Shown here piece after piece: positions 1 through 61,316 of a DNA stretch of 61,316 nucleotides. The stretch lies in IMG/VR virus record IMGVR_UViG_3300042465_001021, positions 1 through 61,316 of that record, one strand, 5' to 3'. The number at the start of each line of letters is the position of its first letter. Position 1 is the first letter of the stretch. This DNA comes from a virus. The position numbers were made by a program, and so were the translations under genes. Below the pieces are notes generated by a model, which was not told the DNA's origin, did not search any database, and worked only from the letters and a program-made list of their open reading frames with translations.

Positions 1-230
1 GAGTCAATCTGCCGGACTCGGCTACCAAGATTGTCATTGACGGCCCCAACAACGAGATCGTGGCCGCTTGGAATTTTATGTTGGTATTGGAAGCCAATGA
101 CTATTTTGAGTTGGCTTGGGAGGCTGCTGACACTAACGTAGTCATCCCTTACGTAGCGGCAAGTGGCAATATTCCAGCCATCCCATCGATCATCCTGACT
201 GTCAACTGGGTATCGAATTACGAGGCCTAG
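1..230 (+). CDS. C-terminal end of a virion/tail protein, 5' truncated
   Basis: The frame starting at base 3 is open to the TAG at 228-230 and encodes the last 75 or so residues of a protein entering from upstream. It is rich in beta-prone residues (IVIDGPNNEIVAAWNF, then NDYFELAWEA) and ends with a hydrophobic strand. In style it resembles the compact C-terminal domains of phage tail or receptor proteins, but I cannot name a family. The frame is compatible with the gene that runs off the other end of the window at 60431-61316. If the molecule is circular, the two could be one gene. Confidence 0.6.
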   Translation, partial: VNLPDSATKIVIDGPNNEIVAAWNFMLVLEANDYFELAWEAADTNVVIPYVAASGNIPAIPSIILTVNWVSNYEA

Positions 231-270
231 CAGTGATACTATTCGTAAAACTTGACCCCGTGGGGGAAGT

Positions 271-2040
271 ATGAATGTGAATTATCCTTCAGGCGGCATC
301 GCCTCCCTTCTCTCTTCCCAAGGTCGGAACGGGGACTCGATGCTTATCCACATGGCTCCCGAGGAAGTCCAAGGGTTGCAGAGCCTTGCTATGGCGGCTG
401 GTGGTAGCCTATCTATCAATCCCGAAACGGGACTATACGAAGCATCCTTCCTCAAGAAGTTGCTCCCGACGCTGCTCGGTATCGGCTTGTCATTTATTCC
501 CGGTGTTGGCCCCCTTGCGGCGGCTGGCCTTGTCGGTGCTGGCGAGACTATCCGTACGGGTGATCTTGGCAAGGGCTTGATGGCGGGTCTTGGCGCGTAC
601 GGCGGCGCGGGTCTGGCTGGCGGTCTTGCGGGTGCAGGCACTCTGGCTAAAGCCGGTGCGGACAAAATTGCATTGCAACAGACTTTGGGCGGTGAGGGTG
701 CCAAGGCTGCACTTACCGGCGCTGCGAAGCAGGCAGCAGAACAAGGAGTCAAGACCTACGGCTCCAACATTCTGGGCGGTGTTAAGGCACTTGGCGATGC
801 TGGCATCGGCGCTGCGGCGAAGGGTCTGGGGTCAACTCTCGGCACTACTGGCGTGGCTGGCCTTGGCATGGGTGTGGCTAACGCCATGACTCCTGAGTAC
901 AAACCGCCGAAGGGTTCGGATGAAGAGAACCTGTATTACATTTCTCAGGGATATGACCCGGAGAAGGGCTTCCTTGGCGGTGAGTACGTTAAGAAGTACC
1001 CCGGTCTGCCGGGTTATGCCGAGGGTGGCGATGTTGCTCCGCAGCCACAACAAGACCTAAAGAGCTACTATCAGAGCCTCTTGGCTCCCCCGCAGGCACC
1101 TCAACAGAACGCGGCGCTTCAGCAGTACATGACTGACCTGAACAAGTTTGTCGCTACGTCTGGGCCTAACGCGCCTAAGACTTCTCCGACTTACGTGGCT
1201 CCTCCGCCACCTCCTCCCAAGGATGAACCGAAGAAGGATGAGCCAAAGAAGGATGAACCCAAGAAGGACGAACCTAAGAGAGACGGTCCAAAACCCGGCT
1301 GGGATCAAGATATCGACTGGGACATGCTCAATCAGTTCAACATTAATAGAGAAGATGTTGAGAATGCGTTGCGTAATTACAACGGCGGCAATGCAGGCAT
1401 GGGTGCTAACCAGAACCAGAACTTCAACACCACTCGCATGGGCGGTGTAGCGAATCCGTTTGTTGAAGGGTACACGCCGGACTTTAACAATCTCGACTAC
1501 ACGCAGTTGCCGGGATACGGTGGTAACGCTGGGATGGATATTGGCGCACAGAGCGGTATCGGTGATATGCCGACCGGTAACCTGACCGATATCAATCAGT
1601 TTGCTGACCCAATGTACGACAACCCGTATCTGAGCATGACCGGTGGTATGGGCGGTATGGGCAACATGTCTAAATCAGGCATGGAAGACTACGGTATGCA
1701 GAACTACATGGAGAACTTTGGCGAGTTCAATAACATGTATTCTGGCGGCGGCTCGTTGGGTGGATACTCTGACGGCGGTCGTATGCTGCGTGGTCCGGGC
1801 GATGGCATGTCAGACAACATCCCTGCCGAGATTCGTGGCCGTAAAGGTCGTCAACCGGCTCGGTTAGCTGACGGCGAATTCGTCGTTCCTGCTGATGTTG
1901 TCTCGCACCTTGGCAACGGTTCGTCCGAAGCCGGTTCGCGCAAACTTTACAAAATGATGGATAATATTCGTAGGGCACGCACTGGGCGCACCAAACAAGC
2001 CCCGGCTGTTAAAGCAGAGCGATATCTCCCGAGGAAATAA
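271..2040 (+). CDS. Gly-rich virion-associated protein with LADGEFVVPADVVSHLGNGS motif
   Basis: A 589-aa protein; the start is supported by GGGGGAAG just upstream. Residues about 62-125 are a hydrophobic Gly/Ala stretch that could insert in a membrane. Residues about 315-338 are a low-complexity PKKDE repeat linker. Residues 350-500 are rich in Asn, Gly, Met and Tyr. The C-terminus carries PGDGMSD..IPA followed by LADGEFVVPADVVSHLGNGS, a motif I recall from structural or injection-associated proteins of many environmental phages; its function is not established. It begins a tightly packed plus-strand run to 12.8 kb. A role as an internal or ejected virion protein is inferred from composition and position. 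Confidence 0.7.
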   Translation: MNVNYPSGGIASLLSSQGRNGDSMLIHMAPEEVQGLQSLAMAAGGSLSINPETGLYEASFLKKLLPTLLGIGLSFIPGVGPLAAAGLVGAGETIRTGDLGKGLMAGLGAYGGAGLAGGLAGAGTLAKAGADKIALQQTLGGEGAKAALTGAAKQAAEQGVKTYGSNILGGVKALGDAGIGAAAKGLGSTLGTTGVAGLGMGVANAMTPEYKPPKGSDEENLYYISQGYDPEKGFLGGEYVKKYPGLPGYAEGGDVAPQPQQDLKSYYQSLLAPPQAPQQNAALQQYMTDLNKFVATSGPNAPKTSPTYVAPPPPPPKDEPKKDEPKKDEPKKDEPKRDGPKPGWDQDIDWDMLNQFNINREDVENALRNYNGGNAGMGANQNQNFNTTRMGGVANPFVEGYTPDFNNLDYTQLPGYGGNAGMDIGAQSGIGDMPTGNLTDINQFADPMYDNPYLSMTGGMGGMGNMSKSGMEDYGMQNYMENFGEFNNMYSGGGSLGGYSDGGRMLRGPGDGMSDNIPAEIRGRKGRQPARLADGEFVVPADVVSHLGNGSSEAGSRKLYKMMDNIRRARTGRTKQAPAVKAERYLPRK

Positions 2041-2042
2041 TC

Positions 2043-2879
2043 ATGAGTTCAGGCGGCGGCGCACCACTTACTGCTACACCAATCTATTCAACCGGCGCGA
2101 CCGGTGGCGGCAATCAAGTCAAAATCGACTCTCCTGCCTCGCAGCAGAACGGTTACGGCAGCGCACCTGCGCCGGGTGGAAAGGGGGGTTTTCCTTCCGC
2201 CCAAAATCCGTATCAACAGCAGCCGTCTGTTTATATGCCGCCTTCGCAGCCGTCGTTCTATCAGCAGGCGTTTACGCAGCCTCGCATGGAGTACGGGCTT
2301 GGTGGTATGCGTGGCGGCAATGCTTACGCTCGTCCGTATTCGCCGGGTTCGCCTATTGAGAGAGCACCGCCCGTAGATGAAATGCGGTATGTGTCTGGAC
2401 CTACTCCAATTCAGCAAAGGGTCATGCCTGATACGCCTCCTATGGCTCGCCCCGCTGTAATGCCGCGTAGAGAGTATCCGGTTGGTCCTATGCCGGATAT
2501 GCGAATAGGTGATATGGGAATGAGTGATATGCAGTTTCGGACGCCTAGTGAGTATCCTACTCGCGCTCCGCCCGTGAATTACTCTGATATGCGGATTGAT
2601 TCTTTCGGTCCACCCGTCGAAGCCACAAGAGCAGTCATGCCAGAACCCAATTACAGCGGTGGGCTTGGTAGTTTGATGGGTGGGATGAGTGGTTCCGTGC
2701 CTTATCCGTCGTCGCCATCTCCTAGTGGTTTTGGTCCACTACAACAGCAAAATCCTCAACTTCTTGCACAAATGGAAATGGCGAAAACGGCTGAAGCTCA
2801 AAGAGCGGCTCAACTGCAACAGATGAAACAAAATCCGTCTTCTTCGTATTCGTGGAATAACGGTCTCTGGAACGCTTGA
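2043..2879 (+). CDS. Pro/Gly/Tyr/Met-rich hypothetical virion protein
   Basis: A 278-aa protein starting two bases after the previous stop, with GAGGAAATAATC ahead of the ATG. It is low-complexity throughout (Pro, Gly, Ser, Tyr, Met; recurrent PxxMP-like and GDMGMSDM patterns) and probably disordered, with a short Gln-rich helix near residues 240-265. No enzyme motif is visible. It sits between the Gly-rich protein and a GNAT-like protein in the presumed internal-protein block. Function unknown. Confidence 0.65.
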   Translation: MSSGGGAPLTATPIYSTGATGGGNQVKIDSPASQQNGYGSAPAPGGKGGFPSAQNPYQQQPSVYMPPSQPSFYQQAFTQPRMEYGLGGMRGGNAYARPYSPGSPIERAPPVDEMRYVSGPTPIQQRVMPDTPPMARPAVMPRREYPVGPMPDMRIGDMGMSDMQFRTPSEYPTRAPPVNYSDMRIDSFGPPVEATRAVMPEPNYSGGLGSLMGGMSGSVPYPSSPSPSGFGPLQQQNPQLLAQMEMAKTAEAQRAAQLQQMKQNPSSSYSWNNGLWNA

Positions 2880-3322
2880 TGAATCTCGACATCTCTTTAA
2901 TCCCATACGGTCAGATCAGTTACATGGTCGCGCCGTTGCTTCGATTCCTTCAGGAGTCTGAGAGTTGGACGAAGGGTCGTTCCAGCGTGGATGATATTGT
3001 CCGTTTTGTATTGACCGGGCAGATGCAGTTGTGGGTCGTGTTTGACCCTGACACTCAAGAAATTCACGGCTATGTGATTACGGAAATCAAACAGTATCCG
3101 CAGAGCAAGATGTTCGTCATCCAATACTGCGCGATGAATCCGAATCACATGAGATACGTGGAAGATTCCATGCACGAGAAGGCTGACCGGTTTGCCCGTG
3201 ATGCTGGCTGTGCAGGAATCGAGTTCTTTGGTCGCCCCGGCTGGGAGCCACATGTCAAAAAGCGTGGCTATGCGGTTAAGACCGTCGTGTTCGAAAAATT
3301 TTTTGACGAGGGTTCACTATGA
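2879..3322 (+). CDS. GNAT-fold acyltransferase-like protein (T7 gp13-like group)
   Basis: A 147-aa protein. The ATG at 2879 overlaps the previous TGA by one base; a TTG at 2876 is the alternative start. The beta/alpha order (GYVITEIKQYP, then MFVIQYCAMNP, a helix, then GIEFFGRPGWEPHVKKRGY) matches the GNAT acetyltransferase fold, but the classical acetyl-CoA loop (R/QxxGxG/A) is not clear. Short GNAT-like proteins sit among the internal virion proteins of T7-like phages (gp13). Position here, directly before the Gln-rich protein, suggests a similar virion-related role (inference). Confidence 0.6.
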   Translation: MNLDISLIPYGQISYMVAPLLRFLQESESWTKGRSSVDDIVRFVLTGQMQLWVVFDPDTQEIHGYVITEIKQYPQSKMFVIQYCAMNPNHMRYVEDSMHEKADRFARDAGCAGIEFFGRPGWEPHVKKRGYAVKTVVFEKFFDEGSL

Positions 3323-5019
3323 GCAGTGGTGGCGGCGGTAGTTCAGCACCTACCCAACAAACAATTACCCAAACCACGATACCGGATTGGGCGAAACCGT
3401 ATGCCACCCGTGTACTCGGTGAGGCAGAGAAGCTTACTTATGGCCAACCGTACCAAGAGTACGGCGGTCAGCGCATGGCGGGACTCAACCCGCTTCAGCA
3501 GCAAGCCTATCAAAACATCGGTGGAATGGGTCCAGCCAGTCAGATTGGTCAGGCTACAGGGTTTGCAGGACTTGCCGGGTTGCAGGCACAGCAGTTGGCC
3601 GGGTCGTACCAGCCGATGCAGGAGCGTCAGTTCTATCAGCCGATGGACTTGTCGTACACCACGACGCAGGCTCCGCAGTTGCAGCAGTTCCAGATGGCGC
3701 AGCCGCAGCAAGTTCAGGGTACAGGCTACGGTGAGTTGTCGATGCGTGGACCGGGGGCAGTCAGTGCTCCTGATTTGCAACAGTTTCAGATGGGCGGCCC
3801 GGAGCGAGTCGGCATTGGTGGGCTAGAACAGTACCAAATGGGTCCTGCGGAGCGGGTTCAGGCTGACAAGTTTGGCATTGGTCAGGCTCGTGAATACATG
3901 TCTCCCTACATGCAGGATGTGGTGGAGCAGCAGAAACAAGCCGCTGTCCAAGACTATGCTCGTCAGTTGCCCGGTATGGGTGCTGCGGCTGCTCGTGCGG
4001 GTGCTAAAGGTGGTACTCGTGAAGCGTTGCTTCAAGCTGAAGCCCGTCGTGGGTTGCAGGATCGCCTTGGAGATATCGAAGCCACAGGTCGTCAGCAAGC
4101 CTTCCAACAGGCACAGCAGCAGTTCGGTGCAGATCGTGCGGCTCTTATGCAGGCTCAGCAGCTTAATCAGGCTGCGGGTCTTACCACGGGTCAGCAGAAT
4201 CTGGCGGCTCGACTCGGCGTTCAGCAGTTAGGCACTCAAGCGGGTCTTCAGGCTGCGTTGGCTAACCAGCAAGCGGGACTTACTACGGGTCAACAGAACT
4301 TGGCTGCTCAGTTGCAGACTCAGGGTCTTGGCGCACAACAAGCGATGCAGGCTGCCCTCGCTAATCAGCAGATGGGCTTCAACGTCGGTCAGCAGAATCT
4401 CGCTGCGGAACAGGCTCGTCGTCAGTTCATCGCTCAGCAGGGTATGCAGTCGCAGCTTGCCAATCAGCAGGCAGGACTTACTTCAGGTCAGGCGAATCTC
4501 CAAGCGTTGCTTGGTACGCAGCAGTTGGGTGCCCAGACAGGCTTGCAATCTCAGCAGCTTAATCAGGCCGCACAACTTCAGGCTCAGCAGCAGGCTCTTG
4601 GTCAGCGTGGCCAGATGGCGCAGTTTGGCTTGCAAGGAGCGCAGCTTGCGGATCAGTCTCGCCAGTTCGGTGCGAACCTTGGCTTGCAGGGTATTCAGCA
4701 ACAGTTGGCTGCGGCAGGTGCTCTTGGTCAGTTGGGTCAGACTCAGTTTGGCCAGCAGCAGGCAGTCAATCAGGCGCAGATGGGTGCGGGTGCTCAACTT
4801 CAGGCTCTGGAGCAACAGCGTCTGGAGCAGCAGTACCAAGACTTTATGGCTCGTCAGCGTTACCCGTACGCACAGCTTGGCTTCATGTCGGATATCCTGC
4901 GTGGTACCCCGGCACAGGGCGCGATATCATCGCTATACCAAGCCCCGCCAAGCGCGATGGGTCAGTTGATCGGTGCTGGCACCGGCCTCGCCGGTATTTA
5001 TGGCGCAATGAAGGGTTAA
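3319..5019 (+). CDS. Gln-rich coiled-coil internal virion protein
   Basis: A 566-aa protein whose ATG overlaps the preceding TGA; GAGGG lies upstream. The N-terminus starts MSSGGGGSSAPTQQ, followed by WAKPYATRVLGEAEKL and YGGQRMAGLNPLQQQAY, a motif I associate with virion proteins of environmental podovirus-like phages. Residues about 190-500 are almost pure Gln/Ala/Leu helix, including four exact-length 33-residue repeats. The last 30 residues are hydrophobic Gly/Ala (GQLIGAGTGLAGIYGAMKG). A long helical rod or ejection-channel component is plausible; this is inference. Confidence 0.7.
   Translation: MSSGGGGSSAPTQQTITQTTIPDWAKPYATRVLGEAEKLTYGQPYQEYGGQRMAGLNPLQQQAYQNIGGMGPASQIGQATGFAGLAGLQAQQLAGSYQPMQERQFYQPMDLSYTTTQAPQLQQFQMAQPQQVQGTGYGELSMRGPGAVSAPDLQQFQMGGPERVGIGGLEQYQMGPAERVQADKFGIGQAREYMSPYMQDVVEQQKQAAVQDYARQLPGMGAAAARAGAKGGTREALLQAEARRGLQDRLGDIEATGRQQAFQQAQQQFGADRAALMQAQQLNQAAGLTTGQQNLAARLGVQQLGTQAGLQAALANQQAGLTTGQQNLAAQLQTQGLGAQQAMQAALANQQMGFNVGQQNLAAEQARRQFIAQQGMQSQLANQQAGLTSGQANLQALLGTQQLGAQTGLQSQQLNQAAQLQAQQQALGQRGQMAQFGLQGAQLADQSRQFGANLGLQGIQQQLAAAGALGQLGQTQFGQQQAVNQAQMGAGAQLQALEQQRLEQQYQDFMARQRYPYAQLGFMSDILRGTPAQGAISSLYQAPPSAMGQLIGAGTGLAGIYGAMKG
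4180..4575 (+). repeat. Four in-frame 99-bp repeats (33-aa helical units)
   Basis: Within the Gln-rich protein, residues 288-419 consist of four 33-residue units beginning LTTGQQNLAA, LTTGQQNLAA, FNVGQQNLAA and LTSGQANLQA and each carrying a NQ-type motif (LANQQ or LNQA) near its end. Thirty-three residues is three 11-residue turns, the period expected for a hendecad coiled coil. DNA of the units differs mainly at third codon positions, so the repeat is held at protein level. Confidence 0.8.
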
Positions 5020-5025
5020 GCCATC

Positions 5026-6561
5026 ATGGATATTTCAGGTCTGAATGCACTCGATCCTCGTGTTGCAGCCACGGAAAAGTTCATCTCGGAGAAGAAGATC
5101 CCTCCCGAGCAGGTGCCGCAGTTCCTGATGTCGATGGGGGCAGATCCCCGCCTTGCTGGTCTGGTCATGAAGTATCAGCGCCTCAAGAGCGCAGGTCAGC
5201 AAGGGGGCAACGCTCAGCCTCCGCAGTCCACGGTGGCCCAAGATATCGATGCTCAGTCCCGTCAAGGTATTGCTGCGCCTATGGCTCCGCCGCCGAATCG
5301 TGAGCAGGGTATTGCCAATCTACCGGCTCCTGTCATGGAGCGTGCTCAGTTTGCAGAGGGCGGCATCGTTGCGTTCCAAGAGGGCGGCACTCCGATTGAG
5401 GCTGCTAAGAAACAACTTCTTGAACTTATCAGCGAAGCAGAACAATCAGGCGACTTTAACAAAGCTACGATTCTGCGCGGCCAACTTCGACGCATGGTGA
5501 CAGGTAACGAGCAAAGCATGGCTCCTCCTGAACCACGAGATATTGGCGCGATGATGCGAGCCAGTGTAGAAAAAAGCCGTCCGCATCTTGGTAAATCTGC
5601 GCCTGCTCCGGACACAGTTCCCGCTGCCGCTGCTGCTTCAGTAAACCCGGCTGCCGCTGCCGCTGCATCAAAGGGACCGCCAAAAAGAGGTGGGCCAAGA
5701 ACCCCCGCAGAGGATAGAAATTTTATTTCATTAGCTGGAATGTTTGGAGATCAGCAAGGCGCTCGTATGCCCGGTGCTGGTATGAGTCTCGCCACGGCCA
5801 ACGAGGGCGTTAAGTTGCTTGAGCAGCAAGTCAAAGAACTTCGTGACGCTAAGCCTGAAGATCGTGAGGCTCGTTACCGTGCCGCTGGCATTGAGGACAT
5901 GACTCCGACTCAGTTGAAGAAGATTCAAGAGCGAATTGATGGTCTATCTGGCGACAAGAAGCGCGATGCTTACCTTGCTCTGGCGCAGGCTGGATTCAAG
6001 ATGGCTGCTGCTGCGTCTCGTCCGGGCGCTACTTTCTTGGGTGCTTTGGCTGAAGGCGCTGGTGAAGGCGGCAAGATGCTGGGCGATATCAACAAGGAAT
6101 ATCGTGCCCTTCAGAATGATCTGGAAGATAAAGTCATGTCCTTGCAGCGTTATCAGCAGCAGCGTCGTGAAGGTCAGATCGACCGTGACATCGACTTTGA
6201 ACGTGAAACTAGAAAAGAAATTCGCGGCATAGAAAGTAAGATTGCCGACACCAAGACGGAAGCCGAACGGTTTGGTGTTACTACGCAGCTACAACGTGAG
6301 CAGATTGCTGCCAGCAGTGATCGTGGCGGCAGAGTTGAGGAAGACCTCAAGAAGAGGATTGTATTTGCCAAAACGAAAAAAGAACGCGATGCAGCTATGA
6401 AACTTCTGGCTGACATACGTGGTATCGATGTGCGTATACTGGAAGCGGAACTAGAGGCAAAATACAAAGCCCAATCTGAAGCTGCTAAAAACCCGTTTGG
6501 TATGTTTGGCGGTGCAGCACAAGGCGACGAAGGACGCTGGGGCAATTTGGAAATTAAGTAA
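5026..6561 (+). CDS. Ala-rich coiled-coil virion-associated protein
   Basis: A 511-aa protein six bases after the previous stop. Residues 1-50 form a helical domain (DPRVAATEKFISEKKIPPEQ). FAEGGIVAFQEGG at about residue 108 is a short Gly motif I have seen in phage virion proteins from environmental genomes. Residues 190-220 are an Ala/Pro linker, 305-350 are Ala/Gly-rich and could be membrane-active, and 345-485 are charged coiled coil. No enzymatic motif. Belongs with its neighbours to the internal/ejection protein block by position. Confidence 0.65.
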   Translation: MDISGLNALDPRVAATEKFISEKKIPPEQVPQFLMSMGADPRLAGLVMKYQRLKSAGQQGGNAQPPQSTVAQDIDAQSRQGIAAPMAPPPNREQGIANLPAPVMERAQFAEGGIVAFQEGGTPIEAAKKQLLELISEAEQSGDFNKATILRGQLRRMVTGNEQSMAPPEPRDIGAMMRASVEKSRPHLGKSAPAPDTVPAAAAASVNPAAAAAASKGPPKRGGPRTPAEDRNFISLAGMFGDQQGARMPGAGMSLATANEGVKLLEQQVKELRDAKPEDREARYRAAGIEDMTPTQLKKIQERIDGLSGDKKRDAYLALAQAGFKMAAAASRPGATFLGALAEGAGEGGKMLGDINKEYRALQNDLEDKVMSLQRYQQQRREGQIDRDIDFERETRKEIRGIESKIADTKTEAERFGVTTQLQREQIAASSDRGGRVEEDLKKRIVFAKTKKERDAAMKLLADIRGIDVRILEAELEAKYKAQSEAAKNPFGMFGGAAQGDEGRWGNLEIK

Positions 6562-6563
6562 AA

Positions 6564-9500
6564 ATGCCTACTTACCAGATTACTGGACCAGACGGTAGAA
6601 CTTACAGTATCGATGGTCCGGCAGGGGCTACTCGTGAGCAAGTTATTGCTGCTATTCGTAGACAACTTGCTCTTCGGCAGGGAGTAGGCGGCAAACAGCA
6701 GGCTGGCTTTGTCGAGTCCGTGAAGGAATCCGCTGCCACTCTTGGTGCTGCGCCTGCTGCGGCTAGATTTGCTGCGGCCAAAACTCCTGAAGAAAAGGCT
6801 GCGGCTCGTAAAGAACTGCTTGAAGTGGCTGGTGGAGACGAACTCGCCAAGACTTCATTTGCTGACATCCAAGACCTTCCGTCTGCGATTGACTGGGCTA
6901 AGCAAGTTGCTGGCTCTTCTGTCGGTGCGTTGGTTGCGCCGGGTGCCGCTGCGTTGGCCACGGGTCCGGTCGGTGGCGTTGCCACACTTGGTACGCAGTA
7001 CACAACTTCGAATCTTATTCGGCAGGCAGAGGAGCAAGAACGTGCTCTGGCCGAGGGTCGTCAGGCTGAAGAAACTTCTGTTGGCAAGGCTGTCGCCGCT
7101 GCCGGTGCATCAACTGCACTCGACGTTGTTGGGTTTAAGTTCTTCCAGCCACTGTTCAAATCCTTCCCGTTAGTTGGAAAACTATTTGGAGAGGGCGGTG
7201 AGAAAGCGGCCAAGGAAGCTGAAGGCAGACTTGCTGAAGCCATACAGAACAAGACTCTTACCTTCAAGGGCGGCATTGCTCGTGGCATAGCCAAGGGTGT
7301 TGCGTTTGAGGTTCCGCAAGAAATCGCGCAGACCGCTGTTGAGCGTTGGCAGGCTGGCCTGTCTCTGACCGATGCTGAAGCCAAGTCTGAATACATCGAA
7401 GCCGGTGCTGGTGCCGTACTGCTTGGCGGTGGCCTTGGTGGTGCTTCAGGTTTTGTTAGCACTCGTGATCAAAAGCGTCGTGCAGAAGAAGCCATCCGCG
7501 AGAAACGTTTTGCTGAAGAGAAGGCAAAGAAAGAAGCCGCTGAGAAACTTGCTGCCGAGAAGGGCGAGGAAACCCCGGCTGAAAAACTTGAGAAGGAACT
7601 GCGCCCTGCCGCAGCCGTCTCTGATGAACTGTTAATGAATGCTGAACGCGCCATCCGTGAGGTAGGCGACGAAGTTAAAGTCAGCGATCACGTAAACAAA
7701 CTCGTTGAGGATCTGGGCGTGTCCGTCAAGGAAGCCAAGGTCTTGATGAAGAAACTACGTGAGAATAAAGTTGTTTCGTCGAAAGACGGCAAGTTCAAAG
7801 TCAATCCGCCTGAAGTAGACGTTCTTCCTTACGTCGGTAAAGAAGGCGAGACTGATCTTGTCGAGACCACAGAACCTACGGTTACTCAAGTTGCAGCGGC
7901 GCAGGCACAACAAGCCCAAGCAGCCGATGCTGCTGCCGCCCCTCAAGTCACTGCTCCTAGCACCGTTGAAACAACGGCTGCGACCCCCACTACTACTCCT
8001 ACCGAAGGAGAAATCGCAGATGAATCTGTTGCAGGAATCAGTACTGAGCCGGTTGACACTGGAGCAGTTACAGGAGGCGCTGGTGTGCCTCCATCAGGAC
8101 TCACTACCGCAGGACCCGACCTTACAGACACTGAACGTGCAGGACTGGGGGGTGCTCCACTTCCTCCTGATGAGTCTGTTGCAGGAGAAGAAGCAGGCCA
8201 GCCTCCACTAAAGAAAGAAACACGCAAGACTAGATTAGCTGCTGTCAAGGCGGAGGTTGCTGAGCGCAAAGAGCAGCGTCGTGTACAACTGAATGAAGTC
8301 ACGGCCAATCTGAACAATCTTCGCACCATGCTGCCTGAACAGGTTGACGAAGATACCGTTACTGACCTACTTAATTTAACGACTAAATTAGAGCGTACAT
8401 ATGAGGCGCTTGACAAACTACCAGCAAACAAAACTAAAAATTACCTAAAGAAAGAAGCTAATCTTGACGCTAAAATAGTTTCTTTACGGAACAAACTTAA
8501 CTTTCTTTCTACGCTGACTGAACAGCAAACTCAGCCGTTCAAGAGCAAAGAAGAAATTGATGCGGAGTTGGAAGGCACAGAAGCCGAGGCTCAGCGCCGC
8601 GCTGCCCGTGAAGATGCGGGTGGCTTGACTGCGGAAGAAAAAGTACAGCCTGTTACTGCACAGTTTGAATCCGCACTGCGTAAAGGTATCAATAACGTAA
8701 TTGACTTCTTGGGTGTATCCGCTGCCGAAGGTGCGCGTGAGCTTCAGGCTCAGCCGGGACAAGAAGTACTTAGAACGCAAAGGGCTGCACCGGAGCAGGC
8801 GGAAGACCAACTTCAGGAAGAAATTGCTGATGAGATAGTTAGCAGGAAGCAAGCTGAAGCCAAGGGTAAGCCGACCATCGGCATGGGGCGCGTAGATAAG
8901 GATGAAAAGCGTCGTGCCAATATCGCTGCCTATGAAGTGCTGTCGGGCCTGACGGAGACACTTGGTCGTATCAGCTTTGCAGATTCTGCCGTACAGATCG
9001 AAGGCGATAACAACGCGGACCCGAACGTATTTACCCGTCTTCGCCAAGAAAACAAACTGGCGGAGTATGACCCGCAGACCAACACGTTCTACTTTACCCG
9101 TGACGGACTTTCCAAAAAGATTGTTCTACACGAGGCAGTACACGCAGCCACCGTCAAAGTACTTCGTGCATACGAGACGCAGCCTGACAGCCTGACTGAA
9201 ACGCAGCGAGATGCTGCGGATCAGATGATAAAGATCTTTACCGAGGCCAAGAAGCGTCTTGGCGGTCGCTATCGCAACGACTTTGAAAACGTCTACGAGT
9301 TCGTTAGCGGCGTGGCTACGAACAAAGATCTGCAACGCGAACTGTCCAAGATCTCGCGGCCTAACCTTGGCAAGTACACCAAGCGGGTAACTAGTCTGTG
9401 GAACCAATTCACAGAAGCCCTTGCTCGGATGTTCGGTATTGACTCGCGCAAAGGCACGAAAGCGCGGATGCTGGATGAAACTGCCCAAGTCCCCGGCATG

Positions 9501-12500
9501 AGCCGTATGCTTCCGGGTGAGGCTGGCTACCAAGGCAACCTTCTGCTTGAGGCATCGCAGGCGCTTCAGTACATCCTCTCGACTCCTGAGAAGGGTATTG
9601 ATGTGGCTCCTTTGCCTGCCCGTAAAGGTCGTGCTCGTGGGGCAGTAATAGTCGCTCCAACCACGCAAATGACTGCGGATGAAGCTTATCGAAAGTCCGC
9701 AGAGCGCGATGCAGAAAAGTACGACAAGCCTAGCACCGTAAAGAAACTGGCCAACTTCATGAGTGGTCAAGACGGCTACGAGTGGCTGGCACGTAAATTC
9801 CAGAACGACCGTCGCCCGTTGGTGTGGCTGCAAGAACAGTTGCGCCGTGCAGGGTTGATTCGTTACGACGGCGAGAACGCCAACAACATCTATGACTTGA
9901 TTGCCCTGTCGTCTGGTAAGGCTTTCCACAACATGACGCAGTATATGCAGCGTCATTACGACGACGTTCACAAGTCAATCAGAAACTATGCCGACGCCAA
10001 GGGTATCAATGTCGATCAGGCGTTAGGCCGCTTGAATATGTATCTGACCGCGCTGCACGAGCCAGAGCGTAGGCATGTGAAGTATCTGATGAACGTGCCG
10101 CTGAACAACACGACTAAAGTTAAAAGCGCCGTGCTTGGTGTTGAAGGCACCCCTGCGATGCTCCGCGAGTTCATCCTGCGTGAGTTACATAAATCAAAGG
10201 ATCTGGTCAGCAACGGTAAGGCCAAACAGTACCGCGATGTATTAGAACAACTTGTAGCCAAGTACAAAGACCGTAACGGGGCCAGCACCGTAAAAGTTAA
10301 GCCGGGTACGATGTCTCTTGATGAGAACGCCCCGGAGTACAACGTCATCGGTACGATGAATAAGACTCTCATCGACGACATCAAGAAGGACTTTGACGCT
10401 GACTCCAACAACCCGGCTACGGCTCAGCCGCTGCAAGAAATGCTGGCCGCGATGGAGCAGATTAAAGAAAACTCCAAGATGCTGGATCGGCAGGCAAACT
10501 ACTGGTCGCAGCCGGTGGATAACATCGTCGATTTCTACGGCTATCAGCATTACGTGCCGTTCAAGGGTAAGCCGCCCAAGGAAACTGACGTTAGCGAGGG
10601 TGACGAGCGATTTGAACTCGGTGGTCGCCGTCTGGGTGGAGAGTTGTCGGAAGCCGCCCAAGCGTTTGAAGGCCGTGAATCTGACTCCGATAACGTCGTT
10701 TTGCAGTTGCTGGCAGATGGCACCAAGTCTGCGATGCGGGCCGGGCGTAGCGGTGTTACGCAGGCCATTAAGAATCTCATTGACAAGAAGTACATTCGCG
10801 GCAGCAAGAATCCCAAGGTCATCAAGTTCGAGGATCGATATAAGGGTTTCGATCCTTCTGAGTACCGTGGCGAAAACAAGATCTTCCACTACACGAAGGA
10901 AGGTAACATCGAGGTCTACTCGATCAACGACAAGGTAATGCGCGATGCTATTCGCCGTGCCTACCAGACGCCAAGCCCGTTCATCGAGTTTGCCAACAAG
11001 ATCACAAGCGGCATCGGCCACTTCCACACTCGGTACAACCCGGCGTTCTACCCGTACAACTTCGTCCGCGATGCGCTAACCAATGCTTTCACGATGGGCG
11101 CAGAAATGGGTCCGAAAGCTGCGTTCGATTACATCGGCGCGGTGGCTGTGCAGATCGGCAAGATGGGTATGGCCAAGACGGGTCGCATCGCAAAGATGTA
11201 TGCCGAGGGCCGGGTCGATGAAATTGAAGCTTTGGCCAAGAAAGACCAAGACGTACGCAACATCTACGAGTACCTGCAAGAGGGTGGCCGGGTGTCGTAC
11301 GTACAAGGTCTGGCTCTGCAAGGTCAGAAGGAAGAGTTGGCCAAGAGCATCGGCAACCAGAAGTACGCCCGTACGTCCGACCAGATCAACAAGTGGGTCG
11401 ATATCTGGGCAGACTCGTTTGAGTTCACTAGCCGCGCTGCCGCTTACTCTGTGGCCAAGAGCAATGCTCTGGCACGAGGACTGACTGAACCTCAAGCTCG
11501 TCAGGAAGCCGCTGCCTATGCCAAGAACCTAGCCAACTTCGAACAGGTTGGTGAGTACGGTAAGCAGGCAGGTGCGCTGTTCATGTTCTTCCGTCCCGCT
11601 GCGACGGGTGCTGTCCGTGCGTTTGACTCAATCGCTCCGCTGTTCCAGAGGCTAGAGAACCTTGAGGCACGGCTCCCGCCGTCAATCCGTGACAACCCGG
11701 AGGCTATGGCGCAGTACCGCGAGAACTTTATTAAGCAGCGAGACATGGCCAAGGGGATGATGTATGGCCTGATGGGTGCAGGGGCGACTCTGTATCTTAT
11801 GGCATACATGGCGTCCGACGATGACGAGTTCGGTCGCAACAAGGTCGAGACTGATGACATGGCCTTGTGGACTCGCAACCTGCGCCTGCCGCTGAACATC
11901 ATCGGTAAGGAAGGGTACATGCAGTTGCCGTGGGGCTTCGGTCTGGGTGCGTTCGGCGCTGCCGGTGCACAGGTAGCAGGCACAGCCTTCGGCAAGACAT
12001 CGGTCAAGGACATGGCCGTGAACATGACCAACATCGCTATGGACTCGTTCATGCCGCTGCCGGTGTCGCGTATCGACCCCACGGAGAACTTCCCGGCGTG
12101 GATCGTGGACTCCATTGTGCCTTCGGCTGCGCGTCCGTTTGTTGAGTTCGCCATGAACGTGGACGGCCTTGGCCGTGAGATCTACAACAATCGAGCCACG
12201 AAGTACGGTGAGGCTTTCACTGGTGGCAAGAACGTGCCTGAACTCTACAAGACGATGGCTGAAGGCATCTTCAGGTTCACGAACGGTGAGCAGCAGGTTC
12301 AGCCCAACACTCTGTACTTCTGGACTAATAATTACTTAGACGGTATTTCAAGAATTGCTCATAGTGCCTACGGCATCGGACTTACGGCTTCTGGCCAGAA
12401 AGACTTTGACGCCAAGGCAGATCTCGTCCTGTTCAGTAGCTTCGTGGGTCGTAAGTCGAACTATGACGCCCGTGAGTTTGCACAGGTAGAGAGCAAGATC

Positions 12501-12797
12501 AAGGACAAGGCCGACGCCCTGCGCTCGTTGGAGAACCTTGCCAAACTAAATGGTGACGTAGCACCGCTACGTCGTTACATGGAACGCAACCCGAACGACA
12601 AGGCAATCATCTATATCTACAACAAGCAGATCAACAATCGGCTGCGTGATCTACGTTCGTTCCGTAACGCTGTGCAGAGTAATACCGAGTACACGCCGAA
12701 ACAGAAACGAGACATCATCGATCAGATCGACTTGGAGCAGAACTACATCAAGCGAGGCATGATCGAGACGTTCCGTCAGTACGGCGTGAACCCCTAG
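6564..12797 (+). CDS. Giant polyvalent virion protein with HEAVH zincin motif
   Basis: A 2077-aa protein, about a tenth of the window. Residues 1-40 form a small beta/alpha domain (ITGPDGRTYSIDGPAGATRE). Residues 115-160 and 270-295 are Gly/Ala hydrophobic, 305-350 is Lys/Glu coil and 440-560 is an Ala/Thr/Gln linker. HEAVH at 856-860, with a candidate third ligand Glu912 (NVYEFV), is a zincin metallopeptidase motif. Residues about 1480-1800 (NPAFYPYNFVRDALTNAF, later GALFMFFRPAATGAV and a hydrophobic helix near 1730) resemble the large-polyvalent-protein C-terminal domains (LPD38-like) described for phage polyvalent proteins. Such proteins are thought to be injected with DNA. Its TAG overlaps the opposing gene's stop codon. 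Confidence 0.75.
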   Translation: MPTYQITGPDGRTYSIDGPAGATREQVIAAIRRQLALRQGVGGKQQAGFVESVKESAATLGAAPAAARFAAAKTPEEKAAARKELLEVAGGDELAKTSFADIQDLPSAIDWAKQVAGSSVGALVAPGAAALATGPVGGVATLGTQYTTSNLIRQAEEQERALAEGRQAEETSVGKAVAAAGASTALDVVGFKFFQPLFKSFPLVGKLFGEGGEKAAKEAEGRLAEAIQNKTLTFKGGIARGIAKGVAFEVPQEIAQTAVERWQAGLSLTDAEAKSEYIEAGAGAVLLGGGLGGASGFVSTRDQKRRAEEAIREKRFAEEKAKKEAAEKLAAEKGEETPAEKLEKELRPAAAVSDELLMNAERAIREVGDEVKVSDHVNKLVEDLGVSVKEAKVLMKKLRENKVVSSKDGKFKVNPPEVDVLPYVGKEGETDLVETTEPTVTQVAAAQAQQAQAADAAAAPQVTAPSTVETTAATPTTTPTEGEIADESVAGISTEPVDTGAVTGGAGVPPSGLTTAGPDLTDTERAGLGGAPLPPDESVAGEEAGQPPLKKETRKTRLAAVKAEVAERKEQRRVQLNEVTANLNNLRTMLPEQVDEDTVTDLLNLTTKLERTYEALDKLPANKTKNYLKKEANLDAKIVSLRNKLNFLSTLTEQQTQPFKSKEEIDAELEGTEAEAQRRAAREDAGGLTAEEKVQPVTAQFESALRKGINNVIDFLGVSAAEGARELQAQPGQEVLRTQRAAPEQAEDQLQEEIADEIVSRKQAEAKGKPTIGMGRVDKDEKRRANIAAYEVLSGLTETLGRISFADSAVQIEGDNNADPNVFTRLRQENKLAEYDPQTNTFYFTRDGLSKKIVLHEAVHAATVKVLRAYETQPDSLTETQRDAADQMIKIFTEAKKRLGGRYRNDFENVYEFVSGVATNKDLQRELSKISRPNLGKYTKRVTSLWNQFTEALARMFGIDSRKGTKARMLDETAQVPGMSRMLPGEAGYQGNLLLEASQALQYILSTPEKGIDVAPLPARKGRARGAVIVAPTTQMTADEAYRKSAERDAEKYDKPSTVKKLANFMSGQDGYEWLARKFQNDRRPLVWLQEQLRRAGLIRYDGENANNIYDLIALSSGKAFHNMTQYMQRHYDDVHKSIRNYADAKGINVDQALGRLNMYLTALHEPERRHVKYLMNVPLNNTTKVKSAVLGVEGTPAMLREFILRELHKSKDLVSNGKAKQYRDVLEQLVAKYKDRNGASTVKVKPGTMSLDENAPEYNVIGTMNKTLIDDIKKDFDADSNNPATAQPLQEMLAAMEQIKENSKMLDRQANYWSQPVDNIVDFYGYQHYVPFKGKPPKETDVSEGDERFELGGRRLGGELSEAAQAFEGRESDSDNVVLQLLADGTKSAMRAGRSGVTQAIKNLIDKKYIRGSKNPKVIKFEDRYKGFDPSEYRGENKIFHYTKEGNIEVYSINDKVMRDAIRRAYQTPSPFIEFANKITSGIGHFHTRYNPAFYPYNFVRDALTNAFTMGAEMGPKAAFDYIGAVAVQIGKMGMAKTGRIAKMYAEGRVDEIEALAKKDQDVRNIYEYLQEGGRVSYVQGLALQGQKEELAKSIGNQKYARTSDQINKWVDIWADSFEFTSRAAAYSVAKSNALARGLTEPQARQEAAAYAKNLANFEQVGEYGKQAGALFMFFRPAATGAVRAFDSIAPLFQRLENLEARLPPSIRDNPEAMAQYRENFIKQRDMAKGMMYGLMGAGATLYLMAYMASDDDEFGRNKVETDDMALWTRNLRLPLNIIGKEGYMQLPWGFGLGAFGAAGAQVAGTAFGKTSVKDMAVNMTNIAMDSFMPLPVSRIDPTENFPAWIVDSIVPSAARPFVEFAMNVDGLGREIYNNRATKYGEAFTGGKNVPELYKTMAEGIFRFTNGEQQVQPNTLYFWTNNYLDGISRIAHSAYGIGLTASGQKDFDAKADLVLFSSFVGRKSNYDAREFAQVESKIKDKADALRSLENLAKLNGDVAPLRRYMERNPNDKAIIYIYNKQINNRLRDLRSFRNAVQSNTEYTPKQKRDIIDQIDLEQNYIKRGMIETFRQYGVNP

Positions 12798-13000
12798 GTT
12801 ACTCTCCAGACCCGGACACCAAGACACCCGTCCTTTGCAGACGGGTACACCTTGACTCTGATCTTGGCTTTCTTTGCCGACGTATCTACTTTGTAGATCA
12901 TCTCGGCTGGCTTGAGAGTAGGCACGAAGAAACTGTCCCCAATCTGCATGAAGTCAAACGGGAACAGCCACTCCGGTTCCTCAAGCCTTTGTAAGTTCAT
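12794..13000 (-). CDS. Small protein with FPFD..QIGDSFFVPT motif
   Basis: A 68-aa protein that starts inside the last 20 bases of the primase-helicase gene. WLFPFDFMQIGDSFFVPT and the C-terminal VRVWRVT match a small protein family common in phage replication regions; the family has no agreed function. It is the last gene of the minus-strand arm. Its TAG and the TAG of the giant plus-strand gene share the palindrome CTAG at 12794-12797, so the two transcription units converge with no intergenic terminator. Confidence 0.65.
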   Translation of the reverse strand: MNLQRLEEPEWLFPFDFMQIGDSFFVPTLKPAEMIYKVDTSAKKAKIRVKVYPSAKDGCLGVRVWRVT

Positions 13001-15794
13001 TCACCAGATTCTCTACATTCTCATCCTTGAACGAGTATACCCACACCGGATGGAAACTTGAGCCGCCCTTCCACCCTGCACCAAGACGCTTCTTCTCGGT
13101 GTTGACCAGAAGTCCCTGCGTGGTCATAACGTGTTCAAACTTACGTACGCTGATGCCACGGGTAGACAAGAACTTCTTAAACTCCGTACGGGATACGTAA
13201 TACATTTTAGTATCCGACTCGATGCGGCCAAGTAACTGCCTCGGGTCGTACTGGTTGACCAAACGATCACCGTCGAAGATCAAGAAGGTGGACTGATTCA
13301 GGTTGCAGAACTCACCAAGCAAAGTCTTGTAGTCGCTCGGATCGATCTTCACCGCGTTGTCGCGGATGTCCATGATGTCAGTTAAGACTTTCTGGTAGAT
13401 GTGATCCAGATCAAGGTTGGTGATCCCGGCTTCGTTGGCGATCTCGCCGCCTGCGAAAGCAGCAGCAACTAGACTCTCGTAGAAGCGATGGCTAACGTCG
13501 TCGCCAAAGTCAGCACGGAATCGGTACTGCCAAGCTTCGATCTTTCTCTTGATCTGCTCCTCGCCAATCTTATACAAGTACTTGATGAATTCCGGGCCTG
13601 CGTGCCCATAGTTAAAGCGGAATGGGTTAAACATCTGCATACCCAACTCGCGGGTTAGGGCATGGGGCCGCTTCACATCGAACTCAACGATACGAGCCAC
13701 CTCACCGTCCGGGCTTGCCTTCAGTTGCTGCAACTTGTCGTAGAGCGGCGAGTTAGTCGTGAAGATTCCAATCAGCGAGGCAGTCATCTCCAAGTCTCGT
13801 TCGGCGTTGACCGAGGACTGCATACGCAACTTGGCCTTACCTTGCGAGATGCGGTGAGCCAGACGGGAGATTGCTTCAGGGTCTGCGTTGGATGCTTCGT
13901 CGATACCAAGCGGCAGGTTCTTCAGATTCAGCAACCGACCAACAAACGCATTATCCGTCGCGTTGCCATCCAGTACGCTGAGTTCTCTCGGGTCACCCCA
14001 GACAGAAAGTGCAGAGTACATGGCGCTCGTCTTACCCGTGCCTGATTCCGCGCTTGCAAAAGAGACGCACACACCCGCCGTTGGGGTCAGGTACATCAAG
14101 GGTGAGCCAAACCCGCACAGCAAACCAAAGGCATGAAGTTCAAACCCCGGAGCATTCATCGCATTCGCAGACTGCTTCCACAAGTCATACTCGCCAGTGG
14201 GTCGAAGTAGTTTAGAAATGTTACGAACCAAAGGACTCGCGGATGCTTTGACAACCTCGCCGCTAGGAGTTACCTCAGTTCCACCGATAACGAAAGCGTC
14301 ACGGTTTTCTGTCCATCCCATCTGCATACGCATGATTTCCGCCTTGTGTTTACTCATCAAGTATTGATCCCACTTGATGATGTAGTTTTGTAAGTGAGTG
14401 ATATGAGTCGGCAAGAAAGTAACGCTGTGGCTACTCAATACCTTCCTAAACAAATCCAGTGCATACACCGAACTCATCGGTAGGATGAATTCTCGCATAG
14501 GATCGTGCTGCATCAAGTGTCGCATCAAAAGACATTCGCCGTCTGCGGTGCTGTACATTCTTTTTACCGGGAATAAATCATTCACCGATAAGCACACCGG
14601 GTCGTCCTGAATCTTGACTCCTTCCTCATCCACCTTTGGTGGCGGCACAAAATAAACGCCGCCGTTCTTGCCACGGGTGTAGGGCTTCAGGAAGGCAGGG
14701 AATGTTGGAACCTCTTCGGGATTCTCCGTGATCCGAACTGTGTCCTCCTCGGACACTTCTTGTGTCGGGGCTTCAAGGAGCCGCTTTCCGATAGCAAGTG
14801 GGTTTGTAACCTTTCCTCGTAGTGGGCAACCGTCACAGCCACCGGGGTTGAGTTGGTCGAACTTGTCGCAGGAGAAGGGCTTGCCAAATGCCTGATTAGC
14901 CTTTTTAACAGTTGTTTCATAGTTGTAACCGGGGTGATCCTCTGACATCAAATGGATAGCACTTTCCCAATCGGTGCAGTGCCGTGCGATTGATAACCCC
15001 GCATACCACAGTGGTTCTTCCAACGTGGCAGCATTGACGAGAATGTGCTTGATCTGAGCGCAGCCCTCATCGCCCAGACTCTTCTCAGCAATGTTTTGGA
15101 ACGTCGTCTCGTAGTTATCCAGACGAGCAATCTTCTTGGTGTCCTCGTCGAGACCTTTCGGAAACATATCCAAAAGACTTGTAGTATCCGGCGCAATAAC
15201 ACCCAGAAAGTCCTTGAAGTCTTCAAAACTGTACTGCCCAAAATCGTGATCCAGCAGCTTAGTTTCGATTGGCTCGTTCTTGTAATTAACTGTTTGGGGA
15301 CAGCGCAAGATACGTGCAGCATCGGCCGTTACTGCCGGGTCAATCTTGATGTGGTCTAAGCACAGTTGCTTGAACTTCAGTGCATACGGCTTCCACTCCT
15401 CGGTAGGAATGTCTCGGTCAAAAAGCCAATACGCATGGACGCCACCGCCTGAATCCACCTTGACTGGTGGAGGCAGTCCGACCATATCAACAAAGTCATT
15501 CAGCGCAGCAAGAGCCTCGTCCTTGCTACGGTACTTCTTTGCGTTGTCGCCTACGTCCAGATCGATAAAGAACGACCGGCAGTAGATGGCATTTTCGGCA
15601 CGACGGCTATAGCCGTTGAACGTGTTTAACGCGACGAATACATTTTGGTTTTCCTCTTTTAGTCCTTCTACCAAGTCCAACAAATCGCTGAGTGTCTCTG
15701 CAAACCGATTGGTAATCTTCCCTTCTTTGTCGATACCTGCGGCACAGTAAACACCCTGCGACGGTAATGCTTTCTCGTAAAATTCTTTTATCAT
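12981..15794 (-). CDS. Bifunctional AEP-type primase and P-loop helicase
   Basis: A 937-aa protein. The N-terminal third has archaeo-eukaryotic primase signatures: FIDLDVG near residues 74-80 (metal-binding DxD) and SGGGVHAYW near 113-122. A Cys cluster (CDKFDQLNPGGCDGC, about 310-325) could bind zinc. The C-terminal half has a P-loop SGTGKTS near 582-588, then PLGIDEAS near 630-635 (Walker B), then an FTTNSP sensor, as in DUF927/D5-like phage helicases. It would prime and unwind DNA at the phage fork with the family A polymerase. The start is only 14 bases after a terminator-like hairpin and lacks a strong Shine-Dalgarno, so expression likely depends on readthrough. Confidence 0.85.
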   Translation of the reverse strand: MIKEFYEKALPSQGVYCAAGIDKEGKITNRFAETLSDLLDLVEGLKEENQNVFVALNTFNGYSRRAENAIYCRSFFIDLDVGDNAKKYRSKDEALAALNDFVDMVGLPPPVKVDSGGGVHAYWLFDRDIPTEEWKPYALKFKQLCLDHIKIDPAVTADAARILRCPQTVNYKNEPIETKLLDHDFGQYSFEDFKDFLGVIAPDTTSLLDMFPKGLDEDTKKIARLDNYETTFQNIAEKSLGDEGCAQIKHILVNAATLEEPLWYAGLSIARHCTDWESAIHLMSEDHPGYNYETTVKKANQAFGKPFSCDKFDQLNPGGCDGCPLRGKVTNPLAIGKRLLEAPTQEVSEEDTVRITENPEEVPTFPAFLKPYTRGKNGGVYFVPPPKVDEEGVKIQDDPVCLSVNDLFPVKRMYSTADGECLLMRHLMQHDPMREFILPMSSVYALDLFRKVLSSHSVTFLPTHITHLQNYIIKWDQYLMSKHKAEIMRMQMGWTENRDAFVIGGTEVTPSGEVVKASASPLVRNISKLLRPTGEYDLWKQSANAMNAPGFELHAFGLLCGFGSPLMYLTPTAGVCVSFASAESGTGKTSAMYSALSVWGDPRELSVLDGNATDNAFVGRLLNLKNLPLGIDEASNADPEAISRLAHRISQGKAKLRMQSSVNAERDLEMTASLIGIFTTNSPLYDKLQQLKASPDGEVARIVEFDVKRPHALTRELGMQMFNPFRFNYGHAGPEFIKYLYKIGEEQIKRKIEAWQYRFRADFGDDVSHRFYESLVAAAFAGGEIANEAGITNLDLDHIYQKVLTDIMDIRDNAVKIDPSDYKTLLGEFCNLNQSTFLIFDGDRLVNQYDPRQLLGRIESDTKMYYVSRTEFKKFLSTRGISVRKFEHVMTTQGLLVNTEKKRLGAGWKGGSSFHPVWVYSFKDENVENLVNELTKA

Positions 15795-15808
15795 GACCGC
15801 TCACAGAT

Positions 15809-15836
15809 AAAAAAGGCGGGGTGGCAGTCCCCCGCC
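15809..15836 (-). terminator. Rho-independent terminator-like hairpin ahead of the primase gene
   Basis: On the minus strand a perfect 7-bp stem, GGCGGGG/CCCCGCC, with a loop of about 8 nt is followed directly by six T residues. It stands between the HTH gene (stop at 15861) and the primase-helicase start (15794). The T-run ends 14 bases before the ATG and no promoter is visible in between, so the hairpin probably attenuates primase-helicase transcription. Confidence 0.75.
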
Positions 15837-15855
15837 AACACCAATGACTAACTAC

Positions 15856-15870
15856 TCAGATCAAATCTGA
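15856..15870. promoter_or_regulatory. Perfect dyad TCAGAT-CAA-ATCTGA
   Basis: Six-base arms with a three-base centre, overlapping the stop codon of the HTH gene and upstream (in transcription sense) of the terminator and the primase gene. It could be an operator for the adjacent HTH protein, part of an RNA stem, or chance. Confidence 0.3.
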
Positions 15871-16172
15871 CCTCCAACCATATCCTCGATGTAGAGTTTG
15901 GCATCGATCATGTTGGGGGCAGGAAGCCTACCTGACTCCATGTCTTTCTCCACAATGGTCATAAAGGCTTCAACAACCTTACGCTTCTCCTCACGGATAC
16001 CTTGGCCACGGAACCACGCATAGACAGTCATGCGTGAGATCTTCAATGCTTTGGCCACGTATGTCGCGGGGAGATTAGCCTCGACACACAGCCTCCCAAG
16101 TTTCACTCCCAAACGAGTAGGATCTGCGTCCTTCAGGCCGAGCAGAAATTCGTAACTGTATGAACGAGGCAT
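15861..16172 (-). CDS. Small helix-turn-helix protein
   Basis: A 103-aa protein with GGAG five bases before the ATG. Residues about 22-55 (LGVKLGRLCVEANLPATYVAKALKIS, then RMTVYAWFRG) have the spacing and residues of an HTH DNA-binding domain of the Cro/C1 type. The C-terminal half is a charged helix and tail. Genes like this recur next to phage replication genes. It may regulate the replication operon or act as an accessory replication protein. It is the only clear small HTH regulator besides the sigma-like protein, so it is one candidate for binding the dyads noted in the early arm. Confidence 0.7.
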   Translation of the reverse strand: MPRSYSYEFLLGLKDADPTRLGVKLGRLCVEANLPATYVAKALKISRMTVYAWFRGQGIREEKRKVVEAFMTIVEKDMESGRLPAPNMIDAKLYIEDMVGGQI

Positions 16173-16181
16173 GACGGCTCC

Positions 16182-17021
16182 TTACTTCTTCGCCCACTTC
16201 TTGACGACTTCCGCTGCATCAGCGTTGACGACTTCGGGCTTCTTCGCGGCCTCACGCAACTTCGGCTCATCGCCAGACTGCGCGACTTCCGCTGCGTCAC
16301 CTTCATCTGCCTGATACACGGTCAACTTGATAGCAGTCTCAGCAGCCGCCGAATCACGCTGCTTCAGGATGGCGTCGTAGTCTTCCTGCGGAACCGGAGC
16401 CACAGGCGAGAACAACAACTTCGGCACAGGCGACTTCGTGTCGAACTGCATCTTCGTAACCACACGACCTGCCGAGATATTGTTGTTAGCCAACATCTGA
16501 ATGTACGGGCGGAACGGGAACTTGCCGCTGTCCTCCTTACCAAAGCAAGACGTAGCCGGAAGAACCAACTGCATCACATCGCCTGCCGGGTCATGCGGCA
16601 GAACAACAGCAGTACGCCACGACAAACGGCAAGCAGCGCCGCTACCGCCTTGGCCAGAACCCTTCACAGAGAACTGACACTTGTCGCAAGCAGAAGCCTG
16701 CGGAGTCTTAACGTCGGCATCCGGAGCCTTACCGTCAGACGACCAGCACGTAGGAGCAGACTTCTCGCCTTCCTTGTACGTGCCAGAGTAGTAGGTACGG
16801 GCAGCGTTGTGCGCCATCTTCACAAAGATCACGTTCATGTGGCGATCTTCGATCGTGCCTACTTCCTTGCCACCGGCCATCTTACGGAACACGCCGCCTT
16901 TGATGGAGATGCGCTTGGTACCGCCGTTAGCACCGCCTGCGACTGCAAGAGTGTCAGCGTCCAACCCACCCTGAATCTGGGAGAGTTGATTCTTCAAATT
17001 AGCAATGATGTCGTTAGCCAT
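16182..17021 (-). CDS. Putative ssDNA-binding replication protein
   Basis: A 279-aa protein preceded by AGAGG. The N-terminal half is beta-rich (RISIKGGVFRKMAGGKEVG, then MNVIFVKMAHNAARTYYSG). A Cys cluster, ACDKCQFSV then GAACRLSWR, at about residues 112-133 could form a zinc site. The C-terminal third is Ala/Glu-rich and ends with basic KKWAKK. Size, zinc-like site inside a beta-rich core, acidic tail region and position between helicase and primase suggest a single-stranded DNA-binding protein of the gp32/gp2.5 functional type. I do not recognise the exact family. Confidence 0.5.
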   Translation of the reverse strand: MANDIIANLKNQLSQIQGGLDADTLAVAGGANGGTKRISIKGGVFRKMAGGKEVGTIEDRHMNVIFVKMAHNAARTYYSGTYKEGEKSAPTCWSSDGKAPDADVKTPQASACDKCQFSVKGSGQGGSGAACRLSWRTAVVLPHDPAGDVMQLVLPATSCFGKEDSGKFPFRPYIQMLANNNISAGRVVTKMQFDTKSPVPKLLFSPVAPVPQEDYDAILKQRDSAAAETAIKLTVYQADEGDAAEVAQSGDEPKLREAAKKPEVVNADAAEVVKKWAKK

Positions 17022-17037
17022 ATAGACCTCTATTTAA

Positions 17038-17445
17038 TTACTTGCCAGTTGCTTTTCGTACAGACACGCCATACTCACGCATGACGTTCACACCCGGAGG
17101 AAGTCCATCTCCCTCGTTATCGTTCAGGAATTGTTTGAAATTACCCTGACTGATACGACGCTCTAACAGGTGCGGAGCTTCGTTGTCCAGAACAAACTTG
17201 TAAAAGTTATCCCAGTCCGTGCAGTAGTACTTTTCATTCAACTTCCGCATCACAGTACCATGACTAGTCTTGATGCTATCAGCGCTGACCGAGTTACAAA
17301 TATCCAATAAAACAGACTCGATCTTCTTTGCCTCGTCCAACAGAATCTTGTCAGCCGTCTCGTACTGACGCAGGATGCTTTCTCGCTCCCTACGTATGTT
17401 CAGATACGCACTAACCAAATCTTCGGTATTCAACATATCGTCCAT
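17038..17445 (-). CDS. Conserved phage protein, Gam-like coiled coil (hypothetical)
   Basis: A 135-aa protein. I chose the ATG at 17445 because GAGGTG lies at the right distance, inside the end of the helicase gene; an in-frame start at 17484 has no such site. An N-terminal charged helix (residues 5-45) is followed by a domain with ADSIKTSHGTVMRKL, WDNFYKFV and LLERRISQGNFKQFL, and a LPPGVNVMREYGVSVRKA end. This architecture recurs in many phages beside recombination and replication genes. No function is proven. Confidence 0.65.
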   Translation of the reverse strand: MDDMLNTEDLVSAYLNIRRERESILRQYETADKILLDEAKKIESVLLDICNSVSADSIKTSHGTVMRKLNEKYYCTDWDNFYKFVLDNEAPHLLERRISQGNFKQFLNDNEGDGLPPGVNVMREYGVSVRKATGK

Positions 17446-17446
17446 A

Positions 17447-19033
17447 TCACACCTCGTCCAGTTCCTGTTTATACAAATCGACAATCTTTTGATGACTGTC
17501 TACCTTTCCTTGCAGCATCGCGTACATCTTTCTCTCAACATCCGAACCTTGCAGATGAACCACCGTCATCTTGTTTTTCTGTCCAACTCGCTCGATACGC
17601 CCGATGCACTGCAAGTAGGTCTCGACAGACATCACAGGCGACCAAAAAACAATCGTGTCAGCAGCAGTCAGTGTGATTCCGTGCGATGCAGATTGAGGCT
17701 GAATTACTAGCACTCTCGGATCGGCACTCGTCTGGAATTGGTTGACGATCTCCGATCTATTCTGGGCACTGACAGAACCTTGTATGACGGCGACTGACTC
17801 TCCTTGCTTTCTCAGATACTCCACAACAATCTCGATGGTGTGGATGTATGGAACGAATATTACTACCTTGTTGGACGTTTCATCAAGTGTTTCTTGCAGG
17901 GCATTTAGCCGAGGCGAAACATCAAACTCCACCACATCTCGCTTGTCGGTGTAAACAGCCCCGCCTGAAATTTGTAACAGTTTATTTAGGGCAGCCGCTG
18001 CGTTGACTGCGCTGATCTGCTCCCCCGCTGCCTCGATAAGAAGTTGTTGCTTCAGTGACTTGTAGTACTGTGCTACTTGAGTAGTCAACGGTATGTCTCT
18101 TGTCTGGTACACCAAGTCGGGCAGATCAAGACAGTCCTTCTTGCAGTATCTAATTGCAGGTTGCAGTGCCTTGTAGACCTCAACCTGTGACGTTGGCTTC
18201 GGCATCCACTTGAATCGCGTCACGGGATACATTACCCGGTCACGCCATGCCATTGTGAACTTGGGGACTCTATAAGGAGATACCAGTTTTGCGATGCCGA
18301 ACGCATCGACAGGAGACTGCGATGCCGGTGTGCCGGTCATCATCCATAGCCACGTATGCGGCTGAATCAGTTTGGCAAGCGTCTTCCACCGCCGTGTCGA
18401 TGTCGTCTTGTATGCGTTGGCTTCGTCCACGATGATCAGATCGTAGTTAGCCTCAAGCAATTCTTTGAACACGACGAACGTACCATCGTAATTAATGATC
18501 GTGAAGTCAGACTCTTCGTCGATCAGATTCTTTCGTTTGGTAGCCGAGCCGTGTGCGATGGCGCAGCGACGGTGCATTGCTGTCTTAAAGATGTCTGCCT
18601 GCCACGCTGAATACATAATCGACAACGGACAGATCACAAGCACCTTCTTGATCACGCCGATGTTCATCAAATAGTCAGCAGCCCAGATCGCCGCAGATGT
18701 CTTGCCTGTGCCTGCCTCGTTGAAGCAGAACGCTCGTGGCCTTACCGAGAGAAACGACGCCGTATCTTTCTGATGTTCAAACGGTGTGTGGAATCCCGGC
18801 CAGTTGTAGTCACGCAGGATCGGTGAGGGAATCTTTGGCAGCGACGGATCAGGTTGTTCAACGTCAATGATCGACGCCAACTTCATCGCTTCCTCTTGTC
18901 CCCAGTACACCAACACTTCTTTACTTTCTTCGCCTGACTTCAGAATCTCGCACTTCTCAATGCGCGAATAGGCTTCATCCGCTAGTTGCGGATTCACCTG
19001 AAACTGAAGTGCTGTGTTCTCTATTACTTGCAT
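17447..19033 (-). CDS. SNF2/SF2 DNA helicase
   Basis: A 528-aa protein. Residues 105-113 NEAGTGKTS are the Walker A motif, DEAN at 203-206 is motif II, TGTPAS at 233-238 is motif III, and QCIGRIERVGQ near residue 485 is motif VI. The layout is that of SNF2-like superfamily 2 helicases, common in phage replication modules where they remodel forks or start replication. The gene follows a 187-bp leader with its own promoter and several hairpins, the last of which is terminator-like, 33 bases upstream of the ATG. Only a weak Shine-Dalgarno (AGGT) is visible. Confidence 0.9.
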   Translation of the reverse strand: MQVIENTALQFQVNPQLADEAYSRIEKCEILKSGEESKEVLVYWGQEEAMKLASIIDVEQPDPSLPKIPSPILRDYNWPGFHTPFEHQKDTASFLSVRPRAFCFNEAGTGKTSAAIWAADYLMNIGVIKKVLVICPLSIMYSAWQADIFKTAMHRRCAIAHGSATKRKNLIDEESDFTIINYDGTFVVFKELLEANYDLIIVDEANAYKTTSTRRWKTLAKLIQPHTWLWMMTGTPASQSPVDAFGIAKLVSPYRVPKFTMAWRDRVMYPVTRFKWMPKPTSQVEVYKALQPAIRYCKKDCLDLPDLVYQTRDIPLTTQVAQYYKSLKQQLLIEAAGEQISAVNAAAALNKLLQISGGAVYTDKRDVVEFDVSPRLNALQETLDETSNKVVIFVPYIHTIEIVVEYLRKQGESVAVIQGSVSAQNRSEIVNQFQTSADPRVLVIQPQSASHGITLTAADTIVFWSPVMSVETYLQCIGRIERVGQKNKMTVVHLQGSDVERKMYAMLQGKVDSHQKIVDLYKQELDEV

Positions 19034-19065
19034 TATATAAACCTAACTATACACCACTGGTGAAT

Positions 19066-19086
19066 TAAAAAGCCCGTAACGTGGGC
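19066..19086 (-). terminator. Weak intrinsic terminator at the end of the structured RNA
   Basis: Minus strand: GCCC-N7-GGGC (19072-19086) followed by five T residues (19067-19071). The stem has only four G-C pairs plus a possible G-U, so termination is probably partial. It lies 33 bases upstream of the helicase start codon. Confidence 0.5.
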
Positions 19087-19220
19087 CAATCGTCTGAAGC
19101 ATGGGAGAAAGTGTAAGACCATCTTCAGATGACGCAGTTAATGTGTTGGGTGGACTAAACCCTGTGGGAGAGGTATGAAATCCCACGCCGTCGTAGTCAC
19201 TTGCGCCTTGACTGAACGGT
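19066..19220 (-). ncRNA. Candidate structured small RNA or leader RNA
   Basis: From a predicted start near 19220 the minus-strand RNA can fold into successive hairpins. H1 is CCGUU..AGUCA(AGGCGCAAG)UGACU..GACGG (19189-19218). H2 is GUGGGA/UCCCAC (19164-19186). H3 is GGGU/ACCC (19148-19162). H4 is a long stem with CGUC-UGAAG-AUGG on one arm and CCAU-CUUCA-GACG on the other (19091-19134, small bulges). The last is a GCCC/GGGC hairpin followed by five U residues. No open reading frame explains the region. It has its own promoter. It may be a free RNA of about 150 nt or an attenuating leader of the helicase gene. I do not recognise the fold. Confidence 0.55.
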
Positions 19221-19226
19221 ATTCAA

Positions 19227-19255
19227 TTTATAAGGACTCCCGTACAAGCAGTCAA
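19227..19255 (-). promoter_or_regulatory. Sigma70-type promoter, TTGACT-17-TATAAA
   Basis: Minus-strand -35 TTGACT at 19250-19255 and -10 TATAAA at 19227-19232, with exactly 17 bases between. The -35 hexamer begins just after the stop codon of the basic HNH-like gene. The predicted start is near 19220, giving a 187-nt structured leader before the helicase gene. It is among the best promoter matches I found in the window. Confidence 0.75.
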
Positions 19256-19259
19256 GCCC

Positions 19260-19514
19260 CTATTTCATCGACCCATCCGACTTTCTACGGAACGAGCGGT
19301 TCTTGCTAGGCGGCTCTAACCGTGTGCCAGTCTTGTTACTGCCGCCCTTCGACAAGGCTTTCACATGGGCAACGTCCTTGCCCTTTCTGCTAATACCTTT
19401 CTTGTCGTAAGAACGACGCGCCCGTTGGCGCTCCATGCGGTTCTCGTGTTCGCCACGCTCAACCTGCTGCTCGTATTCCTTCTTGTACGGCCTCGCCTTG
19501 TTCACGTACGGCAT
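19260..19514 (-). CDS. Small basic HNH-like protein
   Basis: An 84-aa, strongly basic protein with GGAGG seven bases before the ATG. Residues 47-75 (VAHVKALSKGGSN, then RLEPPSKNRSFRR) resemble the central His and Asn positions of an HNH/treble-clef nuclease core (compare DH-x-x-PLSKGG...N), but the zinc-binding Cys pairs are absent. It may be a degenerate or minimal HNH protein, or a DNA-binding protein on that fold. It sits between the Cas4-like nuclease and the structured RNA promoter. Confidence 0.6.
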   Translation of the reverse strand: MPYVNKARPYKKEYEQQVERGEHENRMERQRARRSYDKKGISRKGKDVAHVKALSKGGSNKTGTRLEPPSKNRSFRRKSDGSMK

Positions 19515-20171
19515 CTATCTGCCTCCATAAAATTTGCACGATTCAACTGGGCAATGCTTGCGGCACAGCCCGGTCGGGTTAGGCGGCCATACTGCGTTGT
19601 CGAATGCAATACTCAACCTGCCTAGTTCTACTTCAAAGACCTTCCACATTCCCTCAATGTCATCCCTGACATACTCTTCCGTAATGAAGATGTTGTGCAA
19701 AAGAAACATTAGCCCAGACTTTATGTTCTGTACCGCCGGGAAATGTGCAAAGACCATCAATCCCATCAACTTCAACTGGTTCGGGTCGGCATAGGTCGGC
19801 TTGCCTGTCTTGTAATCGACGATGTAGGCGGTGTCCCCGTCTACGATCAGCAAGTCGGCTATGCCCCGTACCCAGTAATCCTCCCCGCCAAACTCACACG
19901 GCTCCTTGGCTGCATTCAGTGCCATCTCGTGTTCGCAATACTTGGTTCCCGGTATCTCAAGGAGCGGGTCAACCATCTTGCTAAACGGCTCATAGAACTT
20001 CGGCAGCGCAACGCCGTCCCTCACATAATCTTCTAGTGCCTTGTGAACCTCTTTACCGTACCGGGCATCATCACCCTCTCGGGATATGAAGTTCTTGGCG
20101 ACACGGATCTCATAGTACTGCTTCGGACAAGTCTTGTACTGTTTGAGACTGCTGTAACTCCACTTGACCAT
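19515..20171 (-). CDS. Cas4/RecB-like PD-(D/E)XK exonuclease
   Basis: A 218-aa protein. The ATG at 20171 overlaps the polymerase TAA. Motifs: GKEVH near residue 40 (His), GIADLLIVDG then IVDYKTGKP (Asp and D-x-K active site, about residues 103-124), and a QxxLMGLM-type helix. Cys15 (YKTC) and the C-terminal C203, C207 and C212 give the one-plus-three Cys pattern of Fe-S cluster RecB/AddB/Cas4 nucleases. There is no CRISPR array or other cas gene in the window, so it most likely processes DNA ends in replication or recombination with the adjacent polymerase and helicase. Confidence 0.85.
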   Translation of the reverse strand: MVKWSYSSLKQYKTCPKQYYEIRVAKNFISREGDDARYGKEVHKALEDYVRDGVALPKFYEPFSKMVDPLLEIPGTKYCEHEMALNAAKEPCEFGGEDYWVRGIADLLIVDGDTAYIVDYKTGKPTYADPNQLKLMGLMVFAHFPAVQNIKSGLMFLLHNIFITEEYVRDDIEGMWKVFEVELGRLSIAFDNAVWPPNPTGLCRKHCPVESCKFYGGR

Positions 20172-22027
20172 TAACAATCCCCATAGGACTCTCCGTATTT
20201 AGCTTCACAAGCGACGGGTAGTCCGGTTGCCCAATCTGGTGGAGTAGACATTACTTTAGTTATGAACGCAAGTGCTTCATCTATCTCAGGTTTTGGAACC
20301 ACAATTACGGCAGCGTCATGCACCGTCAGCACCGGACGGTATTTTTCCCGGATCTTTAACATCTGTTCCCCGACGATGATCCGGGCGAGTGCCTGCACCA
20401 CGTTCTCCACGACAGCGCCGCCCCATATCGTGACCTTGCCCTTGCGAGAATCGTACGTAGCCTTATTGTCTTCGTATCGTAGGTTGGGGTAATTAATCTT
20501 TAGACCATTCGGCAGGAATATGCCTTTGTTAGACGCACGTACGACTGCGTGTTCCCCAAGCATGTATCCGTACCTTTCACCCTCCAACACGATCATATCC
20601 TTCAAAGCCTGATCACATTCACGCCACAACTCGACGATCCTGTAGTTAGATTCTCGGTACAGATCGACAATCGCTTTGCACTGCTTCTCAGTCAGATCAG
20701 CACCGGGCGGTTGCGTCTTCAGTGTGTGCTGCAACTTGGCCGCGCCTGTGCCGTAACCCAATCCCAAGATACAAGTCTTACCGACGAATCGTTCGACCGG
20801 ATCAGCCTTGCTGATGTGCCGCTTGTAAATCTTCGATGCAAAGATCGAATACACATCCTCGCCCTTGCGGAACTGACTCGTTACGTCAGACTGTCCTGCC
20901 AACCATGCAAGTACACGGGCTTCTATTTGCGACGAGTCGCAGTTGATAATGAAATGACCCTGCGGAGCGACCACCGAATTCTTGAGTGCCTTCTTTTTCT
21001 TGTCTCGTGAAGGAAGGTTTTGTAGGTTGACGGAATCCATGCCCGACCAACGGCCTGTGTGAGCGCCGTAATACTTGAGCGGGATAGGTAGCCGACCGCG
21101 ATTCCTAGCACCAATATGTATAAAGCGTTCAATTCTTGACTCCTCTAGTGTTGATTTAGTCCCAAGTCTGACTGCACACAACTGCTGCACGAACGGATCT
21201 TCATGCTCCGTCAACGCGATGAATCCCGTATCATTCTTAGCAAGTGCGAATGTTTCCTTGCCAGTCGCAGGGCTAATCTTCATCGGCACAGAAATGTTCA
21301 GACCTTGCAAGATGGCAGCAAACTGTGGGTTGCTTGCCAACTTCTTTCTCACATCTTCTTCAGTCTCACACTTCAACTGTTCTTTCAGTTCGGACAGGAT
21401 GGTGTGCTTCTCTTTCTTGACTTCTTCAAGTCGTGTGACAAGTAACGCATCGTCCACCATCAATACCGGCTCCGTGTACATACGGAGCGTCATGTCGATC
21501 AAGTCTAGTTCTGGTTCCGGAAACGTAACAACCAACCTACTAAAAAGATCATAGGTAAGATCAACATCGTTGCAGCAATAACCAGCATACTTATCAAGAT
21601 CTCCAGAACTAAAATCCAACCTCTTCTTACCCAGTGCATTGATTACCTCCGTTCCTTTCTCCCCCAAGTTATATCGTTTTGCAAGCGCAGCGAGGGAGCC
21701 ACCCGCATCTACGCCGTGAGTTGCTCTGGCCATGCAGAGCGTGTCGAATAGATACGCAGGCTTGATGTCGAACACCCACGACAGGATTGCCCCATCAAAC
21801 TGAGTGTTGTGACACAGGAGCGCAGACGTATTCCAGTCCACTTGGTTTAGCCAAGCCTTGATCTCTTCGTGAGTACCGCTGAACCACTCGGTCTCGTTGT
21901 TGTCGATCTTCATAGCCACGCCGATAACTTCAAACCTCGGGTCGCGGATGTACTCCTCGGTCGTCAGTTTGGTTAGGCTATAGTCCTTGGCGTAATACGT
22001 TTCAAAGTCGAGCGTTATGAAACTCAT
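20171..22027 (-). CDS. polA: Family A DNA polymerase with 3'-5' exonuclease domain
   Basis: A 618-aa protein. I place the start at ATG 22027, which has GAGGGCG upstream. Exonuclease motif I is DFE at residues 7-9. Polymerase motif A is CDSSQIEARVLA near 361. Motif B is RFVGKTCILGLGYG with Lys417, and the residue equivalent to E. coli Phe762 is Leu421. Motif C is HDA at 570-572, where most family A enzymes have HDE. No 5'-3' exonuclease domain is present, as usual in phages. This is the replicative polymerase, acting with the helicase, primase-helicase and Cas4-like nuclease on the same transcript. Confidence 0.93.
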   Translation of the reverse strand: MSFITLDFETYYAKDYSLTKLTTEEYIRDPRFEVIGVAMKIDNNETEWFSGTHEEIKAWLNQVDWNTSALLCHNTQFDGAILSWVFDIKPAYLFDTLCMARATHGVDAGGSLAALAKRYNLGEKGTEVINALGKKRLDFSSGDLDKYAGYCCNDVDLTYDLFSRLVVTFPEPELDLIDMTLRMYTEPVLMVDDALLVTRLEEVKKEKHTILSELKEQLKCETEEDVRKKLASNPQFAAILQGLNISVPMKISPATGKETFALAKNDTGFIALTEHEDPFVQQLCAVRLGTKSTLEESRIERFIHIGARNRGRLPIPLKYYGAHTGRWSGMDSVNLQNLPSRDKKKKALKNSVVAPQGHFIINCDSSQIEARVLAWLAGQSDVTSQFRKGEDVYSIFASKIYKRHISKADPVERFVGKTCILGLGYGTGAAKLQHTLKTQPPGADLTEKQCKAIVDLYRESNYRIVELWRECDQALKDMIVLEGERYGYMLGEHAVVRASNKGIFLPNGLKINYPNLRYEDNKATYDSRKGKVTIWGGAVVENVVQALARIIVGEQMLKIREKYRPVLTVHDAAVIVVPKPEIDEALAFITKVMSTPPDWATGLPVACEAKYGESYGDC

Positions 22028-22203
22028 GACGCCCTCGCAACAACAAGTTTCCAACCTTTTCCGGTCTCAACAAATCCTGCCGCTGCCAATGCCTCAACTG
22101 ATCGGCAACCACCAAACTTGTATCGATGTGAATGAAACGCGCCTGCCGTAGCAAACTTGCGCTTACACTCAGTACACCTTCTTTCTTGCTTTACGACGCT
22201 CAC
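22024..22203 (-). CDS. Small CxxC zinc-finger protein
   Basis: A 59-aa open frame starting at GTG 22203, with AGAGAGG seven bases upstream, and ending in a TGA that overlaps the polymerase ATG (ATGA). The sequence contains CTECKRKFATAGAFHSHR followed by FGGC, then a GFVETGKGWKL end: a CxxC plus His/Cys zinc finger of the short phage type with a FxxHR core. It overlaps the preceding gene by 35 bases in another frame. The good ribosome site and the start-stop overlap argue that it is real and translationally coupled to the polymerase. Confidence 0.7.
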   Translation of the reverse strand: MSVVKQERRCTECKRKFATAGAFHSHRYKFGGCRSVEALAAAGFVETGKGWKLVVARAS

Positions 22204-22366
22204 TTTTCAACCTCTCTATTTCAGTCCGTAGATACTTAATCTCGTGGTGACACTGCCACAGCACACTACCCACCGTCAAAAACTTCATCTCAGTTGTGGT
22301 AGATGCGTCATTGATCTCGTTGGGTAACGCACGTATCAAGTCCAATATATCGTCCTCAATCTCCAC
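22169..22366 (-). CDS. Small hypothetical protein, acidic N-terminus and basic coil
   Basis: A 65-aa protein that starts at GTG 22366 with GGAG eight bases upstream, overlapping the end of the HNH gene by 11 bases. It has an acidic helix (EIEDDILDLIRALPNEI), a central hydrophobic patch and a basic C-terminal helix (IERLKSERRKARKKVY). No known domain. It is coupled on both sides to neighbours by overlaps. Confidence 0.6.
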   Translation of the reverse strand: MEIEDDILDLIRALPNEINDASTTTEMKFLTVGSVLWQCHHEIKYLRTEIERLKSERRKARKKVY

Positions 22367-22736
22367 TTTTCTTTCTCCTCTTACGCATCGCTTTCCGTGT
22401 TAAATCCCAGTGCAGTATCCGATGACAGTTGGAGCAGAGCGGTATGCACTTCTCTTCTGCCTCTTTGATTGCCTCGGCTATGTTTCTCTGTCTCACAGCC
22501 AAATAATTGACAGATCGCTTACCTTCTTTGATCACATGATGAAAGTCAATGATTGCCGGATGTTTTTTTCGGCAATGACTACATCGCTGCTTCGACTTGT
22601 ATGCGACCCACTCTGTTCTGTTTTTATCTCTACCCTTCCTCGCTCTCTTAATAACCTCTTGTCTGTTACCTTCGTACCACTTCCGTGCGTACACCTTTTG
22701 TTTGGCCTTACGTACGGCCTCGTCCTTGAACGGCAT
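22356..22736 (-). CDS. HNH endonuclease
   Basis: A 126-aa protein. RCSHCRKKHPAIIDFHH (residues about 51-67) and IPLCSNCHRILHW (about 98-110) give the two Cys pairs and the HH...N..H core of the HNH/treble-clef nucleases. The N-terminal 45 residues are a basic helix. Free-standing HNH genes in phages are often homing endonucleases, but some take part in packaging or replication. Its place directly upstream of the polymerase operon is typical of a homing endonuclease insertion. No intron is visible in neighbouring genes. Confidence 0.85.
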   Translation of the reverse strand: MPFKDEAVRKAKQKVYARKWYEGNRQEVIKRARKGRDKNRTEWVAYKSKQRCSHCRKKHPAIIDFHHVIKEGKRSVNYLAVRQRNIAEAIKEAEEKCIPLCSNCHRILHWDLTRKAMRKRRKKSGD

Positions 22737-22744
22737 CGAACCCC

Positions 22745-23179
22745 CTACAACCTCTTACGCCAGTACAACGCTCTTGCGAACGAGTACAGAATCTTGGGGG
22801 TGTAGAGTCTGAAGCCGCACGAGATCAGGTTGTTGGCACTTGGTATGTTGTCGGTGGTATCCGACACAGCCCATCTATACCCATGCCTCCTAGCCCACTG
22901 AACTCGTATCCGGATCATCTGCCGCTGAATGCCGTACCCCCTGTAAGCACTCAGCACACCGCAGCGTCCTAAATAAATCCCATCCTCCATCTGCTGTGAT
23001 GGCGACAAGCAACTAAATCCAACCGGGGCAGTCTTGTGGTACGCCATCCACCACACCCCATCTTCCGGGAAATAAAGATCATCTGCCGGAAGACAAGCCT
23101 TTTGCAGTACCTTCAACTGCCGCTTGATCCCCAGATCTGAAGCATCTACTTGGCCGTAAGTAATCTTCATACGGCACAA
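22745..23179 (-). CDS. GNAT family acetyltransferase
   Basis: Up to 144 aa. A TTG at 23179 has AGG five bases upstream; the ATG at 23170 is the alternative and has no close Shine-Dalgarno. IYLGRCGVLSAYRGYGIQRQMI (split: strand beta4, then RGYGIQ acetyl-CoA loop, then helix) is the GNAT motif A, at about residues 88-110, followed by WAVSDTTDNIPSANNLISCGF, the usual beta5-N-x-x-G-F end. The substrate is unknown; phage GNATs may modify host proteins or inactivate host factors. Confidence 0.8.
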   Translation of the reverse strand: MCRMKITYGQVDASDLGIKRQLKVLQKACLPADDLYFPEDGVWWMAYHKTAPVGFSCLSPSQQMEDGIYLGRCGVLSAYRGYGIQRQMIRIRVQWARRHGYRWAVSDTTDNIPSANNLISCGFRLYTPKILYSFARALYWRKRL

Positions 23180-23181
23180 TT

Positions 23182-23427
23182 TTACCTGATGTTTTTACCC
23201 CTCTGATACTCCAGTTCATTCATCAAAGTAAGCAGTTCTAATGAAATCACTGTAGCCTCGTCGGATAGCCCCGCCCTGCGAATGTTCTGTAAGGCTCGGT
23301 CTACTTGACTCTGCTGAGTTTGGCCGTACCCCCAAGGTGCAGCCTTCATTTCGTCTTTCCACGCGCCGGGCGGTGATTGATTGTCTATAGTCACGGCTCC
23401 GACGCTCGGCTTTAATTCTGTCGTCAT
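23182..23427 (-). CDS. Small hypothetical protein overlapping the gene upstream
   Basis: An 81-aa protein. GAGGGA lies nine bases before the ATG at 23427, inside the reading frame of the upstream gene. N-terminal half is Pro/Gly-containing and loop-like; residues 38-75 form helices (SQVDRALQNIRRAG, then LELLTLMNELEYQRG). It shares 212 bases with the 3' part of the 23216-23617 frame. Its composition looks protein-like and it has the better ribosome site, so I regard it as the real gene in the shared stretch. Confidence 0.6.
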   Translation of the reverse strand: MTTELKPSVGAVTIDNQSPPGAWKDEMKAAPWGYGQTQQSQVDRALQNIRRAGLSDEATVISLELLTLMNELEYQRGKNIR

Positions 23428-23617
23428 ATTGTTTTATCCCTCGATAAACCGCACCTGCCATGTGGTATTGCTTGATACCCCATAGCTCCACTAGGTCTTT
23501 GTATTTCACGCGCTCGTCTAATTCTCGTGCCTTACGTTTGCGTTCCAACAAAAACTTGTACTGCTCAAACGAAAGTGCCACGTTATATCTAGTTGGCTTT
23601 TTGTCATTCGTTTCCAT
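23216..23617 (-). CDS. Small basic protein; 3' half overlaps the next gene
   Basis: A 133-aa frame. The first 65 or so residues look like an ordinary small DNA-binding protein (LSFEQYKFLLERKRKARELDE split by loops, then DLVELWGIKQYHMAGAVYRGIKQYDDRI). After that the composition turns Arg/Ser-rich and shadow-like, exactly where the next gene starts in the +1 frame. Either the two genes overlap by 212 bases, or the original stop codon was lost. Function unknown. Confidence 0.55.
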   Translation of the reverse strand: METNDKKPTRYNVALSFEQYKFLLERKRKARELDERVKYKDLVELWGIKQYHMAGAVYRGIKQYDDRIKAERRSRDYRQSITARRVERRNEGCTLGVRPNSAESSRPSLTEHSQGGAIRRGYSDFIRTAYFDE

Positions 23618-23618
23618 G

Positions 23619-24290
23619 TCACATCTCTTTGGCTACCGCCAACCATTCGTCGCCGTACTCCACATCGCCCCAATCTTCGAACCACGGGCCACCTCTAGTG
23701 AAGTGGACAGCCACGGGATTCGGGCAGACGTTCTTCGTATGCCACCCTTCCAAGTAGTTGTAGGCAATCGGCAACTCACCAATGTTCTCTTCTAGCGTCC
23801 ACCGGAATTGATGCAAGTACATCCCAGTCCCGATGTTCACGCCCGTCAGAGTCAAGTTTTGCTTTACGTCCGGATGCTCACAGTTCAGCAGCATCAGGCT
23901 CGACCAATTCTTCTTTGGATACTTGTGCTGTGCATGGCCGTCCATCTTCGTCGTTTCTTTCGGCTTGTACTTGTGCTTCACGCACAGTACCGAATACTTC
24001 GGGTCGGCGTAGTCCATGACTCCTGCCACATCTCCTCGCCAGAGAAAGTCACAGTCCATGAACAACGCCCACCCTTTGTATCCAACTAGATACGGTGTCA
24101 GGAAACGAGTGAACGAAAACTCGGTAGAAGATAGAGGGTCATGCTCTCGCCAGTACCGATGCTGTTCTCGTAACTCGTCTTGCTTGATCGGTTGGATGTC
24201 GAGCGGTACAGATGTATATCGGAGCAATGATTCCTTGCACACCTGATACGCAATGTCTTCACGACTGTCCCAACCAATAAAAATCTTCAC
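23619..24290 (-). CDS. GT-A-fold glycosyltransferase (GT8-like)
   Basis: A 223-aa protein. Start taken at GTG 24290, with GGAG eight bases upstream and a GTGA overlap with the previous stop. The N-terminus VKIFIGWDSRED, the basic/aromatic middle and FMDCDFLWRG (DxD-type metal site at about residues 79-81) fit a GT-A nucleotide-sugar transferase of the GT8-like group. A C-terminal VAVHFTRGGPWFEDW resembles the acceptor/metal-site His region of that family. It stands next to a second, TPR-linked glycosyltransferase. Target could be phage DNA, virion protein or host surface; not decidable here. Confidence 0.75.
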   Translation of the reverse strand: MKIFIGWDSREDIAYQVCKESLLRYTSVPLDIQPIKQDELREQHRYWREHDPLSSTEFSFTRFLTPYLVGYKGWALFMDCDFLWRGDVAGVMDYADPKYSVLCVKHKYKPKETTKMDGHAQHKYPKKNWSSLMLLNCEHPDVKQNLTLTGVNIGTGMYLHQFRWTLEENIGELPIAYNYLEGWHTKNVCPNPVAVHFTRGGPWFEDWGDVEYGDEWLAVAKEM

Positions 24291-24553
24291 GCACCACACT
24301 CCTTCTTCGTCTTGTCTCGCACCAACACCAATAACTTACAGATCACATGGCTCTCGGTCTTCTGCTCCCCTGCCTTGTGCAAGAGATCAAACTGATGAGC
24401 CAAGTTCTCGATCATGTCCCAATCGATGTACTCCAACTCTAGGTTGTCGCCAATCGTCGCCCAGACTTTTTCCTGCGGCGGGATCGGGATCATGTTCTCG
24501 GGCTTAACGTCCAGATAGGACACATCGTCATCAGAATGTTCCATCGTAGTCAC
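24287..24553 (-). CDS. Small acidic hypothetical protein between two glycosyltransferases
   Basis: An 88-aa protein. GTG 24553 has GGAG seven bases upstream, better placed than for the ATG at 24544. Sequence is acidic in the first half (MEHSDDDVSYLDVKPEN) and helical in the second (MIENLAHQFDLLHKAGEQKTES, split by Gly). It overlaps the upstream TPR-glycosyltransferase end by 23 bases and the downstream gene by 4. No family recognised; tight coupling suggests it works with its neighbours. Confidence 0.6.
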   Translation of the reverse strand: MTTMEHSDDDVSYLDVKPENMIPIPPQEKVWATIGDNLELEYIDWDMIENLAHQFDLLHKAGEQKTESHVICKLLVLVRDKTKKECGA

Positions 24554-25712
24554 GCTTGATCTCCTCAATTAGTTCCTTAACCTGTTTGTCCCACGGAGCA
24601 ACCACGCTGTCACGGGGGAATAGTTTTACTTCCGGATAGAACAGACTATTACGCCCGATCTTGTGGTTCCAATACCAAAGTTTGTTGGCATCAAGTACGT
24701 ATGTAGGTTTGCCCATCGCCCCTGCGATATGCACGTTGGCGTTACTGACAGACACCACCACATCGCACTGCGCCATCACTGCGGCTACGCCTTCCAAGTC
24801 AAAGAAGTTGCCGACCGTCGTCTGCCAAATTTTCTTGCCAGTCTTTTCTTCAAACGGCTCGATGTCGTGATCGGGTTTGCCGTACTGAAGATTGACGATC
24901 TTGGCATTCGGGATGTCCCACAGCCCGACCAACTCTTCCAACTTGATACTCTTGTGCTTGTCTATACGAGGTGCAGTGCTTGCCCACGACAGCCCAATAA
25001 CAAAGTCCTTGTCAGGGAAACCCAGTTCTTGCTGTATCTGTTCAATACGCTTCGGGTCAGGCTCGATGTATCGAGGAGCAGCAAATATCCCTATGTCCTC
25101 TCTCGACTTAATGAAATATCTACCGATACTACCAAGCGGTATCTGCGAGTCGTACTCAGAATTGTTCACCTTGGCGCTGTGCGGAATAAAAGTAATGTGC
25201 CGATTCGCTCGTTGCAGCAAACCAATCAACCGCACATCAATCATCACCGTGACTTTCTCAGTCTGACTCTTCAGTGCATCAATTAAACTTCCATACAACA
25301 ACTGATCGCCAATACCTTGCTCACACCATACAAGCACAGACTTGTAGGCACGGTATGGTCGCCACTCGGGGAGTCGTGTTTTAAGTTTGGGTGAGGCAAA
25401 CGACGGACTGTTCCAACGCTCGTCATACAACTCCCACCCACGCTTGAAGTCGCCAAACTGCATCGCCATCAAGCCCATCGTCCACTTGGCATCAGCGGCT
25501 TCGTGGTCGTGGTGTAATGCTTTCTCAAAGTCTGCCTTCGCCAAGTCCCAACGCTTCATCTCCCAGTGCGCTCGGCCACGCTGAATGTATGAAGCAATAA
25601 TCAGCGGGTGCATATCGATGAGTTTCGTGAACCCCGGTATGCACTCGTCGAACTTGTCCTGATCCAACATCTCCAACGATTCCTTGAAGATGTCCTGTAT
25701 TGATTTATTCAC
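24531..25712 (-). CDS. TPR-domain GT-B-like glycosyltransferase
   Basis: A 393-aa protein starting at GTG 25712 (GAGG eight bases upstream, GTGA overlap). Residues 5-100 form about three TPR repeats (LIIASYIQRGRAHWEMKRWD, LAKADFEKALHHDHEAADA). Residues 116-390 match the TPR-linked glycosyltransferase pattern: WCEQGIGDQLLYGSL (130-144), VIGLSWAS (238-245) and SNANVHIAGAMGKPTYVL (323-340). The family transfers sugars in GT9/GT41-like proteins. With the adjacent GT8-like gene it makes a two-enzyme glycosylation cassette in an early operon. Confidence 0.8.
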   Translation of the reverse strand: MNKSIQDIFKESLEMLDQDKFDECIPGFTKLIDMHPLIIASYIQRGRAHWEMKRWDLAKADFEKALHHDHEAADAKWTMGLMAMQFGDFKRGWELYDERWNSPSFASPKLKTRLPEWRPYRAYKSVLVWCEQGIGDQLLYGSLIDALKSQTEKVTVMIDVRLIGLLQRANRHITFIPHSAKVNNSEYDSQIPLGSIGRYFIKSREDIGIFAAPRYIEPDPKRIEQIQQELGFPDKDFVIGLSWASTAPRIDKHKSIKLEELVGLWDIPNAKIVNLQYGKPDHDIEPFEEKTGKKIWQTTVGNFFDLEGVAAVMAQCDVVVSVSNANVHIAGAMGKPTYVLDANKLWYWNHKIGRNSLFYPEVKLFPRDSVVAPWDKQVKELIEEIKRDYDGTF

Positions 25713-25981
25713 ATCATTGCCCTCGGGCTACGCTTGCCTGCCTCTGATCGACGTAGGATTCTGGATCGACCATCTCGTGTCATGCACAAAGCGGTCAACT
25801 TGTGATAATCCAAATCCAACATATCGCAGATCCAACGCATCGAACCTACGTTAGATCGTCTGGAGTACACCCAGTTGATAGCAGGTGATTCGCCGTAGTC
25901 CACATCTTTGATTGCCTGATACAGAACAGCAGCCCACAAGCGGCGGCAACCTGCATCGTCCAGTTTGTCCCATTCATTCAT
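25709..25981 (-). CDS. Conserved phage protein, WICDMLDLD motif
   Basis: A 90-aa protein with AGAGAG upstream of the ATG. RLWAAVLYQAIKDV and then VGSMRWICDMLDLDYHKL form a pattern (helix; short strand; GSxxWICDxLDLD) seen in a small phage protein family that often sits beside regulatory genes. The C-terminus is basic. It may be a DNA-binding protein; no function is established. It is coupled with the sigma-like gene (2 bases apart) and the TPR-glycosyltransferase. Confidence 0.6.
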   Translation of the reverse strand: MNEWDKLDDAGCRRLWAAVLYQAIKDVDYGESPAINWVYSRRSNVGSMRWICDMLDLDYHKLTALCMTRDGRSRILRRSEAGKRSPRAMM

Positions 25982-25983
25982 GG

Positions 25984-26628
25984 TTAATCTCTCTCGTCGT
26001 TTATGTTTACCAACAAGTCTTCCATGATCTTTCCAATGTTGGTTTCTTTACTAACATGGGCTTGCAATTTTCTAATTGCCTTATGCTCCAACTGTCGTAC
26101 GCGCTCTTGTGATACGCCTAAATCTAAACCGATATCCTCAAGAGACCTCACTTCTCCGTTCAGGCCGAACCTCTCGCTCAATATCATTCTTTCTCGCGGA
26201 GTCAGTACCGCAGCCATAGCCTTGTTCAGTACGTTCTCCGTTTCTTCCTGTGCGATCTCACGAATCCCTGCATTGTCACGCATATCTTCAAGACGGTCGT
26301 TCCAGAGTTCGCCACCGGCAAGACCTACAAGTTCAGACTCGGTAACGTCTTTGGTTCCCGTCGATGTGGTCAATACAAGTACCTTCTGACGTTCACTGAA
26401 CAGATCATTAGGCAACGCATACAACGCATCGCACAACTGCAACACACACTTTCTCCACTCACCCTTCTGGTTAAGCGGAGATGCTTTCATGTTTATGAGA
26501 TCGAACGTAGCGCCGATTGGTAAGTTCTTTTCTCTGCACATCTGAAGTACAGACGGATACCCCGCAGCCTCCATCGCTCGACGTATTCGTGCGTTCGATA
26601 CGGATATCTTTACTCTGTAGTCGCTCAC
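25984..26628 (-). CDS. Sigma70-family-like transcription factor (region 4)
   Basis: A 214-aa protein; GTG 26628 has GGGAGGG at the right distance. Residues 141-190 (LTPRERMILSERFG, then SLEDIGLDLGVSQERVRQLEHKAIRKLQ split here) are a clear sigma70 region 4 with its HTH, the part that reads -35 elements. Residues 10-75 look like a separate XRE-type HTH domain. A region 2 (-10 recognition) is not obvious, so it may be a divergent sigma factor or a region-4-based regulator. No phage RNA polymerase is seen in the window, so it may redirect host RNA polymerase to late genes. Confidence 0.8.
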   Translation of the reverse strand: MSDYRVKISVSNARIRRAMEAAGYPSVLQMCREKNLPIGATFDLINMKASPLNQKGEWRKCVLQLCDALYALPNDLFSERQKVLVLTTSTGTKDVTESELVGLAGGELWNDRLEDMRDNAGIREIAQEETENVLNKAMAAVLTPRERMILSERFGLNGEVRSLEDIGLDLGVSQERVRQLEHKAIRKLQAHVSKETNIGKIMEDLLVNINDERD

Positions 26629-26741
26629 CAGTATTCCCTCCCTCCACGCTTCGCTCCCCATGCAGGTGGAGGCACGTGCGCCCACTCACGCTTACGAAAG
26701 TCCTCGCGTCTCTTGAAGAAACCTAATAGCCAACGGATCAT
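26625..26741 (-). CDS. 38-aa Trp/Arg-rich small protein
   Basis: An open frame of 39 codons with GGGAGG seven bases before its ATG. Its start overlaps the stop of the upstream gene (ATGA), and its TGA overlaps the GTG start of the sigma-like gene. Sequence features: a hydrophobic N-terminus MIRWLLGFF, then a basic stretch KRREDFRKREW, then PPPAW and a GAKRGGREYW end. The double start-stop overlap and excellent ribosome site mark it as a real, translationally coupled gene. Function unknown; it could be a small membrane-peripheral or RNA polymerase-binding peptide. Confidence 0.7.
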   Translation of the reverse strand: MIRWLLGFFKRREDFRKREWAHVPPPAWGAKRGGREYW

Positions 26742-27043
26742 GGTTCTACCTCCCATCGAATACCGTCTTTCTTTAACACGTTGTCAGAACGAGTTAATGA
26801 TTCTGCCAATTCGTTAACATGACCCCTCTCACGGATGGCGGCGGCTACGTTGAACACATCCTCGTCCTCAATATCAAAATTACTTAGTAGTACTTCTATA
26901 CATTTCTCCCGCTCGGCTGCGGCAACGAGGGCGGCAAATCGTAAAAAATTTTCTTCCTGCATCCTTATGCTCATCAACGGTTTGGAATAAATGCCGTGCC
27001 ATCCAGCCTCTCGCGCCAGTCGAATAACCTCTTCTCTATTCAT
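26738..27043 (-). CDS. Conserved small phage protein (AALVAAAERE motif)
   Basis: A 101-aa protein with AGGAAG before the ATG and an ATGA overlap with the gene upstream. MNREEVIRLAREAGW at the start, FAALVAAAEREKC in the centre and AAAIRERG toward the end are the hallmarks of a very common small helical phage protein. It is probably wholly helical and cytoplasmic. No function has been shown for the group as far as I know. Confidence 0.7.
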   Translation of the reverse strand: MNREEVIRLAREAGWHGIYSKPLMSIRMQEENFLRFAALVAAAEREKCIEVLLSNFDIEDEDVFNVAAAIRERGHVNELAESLTRSDNVLKKDGIRWEVEP

Positions 27044-27564
27044 GCGTTCTTCCTCGCATCAATCTCACGCTGCAAGTACCACGCTGCTTTCTCCAAGTCC
27101 TGAATCGGATCGGAGTCTTTCTTTCCCGCTCGGCTCACGTACTTCACGACGTTGCCCAGTCGGTAGTTCAAATCTTTAGCCTCGATGAAGTCGATAGTCT
27201 CGATGCCACCGGCCTTGTAGTGCGGGGGGTGATTGACGAGATCGGCTTGATAATTCTCATACGCACGGTCGAACCAATCGTTTACAAGATCGTTCGTCTT
27301 TTCTACTTCCTTAATCTTGTCCAACTCATCCAACACCTTCTTCATCTCTGTTACTTCTTCAGTGATCCTCGACTGCTTCTTCAGCCGCGCTTTTGTAAAC
27401 ACCTTGTCTACAAACGCAGAGTTCTTCTTCGCGTGCCACTTCACTTGATGCACGAGATTCGGAGTGACCTTTAATCGATCTGCGATTTCTCTCGCAGTCA
27501 ACTCTGGATTCGACGCCAGAAGTGCAGTGATACGCTGAGTCTTGTTACGCTTTTTATTAGCCAT
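27040..27564 (-). CDS. HTH-DUF3310 fusion (T7 gp1.7-like nucleotide kinase domain)
   Basis: A 174-aa protein, AAGGA upstream. Residues 15-45 are an HTH (LTAREIADRLKVTPNLVHQV). Residues 60-105 form a coil. Residues 111-170 (NHPPHYKAGGIETIDFIEA, then RLGNVVKYVSRAGKK, then DLEKAAWYLQREI) are a DUF3310 domain. The T7 member of that group, gp1.7, is a dGMP/dTMP kinase. The fused HTH suggests DNA binding or self-regulation in addition to nucleotide metabolism; catalysis is inferred only from family membership. Confidence 0.8.
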   Translation of the reverse strand: MANKKRNKTQRITALLASNPELTAREIADRLKVTPNLVHQVKWHAKKNSAFVDKVFTKARLKKQSRITEEVTEMKKVLDELDKIKEVEKTNDLVNDWFDRAYENYQADLVNHPPHYKAGGIETIDFIEAKDLNYRLGNVVKYVSRAGKKDSDPIQDLEKAAWYLQREIDARKNA

Positions 27565-27841
27565 GATTAAGTTCCTTTCTCAAGTTTTCGATATTGGTTT
27601 CGTCAACAATTAGTGCTATGCCACCCGCTGCGCGAATGGCTTTCATGTGTGCGTGTTGTAGTGCCGTTGGTTTACCTCCATTTGCCTTACACTCTATAGC
27701 ATAGAACAATCCACCTTTACAAATCAAAAAATCGGGAACCCCTGAGTTACCGTAGCCTCCTGTAACTGGCATCGCGTAGTACGCCCCCATATCCTCCAAG
27801 ATCTTCTTAACCTTAGACTTAACCTTCGCCTCGGGTGTCAT
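27557..27841 (-). CDS. VRR-NUC endonuclease
   Basis: A 94-aa protein. MPVTGGYGNSGVPDFLIC and then FYAIECKANGGKPTALQ contain the D...E-x-K active site of the VRR-NUC branch of the PD-(D/E)XK superfamily (Asp near residue 36, E-x-K near 50-52). Stand-alone VRR-NUC proteins in phages are probably junction-resolving or structure-specific nucleases. It overlaps both neighbours slightly, so the three genes are translated together. It likely resolves branched DNA before packaging. Confidence 0.85.
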   Translation of the reverse strand: MTPEAKVKSKVKKILEDMGAYYAMPVTGGYGNSGVPDFLICKGGLFYAIECKANGGKPTALQHAHMKAIRAAGGIALIVDETNIENLRKELNHG

Positions 27842-28244
27842 TGCTCTTGCTCTCCTTAACTATCGGTTCACCTCGGAGTGAAACCATGATTGAAGACGGT
27901 GTGACCACGCAGTAATAGTTTTCATTAACACGCCAACCAAAGTCGGGGTGTGGATAACCTTCCAAGTCTCTCGGCGGGAATGTCACCATGTTCATGTACG
28001 CATCTTTCTTTTCAAAGTCTATGCCTTCGGCAGAAAACCAACCCTTGTCACCACGCGCAGCGATGATAGCCAGACGTTCTCTGAAGAAGTCTGGTAACGT
28101 CTGATTTGTGTAATAGTTAACTCTGCCGGGATCAATGAACAACTTGTATTCATTCCCATCGGTGGTACTTGTTACTTTGATAGGTACACGCCACGCATCT
28201 CTAACGATGTCCTGAAACGCACACAGTTCGTTGTGCAGTCCCAC
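27819..28244 (-). CDS. Hypothetical early protein
   Basis: A 141-aa protein starting at GTG 28244 (GAGG seven bases upstream). Contains beta-rich segments (NEYKLFIDPGRVNYYTNQT, WRVNENYYCVVTPSSIMVSL) around a helix (LPDFFRERLAIIAARG). I do not recognise the family. It lies between a similarly unknown 330-aa protein and the VRR-NUC gene. A copy of the TTCAC-N6-GTGAA dyad (27867-27882) lies within its 3' end. Confidence 0.6.
   Translation of the reverse strand: MGLHNELCAFQDIVRDAWRVPIKVTSTTDGNEYKLFIDPGRVNYYTNQTLPDFFRERLAIIAARGDKGWFSAEGIDFEKKDAYMNMVTFPPRDLEGYPHPDFGWRVNENYYCVVTPSSIMVSLRGEPIVKESKSNDTRGEG
27867..27882. promoter_or_regulatory. TTCAC-N6-GTGAA dyad inside a coding sequence
   Basis: TTCACCTCGGAGTGAA. 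Read on the other strand it differs at a single position from the copy at 34670-34685. It lies in the 3' part of the 27819 gene, 26 bases upstream (in transcription sense) of the VRR-NUC start codon. Confidence 0.4.
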
Positions 28245-28246
28245 GG

Positions 28247-29239
28247 TCAAACCTCGATCAGGTATGCAGGACAGTCAGCCCAGTAAGCACGGACGACAGA
28301 CCCTGCCGCAGGCCATACCGTCGTAGCCGTATCACGCACAGGCAGCAACTCGCTACTCCCCGTGTGAACTTTTAACATCATCAGCGATGGCATCAGTTGT
28401 GCCTTCAGATCCTCGGGCAGATTGTCGAGGGACTTGTGCCACGCTGCACCATGTATCTCAAAGTGATCGCGGTTGGAGTGCCTTTTACTTACACAGTAAG
28501 TCTCAATTTCTTTCAGCAAAGCATCACGACCCACACGGCCAATGATGTAACCGTCGAGAATGTCTTTGACGATGATCCACTTGTCACCAAGCACAAACGA
28601 TCTCGCTTGTCTCGCGGCTTCTTCGCGCTTCTCAAGTTGCCGCATATATTCTTTATGCCGAATCTCGCATACACGGTAGGAGTCAGGACTCATCGACGCA
28701 CGATCAATCTCGCCCATCGCCAGTCTGATGAGTTCGATACGAGTGTCACCATCTAATGACTCAACACTCGGTGTTTCAAACAATGCCCTATAACCTTCAT
28801 ACATGGCAGACGAGATCAACTCTCTGATCAGATGACTCAACTTGGTGCGCCCGGCCACAGTCCAGTCCTTGATCTGGTTGGAGTGCTTCTTCAAGTTTGC
28901 TGCGATGTATTTGATGTTGGTACTACGCAGCACAGCGTCCGTCGTGTATTCGTTCAATCGCAGGCCAGAAGCAAAAGAATTATTGATGTAGTCAAACAGC
29001 CAGTACTTTGTAGACGACTTCGGATGCTTGGCCAGTCCGATGCACGCGACCGGCACACCTTCCTTCGTCGTGAACACCATGTGTTTATTTTCTACCTCAT
29101 AGTTCACACCCCCGATCACCCACTCACCCTCGGTGATGTTGTAGAGTTGTGCGTACACGCTCCAGTAGTCAGAGCGCATGATGGCTGCTTGCTCATACTG
29201 CGGGAACTTGTTGGCCAGAAAGAATTTTGATAAGTCCAT
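28247..29239 (-). CDS. Hypothetical protein, 330 aa
   Basis: The ATG at 29239 has AGG six bases upstream. Mostly alpha/beta with WSVYAQLYN, VACIGLAKHP and a long helical C-terminal half (CEIRHKEYMRQLEKREEAARQ split). No catalytic motif is visible. It sits downstream of the VWA and small-protein genes in the early operon. I recall similar proteins in environmental phage genomes near MoxR/VWA pairs but no function. Confidence 0.6.
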   Translation of the reverse strand: MDLSKFFLANKFPQYEQAAIMRSDYWSVYAQLYNITEGEWVIGGVNYEVENKHMVFTTKEGVPVACIGLAKHPKSSTKYWLFDYINNSFASGLRLNEYTTDAVLRSTNIKYIAANLKKHSNQIKDWTVAGRTKLSHLIRELISSAMYEGYRALFETPSVESLDGDTRIELIRLAMGEIDRASMSPDSYRVCEIRHKEYMRQLEKREEAARQARSFVLGDKWIIVKDILDGYIIGRVGRDALLKEIETYCVSKRHSNRDHFEIHGAAWHKSLDNLPEDLKAQLMPSLMMLKVHTGSSELLPVRDTATTVWPAAGSVVRAYWADCPAYLIEV

Positions 29240-29240
29240 G

Positions 29241-29462
29241 TCACACCTCACTTTCAAAGATAGTTGCGTCTAACACAGGTTGATCCGTTGCCTTAAGCAA
29301 ACGGTTAGCGATCTGCCGAATCTCGTCGATGTTGTCGCCCACCATGCACACGGTTGAATATCCTTCAGGTTTGTCATCGTCGTCGTAGAACACCTCGGCA
29401 AAGGTGTAATACTCATCGCCCCACGCATCGATGTGGCGTAATACTCTGTGATTCCAAGTCAT
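29241..29462 (-). CDS. Small acidic hypothetical protein
   Basis: A 73-aa protein with AGGA ahead of the ATG. MTWNHRVLRHIDAWGDEYYTFAEVFYDDDD is followed by an IDEIRQIANRLLKA helix. Acidic and compact, it resembles small phage proteins that start MTWNYRV; no function is known. It is packed within 2-5 bases of its neighbours. Confidence 0.6.
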   Translation of the reverse strand: MTWNHRVLRHIDAWGDEYYTFAEVFYDDDDKPEGYSTVCMVGDNIDEIRQIANRLLKATDQPVLDATIFESEV

Positions 29463-29467
29463 ATCAT

Positions 29468-29710
29468 TTAATCCTCGTAGCCGTCGATGTACGCCTTCAC
29501 TCGCTCCAAGGCATGTTTTCCCTCAAACTTAATAAACTTAAGCGGTGACGTTAGTATTTCTGCCTTGGTCAAAAACTTTACTGTCTTTTCCTGTCGCATT
29601 CTTCCAAGCAACGTCAACGAGTCATACGTTAGATCTATGCGGTGCTTCTTGTACTTCACGACCCGCGAGACCTCTTTTAATACGTACCCTTCCACTCCTG
29701 ATACTTGCAT
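29468..29710 (-). CDS. Small basic hypothetical protein
   Basis: An 80-aa protein. The start at 29710 is set by a perfect AAGGAGG six bases upstream, which overlaps the end of the VWA gene; longer in-frame starts lack such a site. Basic and beta/alpha in character (VLKEVSRVVKYKKHRIDLTYD, split by turns; ALERVKAYIDGYED helix). No family recognised. Confidence 0.6.
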   Translation of the reverse strand: MQVSGVEGYVLKEVSRVVKYKKHRIDLTYDSLTLLGRMRQEKTVKFLTKAEILTSPLKFIKFEGKHALERVKAYIDGYED

Positions 29711-29711
29711 C

Positions 29712-30878
29712 TCACACCTCCTTATCCATTCGGATCGCAGTCCCTGATACCGGCTTGAATCCAATCTTGCGAGTCACGACCCACAGTGTCGGTATCTTTG
29801 TGTCCCACTTCACGTTGTCCTCGATGTAGCCGTCAGTGAACATCACCAAGCAGTCAGCACTCATCGACTTCTTGGTTAAGAATTCACTTACACATGAAGC
29901 GATAGTTCCACCACCTCCCTGCGGCTTCAGCATATGAGCGATGCCGTCGTAGTTACCTTCGAACACCTGCTCACCGTGCACCTGCGTATCCCACCACAAC
30001 ACACGCACCTTCTCGGGACTCACTGTGTCGCAGATGGCTACGATCTCGGATGCAAACTCAGTCAACTGTGCGGAGTCGATGCTGCCCGACGTATCGATGG
30101 CGATGATCAACTCACCCACACGCTCACTGATCGTAGATGGCAAGTAAATATCATCAGCCAAGCGACGACGATTCAACTTACGCCACGTGTAGTCCTCTGC
30201 ACCACGACAAGCGGATGACACAAAGTCTCTCAGCACATCACGCCACGACAACTTTGGCTCCATCAACTCTTGAATGACACGAGGAACTTTGACACCGAAC
30301 TTGCCTGCCAACATCCCACCTTGTTGAATGGCCTCGTTGATCTTGTCAGACAGACCCTTCAACTCCTCGGGACTCGCGCCCTCGACGCCATCCATGTCAT
30401 GCTCGTCAAGCGGTTTCATTCGCCCGCCTCCGCCACCATTCTTCTCGTCGTTCTTCAGATCGTTGTACACCTCACGCACCGACCAGTTGTGATACTTGGG
30501 GTCATACAACCCACCTTTCGGCAGACGCAGCAAACCTGCATCCTTCTTGCCGATCTCAACGATGATGTCATTCACCACAAAGTCCATAGCGATGTTGGCG
30601 AGCTTGGCGTTCTCCTTCATCAAGTCCTTGTGTCGTGGGAGATGCTTCAACATCACGTGCAGATTCTCGTGAAGCACCAGCGCAGCGATCTCCTCGACAG
30701 TCAGTGACTCCATGAACTTGCGACCGTATCGCTTGTTGAACCCATCCGTATACGCAGTGGGTACGTTGTCCTCGACAGTTGACTCGCCAAGCAACATCAC
30801 ACCTGCATACAGACAAGTCTCGGGGTGTCTCATCAATCGGATGTGAGACTTCTTCAAGACAGTTTCCATGTTGTTCAT
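29712..30878 (-). CDS. VWA-like protein with DUF2201-type HENLH domain
   Basis: A 388-aa protein. HENLH at residues 70-74, followed by KHLPRH, is the putative metal site of the DUF2201 metallopeptidase-like domain. After a Gly-rich linker (148-155), LIIAIDTSGSID (257-268) is the MIDAS motif of a von Willebrand A-like domain, and MFTDGYIED near 350 completes it. MoxR ATPases and VWA proteins commonly act as a chaperone pair that inserts cofactors or remodels complexes. Here the MoxR-type gene lies one small gene upstream. Confidence 0.85.
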   Translation of the reverse strand: MNNMETVLKKSHIRLMRHPETCLYAGVMLLGESTVEDNVPTAYTDGFNKRYGRKFMESLTVEEIAALVLHENLHVMLKHLPRHKDLMKENAKLANIAMDFVVNDIIVEIGKKDAGLLRLPKGGLYDPKYHNWSVREVYNDLKNDEKNGGGGGRMKPLDEHDMDGVEGASPEELKGLSDKINEAIQQGGMLAGKFGVKVPRVIQELMEPKLSWRDVLRDFVSSACRGAEDYTWRKLNRRRLADDIYLPSTISERVGELIIAIDTSGSIDSAQLTEFASEIVAICDTVSPEKVRVLWWDTQVHGEQVFEGNYDGIAHMLKPQGGGGTIASCVSEFLTKKSMSADCLVMFTDGYIEDNVKWDTKIPTLWVVTRKIGFKPVSGTAIRMDKEV

Positions 30879-31054
30879 ACTTCCACTACCTCTTGCTTCA
30901 CTTCCACGTGAACTCCTATTTCTTTTATGCGCTTCAGATGTCCGATATCAAACGTCATGCGACCCATGAGATTGGCGAATCGTTGCGCGGTTATGTCAAC
31001 AGGGTAGAACCGTATCGTCCCGTAATGTTCTTTCTTCTCAACTACCATGTTCAT
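30875..31054 (-). CDS. 59-aa small protein between MoxR and VWA genes
   Basis: An open frame of 60 codons with GAGG six bases before the ATG at 31054. Its TGA overlaps the VWA gene ATG (ATGA). It begins MNMVVEKKEHYGTIRFYPVD and ends with an acidic/Val-rich strand VHVEVKQEVVEV. Position and coupling indicate a real gene of the MoxR-VWA unit. Its 3' end contains a TTCAC-N6-GTGAA dyad. Confidence 0.7.
   Translation of the reverse strand: MNMVVEKKEHYGTIRFYPVDITAQRFANLMGRMTFDIGHLKRIKEIGVHVEVKQEVVEV
30897..30912. promoter_or_regulatory. TTCAC-N6-GTGAA dyad ahead of the VWA gene
   Basis: TTCACTTCCACGTGAA, 18 bases upstream of the VWA start codon and inside the 3' end of the 59-aa gene. Same half-sites and spacing as the four intergenic copies at 33-35.6 kb. 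Confidence 0.4.
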
Positions 31055-31062
31055 ACATCACC

Positions 31063-32148
31063 TCAGATCAGCAACTCAAAGTTAGTCTTTGCCCACGCAC
31101 TCACTTGGTCGTTACCTCGTGCGATCCGCATGGTGCGCTTGTTCTGCAACAGCATCGTGAAGAAAACTGCCTGCACCTCGGATGACTTCAGTCGGTTCAC
31201 GAACTTCATGAACTTACTCAGATCGTCCTGTGTCTCCAAAGTATCGATGGCGTTGAACATCATCATGAAGAGCGCGGCAGGTTTCTCAGGGATCGCCACA
31301 CCTTCAGGATCAGCCAACACTTGCTTAACCGATACCAACTCCCGCTCCAATGTCAGGAACGCAGCCATCGACTCAGCCGCAGCAGCACCGATAGTCCCGG
31401 CCAGTGCAGAGTGAGTCAGTTTGTCGCCCAACTTTGTACGGTTCCGAACAATCGGATCACACTTGGCCAACGAGCGCGGAGATACGAAAGACAACACACG
31501 CTTGGACGGATTGAAGATGAATGGATTCTCTTCTTGCCCACCATCCAAGTAACTCGCCAATGCACGCTCGTTCATCGCAACCCATGCTCTAACAGTTGCA
31601 GCGATGTTGTTCTCGGTAGCCCACGGCAGCCATGTGTGTGCAGTTGATTTGGACACCGGCACGATGGTCAGTCGATTGCCACCATGCGCGAGGATCGCAT
31701 CGCCCACACCATCAGAGAAGTTATTAGTCGTTGCAAAGATGATCGAGTCCTCGGGCAGTGCATAGTCACCCGCCACATGATCCAGAATTAGACGCATCGC
31801 CATCTTCTGCATCAGTTTGTCACCCTTGCCGATCTCGTCGATCATGATGATCTTCGGCTTGTTCGACTTGAACTTGAACAGGGACGATGGATAGAACTCC
31901 AACTCACCAGTCTCCCGATTCGGAGCGCGGATGAACAGGTCGCCCATGTCCGTCGTTGACCAGTCGAGATAGATGTGGTCGTACCTGTCGGTGGGGTAGT
32001 CCTCGTCGTTCTTGAACCGTTGCAGGATGGATGACTTGCCGATACCCGGCTCACCCACGAACAGGATCGTGTTCGTCCTGCCCAGAGTCTTGGCCAGTGT
32101 GTATGCCTCGTCGATGTTGACGGGATTGGTAAACAAATTAGTAGCCAT
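31063..32148 (-). CDS. MoxR-type AAA+ ATPase
   Basis: A 361-aa protein with GAGGAAAG before the ATG. GEPGIGKS at 32-39 is Walker A, KIIMIDE at 99-105 is Walker B, FATTNNFSDG near 137-146 is sensor 1, and GNRLTIVPVSK follows in place of the usual MoxR arginine finger segment. The C-terminal 120 residues are helical. MoxR ATPases work with VWA proteins as ATP-driven remodelling chaperones. In this phage the DUF3150-like, AAA and VWA genes are consecutive. Confidence 0.88.
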   Translation of the reverse strand: MATNLFTNPVNIDEAYTLAKTLGRTNTILFVGEPGIGKSSILQRFKNDEDYPTDRYDHIYLDWSTTDMGDLFIRAPNRETGELEFYPSSLFKFKSNKPKIIMIDEIGKGDKLMQKMAMRLILDHVAGDYALPEDSIIFATTNNFSDGVGDAILAHGGNRLTIVPVSKSTAHTWLPWATENNIAATVRAWVAMNERALASYLDGGQEENPFIFNPSKRVLSFVSPRSLAKCDPIVRNRTKLGDKLTHSALAGTIGAAAAESMAAFLTLERELVSVKQVLADPEGVAIPEKPAALFMMMFNAIDTLETQDDLSKFMKFVNRLKSSEVQAVFFTMLLQNKRTMRIARGNDQVSAWAKTNFELLI

Positions 32149-32172
32149 GTCACTTTCCTCGTAGTTGTTTAA

Positions 32173-33093
32173 TTAAAGTCCAAACTTCGACAGGATGTCA
32201 TCGACACCCTCTTTCACCACGACACGCTTGGTGTCGCTCTCACGCAGTTGATCAATCGTCACCCCGTCGAGGATGCGTAGCAGGTTAGTCCTCGCTTCCT
32301 CCAGAGATGAATCCCTAGTTAAGTTGAACTCAGCGAATGTGTTACATAATTCAACCGCTCGTTGTAGCGTTGTGTCGTATAACTTTCTCCGCTTAACTTT
32401 GATCTCTCCGTTCTCACCCACGACAGTCTCAGTCTCGCAGCAGTGGGACAGCGACTGCATCACCTCGATCAGTTGTGCCTTCTGCTTGTTGAGAATGTCA
32501 TCGACCAGACCACGCGCTTGTCGCTCGTAGTGAACTTGCAAGTCTGTGGCTAGGTCGTTTGCAATCCGACAACGGAAGTCACCAGTCGGAACCTCTGCCG
32601 TGTAGATATCGATAGAGAACTTCTTGAACACCTCGTTGATGGTCGGGTAGTCCTCTCGCTTGAACATATCTCCCTGCACGAACGCCATGTTCGACACGAT
32701 GGTGGGATATGCCTTAATAAAGTCATCGACGAGACGAGTGAACTCTGCCTTGTGTTGATTCATCTCCGCCATGAACCGTGGCAACTCGACCACGGGCAGT
32801 ATGCGTTGACTTCCAGCCCAGTCGTACGTACGTCGTTGCATCCAGTTGTATACGGTCTGGCGATAATTCAACACGCGCTTGTGCTCGTTGTTCTTGGCCA
32901 GTAGATGCTTGACGAACTTGCCTGAGTCCCGATCCGCTTTCTTGGCAGCAGTCACCTCGTCGCTGATCTCGCTGTCCTGCATGGTCGCAGTCCATACCCG
33001 CACATCCACGTTGACCAGAACGCACGACGTTGCAAGCGATACGATGTGATCCGGCTTCGACAAAAACTGTGTATTACCGTTATTACCATCCAT
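32173..33093 (-). CDS. DUF3150-like partner of the MoxR-VWA unit
   Basis: A 306-aa protein with AGGAGAG six bases before the ATG. Mostly helical; the N-terminal third has SCVLVNVDVRVWTAT and KFVKHLLAKNNEHKRVLNYRQ, the middle FRCRIANDLATDLQVHYERQARG, and the end a LLRILDGVTIDQLRESD helix. Composition, length and position before a MoxR ATPase and a VWA protein match the DUF3150 proteins of such operons, but I assign the family from context and general resemblance only. It is the first gene of the operon from the 33.17-33.20 kb promoter. Confidence 0.6.
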   Translation of the reverse strand: MDGNNGNTQFLSKPDHIVSLATSCVLVNVDVRVWTATMQDSEISDEVTAAKKADRDSGKFVKHLLAKNNEHKRVLNYRQTVYNWMQRRTYDWAGSQRILPVVELPRFMAEMNQHKAEFTRLVDDFIKAYPTIVSNMAFVQGDMFKREDYPTINEVFKKFSIDIYTAEVPTGDFRCRIANDLATDLQVHYERQARGLVDDILNKQKAQLIEVMQSLSHCCETETVVGENGEIKVKRRKLYDTTLQRAVELCNTFAEFNLTRDSSLEEARTNLLRILDGVTIDQLRESDTKRVVVKEGVDDILSKFGL

Positions 33094-33113
33094 AACTTTC
33101 TCTCCTGTTGTGA

Positions 33114-33129
33114 TTCACTTCGTGGTGAA
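33114..33129. promoter_or_regulatory. Operator-like dyad TTCAC-TTCGTG-GTGAA (copy A)
   Basis: Lies at about +37 to +52 of the transcript from the 33.17-33.20 kb promoter, upstream of the DUF3150-like gene. It is followed on the plus strand by GTCTTAAATAACG, a flank shared with copies B (34128) and C (34670). Confidence 0.6.
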
Positions 33130-33172
33130 GTCTTAAATAACGTTGTGTATCTGTCGCTCTACCATTTTCAAT

Positions 33173-33201
33173 ATTATAACAAAGGTTTACATATAAAGCA
33201 A
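33173..33201 (-). promoter_or_regulatory. Sigma70-type promoter TTGCTT-17-TATAAT (module A)
   Basis: Minus-strand -35 TTGCTT at 33196-33201, -10 TATAAT at 33173-33178, spacer 17. It drives the DUF3150-like/MoxR/VWA operon, with a predicted 73-nt leader. The sequence just upstream of the -35 (GCTCAAACCCC) and that around the -10 are shared with module B at 34187-34215, so the promoter has been duplicated. Confidence 0.8.
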
Positions 33202-33226
33202 GGGGTTTGAGCAAAAAAGTTATCTA

Positions 33227-33355
33227 TTAGAAAGCCCCCTCTGTGACTTCCCATGTTGATAGCCCCTCCTTCAACTCCTCACGCTCCATCCATTCAAGTT
33301 CTAACTCACGCTGGTATGCAGCGGCTTCGTCTGCGGCTAGTTGTTCGTCTTCCAT
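33227..33355 (-). CDS. 42-aa acidic small protein
   Basis: An open frame of 43 codons with GGGGAG five bases before its ATG, starting two bases after the stop of the gene upstream. Highly acidic and helical (MEDEQLAADEAAAYQRELEL, then EWMEREELKEG and TWEVTEGAF). It is the last gene of the operon from module B, ending just upstream of promoter module A. Small acidic early proteins in phages often mimic DNA to block host DNA-binding enzymes; that role is only a possibility here. Confidence 0.65.
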   Translation of the reverse strand: MEDEQLAADEAAAYQRELELEWMEREELKEGLSTWEVTEGAF

Positions 33356-33357
33356 AG

Positions 33358-33558
33358 TCACTCCCCATCCAACGCAGTCCAATTCAGAACCAACGGTCTG
33401 ATCCGGTAGTCACTCAGATCACCGCCGAAATAGGGCGCGTCATTTAGATACGCTCTCACCGCTTCCTTCGCCAACTCTGGGTCGGTATGGATAGATAAGA
33501 GTGTCGGCGCGTCATCGACCAACCACTCAACCACATGAACCACTCTCTTCTCACTCAT
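33358..33558 (-). CDS. Small hypothetical early protein
   Basis: A 66-aa protein with GGAGG before the ATG. It begins RVVHVVEWLVDD and has a helix DPELAKEAVRAYLNDA. Acidic, compact, no known family. It overlaps the upstream zinc-ribbon gene by four bases. Confidence 0.6.
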   Translation of the reverse strand: MSEKRVVHVVEWLVDDAPTLLSIHTDPELAKEAVRAYLNDAPYFGGDLSDYRIRPLVLNWTALDGE

Positions 33559-33764
33559 CGCACTAGTCCTCCCTTGTTGTTAAATCCCACGATCTCCTCA
33601 CGGTTCGCAGGCACTTGGTAGTTGCTCTTGTGCATGGGCAGCACACAAAACTTCCTCTCACTTGCCTGCTTCTCGCCACACGGCATACAGGACAAATAGC
33701 CAAGCACAACCCGCTCGTCCTCGACGAACTCTCCGTAACATCGGTTACACAACTTCTTGATCAT
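33555..33764 (-). CDS. Small zinc-ribbon-like protein
   Basis: A 69-aa protein with two Cys pairs, CNRC at residues 6-9 and CMPC at 26-29, spaced as in a zinc ribbon, then FCVLPMHKSNYQVPANRE. No ribosome site stands out, but its start overlaps the upstream stop (ATGA), so it is probably translated by coupling. Function unknown. Confidence 0.6.
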   Translation of the reverse strand: MIKKLCNRCYGEFVEDERVVLGYLSCMPCGEKQASERKFCVLPMHKSNYQVPANREEIVGFNNKGGLVR

Positions 33765-34108
33765 GCTGCTTTCTCCATCACGGTTGCCTCGACCCCGCTG
33801 TCTATAATTTGTCTCAGCGTTGCCGTGTCTACCTCGACGCAGGACTCATGCGGATGGCAAAGACCCTTGTGTTTGGACGTTGTGAGTGAGTACCTGTCCT
33901 TGTTGGCAAACCAACGGTTCACCTCATAACTGAACACATACATGGGGAAGTGATGCCCGTATGAGTAGACGACGTAAGTCGTGAGTGATGAACCCCGCCG
34001 AGTCCGTCCGGGCATGAACGTGGCTTGGATGTTGTTTGCTTCAAATGGCTTGTGTGCCTTCACGTAGTCCCGCGCTTCCCGGTTCGTAATTCTGTCTGGC
34101 TTGGTCAT
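33761..34108 (-). CDS. Conserved small phage protein (YSYGHHFPMYVF motif)
   Basis: A 115-aa protein. ATG 34108 has AAGGAG six bases upstream, better than the upstream ATG at 34132. YVVYSYGHHFPMYVF, then RYSLTTSKHKGLCHP, is a pattern I recall from a small phage protein family where the aromatic core and TTSKH are conserved. Function unknown. First gene from promoter module B. Confidence 0.65.
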   Translation of the reverse strand: MTKPDRITNREARDYVKAHKPFEANNIQATFMPGRTRRGSSLTTYVVYSYGHHFPMYVFSYEVNRWFANKDRYSLTTSKHKGLCHPHESCVEVDTATLRQIIDSGVEATVMEKAA

Positions 34109-34127
34109 GTCGTTCTCCTTTCTGCGA

Positions 34128-34143
34128 TTCATGTCTGGGTGAA
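34128..34143. promoter_or_regulatory. Operator-like dyad TTCAT-GTCTGG-GTGAA (copy B)
   Basis: At about +37 to +52 of the module B transcript, the same offset as copy A in module A. One half-site differs (TTCAT). The pairing needed for an RNA stem ACUUC/GAAGU is lost here while the DNA dyad is kept, which favours a protein-binding operator. Confidence 0.55.
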
Positions 34144-34186
34144 GTCTTAATTAGCGTCGCTCTTCATGCCTTCCTCGATTTTCTAT

Positions 34187-34215
34187 AGTATAACAAACAT
34201 TTACGAATAAATCAA
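34187..34215 (-). promoter_or_regulatory. Sigma70-type promoter TTGATT-17-TATACT (module B)
   Basis: Minus-strand -35 TTGATT at 34210-34215, -10 TATACT at 34187-34192, spacer 17. Predicted leader of about 72 nt to the ATG at 34108. Closely similar to module A over the -35 upstream block, spacer and -10. Confidence 0.8.
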
Positions 34216-34270
34216 GGGGTTTGAGCAAAAAAGATATCTGGCGAAGTGTGTCCGGTAGGTGGATAAAATC

Positions 34271-34623
34271 TGTTCCACTTGTTCCAACTTGTTCCAATTT
34301 TGAAACTTAGCTAATGGAACAGAACGCGATTTGGGTGAAGTTGTAAGTTATTGTTTTTTATAGATTTAGTAGTAGTAGTAGTAGTTAAAAAATGTATGTT
34401 GTTCCATTGTTCCATGAATTTTAGATAGGAAGGATATAACCCCCTGTTGCTTTACTCTCCGCGCAAAAGACTTTGCCGACTCGGTTCCGACCCTGCTGTT
34501 CCAGTCCCTACCTAAAAAACTTGGAACATTGGAACAGAATTTGACTTTTCTTAATAAAAACAATGACTTAGCGATTTTGAACTTGGAACAAAACTTGGAA
34601 CAAGTTGGAACAGACTTGGAACA
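34271..34623. repeat. Inverted array of 13 TGTTCCA/TGGAACA repeats, candidate origin
   Basis: This noncoding stretch has TGTTCCA at 34271, 34280, 34290, 34400, 34408 and 34497, and the complement TGGAACA at 34315, 34522, 34530, 34584, 34596, 34606 and 34617. Neighbouring copies are spaced 8-12 bases, about one helical turn. The outer clusters (34271-34303 and 34589-34623) form an imperfect inverted repeat of about 33 bases. The centre holds an AT-rich tract and six AGT triplets (34367-34385). The pattern resembles an iteron-type replication origin or a multi-site operator. An open frame of 102 codons across it is only a by-product of the repeats. The rest of 34144-34852 holds no gene. Confidence 0.75.
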
Positions 34624-34669
34624 ACAGGGTGCGTGAGTTTTTTTCGTAATTAACCACGCTTGAACTTGA

Positions 34670-34685
34670 TTCACTTCGAGGTGAA
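34670..34685. promoter_or_regulatory. Operator-like dyad TTCAC-TTCGAG-GTGAA (copy C)
   Basis: Between the repeat array and the 34.8 kb terminator. It shares the GATTCACTTCG.GGTGAAGTCTTA.. block with copy A, but no promoter occurs at the expected distance upstream, so it looks like a leftover of a third module or a site with another purpose. Confidence 0.5.
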
Positions 34686-34803
34686 GTCTTATTTAGTGGA
34701 ACTACCTGCGTGGTCTGGACGTTGTTTTGGCCATGCCTCTCCCCGCGCAAACGCGACACGCGCGCACAAACAAGGAACTGGCTTCAATCCTGCTTCGCGC
34801 AGG

Positions 34804-34837
34804 CAAAAAAATACCCGGTGACCTTGCGGCCACCGGG
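34804..34837 (-). terminator. Strong Rho-independent terminator after the first early gene
   Basis: Minus strand: CCCGGTG/CACCGGG perfect 7-bp stem with a 10-nt loop, followed by a run of T residues (A-run 34805-34811 on the plus strand). It starts 16 bases after the stop codon at 34853 and makes the first early gene monocistronic. Confidence 0.85.
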
Positions 34838-34852
34838 CGAAGTTGGGAAGTG

Positions 34853-35482
34853 TTACGCCTTGTTGATCACGTGGGTTAGCATCTTGATCAAGTCAGCCTT
34901 GTCTTTCGGTGCGGTCGGGTCGCTGTTCTTTCTGGCCGTTGCTGCACGTTTCAGCATCGCCTGAACCACGCCTTTCTGATTGTCGGCAATCCAGTCTAGG
35001 TATGACTTGTTAGCGTCACGTGTCCGGCCTGTCTTGTTAGCGACTATCGCCTTGATTGCAGTCATGAGAGAGTTCATGCGATTCGACTTGTACTTGTTAA
35101 CAGCGTCGCGCCACTTTGCAACCATTTCATATTGCGCCGGGTCTTTCGTTTTCAGTTGACCGAATTCGTACGCGGTCAATCCCGATGCATAGTGCACGGT
35201 GAGGCTGAATATAGCGTCGTCGTCTGAGACTTCCTTAGGCGATTCGATGGCCGTGTATTCGCTGCCCTTGTGGACGAAATAGGCCGTGCCCATCAATTCA
35301 GCCTTGCGGCCGATCATGCCCTTTTCCAATTCAGCCTTAGCCTCGTCGGACAATGTGCCGCCCGGATAACGGCGCACCAATTCACGTGCGATAGTTTCAA
35401 CGGTGTCCTGCTGTGAGGCGACCGCGTAACCGATTGACTCAAGATTGGCCGATGCGATTTTCTGCAAGTTAAGAGATTGCAT
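34853..35482 (-). CDS. First early gene: hypothetical 209-aa protein
   Basis: AAAGGA lies nine bases before the ATG. Residues 1-75 are helical (ANLESIGYAVASQQDTVETI, split), the middle has VHYASGLTAYEFGQLKTKD, and the C-terminus is basic (QAMLKRAATARKNSDPTAPK, then KADLIKMLTHVINKA). I do not recognise the family. Its isolation between its own promoter and a strong terminator, nearest to the divergent control region, suggests an early regulator or host-takeover protein produced separately from the replication operon. Confidence 0.65.
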   Translation of the reverse strand: MQSLNLQKIASANLESIGYAVASQQDTVETIARELVRRYPGGTLSDEAKAELEKGMIGRKAELMGTAYFVHKGSEYTAIESPKEVSDDDAIFSLTVHYASGLTAYEFGQLKTKDPAQYEMVAKWRDAVNKYKSNRMNSLMTAIKAIVANKTGRTRDANKSYLDWIADNQKGVVQAMLKRAATARKNSDPTAPKDKADLIKMLTHVINKA

Positions 35483-35534
35483 AGCGATTTTCCTTTCTCT
35501 GATTGCGTCACGCGGAATTGCGTGGCGTGTAATA

Positions 35535-35563
35535 GTTATATATCAAGTGAATCGATAAGTAAA
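35535..35563 (-). promoter_or_regulatory. Early promoter TTTACT-17-TATAAC
   Basis: Minus-strand -35 TTTACT at 35558-35563 and -10 TATAAC at 35535-35540, spacer 17, start near 35528 and a leader of about 46 nt. A copy of the dyad (D) sits immediately upstream of the -35, a place suited to a repressor or activator. Confidence 0.65.
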
Positions 35564-35565
35564 GT

Positions 35566-35581
35566 TTCACCTAGAAATGAA
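35566..35581. promoter_or_regulatory. Operator-like dyad TTCAC-CTAGAA-ATGAA (copy D)
   Basis: Two bases upstream of the -35 of the first early promoter and in the gap between the two diverging arms. Read on the minus strand it is TTCAT-TTCTAG-GTGAA, the same half-sites as copy B. Confidence 0.5.
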
Positions 35582-35592
35582 TCACTATTCAG

Positions 35593-35726
35593 CCCCCACC
35601 TACCCGGCACCCCCCCAAATCCGCTTTGGAGTCCCGCGCTCCCCCCACACCCCTGAATCCACACAAATAACGTCGCATTTTTCAAAACTTGGCTACCCCA
35701 CCCCCTTCATATAGAAAACCCCCCCG
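35593..35726. other. C-rich tract next to the terminase genes
   Basis: The plus strand has about nine runs of three to seven C residues in some 135 bases (minus strand: G-runs, several close enough for G-quadruplexes). No open frame fits. It lies between the early promoter and the terminase small subunit gene, a usual place for a packaging initiation site. A role as pac/cos element or as a transcription barrier between the arms is inference. Confidence 0.5.
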
Positions 35727-35749
35727 TCATCAATTTGGTACCATGCTCT

Positions 35750-35777
35750 TTGCTTTTATATATTTTGTTTGTACTAT
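35750..35777 (+). promoter_or_regulatory. Late-arm promoter TTGCTT-16-TACTAT
   Basis: -35 TTGCTT at 35750-35755, -10 TACTAT at 35772-35777, spacer 16. The predicted start is within a few bases of the ATG at 35786, so the terminase small subunit message may be leaderless; no Shine-Dalgarno is seen in front of that ATG. Confidence 0.55.
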
Positions 35778-35785
35778 CCACAGAC

Positions 35786-36355
35786 ATGGAAGCTCACCCG
35801 CTAACCCAACCGCTTGTCCCCGACATCGATGACAACATTCCGCTCCCGGCTAACGCTCGGGAAGCTTTCCCTGAACTGTCCGTGCCTGAAGAAATTGATA
35901 TGCGGGCAAGGACAATTAAGTTGATCTCGGACATCACGCAGACGCCAATCATCCCGACAGACGAGGATGCCGATGCCGCCAAAAGTTTGGCGCGTGAAAT
36001 GGTGGAGAACCCCGAGAAGAAGCCTGACTTCAGTATCTATCCGAACGAAGTCATCGCTATGTACGCTGGGATTGCTGCAAGGTACAACCACATGATCGTC
36101 AAAGATTTGGCGGAGCTAAAACTCTATGTGGTTAATAAGTTATTTGAGACAGTCGAAGCAGCCGATGACCCCAAGACTCGCGTCTCTGCGCTAAAAGCAC
36201 TGGGCGAAGTGGACGGAATTGACGCCTTTAAACGCCGTACAGAAACAACACACATCATCAAGCCCATTGAAGAAGTCGAGAAGGAGCTTCTCTCGGTGCT
36301 AGAAGGCATTGAGTACAAGGTTATCGAAGAGAAAAGTGGGCCTAGCAATGGGTGA
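35786..36355 (+). CDS. Terminase small subunit (putative)
   Basis: A 189-aa protein. The start is taken at ATG 35786; an upstream TTG at 35735 would add 17 unlikely residues. Acidic N-terminus with many Pro/Asp, then helices with YNHMIVKDLAELKLYVVNKL and RVSALKALGEVDGIDAFKRR, as in small-terminase-like proteins of environmental podovirus-like phages, where the region may bind DNA and oligomerise. Position immediately before the large terminase supports the call. No clear HTH is visible at the N-terminus. Confidence 0.6.
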   Translation: MEAHPLTQPLVPDIDDNIPLPANAREAFPELSVPEEIDMRARTIKLISDITQTPIIPTDEDADAAKSLAREMVENPEKKPDFSIYPNEVIAMYAGIAARYNHMIVKDLAELKLYVVNKLFETVEAADDPKTRVSALKALGEVDGIDAFKRRTETTHIIKPIEEVEKELLSVLEGIEYKVIEEKSGPSNG

Positions 36356-36566
36356 TATCGTCAAATTTAAGGGCAAGAAGGGTAAAAAAGCGGTCGAGGC
36401 GCAGGAAGAAGTCACCATCGTGGCTTGTGGGAACTGTGAAGAGCCGGTTTTCTTCCTATCAGTAGACGGAAGAGTGTTTTGCGAAGTGTGTTTGCACCCC
36501 GTTGCCGCACTTTGGGTGCCGACAGACGAAGAACTTAACCCAGATCCGCCTAATCCCGCCGCATGA
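36348..36566 (+). CDS. Small zinc-ribbon protein between terminase genes
   Basis: A 72-aa protein starting at ATG 36348, eight bases before the previous stop. A basic start (MGDIVKFKGKKGKK) precedes CGNCEEPVFFLSVDGRVFC and EVC, i.e. two CxxC pairs spaced as in a zinc ribbon. It overlaps the large terminase by four bases. Could bind DNA or the terminase during packaging; function not known. Confidence 0.7.
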   Translation: MGDIVKFKGKKGKKAVEAQEEVTIVACGNCEEPVFFLSVDGRVFCEVCLHPVAALWVPTDEELNPDPPNPAA

Positions 36567-38077
36567 GCCTGCAATTAACGCCTGACAAGCTGCAAAAACT
36601 CAAAGCAGCACTGCCGATGATGCCCGACAAGGAGAAACGTCGGGTTGCTGAGCTATTAAAGAACTACCAGCAGCAGATTACGCAGGCAAAAGGGAAGGAT
36701 TCTTTCCTCGACTTCATCGGACACGTGTACCCCGGCTATAAAGTTGGCCCTCATCACAAAAAACTAGCAAGAATCTTCGAGGAAATTGCTGAAGGCAAGA
36801 AGAAACGGGTGATTGTGAACATCGCCCCGCGTCACGGCAAGTCGGAGATGATCAGTTACCTCGCCCCGGCGTGGTTTCTAGGCAAGTTTCCGCAGAAGAA
36901 GGTCATCATGGCGTCCCACACCGCAGACTTGGCGGTGAATTTCGGTCGCAGAGTCAGAAACTTGGTGGGATCGGAGAGCTACCGTGACATCTTTCCTACT
37001 GTCGAGCTTCAAGCAGATAGCAAAAGTGCTTCTCGCTGGGGTACAAACTTTAATGGTGAGTATTTTGCTATTGGCGTTGGTGGTGCCTTGGCTGGTCGGG
37101 GTGCTGATCTATTCATTATTGATGATCCTCATTCTGAACAGGAAGCCAAGCAAGGAAGAGCTGACGTATTTGAACCCGCTTGGGAATGGTTTCAGTCTGG
37201 ACCTGTTCAAAGATTGATGCCGGGTGGCGCGATCATCGTGGTGATGACCCGATGGAGCAAGATGGACTTGACCGGCAAGATCGTGGATCACATGACCCGC
37301 GAAGACGGGGCAGATCAGTGGGAAGTGGTTGAGTTCCCTGCCATTTTGAACGAGAAACCCCTATGGCCTGAGTTCTGGGGGATTGACGAGCTTCTAGCGA
37401 AGAAAGCCTCGATGGATGTGCGGTATTGGCAAGCCCAGTACATGCAGCAGCCGACCTCGGAGGAAGGCGCACTCCTCAAGCGTGAGTGGTGGCAGGTATG
37501 GGAGGCGGATAACCCACCCCCGTGCGAACACATCATAATGAGCCTCGACGCCGCGCAGGAGAAAACCAACCGGTCGGACTTCAACGCCCTGACCACGTGG
37601 GGGGTCTTCTTTAACGAGGAGACCAAGAACTACAACATCATCCTGCTCAACTCCATAAAACAAAGACTGGAGTTCCCAGAGCTAAAGGCGATGGTGTTGG
37701 AGGAGTACAAGGAGTGGAACCCGGACACGTTCATCGTGGAGAAGAAGTCCAACGGCGCAGCCCTGTATCAGGAGTTCCGCAGGATGGGTGTGCCCATCTC
37801 GGAGTTCACGCCGGGTAAGGGTCAGGACAAGATTTCCCGAGTTAATGCGGTGTCAGACTTGTTTTCTTCAGGTATAGTCTGGTGTACTGACCACAGGTGG
37901 GCCAGAGAAGTAGTCGAAGAGTGTAACGATTTCCCAAGTGGAACACATGATGACTTGGTTGACTCGACAACTCTAGCACTTCTTCGTTTCCGCCAAGGTG
38001 GATTTATTCGCCTGCCAACTGACGAGCCAGAGCCAACTAAGTGGTTCAAGAGCAACAGGCGCGAAGGGTATTACTAG
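36563..38077 (+). CDS. terL: Terminase large subunit
   Basis: A 504-aa protein with a four-base overlap with the previous gene. ATPase: APRHGKS at 88-94 (Walker A), LFIIDD at 183-188 (Walker B), and MTRW at 228-231. Nuclease: Asp329 in IMSLDAAQ, Glu393 in IVEKKSNG and Asp463/464 in THDDLVD give the RNase H-like metal site. The enzyme cuts and pumps the genome into the prohead with the portal and small subunit. Full length for the family. Confidence 0.95.
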   Translation: MSLQLTPDKLQKLKAALPMMPDKEKRRVAELLKNYQQQITQAKGKDSFLDFIGHVYPGYKVGPHHKKLARIFEEIAEGKKKRVIVNIAPRHGKSEMISYLAPAWFLGKFPQKKVIMASHTADLAVNFGRRVRNLVGSESYRDIFPTVELQADSKSASRWGTNFNGEYFAIGVGGALAGRGADLFIIDDPHSEQEAKQGRADVFEPAWEWFQSGPVQRLMPGGAIIVVMTRWSKMDLTGKIVDHMTREDGADQWEVVEFPAILNEKPLWPEFWGIDELLAKKASMDVRYWQAQYMQQPTSEEGALLKREWWQVWEADNPPPCEHIIMSLDAAQEKTNRSDFNALTTWGVFFNEETKNYNIILLNSIKQRLEFPELKAMVLEEYKEWNPDTFIVEKKSNGAALYQEFRRMGVPISEFTPGKGQDKISRVNAVSDLFSSGIVWCTDHRWAREVVEECNDFPSGTHDDLVDSTTLALLRFRQGGFIRLPTDEPEPTKWFKSNRREGYY

Positions 38078-38087
38078 GAGAATTTAG

Positions 38088-40628
38088 ATGGCCGTCGATA
38101 GAAGTTTGATGCAGGCTCCGATGGGTCTTGAAGCTATGGCTGCCGAGATGGAGCCGATTGAGATCGAGATCGTGGACCCAGAGGCGGTTCGCATCGGCAT
38201 CGATGGGATGGAGATTAGCCTTGAAAAAGAGGCACCCAGAGCAGAAGATTTCGACGCAAACCTTGCAGAATTTATCGATGAGCAAGAACTTCAACTCCTA
38301 GCGTCTGAACTGCTGGGAGACTACGAGCAGGATTTAAGTTCAAGAAAGGATTGGCTCGACACGTATGTAAAAGGACTAAAGATCCTCGGCATTCGCTACG
38401 AGGAAAGAACAGAGCCGTGGCCGGGTGCGTGTGGCGTGTTCCACCCGCTCTTGATGGAGTCGGCTGTTAAGTTCCAGTCCGAGACGATCATGGAGACCTT
38501 CCCAGCGATGGGTCCGGTCAAGACCAAGATTATCGGCAAGGAGACCCCGGAGAAGAAGGACTCGGCTATTCGTGTCGCTGATGACATGAACTACAAGCTG
38601 ACCGAGGAAATGAAGGAGTATCGCCCGGAGCATGAGCGTCTCCTGCTTTCGCTGGCTCTGTCGGGCAACGCATTTAAGAAGGTGTACTTTGACCCGTCAC
38701 TAAACCGTCAGACGGCTGTCTATATCCCGGCTGAAGATATCGTGGTGCCATACGGCGCTGCCAACATTGAATCGGCTGAGCGTGTTACGCACCGGATGCG
38801 TAAGACCAAGAACGAGGTCAAGAAGCTTCAGTACGCAGGGTTTTATCGTGACGTTGATCTGGGTGATCCGGTTCGCGTCATGGACGAGGTGGAGAAGCAG
38901 AAGGCAGAGGATCAAGGCTTCTCGGCAAGCATGGACGACCGGTTCCAGTTGCTTGAGATGCACGTGAACCTTGACCTGAAAGATTATCCAGACGTTGACG
39001 ATGACAATAGTGAGACGGGGATCGCACTGCCATACGTGGTGACGATTGAGAAGGGAACAGGAACAGTCCTAGCCATACGCAGGAACTGGAAAGAAGACGA
39101 TGAACTCAAAGCCAAGCGACAGCACTTTGTTCATTATGGTTACATCCCCGGCTTCGGGTTCTACTACTTTGGTCTCATCCACCTTATCGGCGGACACTCT
39201 AAGGCAGCTACATCACTTCTTCGCCAGCTTATCGACGCAGGAACACTCAGCAACCTTCCGGGTGGTCTCAAGTCGCGCGGGTTGCGAATTAAGGGAGACG
39301 ATACGCCTATTGCTCCGGGAGAATTCCGAGACGTAGACGTACCAAGTGGCGCGATCAAGGACAACATCCTCCCGCTGCCATACAAGGAACCCTCGCAGAC
39401 TCTTGCTCAGTTGATGGATCGAGTGGTCGAGGAAGGCCGCCGCTTCGCTGCTGTGTCGGATCTGAAAGTCAGCGATATGTCGTCGCAGGCTCCGGTCGGT
39501 ACGACGTTGGCTATTTTGGAGCGTGTTCTCAAGGTGATGTCGGCTGTTCAGGCTCGCATCCACTACACGATGAAGCAGGAGTTCAAGCTCCTCGCTGCGA
39601 TCATCCGAGACTATACGCCAGAGGAGTACAGCTACGAGCCAGAAGTCGGCGGTCGCAAGGCCAAGAAGTCCGACTACGACAACGTGGACATCCTCCCGGT
39701 GTCCGACCCGAACGCGGCAACCATGTCGCAGAAGGTGGTGCAGTACCAAGCTGTGCTGCAACTCTCGCAGTCGGCTCCTCAGATTTACGATTTACCCTAT
39801 CTTCATCGGCAGATGATTGAGACCTTGGGCATCAGGAATGCCAACAAGATTATCCCCGCTGCTGATGATCAAAAGCCTGTAGACCCGGTGACGGAGAACA
39901 TGAATCTCTTGAACGGCAAACCCGTCAAGGCGTTCTACTACCAAGATCACGAGGCGCATCTACAGGTTCACATGATGGCCATGCAAGATCCGAAAATCAT
40001 GCAGATTGTGGGTCAGAACCCGCAGGCTCAGTCCATCATGGCCGCTGGCGCTGCTCACATCATGGAGCACGTGGCGTTTCAGTACCGCAAGGAAATCGAG
40101 AAGCAGTTGGGAGCGAATCTCCCGCCGATGCCCGATGCGGAGAAAGACGAGAACTTCCTGCCAGAAGCAGCCGAGGTTCAGATATCTCAACTTGCCGCCG
40201 CAGCCGCTGCCAAGTTGTTGCAGAAGGATCAAGCCGAGGCCCAAGCCGCCCAAGCGCAGCAACAGGCGCAAGACCCTGTTATCCAGATGCAGCAGATGGA
40301 GCTTCAACTTCGTCAACAAGAGTTGCAGATCCAGCAGCAGAAGTTGCAGATCGATGCTCAGGTCAAAATGGCCGAGCAGCAGCGTAAAGAGAAGGAGTTG
40401 CAGATCGACGCGGCGCTCAAAGCCGATGAGATCGAACTTCGTCAGCTTGAGATATCGAACCGTCAGCAGATCGAAGCCGCCAAGATGGGCGCAGACATCC
40501 AGAAACACAAAGCTAGCTTGGCTGCGAAACAGCAGGCAGACGGAGTGCGGATGGGCATCGATATTGCCAAGGCAAAAGAATCCGCTGATCTTCAGCGTAA
40601 CCGCCCCCAAAAGGGCAAGAAGGAGTAA
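38088..40628 (+). CDS. Portal protein
   Basis: An 846-aa protein, AGGAG before the ATG. Residues 80-480 match the P22-like portal pattern of podovirus-type phages: WLDTYVKGLKILG then EPWPGACGVFHPLLMESAVKF, IVVPYGAANIESAERVTHRM, and FRDVDVPSGAIKDNILPLPY. The last 160 residues are Gln/Ala/Lys/Glu coiled coil, like the long barrel helices of P22-type portals. It forms the dodecameric DNA gate at one capsid vertex. Confidence 0.85.
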   Translation: MAVDRSLMQAPMGLEAMAAEMEPIEIEIVDPEAVRIGIDGMEISLEKEAPRAEDFDANLAEFIDEQELQLLASELLGDYEQDLSSRKDWLDTYVKGLKILGIRYEERTEPWPGACGVFHPLLMESAVKFQSETIMETFPAMGPVKTKIIGKETPEKKDSAIRVADDMNYKLTEEMKEYRPEHERLLLSLALSGNAFKKVYFDPSLNRQTAVYIPAEDIVVPYGAANIESAERVTHRMRKTKNEVKKLQYAGFYRDVDLGDPVRVMDEVEKQKAEDQGFSASMDDRFQLLEMHVNLDLKDYPDVDDDNSETGIALPYVVTIEKGTGTVLAIRRNWKEDDELKAKRQHFVHYGYIPGFGFYYFGLIHLIGGHSKAATSLLRQLIDAGTLSNLPGGLKSRGLRIKGDDTPIAPGEFRDVDVPSGAIKDNILPLPYKEPSQTLAQLMDRVVEEGRRFAAVSDLKVSDMSSQAPVGTTLAILERVLKVMSAVQARIHYTMKQEFKLLAAIIRDYTPEEYSYEPEVGGRKAKKSDYDNVDILPVSDPNAATMSQKVVQYQAVLQLSQSAPQIYDLPYLHRQMIETLGIRNANKIIPAADDQKPVDPVTENMNLLNGKPVKAFYYQDHEAHLQVHMMAMQDPKIMQIVGQNPQAQSIMAAGAAHIMEHVAFQYRKEIEKQLGANLPPMPDAEKDENFLPEAAEVQISQLAAAAAAKLLQKDQAEAQAAQAQQQAQDPVIQMQQMELQLRQQELQIQQQKLQIDAQVKMAEQQRKEKELQIDAALKADEIELRQLEISNRQQIEAAKMGADIQKHKASLAAKQQADGVRMGIDIAKAKESADLQRNRPQKGKKE

Positions 40629-40826
40629 ATGAGTTATACGACAGCACTCGACTACCTCAAATCAAAACTTGAGGACGAGCGTTCCAACATCGTGTCTTTT
40701 CTGTCTCAAGGCACTTTGAAGGACATCGAAGAGTATCGAAGATTGTGCGGCATCATCCAAGGTCTTGATGCAGCCAAAGTTTTGATTTCAGACCTTGAAA
40801 AACGGATGGAGACAGACGATGAGTAA
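40629..40826 (+). CDS. Small helical protein after the portal
   Basis: A 65-aa protein starting right after the portal stop. Helical throughout (ALDYLKSKLEDERSNIVSFL split, then CGIIQGLDAAKVLISDLEKR). Similar tiny proteins follow the portal gene in related environmental phages. It might aid portal or prohead assembly. Confidence 0.65.
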   Translation: MSYTTALDYLKSKLEDERSNIVSFLSQGTLKDIEEYRRLCGIIQGLDAAKVLISDLEKRMETDDE

Positions 40827-41196
40827 TATTGATATTGAGAAAACACAGGAAGAGGCCAAGAAAGCCTCGTTGCTCCCAGCGCCGAGAGGGTATCGGTTGC
40901 TGTGCGCGGTTCCTCATGTAGAAGAGGAATTTGAAGGCGGCATCGTCAAGGCCGAGGACACCAAGCGTACGGAGGAACTGACTACGGTCGTTCTCTTTGT
41001 CGTGAAGGTGGGTGACATGGCCTACAAGGATAAGGATCGGTTTCCGACTGGTCCGTGGTGCAAGGAAGGGGACTTTGTTCTGACCCGTCCGTACGCAGGC
41101 ACCCGCGTGGTCATTCATGGCCGCGAGTTCCGAATCATCAACGACGACAGTGTGGAAGCGGTGGTCGATGACCCCCGTGGTATCCGCCGCGCATAA
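40819..41196 (+). CDS. GroES-like co-chaperonin
   Basis: A 125-aa protein. Start ATG 40819 has GGAG seven bases upstream and overlaps the preceding stop. PRGYRLLCAVPHVEEEFEGG, then IVKAEDTKRTEE (mobile-loop region), VVKVGDMA, WCKEGDFVLTRPYAGTRV and FRIINDDSVEAVV follow the order of the Cpn10 beta-barrel. Phage co-chaperonins such as T4 gp31 replace GroES so that GroEL can fold the capsid protein. Its place between portal and scaffold genes supports this role. Confidence 0.75.
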   Translation: MSNIDIEKTQEEAKKASLLPAPRGYRLLCAVPHVEEEFEGGIVKAEDTKRTEELTTVVLFVVKVGDMAYKDKDRFPTGPWCKEGDFVLTRPYAGTRVVIHGREFRIINDDSVEAVVDDPRGIRRA

Positions 41197-41206
41197 GGAG
41201 TAAATC

Positions 41207-42181
41207 ATGGCAGATCTTGAAGAATACAAATTCCCCGACGAAGTAGAGGCTGAAAACAAAGCCAAAGACACGGCGGGTGAAGACGATTTCAGTATTGAAA
41301 TTGTGGACGATATGCCTCCAGAGGATCGGCAGCATTCTCGCCCGATGCCCGAGGAAATCGTTAAGAAGCTGGAAAAGGACGAGTTGGATGAGTATTCCGA
41401 CGACGTAAAAGAACGCTTCCGCCAGATGAAAAAGGTCTGGAATGACGAGCGTCGTGCCAAGGAATCAGCAGCCCGTGAGCGTGAGGAAGCCCTCAAGTTC
41501 GCTCAATCTCAGATGGAAGAGAACAAGCGTCTCAAGCAGCGCCTTGGCGTTGGTGAGCGAGTCTTTATCCAAGAGGTCACTAAGGCTGCAAACAACGAGC
41601 TTTTGACCGCTAAAGAAAAGCTAAAGCAAGCTTACGAATCAGGCGATGCCGAAAACATTGCTCTGGCTCAAGAGGCGATGACTGACGCGAAGCTTAAACT
41701 GAAACAGTACGAAGGCTTCCGTCCCTCTTTACAATCAGAAGAGGAAAGTGTACAACCGCCTCAACAGGTAACGACGCCACAAGCGCCTGCTCCAGCAATC
41801 GACCCAAAAGCCGATGCTTGGAAACGGAACAACACTTGGTTCGGCGTGGACGAGGAGATGACCGCCCTCGCACTCGGCCTGCACGAAAAACTGGTCAGGT
41901 CTGGAGTCGATCCGCGTAGTGACGAGTACTACCAAAAGATCGATGCAACGATGAGGAAGCGGTTTCCTGAGACGTTCGACGACGTTGAAGAAGCCAAACC
42001 TCAAAAGGAAGAACCCAAACCTTCTTCTAAGTCAAAGCCATCCACAAACGTGGCCCCTGTAACGCGGGGAACCGCACCTCGTCAAATTCGTTTGACGGCT
42101 ACGCAAGTTGCTCTGGCTAAAAAACTTGGCTTGAGTAATGAACAGTACGCACGTGAATTGATGAAACTGGAGGCTAACTAA
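41207..42181 (+). CDS. Scaffolding protein
   Basis: A 324-aa protein with AAGGAG upstream. Acidic N-terminus (EEYKFPDEVEAENKAKD), long charged coiled coil (residues 50-175), a Pro/Gln linker (180-205) and a basic C-terminal helix (RQIRLTATQVALAKKLGLSN), the usual plan of a phage scaffold whose basic tail binds capsid. Located between portal and capsid genes. It would template prohead assembly and then leave. Confidence 0.75.
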   Translation: MADLEEYKFPDEVEAENKAKDTAGEDDFSIEIVDDMPPEDRQHSRPMPEEIVKKLEKDELDEYSDDVKERFRQMKKVWNDERRAKESAAREREEALKFAQSQMEENKRLKQRLGVGERVFIQEVTKAANNELLTAKEKLKQAYESGDAENIALAQEAMTDAKLKLKQYEGFRPSLQSEEESVQPPQQVTTPQAPAPAIDPKADAWKRNNTWFGVDEEMTALALGLHEKLVRSGVDPRSDEYYQKIDATMRKRFPETFDDVEEAKPQKEEPKPSSKSKPSTNVAPVTRGTAPRQIRLTATQVALAKKLGLSNEQYARELMKLEAN

Positions 42182-42182
42182 A

Positions 42183-42632
42183 ATGGCTGAGAATCGTTTG
42201 CAACGAGAAGTTGAGAGTAGAGACGCCGCGCAGCGAAAGATGTCGTGGGCACCGCCCCAAACGCTCCCCGAACCGGAGCCGCAGGAAGGTTGGGTGTTCC
42301 GCTGGATTCGGACCAGTATTATGGGTCAAGCAGATCCCTCTAATACGTCTGCAAAGTTTCGGGAAGGCTGGGAGCCTGTGAAGGCTTCTGAACAACCCAA
42401 GCTGATGATGCAAGCTGATCCCAATGGACGTTTTAAAGACAACATTGAGATTGGTGGGTTGTTGCTCTGCAAGGCTCCAAAGGAGTTGATGGACCAGCGT
42501 GATAGCTATTACGCGAAACAGGCCCAAGCTCAGTTGCAGTCAGTGGACAACAACTTTATGAGGCTGAACGACGAACGTATGCCCCTCTTCACTGAGAAGA
42601 AAACTACGGTCTCGTTTGGCAAGGGTAAATAA
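42183..42632 (+). CDS. Virion assembly protein (EGWVFRWIRTSIMGQADP motif)
   Basis: A 149-aa protein. QEGWVFRWIRTSIMGQADPS, then KFREGWEPVKASEQP, recurs in a family encoded between scaffold and capsid genes in environmental phages. The C-terminal half has a helix (LMDQRDSYYAKQAQAQLQSV split) followed by a short basic tail. Exact role is unknown. Confidence 0.65.
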   Translation: MAENRLQREVESRDAAQRKMSWAPPQTLPEPEPQEGWVFRWIRTSIMGQADPSNTSAKFREGWEPVKASEQPKLMMQADPNGRFKDNIEIGGLLLCKAPKELMDQRDSYYAKQAQAQLQSVDNNFMRLNDERMPLFTEKKTTVSFGKGK

Positions 42633-42650
42633 CTTATTTTGGAGTAACAA

Positions 42651-43310
42651 ATGGCTTATCCTACCGTTGACAAGCCTTATGGCTTGAAGCCGATCAACTT
42701 GATCGGTGGGCAGGTGTTTGCCGGTGCAACTCGTCAGCGTCGTATCGCTTCTGGTGCTGCTAGCATCGGTTACGGTGACCCGCTGCAATTTGCTTCGGAC
42801 GGCACTGTTGAAGTAACGACCTCGACGACGACGGCCCCTGTCGCTGGCTTTGCTGGCGTGTTCTTGGGCTGTAACTTCGTATCCTCTGTGACGGGTCAGC
42901 CGACCTACTCGCAGTCTTGGATTTCGGGTACTGCGGTCAAGGCTGGTACGTACATTGTTGCGTACGTGGTTGACGACCCGGACACTCTGTTCAAGGCTGT
43001 TGGTGTGACGGCTTCGCTGGTGGTTTCGACCACGGGCGGTTTCGAGTACACGAGCATTGGTTTGAACGTGGCTCTCGTGGCGAACACGCTGAACACGACG
43101 ACGAACGATTCGCAACAGGGTCTGTTGGTTGGCTCGGCTGCCACTACTCGTGCGTTGCCGATGCGTATCATCGACGTTGTTGAAGACACGGCGTTCGTGT
43201 CGAGCGGTACCGTTTACTACCCTGAAGTTATCGTCAAGTTTAACGCTCCGTACGTAACTTCTGGCGTGGTTGAGGGCGGTCACGCTTACAACAACCCGCT
43301 GGGTATTTAA
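42651..43310 (+). CDS. Capsid-associated (decoration or minor head) protein
   Basis: A 219-aa protein with GGAG eight bases before the ATG. MAYPTVDKPYGLKPINLIGGQVFAG, split at the Gly turn, then beta-rich Thr/Val/Ser segments throughout. Codon use is that of highly expressed genes. Immediately upstream of the major capsid gene; a decoration or stabilising protein is likely. Confidence 0.65.
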   Translation: MAYPTVDKPYGLKPINLIGGQVFAGATRQRRIASGAASIGYGDPLQFASDGTVEVTTSTTTAPVAGFAGVFLGCNFVSSVTGQPTYSQSWISGTAVKAGTYIVAYVVDDPDTLFKAVGVTASLVVSTTGGFEYTSIGLNVALVANTLNTTTNDSQQGLLVGSAATTRALPMRIIDVVEDTAFVSSGTVYYPEVIVKFNAPYVTSGVVEGGHAYNNPLGI

Positions 43311-43325
43311 TAGGAGTTCTGAAAA

Positions 43326-44234
43326 ATGGCTATTTCACGTGCACAATTACTCAAAGAACTCCTTCCGGGTTTGAACGCCCTGTTTGGTCTTGAGTACAAG
43401 TCCTATGGTGAGGAGCACAAGGAGATCTACGATACCGAGACCTCCGAGCGTTCCTTTGAAGAAGAGACGAAGCTGAGCGGATTCTCCGCTGCCCCCGTGA
43501 AGAACGAGGGTCAGGCCATTGCGTACGACAACGCGCAGGAAGCTTGGACGGCTCGTTACAACCACGAGACGATTGCTCTCGGCTTCTCCATCACGGAAGA
43601 GGCGGTTGAGGACAACCTGTACGACTCGCTCAGCAAGCGTTATACAAAGGCTCTTGCTCGCGCTATGGCGTACACGAAGCAGGTCAAGGCGGCGTCGGTT
43701 CTGAACAATGGCTTCTCTTCGTCCTACGTGGGCGGTGACGGCCAGCCGTTGTTCTCGGCCTCGCATCCGCTTGTTTCGGGTGGCACCAACAGCAACCGTT
43801 TGACGGCCTCGGATCTCAACGAAACTTCGTTGGAAGCTGCGGTTATTCAGATTGCTGGTTGGACCGACGAACGTGGTCTCTTGATCGCGGCGAAGCCCAA
43901 CAAGCTCATCGTGCCCCCGTCATTGATGTTCACTGCCAAGCGACTCCTCGATACGGAACTCCGTGTTGCGACCGCTGACAACGACATCAACGCGTTAAAG
44001 GCGATGGGTTCGATTCCGGGCGGTTACACCGTGAACCACTTCTTGACCGACACGAATGCTTGGTTCTTGACGACCGACGTTCCGAACGGCATGAAGCACT
44101 TCGTTCGTACCCCGCTGCAAAACAGCATGGATGGCGATTTCGACACCGGCAACGTCCGGTACAAGAGCCGCGAGCGTTATAGCTTCGGCTGGTCGGACCC
44201 GCTGGGCATGTTCGCTTCGCCGGGCGCGTCCTGA
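43326..44234 (+). CDS. Major capsid protein (Mu gpT-like HK97 fold)
   Basis: A 302-aa protein, AGGAG upstream. N-terminal helix MAISRAQLLKELLPGLNALFG, then an acidic N-arm (EIYDTETSERSFEEETKL), the spine-helix region YTKALARAMAYTKQVKAASVL, PLFSASHPL, and PNKLIVPPSLMFTAKRLL, a pattern of Mu gpT-type major head proteins. It ends SFGWSDPLGMF. The gene is followed by the strongest terminator in the late arm, as expected for an abundant message end. Confidence 0.85.
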   Translation: MAISRAQLLKELLPGLNALFGLEYKSYGEEHKEIYDTETSERSFEEETKLSGFSAAPVKNEGQAIAYDNAQEAWTARYNHETIALGFSITEEAVEDNLYDSLSKRYTKALARAMAYTKQVKAASVLNNGFSSSYVGGDGQPLFSASHPLVSGGTNSNRLTASDLNETSLEAAVIQIAGWTDERGLLIAAKPNKLIVPPSLMFTAKRLLDTELRVATADNDINALKAMGSIPGGYTVNHFLTDTNAWFLTTDVPNGMKHFVRTPLQNSMDGDFDTGNVRYKSRERYSFGWSDPLGMFASPGAS

Positions 44235-44260
44235 GTTTGATTGAGTCCTAGAGAGATTGG

Positions 44261-44298
44261 GGGGTTACAAGTAGAAATGCTTGTAGCCCCTCTTTTTT
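44261..44298 (+). terminator. Strong Rho-independent terminator after the capsid gene
   Basis: An 11-bp stem (GGGGTTACAAG/CTTGTAGCCCC, one G-T pair), an 8-nt loop and a T-rich tail TCTTTTTT, 27 bases after the capsid stop. Confidence 0.9.
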
Positions 44299-44329
44299 AG
44301 TGATATACAGTCGTTATCGGGAAAAAACC

Positions 44330-44372
44330 GTTTACCAGACAGCCCCGACTGACGACATGCAGACTGGTAAAC
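44330..44372. repeat. Inverted repeat GTTTACCAG/CTGGTAAAC
   Basis: Perfect 9-base arms separated by 25 bases, between the capsid terminator and the next gene. No clear promoter hexamers were found beside it. It could be a regulator site for the second half of the late arm or a leader stem. Confidence 0.6.
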
Positions 44373-44397
44373 ATTTACTCGCATGTGAGGAATTGAA

Positions 44398-44616
44398 ATG
44401 GCACGTACTACGTTTTCGGGTCCGGTTAAGTCGGACAATGGCTTTGAGGGCGATATCGTTGGTGGTGTTGTATCCGCTTCGACCCTTGTGATCGGTACGA
44501 CGACTGTCACTGCTGGTGTCGCCACGGGTTCGGTTTCGGCTCAAGCCGGTTATATCCCGGTCAAAATTGGATCGACCGTTAAGTACATCGCGCTGTATTC
44601 CAGCCTGACTCCGTAA
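44398..44616 (+). CDS. Small beta-rich head protein
   Basis: A 72-aa protein with GAGGAATTGAA before the ATG. MARTTFSGPVKSDNGFEG is followed by Val/Thr/Gly-rich beta sequence. Proteins starting like this follow the capsid gene in many environmental phages and are probably decoration proteins. Confidence 0.6.
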   Translation: MARTTFSGPVKSDNGFEGDIVGGVVSASTLVIGTTTVTAGVATGSVSAQAGYIPVKIGSTVKYIALYSSLTP

Positions 44617-44626
44617 GATTTCGTAG

Positions 44627-44645
44627 GGGGGCGCAAGCCCCCTTC
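44627..44645 (+). terminator. GNRA-capped hairpin, possible weak terminator
   Basis: GGGGGC-GCAA-GCCCCC with a GCAA tetraloop, followed by only TTC, located between two small head genes. The poor T-run makes it more likely an mRNA-stabilising or partial terminator hairpin. Confidence 0.45.
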
Positions 44646-44665
44646 ATCCATTACAGGAGATCCAG

Positions 44666-44971
44666 ATGGGTATGCAAACAGATGTCTTAGCCAGTCAACC
44701 CCGTACTGATGCGGGGCAACTGCTGGACCAGAATAGCCTTGTTATTGGCCGTTCGCGTGTGAAAGCGATTTACATCATCCCGACCTCTTCGGCTGGTCAA
44801 GTCGTGTTCCGCGATGGCGGATCGGGCGGTCCGGTCAAGATCACCGTGAACACCCTTGCTAGTTCCAGCGCACCGGATTACGTCCTGCTGCCGGGTGAAG
44901 GTCTTCTCTTCCAAGAGAACGTCTACATTGCCCCGTCAGCCGTAGTCTCGACGATGGTGATCTATGGCTAA
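44666..44971 (+). CDS. Small beta-rich virion protein
   Basis: A 101-aa protein, AGGAG upstream. VKAIYIIPTSSAGQVVFRDGG, split at Ser/Gly turns, and VYIAPSAVVSTMVIYG suggest a beta sandwich. Probably a head or head-completion protein by its position. Overlaps the following gene by eight bases. Confidence 0.6.
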   Translation: MGMQTDVLASQPRTDAGQLLDQNSLVIGRSRVKAIYIIPTSSAGQVVFRDGGSGGPVKITVNTLASSSAPDYVLLPGEGLLFQENVYIAPSAVVSTMVIYG

Positions 44972-45218
44972 GTCTCCGGCTTGGCAGCGCAAGGAAGGGA
45001 AGAACCCGAAGGGCGGCTTGAATGCCAAAGGTCGGGCTTCTTACAACCGAGCTAATCCCGGTAAACCCGGCCTGAAGGCACCGCAGCCTGAAGGCGGACC
45101 TCGTAAGAAATCATTCTGTGCGAGGATGTCGGGAATGAAGAAAAAGCTGACAAGCGCGAAGACGGCCAATGATCCCAACAGTCGTATCAACAAGTCCCTC
45201 AGAGCATGGAACTGCTGA
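44964..45218 (+). CDS. DUF6321-like basic protein
   Basis: An 84-aa, very basic protein. WQRKEGKNPKGGLNAKGRAS and then KKSFCARMSGMKKKL, DPNSRINKSLRAWNC match the DUF6321 domain found in marine and freshwater phages. It begins a run of tiny Lys/Arg-rich genes, which could be packaged DNA-binding proteins. Confidence 0.75.
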   Translation: MAKSPAWQRKEGKNPKGGLNAKGRASYNRANPGKPGLKAPQPEGGPRKKSFCARMSGMKKKLTSAKTANDPNSRINKSLRAWNC

Positions 45219-45219
45219 T

Positions 45220-45456
45220 ATGGAGATGGTCGTCTGGAACATGGTTCTTACGGGAATCGTGGCCATTTTGGGCTTTATCTTGAAAGAGAAGTTTGAAGAA
45301 CTCAAACGACTTGGCATCCTGCTCAACAGGACACGCGAAGAAGTAGCCCGTGACCACGTGACTCGTGCAGAAGTACGAGCAGATAACGAACAACTTTTGG
45401 CCCGACTTGACCGGTTGGAACAGAAAATTGACAGGCTGGTAGAAAATGCCAAGTAA
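45220..45456 (+). CDS. Small membrane-anchored coiled-coil protein
   Basis: A 78-aa protein starting two bases after the previous stop. Residues 4-22 (VVWNMVLTGIVAILGFIL) form one membrane helix, followed by a charged coiled coil (LNRTREEVARDHVTRAEVRA). The plan resembles small holin-like or spanin-like proteins, but its location far from the lysis genes leaves this open. Confidence 0.6.
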   Translation: MEMVVWNMVLTGIVAILGFILKEKFEELKRLGILLNRTREEVARDHVTRAEVRADNEQLLARLDRLEQKIDRLVENAK

Positions 45457-45589
45457 ATCTGGCAAGCAACATCGTTTAATGGCCTTGGTTGCGAATGACC
45501 CGAAAGCAGCCAAACGTCTTGGAGTCCCCCAAAAGGTTGGGAAGGAATTCATGAAGGCTGACAAGGGTCGCAAGTTCAAGAGGAAATAA
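45446..45589 (+). CDS. 47-aa basic protein (MPSKSGKQHRLM)
   Basis: An open frame of 48 codons overlapping the end of the membrane-protein gene by 11 bases. MPSKSGKQHRLMALVAN, then LGVPQKVGKEFMKADKGRKF, is a conserved small phage protein pattern. Basic, probably DNA-binding and packaged or structural. Too short for default gene callers. Confidence 0.75.
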   Translation: MPSKSGKQHRLMALVANDPKAAKRLGVPQKVGKEFMKADKGRKFKRK

Positions 45590-45591
45590 TC

Positions 45592-45807
45592 ATGGGAATG
45601 TCTCGTAAAGCGATTGATATGGCGAAAGCTGGCCGTGCTATGAAGCAGCCGACTCCTGACATGATGGGTCGTGCTATGGCTCCCGGCATGAAGAAGGGCG
45701 GCAAGGTAAAGTCTGGAAGCTCAGCCTCCAAGCGTGCTGACGGCGTTGCTCACAAGGGCAAGACCAAGGGCAAGATGGTCAAGATGGCTTACGGCGGTAA
45801 GTGCTAA
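45592..45807 (+). CDS. Small basic protein with C-terminal SASKRADG..KGKTKGKMV tag
   Basis: A 71-aa protein. A helical Met/Ala-rich N-terminus is followed by MKKGGKVKSG and the tag ASKRADGVAHKGKTKGKMV. The same tag ends the next two proteins. Tightly spaced (two bases from the previous stop, one-base overlap with the next gene). Confidence 0.7.
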   Translation: MGMSRKAIDMAKAGRAMKQPTPDMMGRAMAPGMKKGGKVKSGSSASKRADGVAHKGKTKGKMVKMAYGGKC

Positions 45808-46034
45808 TGAGCAGCAAGAACAAACCCAAGATGCCCCCTCCGTCCCCTTCGGACGACTTGATCCCTCCGTCGATGCTTCCGGATAAGCCGGGAATTCCTC
45901 CGGGCAAAGGCTACGGCGACGACATCAAAAAGAAGCCCCCAGTGAAAAAGGCTGGCGGGGGTTCAATCGGCTCTGCTTCCAAGCGTGCTGATGGTTGCGC
46001 TATTCGCGGTAAAACCCGAGGGAAGTTTGTATGA
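45807..46034 (+). CDS. Pro-rich small protein with the same C-terminal tag
   Basis: A 75-aa protein starting at ATG 45807, overlapping the preceding TAA (TAATG). Pro/Lys-rich body (PPPSPSDDLIPPSMLP), then KKAGGGSIG and the tag ASKRADGCAIRGKTRGKFV. Second of three consecutive genes with this ending. Confidence 0.7.
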   Translation: MSSKNKPKMPPPSPSDDLIPPSMLPDKPGIPPGKGYGDDIKKKPPVKKAGGGSIGSASKRADGCAIRGKTRGKFV

Positions 46035-46621
46035 AAGGCTTCGGCAGTCGTGGCTACGGCGCTAAAAAGCGTATGCGTAAGTTTGAAGAGGGCGGCCCGA
46101 CTGATTATGCAGAGTCGGGAAGTGCTGGTAGCACCAACATCAGCTTCGGTGAGGCATTCAAGGCCGCACGTAAGCAGGGTCTGAAGACCTTTACTTGGCG
46201 TGGCAAGGAATACACCACTGAGACCAAGGAAGATAAGGCCAAGAAGTCACTTGACGAAGTGGAAGTTAAGAGCAAGCGTCCTGACTTCAAGGAAATCTAC
46301 GAGCGCGATACGGTGACGGATAAGGCTGGCATGGGTCAGCGCGGTTCGTCTATTCGTGGCGGTAAGCGCAACATGACCGTTGATCAGAAGATTGGCGAGT
46401 CGATCCGCGCTTCTACGAAAAGCATGAAGAACACTGATAGTGCTTATGAGCGCCTTGCTGCTACGGCTGGTTCACGTAAGCAGGAATCAGAGCGCAAAGC
46501 CAAGCGTGTCAACGAAGCCCGTGAGTCTATGAGCTACCGTAAAGGTGGTTCGGTTGGTTCGGCTTCCAAACGTGCTGACGGCATTGCTGTTCGTGGCAAG
46601 ACAAAGGGACGGATGGTCTGA
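46031..46621 (+). CDS. 196-aa basic protein with the same C-terminal tag
   Basis: ATG overlaps the previous TGA. Sequence is basic with MKGFGSRGYGAKKRMRKFEEGG at the start (split by Gly), a beta patch FKAARKQGLKTFTWRGKEYT, coiled coil and the end RKGGSVG-SASKRADGIAVRGKTKGRMV. Third and longest of the tagged proteins. May be a packaged DNA-binding protein. Confidence 0.7.
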   Translation: MKGFGSRGYGAKKRMRKFEEGGPTDYAESGSAGSTNISFGEAFKAARKQGLKTFTWRGKEYTTETKEDKAKKSLDEVEVKSKRPDFKEIYERDTVTDKAGMGQRGSSIRGGKRNMTVDQKIGESIRASTKSMKNTDSAYERLAATAGSRKQESERKAKRVNEARESMSYRKGGSVGSASKRADGIAVRGKTKGRMV

Positions 46622-46917
46622 TGATGCCCTCCCGAGGCATGGGTGATATCAACCCCAAGAAGGTGCCGCGAGCAAAGCGGCGCGGGGATGACAAGCCTGT
46701 GATCGGGACGGGCAAGCCCATTCGTACTTTCAAGAAGGGCGGCGAGAGCAAGGTCAACGCAGCTGGTAACTATTCCAAGCCCGGTATGCGTAAAGCATTG
46801 TTCAACAGCATCAAGAATAGTGCGGTTCAAGGCACTGCGGCAGGTCAGTGGTCGGCTCGTAAGGCGCAGTTGTTGGCTAAGCGGTATAAGGAAAAAGGCG
46901 GCGGATATACGTCATGA
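46621..46917 (+). CDS. Small basic protein (NAAGNYSKPGMRKALF motif)
   Basis: A 98-aa protein whose first ATG overlaps the previous stop. MPSRGMGDINPKK, then KKGGESKVNAAGNYSKPGMR and GTAAGQWSARKAQLLAKRYK form a pattern common in cyanophage and freshwater phage small proteins near head genes. Basic; function unknown. Confidence 0.7.
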   Translation: MMPSRGMGDINPKKVPRAKRRGDDKPVIGTGKPIRTFKKGGESKVNAAGNYSKPGMRKALFNSIKNSAVQGTAAGQWSARKAQLLAKRYKEKGGGYTS

Positions 46918-47159
46918 AAGCCCCGCAGCAATCCTTGAAGGCATGGACTGCCCAGAAATGGAGAACTAAAAGTGGTAAACGATCTTCTGACACGGGTGAA
47001 AGGTATTTACCAGAGGCTGCTATTAAAGCTCTCAGCCCCGCTGAATACGCCCGAACCACTGCCGCCAAGCGCCGAGGAAAAGCCCAAGGCAAGCAGTTCG
47101 TCGCGCAGCCCAAAGGCATCTCGCAGAAAACCCGTGCGTATCGTCAAAGGGGCAAGTAA
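46914..47159 (+). CDS. DUF5872-like basic protein
   Basis: An 81-aa protein. WRTKSGKRSSDTGERYLPEAA, split at Ser, then LSPAEYARTTAAKRRGKAQGKQFVAQPKGI (here in parts) match the DUF5872 pattern. Very basic C-terminus (KTRAYRQRGK). Probably DNA-associated within the head (inference). Confidence 0.75.
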   Translation: MKAPQQSLKAWTAQKWRTKSGKRSSDTGERYLPEAAIKALSPAEYARTTAAKRRGKAQGKQFVAQPKGISQKTRAYRQRGK

Positions 47160-47168
47160 GAAGTGAAC

Positions 47169-47420
47169 ATGCAGAAGATTGTGGATATGTTGTTTCCGGT
47201 GCTTCTGGCCGCTGTGGGCTGGTTGTTGGCGGAGATCGCATCATTCAACAATCGTCTGATTGCTATCGAGTCTAAAATCCCCATTCTCATTACCGAAGAT
47301 GGGGTACCTACCGATAGTCCTTTGAGCGCCGCCCGTCGTCAGGAACTTAAAGACGACATTATGGAAGACATCCACGACCTGCAAGTGCGGGTCAAGTTGA
47401 TGGAAGAACGAGGCAAGTAA
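47169..47420 (+). CDS. Small single-TM coiled-coil protein
   Basis: An 83-aa protein (ATG 47169; an in-frame GTG at 47163 is possible). Residues 4-24 (IVDMLFPVLLAAVGWLLAEIA) are one membrane helix, followed by an acidic coil (LKDDIMEDIHDLQVRVKLME). A second holin/spanin-like plan in the head region. Overlaps the next gene by one base. Confidence 0.6.
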   Translation: MQKIVDMLFPVLLAAVGWLLAEIASFNNRLIAIESKIPILITEDGVPTDSPLSAARRQELKDDIMEDIHDLQVRVKLMEERGK

Positions 47421-48145
47421 TGGTAGACAAGACTACAGCTACTACAGACTTTAACCTCGACCTCAATACGATTATTGAGGAAGCCTTTGAGCGTTGCGGG
47501 GCTGAACTGCGTTCGGGATACGACTTCCGTACGGCCAAGCGTAGTCTGTCGTTGCTCCTGATGGACTGGGCTAACCGGGGCATTAACCTCTGGACGCTAG
47601 AGCAGGGTACGCACACTCTGACCTACAATGTCGGCACGTATGATCTGCCAGTGGATACGGTTGACCTGCTTGACCATGTGATCCGGACTGGCTCTGGCAC
47701 AAACCAGCAGGACATCAACATCAGCCGTATCTCGTCCAGCACTTACGTGTCGATCCCGAACAAGAACGCGACGGGTCGCCCGATTCAGATCTGGATCAAT
47801 CGGCGTACGGGTGCTACGGGCGCTGATAACGTCATTGTCTACCCGCAGTTCACGGTATGGCCAAAGCCTGATAACAGCACGACTTGGGTTCTGTACTACA
47901 CCCGCCTGCGTCGTATGTTTGATGTGGGTAACGGCGTCAACGGACAGGATATCCCGTTCCGGTTTTTGCCCTGCATGGTTGCTGGGCTGGCTTACATGCT
48001 GTCAATGAAGATTCCAAACGCTGATGCGCGTACTCCTATGTTGAAGGCCCAGTACGACGAAGCTTGGGATCTAGCGGCAGGCGAAGACCGCGAAAAAGCG
48101 GCGGTGCGGTTTGTCCCACGTGAGAGCTTCTTGGGTGGCTACTAA
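47420..48145 (+). CDS. Head-to-tail adaptor / tail tubular-like protein
   Basis: A 241-aa protein. NTIIEEAFERCGAELRSGYD, LLLMDWANRGINLWTLEQ, FTVWPKPDNSTTWVLYYTRL and DIPFRFLPCMVAGLAYMLS fit the adaptor proteins that dock under the portal in short-tailed environmental phages (P22 gp4 / T7 gp11 functional type). Good codon use; structural role likely. Confidence 0.7.
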   Translation: MVDKTTATTDFNLDLNTIIEEAFERCGAELRSGYDFRTAKRSLSLLLMDWANRGINLWTLEQGTHTLTYNVGTYDLPVDTVDLLDHVIRTGSGTNQQDINISRISSSTYVSIPNKNATGRPIQIWINRRTGATGADNVIVYPQFTVWPKPDNSTTWVLYYTRLRRMFDVGNGVNGQDIPFRFLPCMVAGLAYMLSMKIPNADARTPMLKAQYDEAWDLAAGEDREKAAVRFVPRESFLGGY

Positions 48146-48522
48146 TGCCAAACAGGTTTGCAAGTGGCAAGAACGCAATCGCCATGTGCGACCGGTGCGG
48201 ATTTCAGTACAAACTGCGCCAGTTGAAGTCGATTGTGATCAAGACCAAGAACGTAAATATCTTGGTCTGTCCAGAGTGTTGGGAACCCGATCAGCCTCAG
48301 TTGTCGCTTGGTTTGTACCCAGTGGACGATCCGCAGGCACTTCGGAACCCAAGACCGGATACGAGTTATTTTGCGGTCGGTAATGACGGCGCTAATGGCA
48401 GTCGTCAGATACAATGGGGTTGGAACCCGGTCGGTGGGTCAAGAGCCTTCGATGCGGAGCTAACTCCGAACACACTGGCCCCGGCTGGTGAAGTAGGAAC
48501 GGTGACGGTCGTTACGACCTAG
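48145..48522 (+). CDS. Zinc-binding virion-associated protein
   Basis: A 125-aa protein. CDRCGFQYKLRQLKS and LVCPECWEPDQPQL give two CxxC pairs of a zinc ribbon, common in a small protein that sits between adaptor genes in these phages. The C-terminal half is beta/loop. May stabilise the connector. Confidence 0.65.
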   Translation: MPNRFASGKNAIAMCDRCGFQYKLRQLKSIVIKTKNVNILVCPECWEPDQPQLSLGLYPVDDPQALRNPRPDTSYFAVGNDGANGSRQIQWGWNPVGGSRAFDAELTPNTLAPAGEVGTVTVVTT

Positions 48523-48531
48523 GAGATTGAG

Positions 48532-48714
48532 ATGGCGATGAGCAAACTTGAGAAACATGCGGCTCTTCCGGCGAGCAAGGCTCACGGTCCGGGTCGAGTG
48601 AAAAATATGCGTGCTGGTGGCAAGACCAACAGCGAGATGAAGAAGTACGGGCGCAACATGGCTAAGGTCATGAATCAGCGTAGCCCGGTTCGTAAGTCTT
48701 CTGGCCCGAAGTAA
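48532..48714 (+). CDS. Small basic protein (AGGKTNSEMKKYGRNMAK)
   Basis: A 60-aa protein with AGGAG before the ATG. The Lys/Arg-rich motif RAGGKTNSEMKKYGRNM recurs in related phages. Another of the tiny basic proteins of the late arm. Confidence 0.65.
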   Translation: MAMSKLEKHAALPASKAHGPGRVKNMRAGGKTNSEMKKYGRNMAKVMNQRSPVRKSSGPK

Positions 48715-48719
48715 TTGCC

Positions 48720-48917
48720 ATGAAAGAATTAAATCCCGGCAAGATCAAGCCGAACACAGACTCGACGGGGCGTAATGGCTACCCGGAGAAGGATGTGAAC
48801 AAGGGTGTCACCCACATGGATATGAAGGGTGCTGGCGCTGCGACGAAGGGCAAGAAGTTCGTGTCGCAGATCAACCTTGAGAACAACGCCAAGTACAGGT
48901 CAGGCTGGTCGCCGTGA
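48720..48917 (+). CDS. Small basic protein (DMKGAGAATKGKKF)
   Basis: A 65-aa protein. HMDMKGAGAATKGKKFVSQI is the recognisable part; similar small proteins occur in the head/adaptor region of environmental phages. Basic, probably not enzymatic. Overlaps the following GTG start by four bases. Confidence 0.65.
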   Translation: MKELNPGKIKPNTDSTGRNGYPEKDVNKGVTHMDMKGAGAATKGKKFVSQINLENNAKYRSGWSP

Positions 48918-49555
48918 ATTACACGCAGCTTTCTACACTGATTCAGCAATATTGTGAGTCTACGGAAACCTCTTTCGTAGCGAATATTCCTACGTTCGTG
49001 CAGTTAGCTGAAGAGCGGATTTATAACTCCGTTCAGATCCCGGCAATCCGTAAGAACTCGACTGCCACGATGTCGATTGGGAACAAGTACATGTCCCTGC
49101 CGTCTGACTGGCTCTCGACGTTCTCCTTGGCTGTATTTAACCCGGCAAATAATGAGTACACGTACCTGTTGAATAAGGATGTGAACTATATTCGTCAGGC
49201 GTACCCAGATGCGGACGATACCGGGTTGCCCAAGTACTATGCAATTTGGGATGACAACACGATGATTCTTGGCCCTGCGCCAGATCTCGCGTACACAGCC
49301 GAGTTGCATTATTACTATTACCCGGCTTCGATTGTGGACGTTGGTACGTCTTGGCTCGGTACTAACTTTGAAACTGTTCTGCTCTACGGTGCAATCCGTG
49401 AAGGTTATATCTACCTCAAGGGTGAACAAGACATGATGCAGTACTACGAGCAGAAGTATCAGGAAGCCTTACAACAGTTGATGAGACTGGGTGATGGCTT
49501 GAACCGTCAGGATGCGTATCGTTCGGGTCAGGTTAGAATTCCGGTGGCTTCGTGA
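48914..49555 (+). CDS. Tail adaptor protein
   Basis: A 213-aa protein starting at GTG 48914 (GTGA overlap). NIPTFVQLAEERIYNSVQIP, SLPSDWLSTFSLAVFN, KYYAIWDDNTMILGPAPD and AELHYYYYPASIVD form the pattern of the second connector ring or tail tube adaptor in podovirus-like phages. Follows the first adaptor by three small genes. Confidence 0.7.
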   Translation: MNYTQLSTLIQQYCESTETSFVANIPTFVQLAEERIYNSVQIPAIRKNSTATMSIGNKYMSLPSDWLSTFSLAVFNPANNEYTYLLNKDVNYIRQAYPDADDTGLPKYYAIWDDNTMILGPAPDLAYTAELHYYYYPASIVDVGTSWLGTNFETVLLYGAIREGYIYLKGEQDMMQYYEQKYQEALQQLMRLGDGLNRQDAYRSGQVRIPVAS

Positions 49556-49800
49556 TGTTTAGCGCAGAAGTTCAAATTGGGCAGGTGCTTGTTCAGACAA
49601 CAGACCACCGTGGGCATACCGTAGAAGAGATTGCGGAGCGTGCGGCTAACCGCATTATTCGCGCAGATACGAAGGAAGCCCTGCATTATTGGCTGGTAAA
49701 ATATCTCACCGAAGCGCAAAAAGCTGAACGTGAGTCGATATGTAAGAAGTTAGATAAACAGGGCTATGCGGAAATCGCACACTTAATTGGAGACCTATAA
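49555..49800 (+). CDS. Small helical protein
   Basis: An 81-aa protein starting at ATG 49555 (overlap with the previous TGA). N-terminal VQIGQVLVQTTDHRGHTVEE, then helices IAERAANRIIRADT and LVKYLTEAQKAERESI. Similar small proteins occur beside tail adaptor genes. Function unknown. Confidence 0.6.
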   Translation: MFSAEVQIGQVLVQTTDHRGHTVEEIAERAANRIIRADTKEALHYWLVKYLTEAQKAERESICKKLDKQGYAEIAHLIGDL

Positions 49801-50255
49801 TGGCTATTTCTCAGGCAATGGTGACTTCGTTCAAGGTGGAAATCCTTGATGGGGTACACAACTTTGGTGTTGGCGTTGTTCGCGCTTCAACGGCTGCGGA
49901 TGTATTCAAGCTGGCGCTGTATACCTCGTCGGCAACTCTTGGCGCTGCAACCACGGCGTATACGACTTCGGATGAGGTTTCCTCGTCTGGAACGAATTAC
50001 CCGGCTGGCGGCTTGACGCTGACGATCTCGCAGGTTCCGACCTCGACGGGTACGACGGCGTTCTTGGACTTTGATGACCTGACGTTCCCCAGTGCTACCC
50101 TGACGGCTAACGGTGCGTTGATCTACAACGAAACCCAAAGCAACAAGGCTGTGGCGGTGCTGGCGTTCGGTGGAGATAAAACCTCTACCGCTGGTAACTT
50201 CACGATTCAGTTCCCTGCCGCTGCCGCTTCGACTGCGATCCTGCGTATTGCTTAA
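49800..50255 (+). CDS. Tail or virion protein (FKVEILDGVHNFG motif)
   Basis: A 151-aa protein. TSFKVEILDGVHNFGVGVVR, then DVFKLALYTSSATLGAATTA, YPAGGLTLT and LIYNETQSNKAVAVL is a family common in environmental short-tailed phages, probably a tail-base structural protein. Thr/Ala/Gly-rich beta structure. One-base overlap with the upstream gene. Confidence 0.65.
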   Translation: MAISQAMVTSFKVEILDGVHNFGVGVVRASTAADVFKLALYTSSATLGAATTAYTTSDEVSSSGTNYPAGGLTLTISQVPTSTGTTAFLDFDDLTFPSATLTANGALIYNETQSNKAVAVLAFGGDKTSTAGNFTIQFPAAAASTAILRIA

Positions 50256-50267
50256 TCGGGGGTTTAT

Positions 50268-50714
50268 ATGGCCCTCGTACTTGCGGATCGCGTCCTAGAG
50301 ACGACGACTTCCACTGGGAGTGGGACGATTACTCTTGCTGGAGCGAAGCAGGGGTATCAGTCTTTTGCAGTGGTTGGGGATGGCAACCAGACCTACTACA
50401 CCATTGCCAGCCAGTCTGAGTGGGAAGTGGGTATTGGAACCTACACGGCTTCGGGTACTACGTTGTCCCGAGATACTGTGCTGTCGTCTAGCAACAGCGG
50501 TAGCAAAGTCACGTTCTCTGTCGGCACCAAGGACGTATTCGTAACGTACCCGTCTGAGAAGTCGGTTGTGAATAACGTGCTGACTAACGAAACGACCACA
50601 TCAGTCGGATACACGATTGATACAGGCACGAACGGATTGTCGGTTGGCCCAATTACGATCAGTCCGGGTAACTCCATCACGGTCAGTTCCGGTCAGCGTT
50701 GGGTGATCTTATGA
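50268..50714 (+). CDS. Tail fibre-type structural protein
   Basis: A 148-aa beta-rich protein. LADRVLETTTSTGSGTITLA, GYQSFAVVG, EWEVGIGTYTASGTTLSRDT and VLSSSNSG match the shaft-start domain of phage tail fibre proteins. The remaining part is Thr/Ser/Val-rich. Confidence 0.65.
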   Translation: MALVLADRVLETTTSTGSGTITLAGAKQGYQSFAVVGDGNQTYYTIASQSEWEVGIGTYTASGTTLSRDTVLSSSNSGSKVTFSVGTKDVFVTYPSEKSVVNNVLTNETTTSVGYTIDTGTNGLSVGPITISPGNSITVSSGQRWVIL

Positions 50715-51157
50715 GTGTTATTTTAGCCGGAACGACAATTACGAGCGGCCTTGTTCTGGAGTCTGACACCACTGGTAATTTGGTTATTAAGACCGGAGCC
50801 GGTAGTGGTACGACTGCCATGACGATTAACTCTTCGCAGGTCGTATCGTTTGTTAATCCGCCTACTGGAATAGCAGGTCTTCCTCCAGTCACTGTCACCG
50901 CGTCTACTTCGATCACGGCTGCCGCTGGTAACCACTACGTCTTGACCGCTGCTACGGCAGCGACGGTAACTCTTCCGGCTTCACCGACGATTAGTGATAC
51001 GGTTTGGGTAACAGTGGCAAATGGTTTGACGACAAATGTCGTGGCGCGTAACGGCAAGAACATTCAAGGTATTGCAGAAGACATGACTCTCAACGCTCCG
51101 TATGCCGCAGCGCAGATGCGCTTCTCCGATAACACGGAAGGATGGATTTTGATATGA
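50711..51157 (+). CDS. Beta-rich tail fibre subunit
   Basis: A 148-aa protein, ATG 50711 (ATGA overlap). Repetitive Thr/Val/Ala/Asn strands (ITSGLVLESDTTGNLVIKTG, TLPASPTISDTVWVTVANGL) of beta-helix type, ending YAAAQMRFSDNTEGWILI. Likely part of the fibre assembly that includes the adjacent Gly-rich proteins. Confidence 0.6.
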   Translation: MSVILAGTTITSGLVLESDTTGNLVIKTGAGSGTTAMTINSSQVVSFVNPPTGIAGLPPVTVTASTSITAAAGNHYVLTAATAATVTLPASPTISDTVWVTVANGLTTNVVARNGKNIQGIAEDMTLNAPYAAAQMRFSDNTEGWILI

Positions 51158-52236
51158 GTGTGTTTACTCAGTTTACTGGTAGCGCAGAAAACTTCCCGCT
51201 AACCACAAAATATTACACAACATCCTCCACCATAATTGCCCCCGGTGGTTGGATAAATTTTGTTGTTATTGGCGCAGGCGGAAGTGGTGCATCAAATAGC
51301 CAGAGTAGTGTCCGAAGGAGAGCAAGAGGTGGCGCTGCTGGTGGACTTGTTATAGCCAAGCGTTATATCGCGGCTGGAACTTCTATCACTATTACTGTAG
51401 GTTCTGGTGGCACTGCTCGTACTACTTCTAACGGGGCACTCGCTGGAAATCCCGGTGGCAGTTCTTCAGTTGCAGCAACAGGAATGACGACTCTTACTGC
51501 TGGCGGTGGCGACGGCGGCACTGTTAGTAGCACCACAGGTTCAATGTCTGCTGTTATAGGCGGAACTGCTACCGGCGGTGATATTAATAATCAAGGTGGT
51601 AGTTCTGGTGATATTCAGTACATAACCAATCAAAATGACGTAACAGCAGCAACTGGCGGTGGAGCGGTCAATCTTTTTGGTTACCCATATTCTAGTGGGG
51701 CTTCTACTAGCACTACTGCCGCTGGACAAGAAAGAACAGTGGCAACTGGCGGAGCCGGAGTTGGCGGTTCTTCTGGTGATGTAACGATGACCGACCTCGC
51801 AAATGCCGGGGCTGGCGGCGGCTCCTATGGAGCAAGTGCAACTGATTCACTTACTGGCGGAGACAGTTTAAGTCTTGTTATTAGTGCTGTTGGGTTTAGC
51901 GATTTTTTTGGCCCCTCTATTGTAGGCTTTAATATTACGGCCATAGATGCAGGTGGGGGAGCGGGAGGCGAAGACGCTAACGGTGCTGCACCAACTTCCA
52001 CTAAGGGAGGTGGCGGCGGAGGTGGCGGCGCTGGTGGATTTAATAATCAAATTTCTGGCGGTGCCGGTCGTGCTTTTGCTGGCGGCGGAGCGGCTGCTGG
52101 AAGAAACATAGCAGATGCCACTGCTGGTGCTGGTGGGCTTGGCGCTGGTGGCGGTGGCGCTGCAAATAGAGGCACTAATGCTATAAGCGGTGCTGGTGGG
52201 AATGGCCTTGTAATTGTTCAGTTCTTGGGGCAGTAA
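51154..52236 (+). CDS. Glycine-rich adhesin, cassette 1
   Basis: A 360-aa protein, ATG 51154 overlapping the previous TGA. After an N-terminal beta part (TTKYYTTSSTIIAPGGWINF), the protein is dominated by Gly runs (GGGGGGGAGG, GGAAAG) with short variable segments. The layout resembles T4-type gp38-like adhesins, where a Gly-rich loop sandwich tips the fibre. Two paralogues in the next 5 kb have the same plan. Confidence 0.75.
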   Translation: MSVFTQFTGSAENFPLTTKYYTTSSTIIAPGGWINFVVIGAGGSGASNSQSSVRRRARGGAAGGLVIAKRYIAAGTSITITVGSGGTARTTSNGALAGNPGGSSSVAATGMTTLTAGGGDGGTVSSTTGSMSAVIGGTATGGDINNQGGSSGDIQYITNQNDVTAATGGGAVNLFGYPYSSGASTSTTAAGQERTVATGGAGVGGSSGDVTMTDLANAGAGGGSYGASATDSLTGGDSLSLVISAVGFSDFFGPSIVGFNITAIDAGGGAGGEDANGAAPTSTKGGGGGGGGAGGFNNQISGGAGRAFAGGGAAAGRNIADATAGAGGLGAGGGGAANRGTNAISGAGGNGLVIVQFLGQ

Positions 52237-52237
52237 A

Positions 52238-52627
52238 ATGATTTACCAAATCCTCAATGACGCTGGCGAAGTCACCAACACCATCATCGCTGATGAAGCG
52301 TTTGTGGAGAAGCACTACCCCGGCAATTACCGGTTGGTTGGGCCGGAACCGGCTCCACCTCTCCCACCTCCTTTGCCGCCGATCATTACCAAGTTGGCGT
52401 TTCGTTTCCGTCTAACCGATGCCGAGTATGTTGGCATTCTTGCTGCTGCCAAGACAGATGTGGAAGTCATGGCATGGGTCGAAACCTTCAACATGGTCAG
52501 TCAGATCAATTTTGATGACTCTCGCACGGTTTCTGGTCTTGAGATGATGGTGACAAAATCGTTGCTGACTGAAGAGCGTAAGACTGAAATTCTCACCGCG
52601 CCGGTACAAGATTCCGAGCGCCCGTAG
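52238..52627 (+). CDS. Fibre-associated protein, cassette 1 (Tfa-like position)
   Basis: A 129-aa protein. N-terminal part (MIYQILNDAGEVTNTIIAD) is variable; Pro linker PPLPPPLPP; then FRFRLTDAEYVGILAAAKTD and VEVMAWVETFNMVS, closely similar to the second half of the 54294 gene. It follows a Gly-rich adhesin as tail-fibre assembly chaperones usually do; that role is inferred. Confidence 0.65.
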   Translation: MIYQILNDAGEVTNTIIADEAFVEKHYPGNYRLVGPEPAPPLPPPLPPIITKLAFRFRLTDAEYVGILAAAKTDVEVMAWVETFNMVSQINFDDSRTVSGLEMMVTKSLLTEERKTEILTAPVQDSERP

Positions 52628-52636
52628 GAGTAGGCG

Positions 52637-52897
52637 ATGCCTAGCACAATCAATTCCGTACCTGATGGCATTATATTTACTGCCGATTCTACTGGCGCGT
52701 TGAATATTCAAGCTAACGGAATTAATGCCATTCAGATCGGTTCAAGTGGTAGTGCTGTCATAGGCAGTCTCGTTTTATCTTCAATCAACGCTGGCTCCGG
52801 AATTACAGTTACCAACAACGCAGGTTCAATCACTATTACCAACTCCAGCACTGGCGGTGCTCAAGATTTCATCGTCCAGTCGTACGGAATTGTTTGA
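52637..52897 (+). CDS. Short fibre protein MPSTINS type, cassette 1
   Basis: An 86-aa protein. MPSTINSVPDGIIFTADSTG is followed by NIQANGINAIQIGSSGSAVIG. Its ribosome site and start (GGAG TAGGCG ATG CCT AGC) are nearly identical to those of the 54735 gene. Beta-helix-like, probably a shortened version of its 185-aa paralogue. Confidence 0.65.
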   Translation: MPSTINSVPDGIIFTADSTGALNIQANGINAIQIGSSGSAVIGSLVLSSINAGSGITVTNNAGSITITNSSTGGAQDFIVQSYGIV

Positions 52898-52907
52898 GGG
52901 ATAAATC

Positions 52908-53291
52908 ATGGCTACTACAGCACAATACGCATCAACTGTTCGTACGGCGCAAGCCCAAGTATCTACCGCAAATACCAACCGAAATGGTACGGGTACGATT
53001 GTCACTGTGTTCACTGCTGGATCTAACGGGTCTCGCATTGACGATATCTACATTACGGCAACCGGAACCACGACGGCGGGTGTTGTTCGTTTGTTCTTAA
53101 ACGACGGAACGAATACATATCTTTTTGAAGAGATCCTTGTCACGGCAATTACGCCTAGCACTACCGTACAAGTATTTCAGTTCACGCAACTGAATCTCGG
53201 GTTAATTCTTGCAAACGGTTGGTCACTTCGCGCCAGCACTAACAACGCTGAGACGTTCAACATTCAGGTGACCCGCGCAGGAGACTTCTGA
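52908..53291 (+). CDS. Beta-rich virion protein
   Basis: A 127-aa protein. VFTAGSNGSRIDDIYITATG and VVRLFLNDGTNTYLFEEILV recall a small beta-sandwich protein common in environmental phage tails. It lies between cassettes 1 and 2, with no paralogue in the other cassettes, and overlaps the next ATG by one base. Confidence 0.6.
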   Translation: MATTAQYASTVRTAQAQVSTANTNRNGTGTIVTVFTAGSNGSRIDDIYITATGTTTAGVVRLFLNDGTNTYLFEEILVTAITPSTTVQVFQFTQLNLGLILANGWSLRASTNNAETFNIQVTRAGDF

Positions 53292-54283
53292 TGAATCCGG
53301 GCACATTCCAAGGCGCAGGTACTGGCGCATTAGGAGGCAGTATCACTAAGTATTCGCAGACCCCTGTGATTACTACGTCTCAGGCCATTCCTGTCCCAAA
53401 TGGAGTTCAGCGCATCGAAGCTCTGCTCGTTGGCGGCGGTGGAGGCGGTGGTAATTCTACCGCGCCTAATACTTCAGGTATGAGCGGCGGCGGTGGTTTT
53501 GGTGGTGCTGCCGTTATTGAGATTCCTATAACCGGGTCTTCTCTTAATGTAGTTATTGGCGCTGGCGGCGCTGCCAGTACAGACGGATCGCCAACCTATA
53601 TTGAGTCTGCCGGAACTCGCTACGCTGAAGTTGGTGGTGGCGGAGCAGGAGGGGCACACAATGCTCGCGCTAGTATGGGACGTTCTGGCGGCGGTGGCGG
53701 TGGTGGAAGCGCTCAAAATAATGAAGGCGCTTCCGGTGGTATGGCGCCAATCGGAAACATTTTGTGGTCGCCTTACCCGCAGAGACCTGCAAATGATGCA
53801 GTGGAGTGGATAGATAATTACGGAACAACTTCTTTAAAGTTCGTACCTGCCACGGCTGGAGCACCCGGAGAGTATGGCGGGTATAACGGATCGCTAGGCG
53901 GTGGCGGTGCAGGCCACTACTACAACAGAAATGGCGCTACCTCTAATGGCGGCGGTGGCGGTGGCTGCACTAGTGCTGTTACCGGACGTCTTGGAAGTTT
54001 AGGTGGCGGCGGCGGTGCTAGTAACGGAACTACTTCCGGTGCTGGTGGTTCTCTAGCGTCTGTCACTATTTGGGGAATTACGGGTAAATCAGGTGGTACC
54101 GGCGGCAACTTTGGTGGTGCTGGAGGCGGCGGTTTCCTTACAGCCGGAGGAAACGGGGAAAGTCGTGGTACACAGACTGGTGGAGATGGTGGCCTCGGAG
54201 GTGGAGGTGGAGGCGGCGGTTGTGGCGGTGCCACTGGCGGTGCAGGTGGCGCTGGCTGCGCGGTTATTCGTTTTTACTTTTGA
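53291..54283 (+). CDS. Glycine-rich adhesin, cassette 2
   Basis: A 330-aa protein. TKYSQTPVITTSQAIPVPNG precedes VQRIEALLVGGGGGGGNST, then alternating Gly runs and variable loops, ending GGAGCAVIRFYF. Same plan as the 51154 and 55289 proteins but with different loop sequences, as expected of exchangeable receptor-binding tips. Confidence 0.75.
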   Translation: MNPGTFQGAGTGALGGSITKYSQTPVITTSQAIPVPNGVQRIEALLVGGGGGGGNSTAPNTSGMSGGGGFGGAAVIEIPITGSSLNVVIGAGGAASTDGSPTYIESAGTRYAEVGGGGAGGAHNARASMGRSGGGGGGGSAQNNEGASGGMAPIGNILWSPYPQRPANDAVEWIDNYGTTSLKFVPATAGAPGEYGGYNGSLGGGGAGHYYNRNGATSNGGGGGGCTSAVTGRLGSLGGGGGASNGTTSGAGGSLASVTIWGITGKSGGTGGNFGGAGGGGFLTAGGNGESRGTQTGGDGGLGGGGGGGGCGGATGGAGGAGCAVIRFYF

Positions 54284-54293
54284 GGATTAAATA

Positions 54294-54725
54294 ATGTCAC
54301 TTTATGCAGTAATCAAAGGTGATGTTGTAGACGGCATCGCTGTCGCTGATGGCCCACTTGATACAAACAGTTTATGGGTTTGCGTTGACGGTATGAACCC
54401 TATGCCGGGTCCGCGCTGGACGTACGAAAACGGCGTATTTTCACCTCCAGTTGACCCTCCTCCAACCCCGCTTCCTAACATAATTACGAAAGTCGCATTT
54501 CGTTTTCGCATGACGGATGCCGAGTATGTTGGAGTTATTTCTGCTGCTAAGACCGATGTAGAAGTCGCAGCATGGGTCGAGACGTTCAATATGGTTTCCA
54601 AGATTGACCTTGATAATCAGCGCACAAAAGATGGCGTTGCAAATCTGGTTAGCAAGAATCTTTTAACTCAGGCTCGGGCTGACGAAATCTTGACTGCGCC
54701 AGTGCAGCCAAACGAGCGTCCGTAG
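54294..54725 (+). CDS. Fibre-associated protein, cassette 2 (Tfa-like position)
   Basis: A 143-aa protein. N-terminal half MSLYAVIKGDVVDGIAVADG is unlike the 52238 protein, but from the Pro linker on it is a paralogue (FRFRMTDAEYVGVISAAKTD, VEVAAWVETFNMVS, EILTAPVQPNERP). So the C-terminal domain is constant and the N-terminal one exchanged. Confidence 0.65.
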   Translation: MSLYAVIKGDVVDGIAVADGPLDTNSLWVCVDGMNPMPGPRWTYENGVFSPPVDPPPTPLPNIITKVAFRFRMTDAEYVGVISAAKTDVEVAAWVETFNMVSKIDLDNQRTKDGVANLVSKNLLTQARADEILTAPVQPNERP

Positions 54726-54734
54726 GAGTAGGCA

Positions 54735-55292
54735 ATGCCTAGCACAATTAATTCAACTACCACTGGCGTAAAAATAACTTCCGATTCCTCGGGTGCATTG
54801 AACATCCAAGTTGGCGGGGTTAATGCCATTGAGATTGGCGCGAGTGCTAGCGTTGTTATTGGCAACTTGGCGCTGCCGACTAGTCTTACTCTGACGACGC
54901 TAAATGCAACGTCGGCTAGCATCACCACCCTTTCGGGAACAAGTTCTACGTTTACAACCGTATCAGACGGCGTGGGCAACGTCCGTAACATCCCATCAGC
55001 CGGTGCCGCTAAAACGTCTGAGTACACCCTCACGATTTCTGACATCGGTGAGTTCATTACGATTGGCACTAGCGGAAAGGTACTTGTTCCGAATAACACC
55101 TTCTCAACTGGTAACGCTGTCTCTGTCTACAACGATACGACTGGCAACGTCAGTATCAACATCAGTACCACTACTGGGTATGTCGTTGGAACCAATACCA
55201 ACCGTACTGGAGTAACGCTTGCGACCCGTGGCATTGCCAACATCCTTTTCATTAACCCGTCGTACTGCATCCTGTCCGGCAATCTGACATGA
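54735..55292 (+). CDS. Fibre protein MPSTINS type, cassette 2
   Basis: A 185-aa protein. MPSTINSTTTGVKITSDSSG and NIQVGGVNAIEIGASASVVIG match the cassette 1 paralogue; an extra 100 residues follow (EYTLTISDIGEFITIGTSGK, FINPSYCILSGNLT) with beta structure like those in fibre coats. Overlaps the next ATG by four bases. Confidence 0.65.
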   Translation: MPSTINSTTTGVKITSDSSGALNIQVGGVNAIEIGASASVVIGNLALPTSLTLTTLNATSASITTLSGTSSTFTTVSDGVGNVRNIPSAGAAKTSEYTLTISDIGEFITIGTSGKVLVPNNTFSTGNAVSVYNDTTGNVSINISTTTGYVVGTNTNRTGVTLATRGIANILFINPSYCILSGNLT

Positions 55293-56200
55293 GTGGTTTG
55301 CAGCAACTATTTGTTGGTGGGAGCTACGGACTTGCCGCTCCTTCAAGCGTGGAATATTTAGTTGTTGCTGGTGGCGGTGGCGGTGGATACGGAACTGTTT
55401 TTACTGCTTTTAATTCTTTCCACCAAGATTATTTTACTTATGCTTGGTTTGGCGGTGGCGGCGGTGCTGGCGGGTATCGCACCGGGACGGGGTTGGCTGT
55501 AAGTAAAGGCACTACATATACCGTGACAGTTGGAGGCGGCGGTGGTGTTGGCGCTAACGGTGGAAATTCCGTTTTTTCTAGTATTACTTCGACTGGCGGA
55601 GGCACTGGGCAGTACTACGGCATCGCTTCTGGAAATGGTGGCAGCGGTGGCGGCGCTACTGGCGCAAACGACAGCTACGGGAATGACGCCGGATATAACA
55701 GAGGGACTCCCGGTTCAGGCACCTCTGGGCAAGGCTACGGTGGGTCTTATCCGGGTGGAGACTGGGAAAACGGTCGAGGGGGCGGCGGCGGCGGTGCTGC
55801 TGAAGCCGGTGGAACTGACGGATTAAGTTTGGGCGGTGACGGGTTGACTTCTTCAATCAGTGGCTCTTCCGTAACCTATGCCGGAGGTGGTACGGGCGGT
55901 AACGGAACTCGTTATGACGGGTCGTTGCCCGGCGGTGACGGCGGTGGCGGTGCTGGCGGTAATGCTGGCGAAACAGCAGGCAGTGGCACTCCAAATTCAG
56001 GTGGCGGCGGCGGTGGTGGTGGCGCTAGTTTGTGGGCTGGAATTGGAGGTTCCGCAGCGTCTGGTGGATCTGGCGTTGTAATTATTAGATACGCAAATAG
56101 TTTTGCCGCTGCTTCTGCAACTACTGGTTCTCCGACATATACCGTCTCTGGCGGTTTTCGTATTTATCGTTTTACTGGCTCTGGCTCAATCACTTGGTGA
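55289..56200 (+). CDS. Glycine-rich adhesin, cassette 3
   Basis: A 303-aa protein. SSVEYLVVAGGGGGGYG starts the Gly-rich domain, which ends GSGVVIIRYANSF, followed by YTVSGGFRIYRFTGSGSITW. VEYLVVAGGGGGG...VIIRY is the form commonly labelled glycine-rich fibre domain. Third adhesin of the series. Confidence 0.75.
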   Translation: MSGLQQLFVGGSYGLAAPSSVEYLVVAGGGGGGYGTVFTAFNSFHQDYFTYAWFGGGGGAGGYRTGTGLAVSKGTTYTVTVGGGGGVGANGGNSVFSSITSTGGGTGQYYGIASGNGGSGGGATGANDSYGNDAGYNRGTPGSGTSGQGYGGSYPGGDWENGRGGGGGGAAEAGGTDGLSLGGDGLTSSISGSSVTYAGGGTGGNGTRYDGSLPGGDGGGGAGGNAGETAGSGTPNSGGGGGGGGASLWAGIGGSAASGGSGVVIIRYANSFAAASATTGSPTYTVSGGFRIYRFTGSGSITW

Positions 56201-56203
56201 CGC

Positions 56204-56539
56204 ATGGCTCACTTTGCACAGCTTGATGAGAACAACGTCGTGCTTCAAGTCATCGTTGTAAATAACGAGGTTGTCCAAAACCTGCCATTCCCAGAGTCTG
56301 AATCTGTTGGCGTGGAATTTTGCCAGTCGTTGTATGGCGCAGACACAGTTTGGAAACAAACTTCGTATAACGCTAGGTTTAGATCAAGGTACGCTTTAAT
56401 AGGCGGAAAATACGACCCACTGAAAGATGAATTTTGTCCATTACCGGCGGCACAAGATGACCCAATTCAAGACCTTAAAGATAGGTTCGGCGTCTTGTTT
56501 GCTTATCCGCATAAACTTTCAGAGTCGGAGCTGCCGTAA
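56204..56539 (+). CDS. Tail fibre-associated protein (MAHFAQLDENNVVLQV)
   Basis: A 111-aa protein. MAHFAQLDENNVVLQVIVVN, then WKQTSYNARFRSRYALIGGKYD, is a widespread protein of marine and freshwater phages, usually encoded directly after a Gly-rich fibre gene. It occupies the place of the Tfa-like protein in cassette 3 but is unrelated in sequence to those of cassettes 1 and 2. Overlaps the sulfotransferase by one base. Confidence 0.7.
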   Translation: MAHFAQLDENNVVLQVIVVNNEVVQNLPFPESESVGVEFCQSLYGADTVWKQTSYNARFRSRYALIGGKYDPLKDEFCPLPAAQDDPIQDLKDRFGVLFAYPHKLSESELP

Positions 56540-57138
56540 TGGTTTTCCACAAAGCTACAAAGCAAGCATTTGTTTTTCCGCCTAAGACTGGAACAATTAC
56601 ATCAATTCATTTTTTAATTTCATGTGGGTGGAAGCGTTTGCCAAACCCTCATCAATACACAGCGGCGTTTGTTGAGGCTTATCCGAGTCTGAAAGACTAC
56701 TCGCTGTACGGGTTTTTTCGAGATCCATTGAAACGATTTGAAAGTTCTGTTTTGTTTTTAAAACAGGTTTCCACCTTAAAGTTGACTGAAAATTATTTTG
56801 AAAAGGTTATAGCGGAGGCAGGTTTTAATAAAACGAGAGAATCAATTTGCTATGACGAAGTTATTGATTTATTTCCTTTGTTACTCCGCAGATTTGATCG
56901 GTTTTTTTCGCCCCAGTCAACGTGGTTGGATTTCCCAAATGTAACGACGTTAGACTTTGAAAATCTTGAGTCGGAGTTGAAAAGAATTGCCGGGCATCAT
57001 GATAAGGCTGTAACTCGGTACAACGCTTCAACAGACTTTGGGCGTAGCGTTATTACTGACAAAGTGCGTAACTTTGTGCGTGATTATTACGCCGCCGATT
57101 ATGATTTTGCAAAGAATGTCCTAGGCAAGGAATACTAG
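56539..57138 (+). CDS. Sulfotransferase-family protein
   Basis: A 199-aa protein. FPPKTGT at residues 13-19 is a PAPS 5'-phosphosulfate-binding loop, and FFRDPLKRFESS at 59-70 is the 3'-phosphate-binding RDPxxRxxS motif. Together they mark sulfotransferases that use PAPS. The gene is visibly AT-richer than its neighbours, suggesting recent gain. Its place in the fibre region suggests it sulfates a surface polysaccharide or a fibre component; the substrate is unknown. Confidence 0.8.
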   Translation: MVFHKATKQAFVFPPKTGTITSIHFLISCGWKRLPNPHQYTAAFVEAYPSLKDYSLYGFFRDPLKRFESSVLFLKQVSTLKLTENYFEKVIAEAGFNKTRESICYDEVIDLFPLLLRRFDRFFSPQSTWLDFPNVTTLDFENLESELKRIAGHHDKAVTRYNASTDFGRSVITDKVRNFVRDYYAADYDFAKNVLGKEY

Positions 57139-57141
57139 TAC

Positions 57142-58002
57142 ATGCTTGGCTTTAGCCCGTTTGCAGCGAATCCCTTTGCGGCAGTTATTGCCGGGGATCA
57201 GATTGTTGAAGTTACTGGGGTTGAAGCCACCGGTCAGGTAGGGTCTGTCCTTGTTGCGGCTGGTGCCACTGCGTTCATTACTGGCCTTGAGGCAACCGGC
57301 GAAGTCGGCACGGTTTTCGTCTCCACCCAGCAGAACTTGGCTGTTACGGGTGTTGAGGCTAACGGTCAGGTCGGCACGGTCGTTGTTAACGGCGAAGTCA
57401 TTGCGCTTGTAACCGGCGTTGAAGCCACTGGCGAGACTGGCGATGAAATTGTTGTTGGTACGGCTGTTGTCATTGAGGACGGTGTTGAAGGTACGGGCCA
57501 AGTCGGCACCGTAACCGCCTTCGGTCAGACTCTTGTACCCGTCACGGGTGTTGAAGCTACAGGTCAACTTGGTACCGTCACGGTTGTTGCCGAAGCCTAT
57601 ATCTTCCTTACGGGAGTATCTGCAACAGGCCAAGTCGGTACGGTTCAGACCGCTGCCAACGCTGATGTCTTTGCCGTTGGTGTTGAGGCCACGGGTCAGG
57701 TTGGTAACGTAAATGTTACTGCCGCAGCCAACGTCCCGGTCACTGGACTTCAGGCAAATGGTCAAGTCGGTACTGTAGCAGTCGGTATTTTCATAATAGT
57801 CCCTGTTACCGGGGTTTCTGCTACAGGTCAGGTTGGCTCGGTCACAACTTCGGCGGGTGCGACAGTCCTCGTTACGGGCGTATCCGGTACCGGAGTCATA
57901 GGTCAAGTGACGGTTTGGGGTAATATCGTGCCTGTCCCGACCGGGCCGTGGACACCGATTAATACAGGCGATACAGATATTTGGACGCCAATAGCGGCGT
58001 AG
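57142..58002 (+). CDS. Fibre protein of eleven 22-aa beta repeats
   Basis: A 286-aa protein made of eleven 22-residue repeats of the form TGVEATGQVGTVxVxxxAxVxV (residues 25-266) plus short N- and C-terminal parts. A 22-residue period of paired strands suits a beta-solenoid fibre shaft. The end (PTGPWTPINTGDTDIWTPIAA, in part) is likely an attachment or capping segment. Repeats of this kind are known from marine phage fibres. Confidence 0.75.
   Translation: MLGFSPFAANPFAAVIAGDQIVEVTGVEATGQVGSVLVAAGATAFITGLEATGEVGTVFVSTQQNLAVTGVEANGQVGTVVVNGEVIALVTGVEATGETGDEIVVGTAVVIEDGVEGTGQVGTVTAFGQTLVPVTGVEATGQLGTVTVVAEAYIFLTGVSATGQVGTVQTAANADVFAVGVEATGQVGNVNVTAAANVPVTGLQANGQVGTVAVGIFIIVPVTGVSATGQVGSVTTSAGATVLVTGVSGTGVIGQVTVWGNIVPVPTGPWTPINTGDTDIWTPIAA
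57214..57939 (+). repeat. Eleven 66-bp coding repeats
   Basis: In-frame 66-base units encoding the 22-aa repeats of the 57142 fibre gene. Third-position differences are many while residues T1 G2 V3 G7 V9 G10 V12 stay fixed. Confidence 0.8.
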
Positions 58003-58012
58003 AGGCTTAAAG

Positions 58013-59464
58013 ATGGCTACAAGTTATTCACCTAATCTTGCCTTGACTCTTCAGGGCACCAACGATAACCCCGGTACTTGGGGCGATATCACCAACACTA
58101 ACTTGGGAACCCTGCTTGAGCAGGCCATCAGTGGCTATGAGGTTCAGTCTCTAACCTCGGGAACGACGCTGACTCTGACTATCCCGAACGGCTCAAGCGG
58201 CGTGGCTCGTAACATGTATCTGGAGTTCACGGGTAACGGTAGCACGGTCATCGTCCCGGCTAACAAAAAACTCTACTTTGTCTATAACAACTGCTCGTCC
58301 GGTACGATCACGATGAAAGTCGCTGGTCAGACGGGTGTGACAGTTGCAAACGGCGAAAAGATGGCTTTGGTTTCTAACGGTACAGACATCGTTGAAGCCA
58401 TCACTGTTTCTGCTCTTGAAGGCATTACTACCGCAGCAACAACTGCGCTTGGCATTGATGCTGGCGATAGCGTGACCACTGGCACTAGTTCTGTATTCGT
58501 TGGTTATGAGGCTGGAACTTCTGTTACCACTGGTAACTTCACTACCGCAGTTGGTTATGGAGCCGCACGTTCAATAGTTTCTGCAAGTAGCACTACGGCT
58601 CTCGGTTATTTCGCTGGCTATAACCTAACTGGCAATTTTAACACCGCGATTGGACGCGGCGCGATGCAAGGCGGTGGAACTGCAACTGGAACAGAAAACA
58701 CCGCTGTTGGGATGCAAGCACTTAACGTGCTTTCAACCGGTGGAAATAACTCTTGTTTTGGGTTTCAAGCCGGTTATGACTTAACGACGGCGAACTGGAA
58801 CACTTTAATAGGCGCGTATGCTGGACAGAACGTCATTAGTGGCGCTGCCAATACGTTAGTTGGGTATCAAGCGGGAAATGGCATAACTACTGGCACAACT
58901 AATTCTGCTCTTGGTGATTCTGCTTATCTAACGGGTAATTACACCAATTCTACTTGTCTTGGCTATGACTCTGCTGTTACTGGAAATAGTCAGGTTCAAT
59001 TAGGCGCTTCTAATACCACCACCTATGCTTACGGCGCTGTCCAAGATCGTTCGGACGCTCGTGACAAGGCTGACATTCAAGATACTGATCTCGGCCTGAG
59101 TTTCATCATGGCATTGCAGCCGCGCAAGTTCCGCTGGGATATGCGTGACGATTATAAACCGCCCAAACCGGGTCCGGATGCGACACCCGAAGATTGGGCT
59201 GCATACGATGAAGCCTGTAAGTTGGATAACCTGACCCATGACGGTACGCACAAACGCAACCGTTTCCATCAAGGTCTGATTGCTCAAGAAGTCAAAGCCA
59301 CGATGGATGCGATGGGCGTGGATTTTGGTGGCTACCAAGATCACAAGATCAACGGCGGTCAGGATGTGCTGTCTATCGGTTACGAAGAGATGATTGCTCC
59401 GCTAATCAAAGCCATCCAAGAACTCAAAGCCGAGTTCGATGAGTACAAGAGGACGCATCCATGA
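58013..59464 (+). CDS. Tail fibre/spike with S74 intramolecular chaperone
   Basis: A 483-aa protein. N-terminal domain NLALTLQGTNDNPGTWGDIT (about residues 8-30) attaches to the tail. Residues 150-330 are YadA-head-like repeats (TTAVGYGAARS, NTAIGRGAMQG, NTLIGAYAGQN). The C-terminus DARDKADIQDTDLGLSFI, then LQPRKFRWDM and GLIAQEVKATMDAMG, is an S74-type self-cleaving chaperone that trimerises the fibre and then cleaves off. The Ser/Asp or Lys residues at its start fit catalysis. Confidence 0.85.
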   Translation: MATSYSPNLALTLQGTNDNPGTWGDITNTNLGTLLEQAISGYEVQSLTSGTTLTLTIPNGSSGVARNMYLEFTGNGSTVIVPANKKLYFVYNNCSSGTITMKVAGQTGVTVANGEKMALVSNGTDIVEAITVSALEGITTAATTALGIDAGDSVTTGTSSVFVGYEAGTSVTTGNFTTAVGYGAARSIVSASSTTALGYFAGYNLTGNFNTAIGRGAMQGGGTATGTENTAVGMQALNVLSTGGNNSCFGFQAGYDLTTANWNTLIGAYAGQNVISGAANTLVGYQAGNGITTGTTNSALGDSAYLTGNYTNSTCLGYDSAVTGNSQVQLGASNTTTYAYGAVQDRSDARDKADIQDTDLGLSFIMALQPRKFRWDMRDDYKPPKPGPDATPEDWAAYDEACKLDNLTHDGTHKRNRFHQGLIAQEVKATMDAMGVDFGGYQDHKINGGQDVLSIGYEEMIAPLIKAIQELKAEFDEYKRTHP

Positions 59465-59946
59465 TGACGATGATCTCAACCTTCCTGTCGTTCCTCGCAG
59501 GTGGGCTGCCCAAGATCCTGCAAATCTTCCAAGACCGGCAGGATAAGAAACATGAGTTGGCTCTGGTTGCTGCCCAGAAGGAGCGTGAGTTGGCGCTGGC
59601 TGAGCGTGGGTTCATTGCTCAGGCTCGGGTCGAAGAGATCAAACTAGAGCAGATTCAGACACAGACCGCAGGCGAAGAACGCCAAGCCCTGTATCAGCAC
59701 GACATGGAAATCGGCAAGGGCGCGAGTCAGTGGATGATCAACCTCCGGGCTTCTGTCCGTCCGGTTGTGACTTACATCTTCGTGCTGGAGCTTGTCGCCA
59801 TCAACATTGCTGGTGTTTGGTACGCCTACAACACGGGTGTGCCGTTTGCCGCTGCGATGGCAGAAGTATTTTCGGATGACGAGATGTTAATCCTGTCTTC
59901 AATCATTGCCTTTTGGTTCGGCACACAGGCGTTTGGCAAAAAGTGA
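59461..59946 (+). CDS. Holin (three-TM type)
   Basis: A 161-aa protein. The N-terminus is helical/amphipathic with a charged coil (KKHELALVAAQKERELALAE), then ASVRPVVTYIFVLELVAINI, WYAYNTGVPFAAAMAEV and MLILSSIIAFWFGTQAFGKK. WMINLRASVRP and FWFG...K are typical for the 3TM holin group related to gene-transfer-agent holins. It would permeabilise the inner membrane for the endolysin encoded next. GTGA overlap with the lysozyme. Confidence 0.8.
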   Translation: MMTMISTFLSFLAGGLPKILQIFQDRQDKKHELALVAAQKERELALAERGFIAQARVEEIKLEQIQTQTAGEERQALYQHDMEIGKGASQWMINLRASVRPVVTYIFVLELVAINIAGVWYAYNTGVPFAAAMAEVFSDDEMLILSSIIAFWFGTQAFGKK

Positions 59947-60431
59947 AAGTCTCCAAGGCTGCCATCGACATGATCAAACATCACGAGGGGGTACGGACCA
60001 AGCCTTACCGCTGCCCTGCTCTCTTGTGGACTGTCGGTGTCGGCCATGTGATTGACCCAAAACACACCGCTACCCCATTTAATGAACGCAAAGATCTACC
60101 GATACCCGCAGGCTGGGACCGGGTTCTCACGATGGACGAGGTGGACTGGATACTTGCTCAAGACCTTGGTCGGTTTGAGCGTGGCGTGGTTCGACTTTGC
60201 CCTGCTTCTGTTGGCAATCAAGGAATCTTCGATTCTCTCGTCAGTTTTGCCTTCAACGTGGGTCTTGGCAATCTCCAGCGTTCTTCCCTTCGGATGAAGA
60301 CCAACCGGGGTGACTTTGAGGAAGCGGCTGACGAATTTCTGAAGTGGACAAAGGCGGGTGGTAGAGTGCTGCCGGGTCTGGTCAAACGGCGTAACGATGA
60401 ACGTGCGCTGTATCTATCTGGAGTTGCCTGA
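59943..60431 (+). CDS. Endolysin, GH24 lysozyme
   Basis: A 162-aa protein. Start taken at GTG 59943, overlapping the holin TGA. Glu15, Cys24 and Thr30 (HHEGVRTKPYRCPALLWTVG) reproduce the E-x8-D/C-x5-T catalytic triad of T4-type lysozymes, with Cys at the middle position as in the P1/P21-like group. VGVGHV and the C-terminal RRNDERALYL are usual for the family. It cleaves peptidoglycan after the holin opens the membrane. No signal peptide is seen. Confidence 0.9.
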   Translation: MKVSKAAIDMIKHHEGVRTKPYRCPALLWTVGVGHVIDPKHTATPFNERKDLPIPAGWDRVLTMDEVDWILAQDLGRFERGVVRLCPASVGNQGIFDSLVSFAFNVGLGNLQRSSLRMKTNRGDFEEAADEFLKWTKAGGRVLPGLVKRRNDERALYLSGVA

Positions 60432-61316
60432 TGGCACTGCAAAAACTTCAATTCCGCGCTGGCGTAAACCGCGAATCCACTAACTACGCCAACGAAGGCG
60501 GTTACTACAGCAGCGATAAGGTTCGCTTTCGTTCTGGCTATGCCCAGAAGATCGGTGGTTGGACTAACTCCTCTGACACTGGCGATACCTATGATGGTGT
60601 TGCCCGATACCTCTGGAACTACGTCACCACAGACGGACTGAATTTGATGTTCGTTGGGACCAACCAGAAGGTCTATGTAGAACTAGGCGGTGACTACAAC
60701 GACATCACTCCGGCCGCTTCAACTGCAAGTCTGACTGTTAATCCTTTTACTACAGAAGCAAATACTCGAAATATATTTGTCTCCAAAACAGCCCACGGGT
60801 TGTCGCTTGGCACGTATGTATCGTTCTCAGGTGCGACTACGCTGACTGTCGGTGGTCAGCCTCTGTACATAAATGGTCCGTATGAAGTTGTCTCTATACC
60901 TAGCGGCAACACATTCACGATCTTCTCACCATCTATCAACGTCTCTGCTGTTACGGGTGGAGGTTCGGCTGTAATTGCTACGTTTGATATCAACGCTGGC
61001 AACGCTGTATATACAACCGGTGTAGGTTGGGGCGGACCCCCGTGGGGCGCTGGTGGCTGGGGGTCAAATGTTCCAGAAGGCGTTCAACTTCGTATCTGGT
61101 CTGCGTTTAACTACGGTAACGACATTATCTTCGCTGAACGTGGCGGAGAAGTTTTCTATTGGGAACGTGACACGACGACTTGGGCACGGGCAGTTACGCT
61201 TTCAACCAAAGCCAACACGGTCGTTAAATTTTCAAGCGTTGGCGTAACTACATCTGGCGCAACAACCATCACTGTCTCTGATGCAACTGGTATCAATACT
61301 GGCTCGGTTGTAACCG
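60431..61316 (+). CDS. Long tail protein, 3' truncated by window
   Basis: The frame starts at ATG 60431 (overlapping the lysozyme stop) and is open for 295 codons to the window end. LQFRAGVNRESTNYANEGGYYSS, split at the Asn, then KVRFRSGYAQKIGGW and LWNYVTTDGLNLMFVGTNQK fit the start of a long tail protein of environmental podovirus-like phages that I recall as considerably longer. VGWGGPPWGAGGWG is a Gly/Trp loop typical of it. The C-terminal part lies outside the window, or is the fragment at 1-230 if the molecule is circular. Confidence 0.75.
   Translation, partial: MALQKLQFRAGVNRESTNYANEGGYYSSDKVRFRSGYAQKIGGWTNSSDTGDTYDGVARYLWNYVTTDGLNLMFVGTNQKVYVELGGDYNDITPAASTASLTVNPFTTEANTRNIFVSKTAHGLSLGTYVSFSGATTLTVGGQPLYINGPYEVVSIPSGNTFTIFSPSINVSAVTGGGSAVIATFDINAGNAVYTTGVGWGGPPWGAGGWGSNVPEGVQLRIWSAFNYGNDIIFAERGGEVFYWERDTTTWARAVTLSTKANTVVKFSSVGVTTSGATTITVSDATGINTGSVVT

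Follow-up and report, generated by a model that had tools for sequence, protein, structure and literature searches.

Where does replication of this phage begin? The DNA analysed here, 61,316 bases long and listed in IMG/VR as a virus record, is called the window throughout. It carries 13 copies of TGTTCCA or its reverse complement TGGAACA within 353 noncoding bases (34271–34623), an array that an earlier note had read as a candidate origin of the iteron type. Our search of the literature did not find a description of the replication start for the group to which this phage belongs. On the sequence evidence set out below, the array is a very strong candidate for the phage's replication origin; the explanation that best covers the whole, and that we consider probable, is an origin read by a phage-encoded PrimPol-helicase, with loading and melting aided by IHF.

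Genomic setting

The rightward arm of the genome, from 36.6 kb, encodes TerL, the portal and the major head protein, and the leftward arm, from 34 kb, an AAA ATPase, a VWA/DUF2201 protein, DNA polymerase A, an SNF2-type helicase and a DUF927 primase-helicase. TerL is 50–53% identical to its counterparts in the Pelagibacter phages HTVC027P and HTVC023P and the lake phage DSL-LC04; in a collection of cellular genomes its sole relative is on one contig binned with a Rhodocyclaceae MAG, a weak pointer to the host. No close DNA match to the window was found among phage records. The label lytic used here has one basis, that no integrase was seen among the proteins searched.

A 720-bp gap between leftward ORFs (34133–34852) houses the array. 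Where the earlier note put it between the first early gene and the start of the replication arm, the array is upstream of the leftward replication arm and precedes the rightward packaging arm by about 1.1 kb. Rfam, tRNA and tmRNA searches of the window returned no match. As proposed for an origin, the cumulative GC-skew minimum falls near the array (0.5–3.7 kb away in six genomes), a measure confounded by gene orientation: because the minimum coincides with the switch in gene orientation, it is not independent evidence. Nearby, a 117-nt repeat (33109–33225 and 34123–34239, 76% identical) precedes two leftward genes and resembles a leftward promoter or leader common to both; part of it, TGATTCACTTCGAGGTGAAGTCTTA, is an imperfect palindrome with a third copy to the right of the array (34667–34691).

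Architecture of the array

Exact word search reproduces the six forward and seven reverse copies reported earlier. Across the whole window there are 24 copies where 9.6 ± 3.4 would be expected, and the 11 outside the array are scattered, with at most two per 420 bp; equal density elsewhere, which would have spoken against the reading, is thus not seen. Any 7-mer with at least five copies per 420 bp turned up in only one of 20 shuffled windows. The parts of the array are as follows.

34271–34296 (+), left outer iterons TGTTCCA, starting at 34271, 34280 and 34290; found by word search, the cluster being kept in relatives
34315–34321 (−), single opposed iteron, found by word search; L027 and L085 have one too
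34344–34356 (−), left IHF-like site AAACAATAACTTA, one mismatch to WATCAANNNNTTR; phased at about 11 bp to the inner pair
34357–34399 (no strand), AT-rich tract with (AGT)6 at 34368–34385; presumed unwinding element
34400–34414 (+), inner left tandem iteron pair, starting at 34400 and 34408 (8-bp step)
34415–34521 (no strand), centre of 107 bp, 53% AT, holding a further iteron at 34497–34503 (+); its length is phased at about 11 bp in relatives
34522–34536 (−), inner right tandem iteron pair, inverted, starting at 34522 and 34530
34558–34570 (+), right IHF-like site AAACAATGACTTA, one mismatch to WATCAANNNNTTR
34584–34623 (−), right outer iterons, inverted, starting at 34584, 34596, 34606 and 34617

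Several details of the first description change at this resolution. The 8–12-base spacing holds for neighbours within clusters but not between clusters, which are 25, 54, 85 and 89 bp apart. The 33-base outer inverted repeat reduces to a detectable repeat of 22 nt with 95% complementarity (34280–34301 with 34591–34612). The six AGT triplets do lie in an 80% AT tract, to the left of the inner left pair rather than centrally, and the centre itself, described before as AT-rich, has the base composition listed above. For the 80% AT of positions 34344–34399, about 1 in 10,000 of the window's 56-bp stretches is an equal.

The sequence TAAGTNNTTGNTT occurs twice in the window, both times inside the array (0.1 expected), and in relatives it is mostly found in the array too. 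Reversed, it reads AATCAANNACTTA, which fits the IHF consensus, WATCAANNNNTTR. The oriC, R6K and pSC101 origins are assisted by IHF (PMC4980987).

Conservation of the plan and change of the word

Searches with TerL and AAA gave 114 related loci, and many of those that reach the region have, at the same place, a two-orientation cluster of one 7-mer; further genomes, found through the HTH protein described below, also carry arrays. At the matching place in related phages we recovered 41 non-redundant arrays, so the objection that relatives might lack the array falls away. Exact-word search recognised no array in G055, which covers the region, and a comparable array was not recognised in DSL-LC04, HTVC023P, HTVC027P or Rhizobium phage RHph_TM27A; the marine relative 023Pt_psg01 has a smaller cluster, of TGGCACA, at the end of its replication arm.

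The word varies between lineages, TTGT being followed by TCCA, TCCG, TCTA, ACGC, GCCG, GTCA or GCAC. Words are mostly uniform within one genome, and some arrays are mixed.

TTGT + TCCA: most arrays
TTGT + TCCG: G004, G068
TTGT + TCTA: L099, L110
TTGT + ACGC/ACGG: G006, G011–G014
TTGT + GCCG/GCCA, mixed with TCC: G003, G005
TTGT + GTCA: G046, G071
TTGT + GCAC/GCAG: G041
Other forms: TGTTGCCA (G072), AAATTCCA (L101)

Palindromic words, TCCTGACA...TGTCAGGA, are repeated near arrays of the ACGC/ACGG group (G011, G012 and G013; L172–L176) and are possibly a second operator family.

From left to right, the common plan runs through outer iterons (TTGT on the plus strand), an IHF-like site, an AT-rich tract and tandem iterons 7–9 bp apart; after the centre come an inverted tandem pair, an inverted IHF-like site and inverted outer iterons. 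In all but one of 30 arrays (29 of the 30) the left side has the higher AT content, and the words conserved inside the centre are mostly T-runs. Allowing at most one mismatch, 28 of 30 arrays have the IHF-like motif at the left position and 23 have it at the right, as compared to 16% of shuffled left segments; both consensus and phase are found in most relatives at this tolerance, each of the window's two copies carrying one mismatch. When whole genomes were searched for an inverted pair of tandem 7-mers 95–160 bp apart, the matches fell almost solely at the array locus and a shuffled control gave nothing; six of the 16 genomes had no match, some of them genomes with looser arrays. The array would serve as a marker by which the origins of other members of this phage group could be located.

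Three distances in the arrays change in steps. The left IHF-like site is near 43, 55, 66, 76 or 88 bp from the inner pair, the right pair is 9–10, 21–22 or 30–33 bp from the right IHF-like site, and the centre measures 96, 105–109 or 115–119 bp in nearly all arrays. Phasing at about 11 bp gives mean vectors of 0.87, 0.86 and 0.74 for the three, and none of 2000 random draws was as high, the probabilities being inexact because the arrays share descent. Given steps of about 11 bp, the parts stay on one face of the helix as the lengths change, and the constraints of a nucleoprotein complex would produce such changes by whole turns.

A candidate initiator

Genes of the leftward arm that may bear on the use of the array are these.

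12981–15794 (−), PrimPol-helicase, 937 aa, proposed initiator, with a C-terminal winged helix at about residues 865–925 (DUF927, E 1e-20; PDB 5dgk and 8tch)
15861–16172 (−), XRE-like HTH protein, 103 aa, adjoining the PrimPol-helicase gene; possible partner
16182–17021 (−), 279-aa replication-operon protein, kept in relatives and in phage Rollin
17447–19033 (−), SNF2-type DNA helicase
20171–22054 (−), DNA polymerase A

Around a DUF927 helicase core, the PrimPol-helicase has AEP-primase-like motifs at its N-terminus (FIDLDVG and SGGGVHAYW, identified by eye) and a C-terminal domain that is modelled as a winged helix (pLDDT 81). Compared by sequence with the PDB, the protein matches SCCmec Cch (5dgk, E 5e-8) and SaPIbov1 Rep (8tch, E 3e-7). 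A Foldseek comparison of the C-terminal model with the PDB returned 5dgk and 8tch chains as its best four matches, the support being moderate given E values of 1e-3 to 8e-3 and TM scores below 0.5. In SaPI Rep it is the C-terminal domain that binds iterons (PMC7581432), and PICI origins consist of an AT-rich region flanked by two iteron sets (PMC6092414). The 103-aa HTH protein, XRE-like in fold, is present in all relatives examined and had no match in phage records. The 279-aa protein possibly binds ssDNA, a guess from its sequence that stands outside any database assignment.

We propose that the PrimPol-helicase would bind the iterons through its C-terminal winged helix, like SaPI Rep, the two opposed iteron sets loading two helicase hexamers in opposite directions. 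Host IHF, or a similar bender, would join the outer and inner iteron complexes, and the AT-rich tract would melt; the fused primase-polymerase domain would prime for the phage's DNA polymerase A, with forks departing both ways, and the HTH protein encoded next door may have a stabilising or regulatory role in the complex. Against this proposal stands the distance of 18 kb between the PrimPol-helicase gene and the array, whereas SaPI origins lie directly downstream of rep.

Two other proteins of the window were compared with their counterparts in relatives. The 336-aa protein encoded at 28247–29257 is 21–32% identical in relatives, compared with 40–90% for neighbouring genes; the family is part of a cassette that also includes a 306-aa protein, a MoxR-like AAA ATPase and a VWA protein; this cassette was not detected in some relatives and is possibly a diversifying counter-defence or host-takeover module. 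The rightward arm has at its end a 2077-aa protein (6564–12797) that is 29–75% identical in relatives and had no match among PHROG families.

A second case: Pseudomonas phage Rollin

Pseudomonas phage Rollin encodes a PrimPol-helicase that is 26% identical to that of the window, together with homologs of PolA, the SNF2 helicase and the 279-aa protein; homologs of the window phage's TerL, portal and capsid protein were not detected there, Rollin's TerL being of another family and encoded about 6 kb from the array. A long noncoding stretch of Rollin has eight copies of TATGCAA in 420 bp, in both orientations (one expected in 12 kb), of which three in tandem adjoin a run of (AAT)n, rich in AT. 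The IHF-like motif found in the window's array recurs here as TAAGTNNTTGATT, whose only copy in the Rollin record is located in this stretch. Since array and motif accompany homologous replication genes and unrelated packaging genes, the plan travels with the replication module, not with packaging. A second repeat, of AAAAGGTAGYAAGTTACTACCTTTT palindromes, lies interspersed among the TATGCAA copies at positions 1–500 of the Rollin locus (L333).

A similar plan and a related initiator are therefore seen both in a widespread uncultured phage group and in a cultured Pseudomonas phage. Position and layout kept despite the change of word, phasing at about 11 bp, paired IHF-like sites, an AT-rich tract, an initiator-type helicase and the Rollin array all support the iteron-origin reading put forward in the earlier note.

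Alternative readings of the array

The word could instead mark an operator or enhancer array, at which a regulator made by the phage (the 103-aa HTH protein is one candidate) would control the leftward early promoter just left of the array. Although this protein is kept in all relatives examined, its recognition helix varies in part with the word, and a promoter-like sequence does lie beside the array (34215–34187, minus strand; such matches are no commoner than chance), we consider the reading unlikely: clusters of the word occur at this site alone, which leaves no second promoter with it, the Rollin array accompanies a Rep-type helicase, and a repressor would need less than two inverted sets, IHF-like sites in pairs and an AT-rich tract. 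Origin and operator roles can coexist in one array.

A packaging site (cos or pac), its repeats bound by the terminase small subunit with IHF, appears improbable. In lambda, the terminase small subunit and IHF bind repeats at cosB, and a cosB-like element would fit the repeats and IHF-like sites seen here; moreover, the array precedes by about 1.1 kb a 206-aa gene that is itself ahead of terL, and the TGGCACA cluster of 023Pt_psg01 is near an annotated terS. The packaging model, however, gives the AT-rich tract and the symmetric inner pairs no role, and in Rollin the array is found with homologous replication genes and a TerL of another family about 6 kb off.

A DnaA-type origin, in which host DnaA would occupy DnaA boxes, the AGT/AAG run would serve as DnaA-trios and the iterons would be auxiliary, is very improbable: there is one 8/9 DnaA box (34258–34266), some relatives have perfect boxes in or beside their arrays and many arrays have triplet runs near the inner pair, but many genomes are without a perfect box at the array, NAN-triplet runs exceed shuffles in fewer than half of the arrays (and are absent from G018, G003, L110 and L032), and 9-bp DnaA boxes are a poor match for iterons spaced at 8 bp. 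Conserved boxes beside at least three NAN triplets, the mark of a DnaA-box/DnaA-trio origin (BUS), were found in some relatives only. We rejected the AGT run as DnaA-trios because triplet runs are not universal across the arrays, and for that reason treat the tract solely as an unwinding element rich in AT.

Which protein reads the word

Returning to an origin used by the PrimPol-helicase, we lean, by analogy, towards its C-terminal domain as the iteron reader because of the homology to SaPI Rep; next comes the HTH protein, or both together. Covariation across 1281 variable columns of four proteins made no single reader stand out: HTH position 47 ranks 37 and PrimPol C-terminal positions 918, 901 and 916 rank 9, 12 and 25, columns that are among the better, yet not exceptional. 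Iteron class follows phylogeny. The HTH recognition helix partly tracks the word (SR.T with TCCA, SKTT with ACGC), yet G046 and G049, with identical recognition helices and similar PrimPol C-termini, have different words. The helix as sole reader was rejected on the ground that identical helices accompany different words in G046, G049 and G003. The 336-aa protein was likewise set aside as iteron binder, its 306aa-AAA-VWA cassette being undetected in the array-bearing G046, G049, G071 and G072. The existence of mixed arrays (G003, G012) points to a reader for which TTGT is required but more than one second half is acceptable.

Speculatively, the family may have kept one origin machine with a conserved initiator (the PrimPol-helicase, with or without its HTH partner) and repeatedly switched the variable half of the iteron, giving at least seven specificities; satellites, co-infecting phages or origin-targeting defence may drive such switching, as in PLE-Odn. 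The arrays form a natural collection of iteron variants for studying how origin specificity changes.

Comparison with known systems

We know of no comparable iteron array in the crenarchaeal plasmid pRN1. This plasmid likewise has a gene for a small DNA-binding protein beside that for a multifunctional replication protein (orf56/orf904; PMC4234260), the small protein belonging to another family.

The iteron plasmids R6K, pSC101, P1 and RK2 (PMC4980987) have in common with the array iterons, an AT-rich unwinding element and, in several, the aid of IHF; that cooperativity in these plasmids is lost at half a turn of the helix (PMC4980987) is in line with the phasing seen here. They differ in having direct repeats of about 17–22 bp and a winged-helix Rep without helicase activity. 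Direct repeats of that length, expected of an iteron-plasmid or lambda O origin, were not found in the array, where iterons of 7–8 bp form two inverted sets.

The PLE RepA iterons and ICP1 Odn (PMC8263062, PMC7145576) offer a parallel in that these are phage-satellite origins in which iterons and the DNA-binding domains of initiators were swapped or restructured under attack. They differ in that PLE RepA is a RepA_N protein without a helicase, and its iterons are three semi-palindromes of about 30 bp.

By analogy, the array would work like the origin of a PICI/SaPI (SaPIbov1, E. coli PICIs; PMC6092414, PMC7581432), although the phage is no PICI by membership. Both have two iteron sets and an AT-rich region, words that are island-specific there and vary by lineage here, and a self-loading helicase initiator of the Cch/SaPIbov1 Rep kind with a C-terminal DNA-binding domain, which in the window is a winged helix assigned by homology and modelling. 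A satellite island has no capsid genes of its own, whereas TerL, portal and major head protein are present here, and the array (34.3–34.6 kb) is not immediately downstream of the PrimPol-helicase gene (13.0–15.8 kb). The phage further differs in a primase-polymerase fused to the helicase and in extra inner tandem pairs, IHF-like sites and a centre of about 107 bp; its AT-rich tract is one-sided rather than central, and because this tract is placed between the outer and the inner iterons of the left side, the match is one of plan, not of detail. The correspondence suggests that satellites and lytic phages share a replication module.
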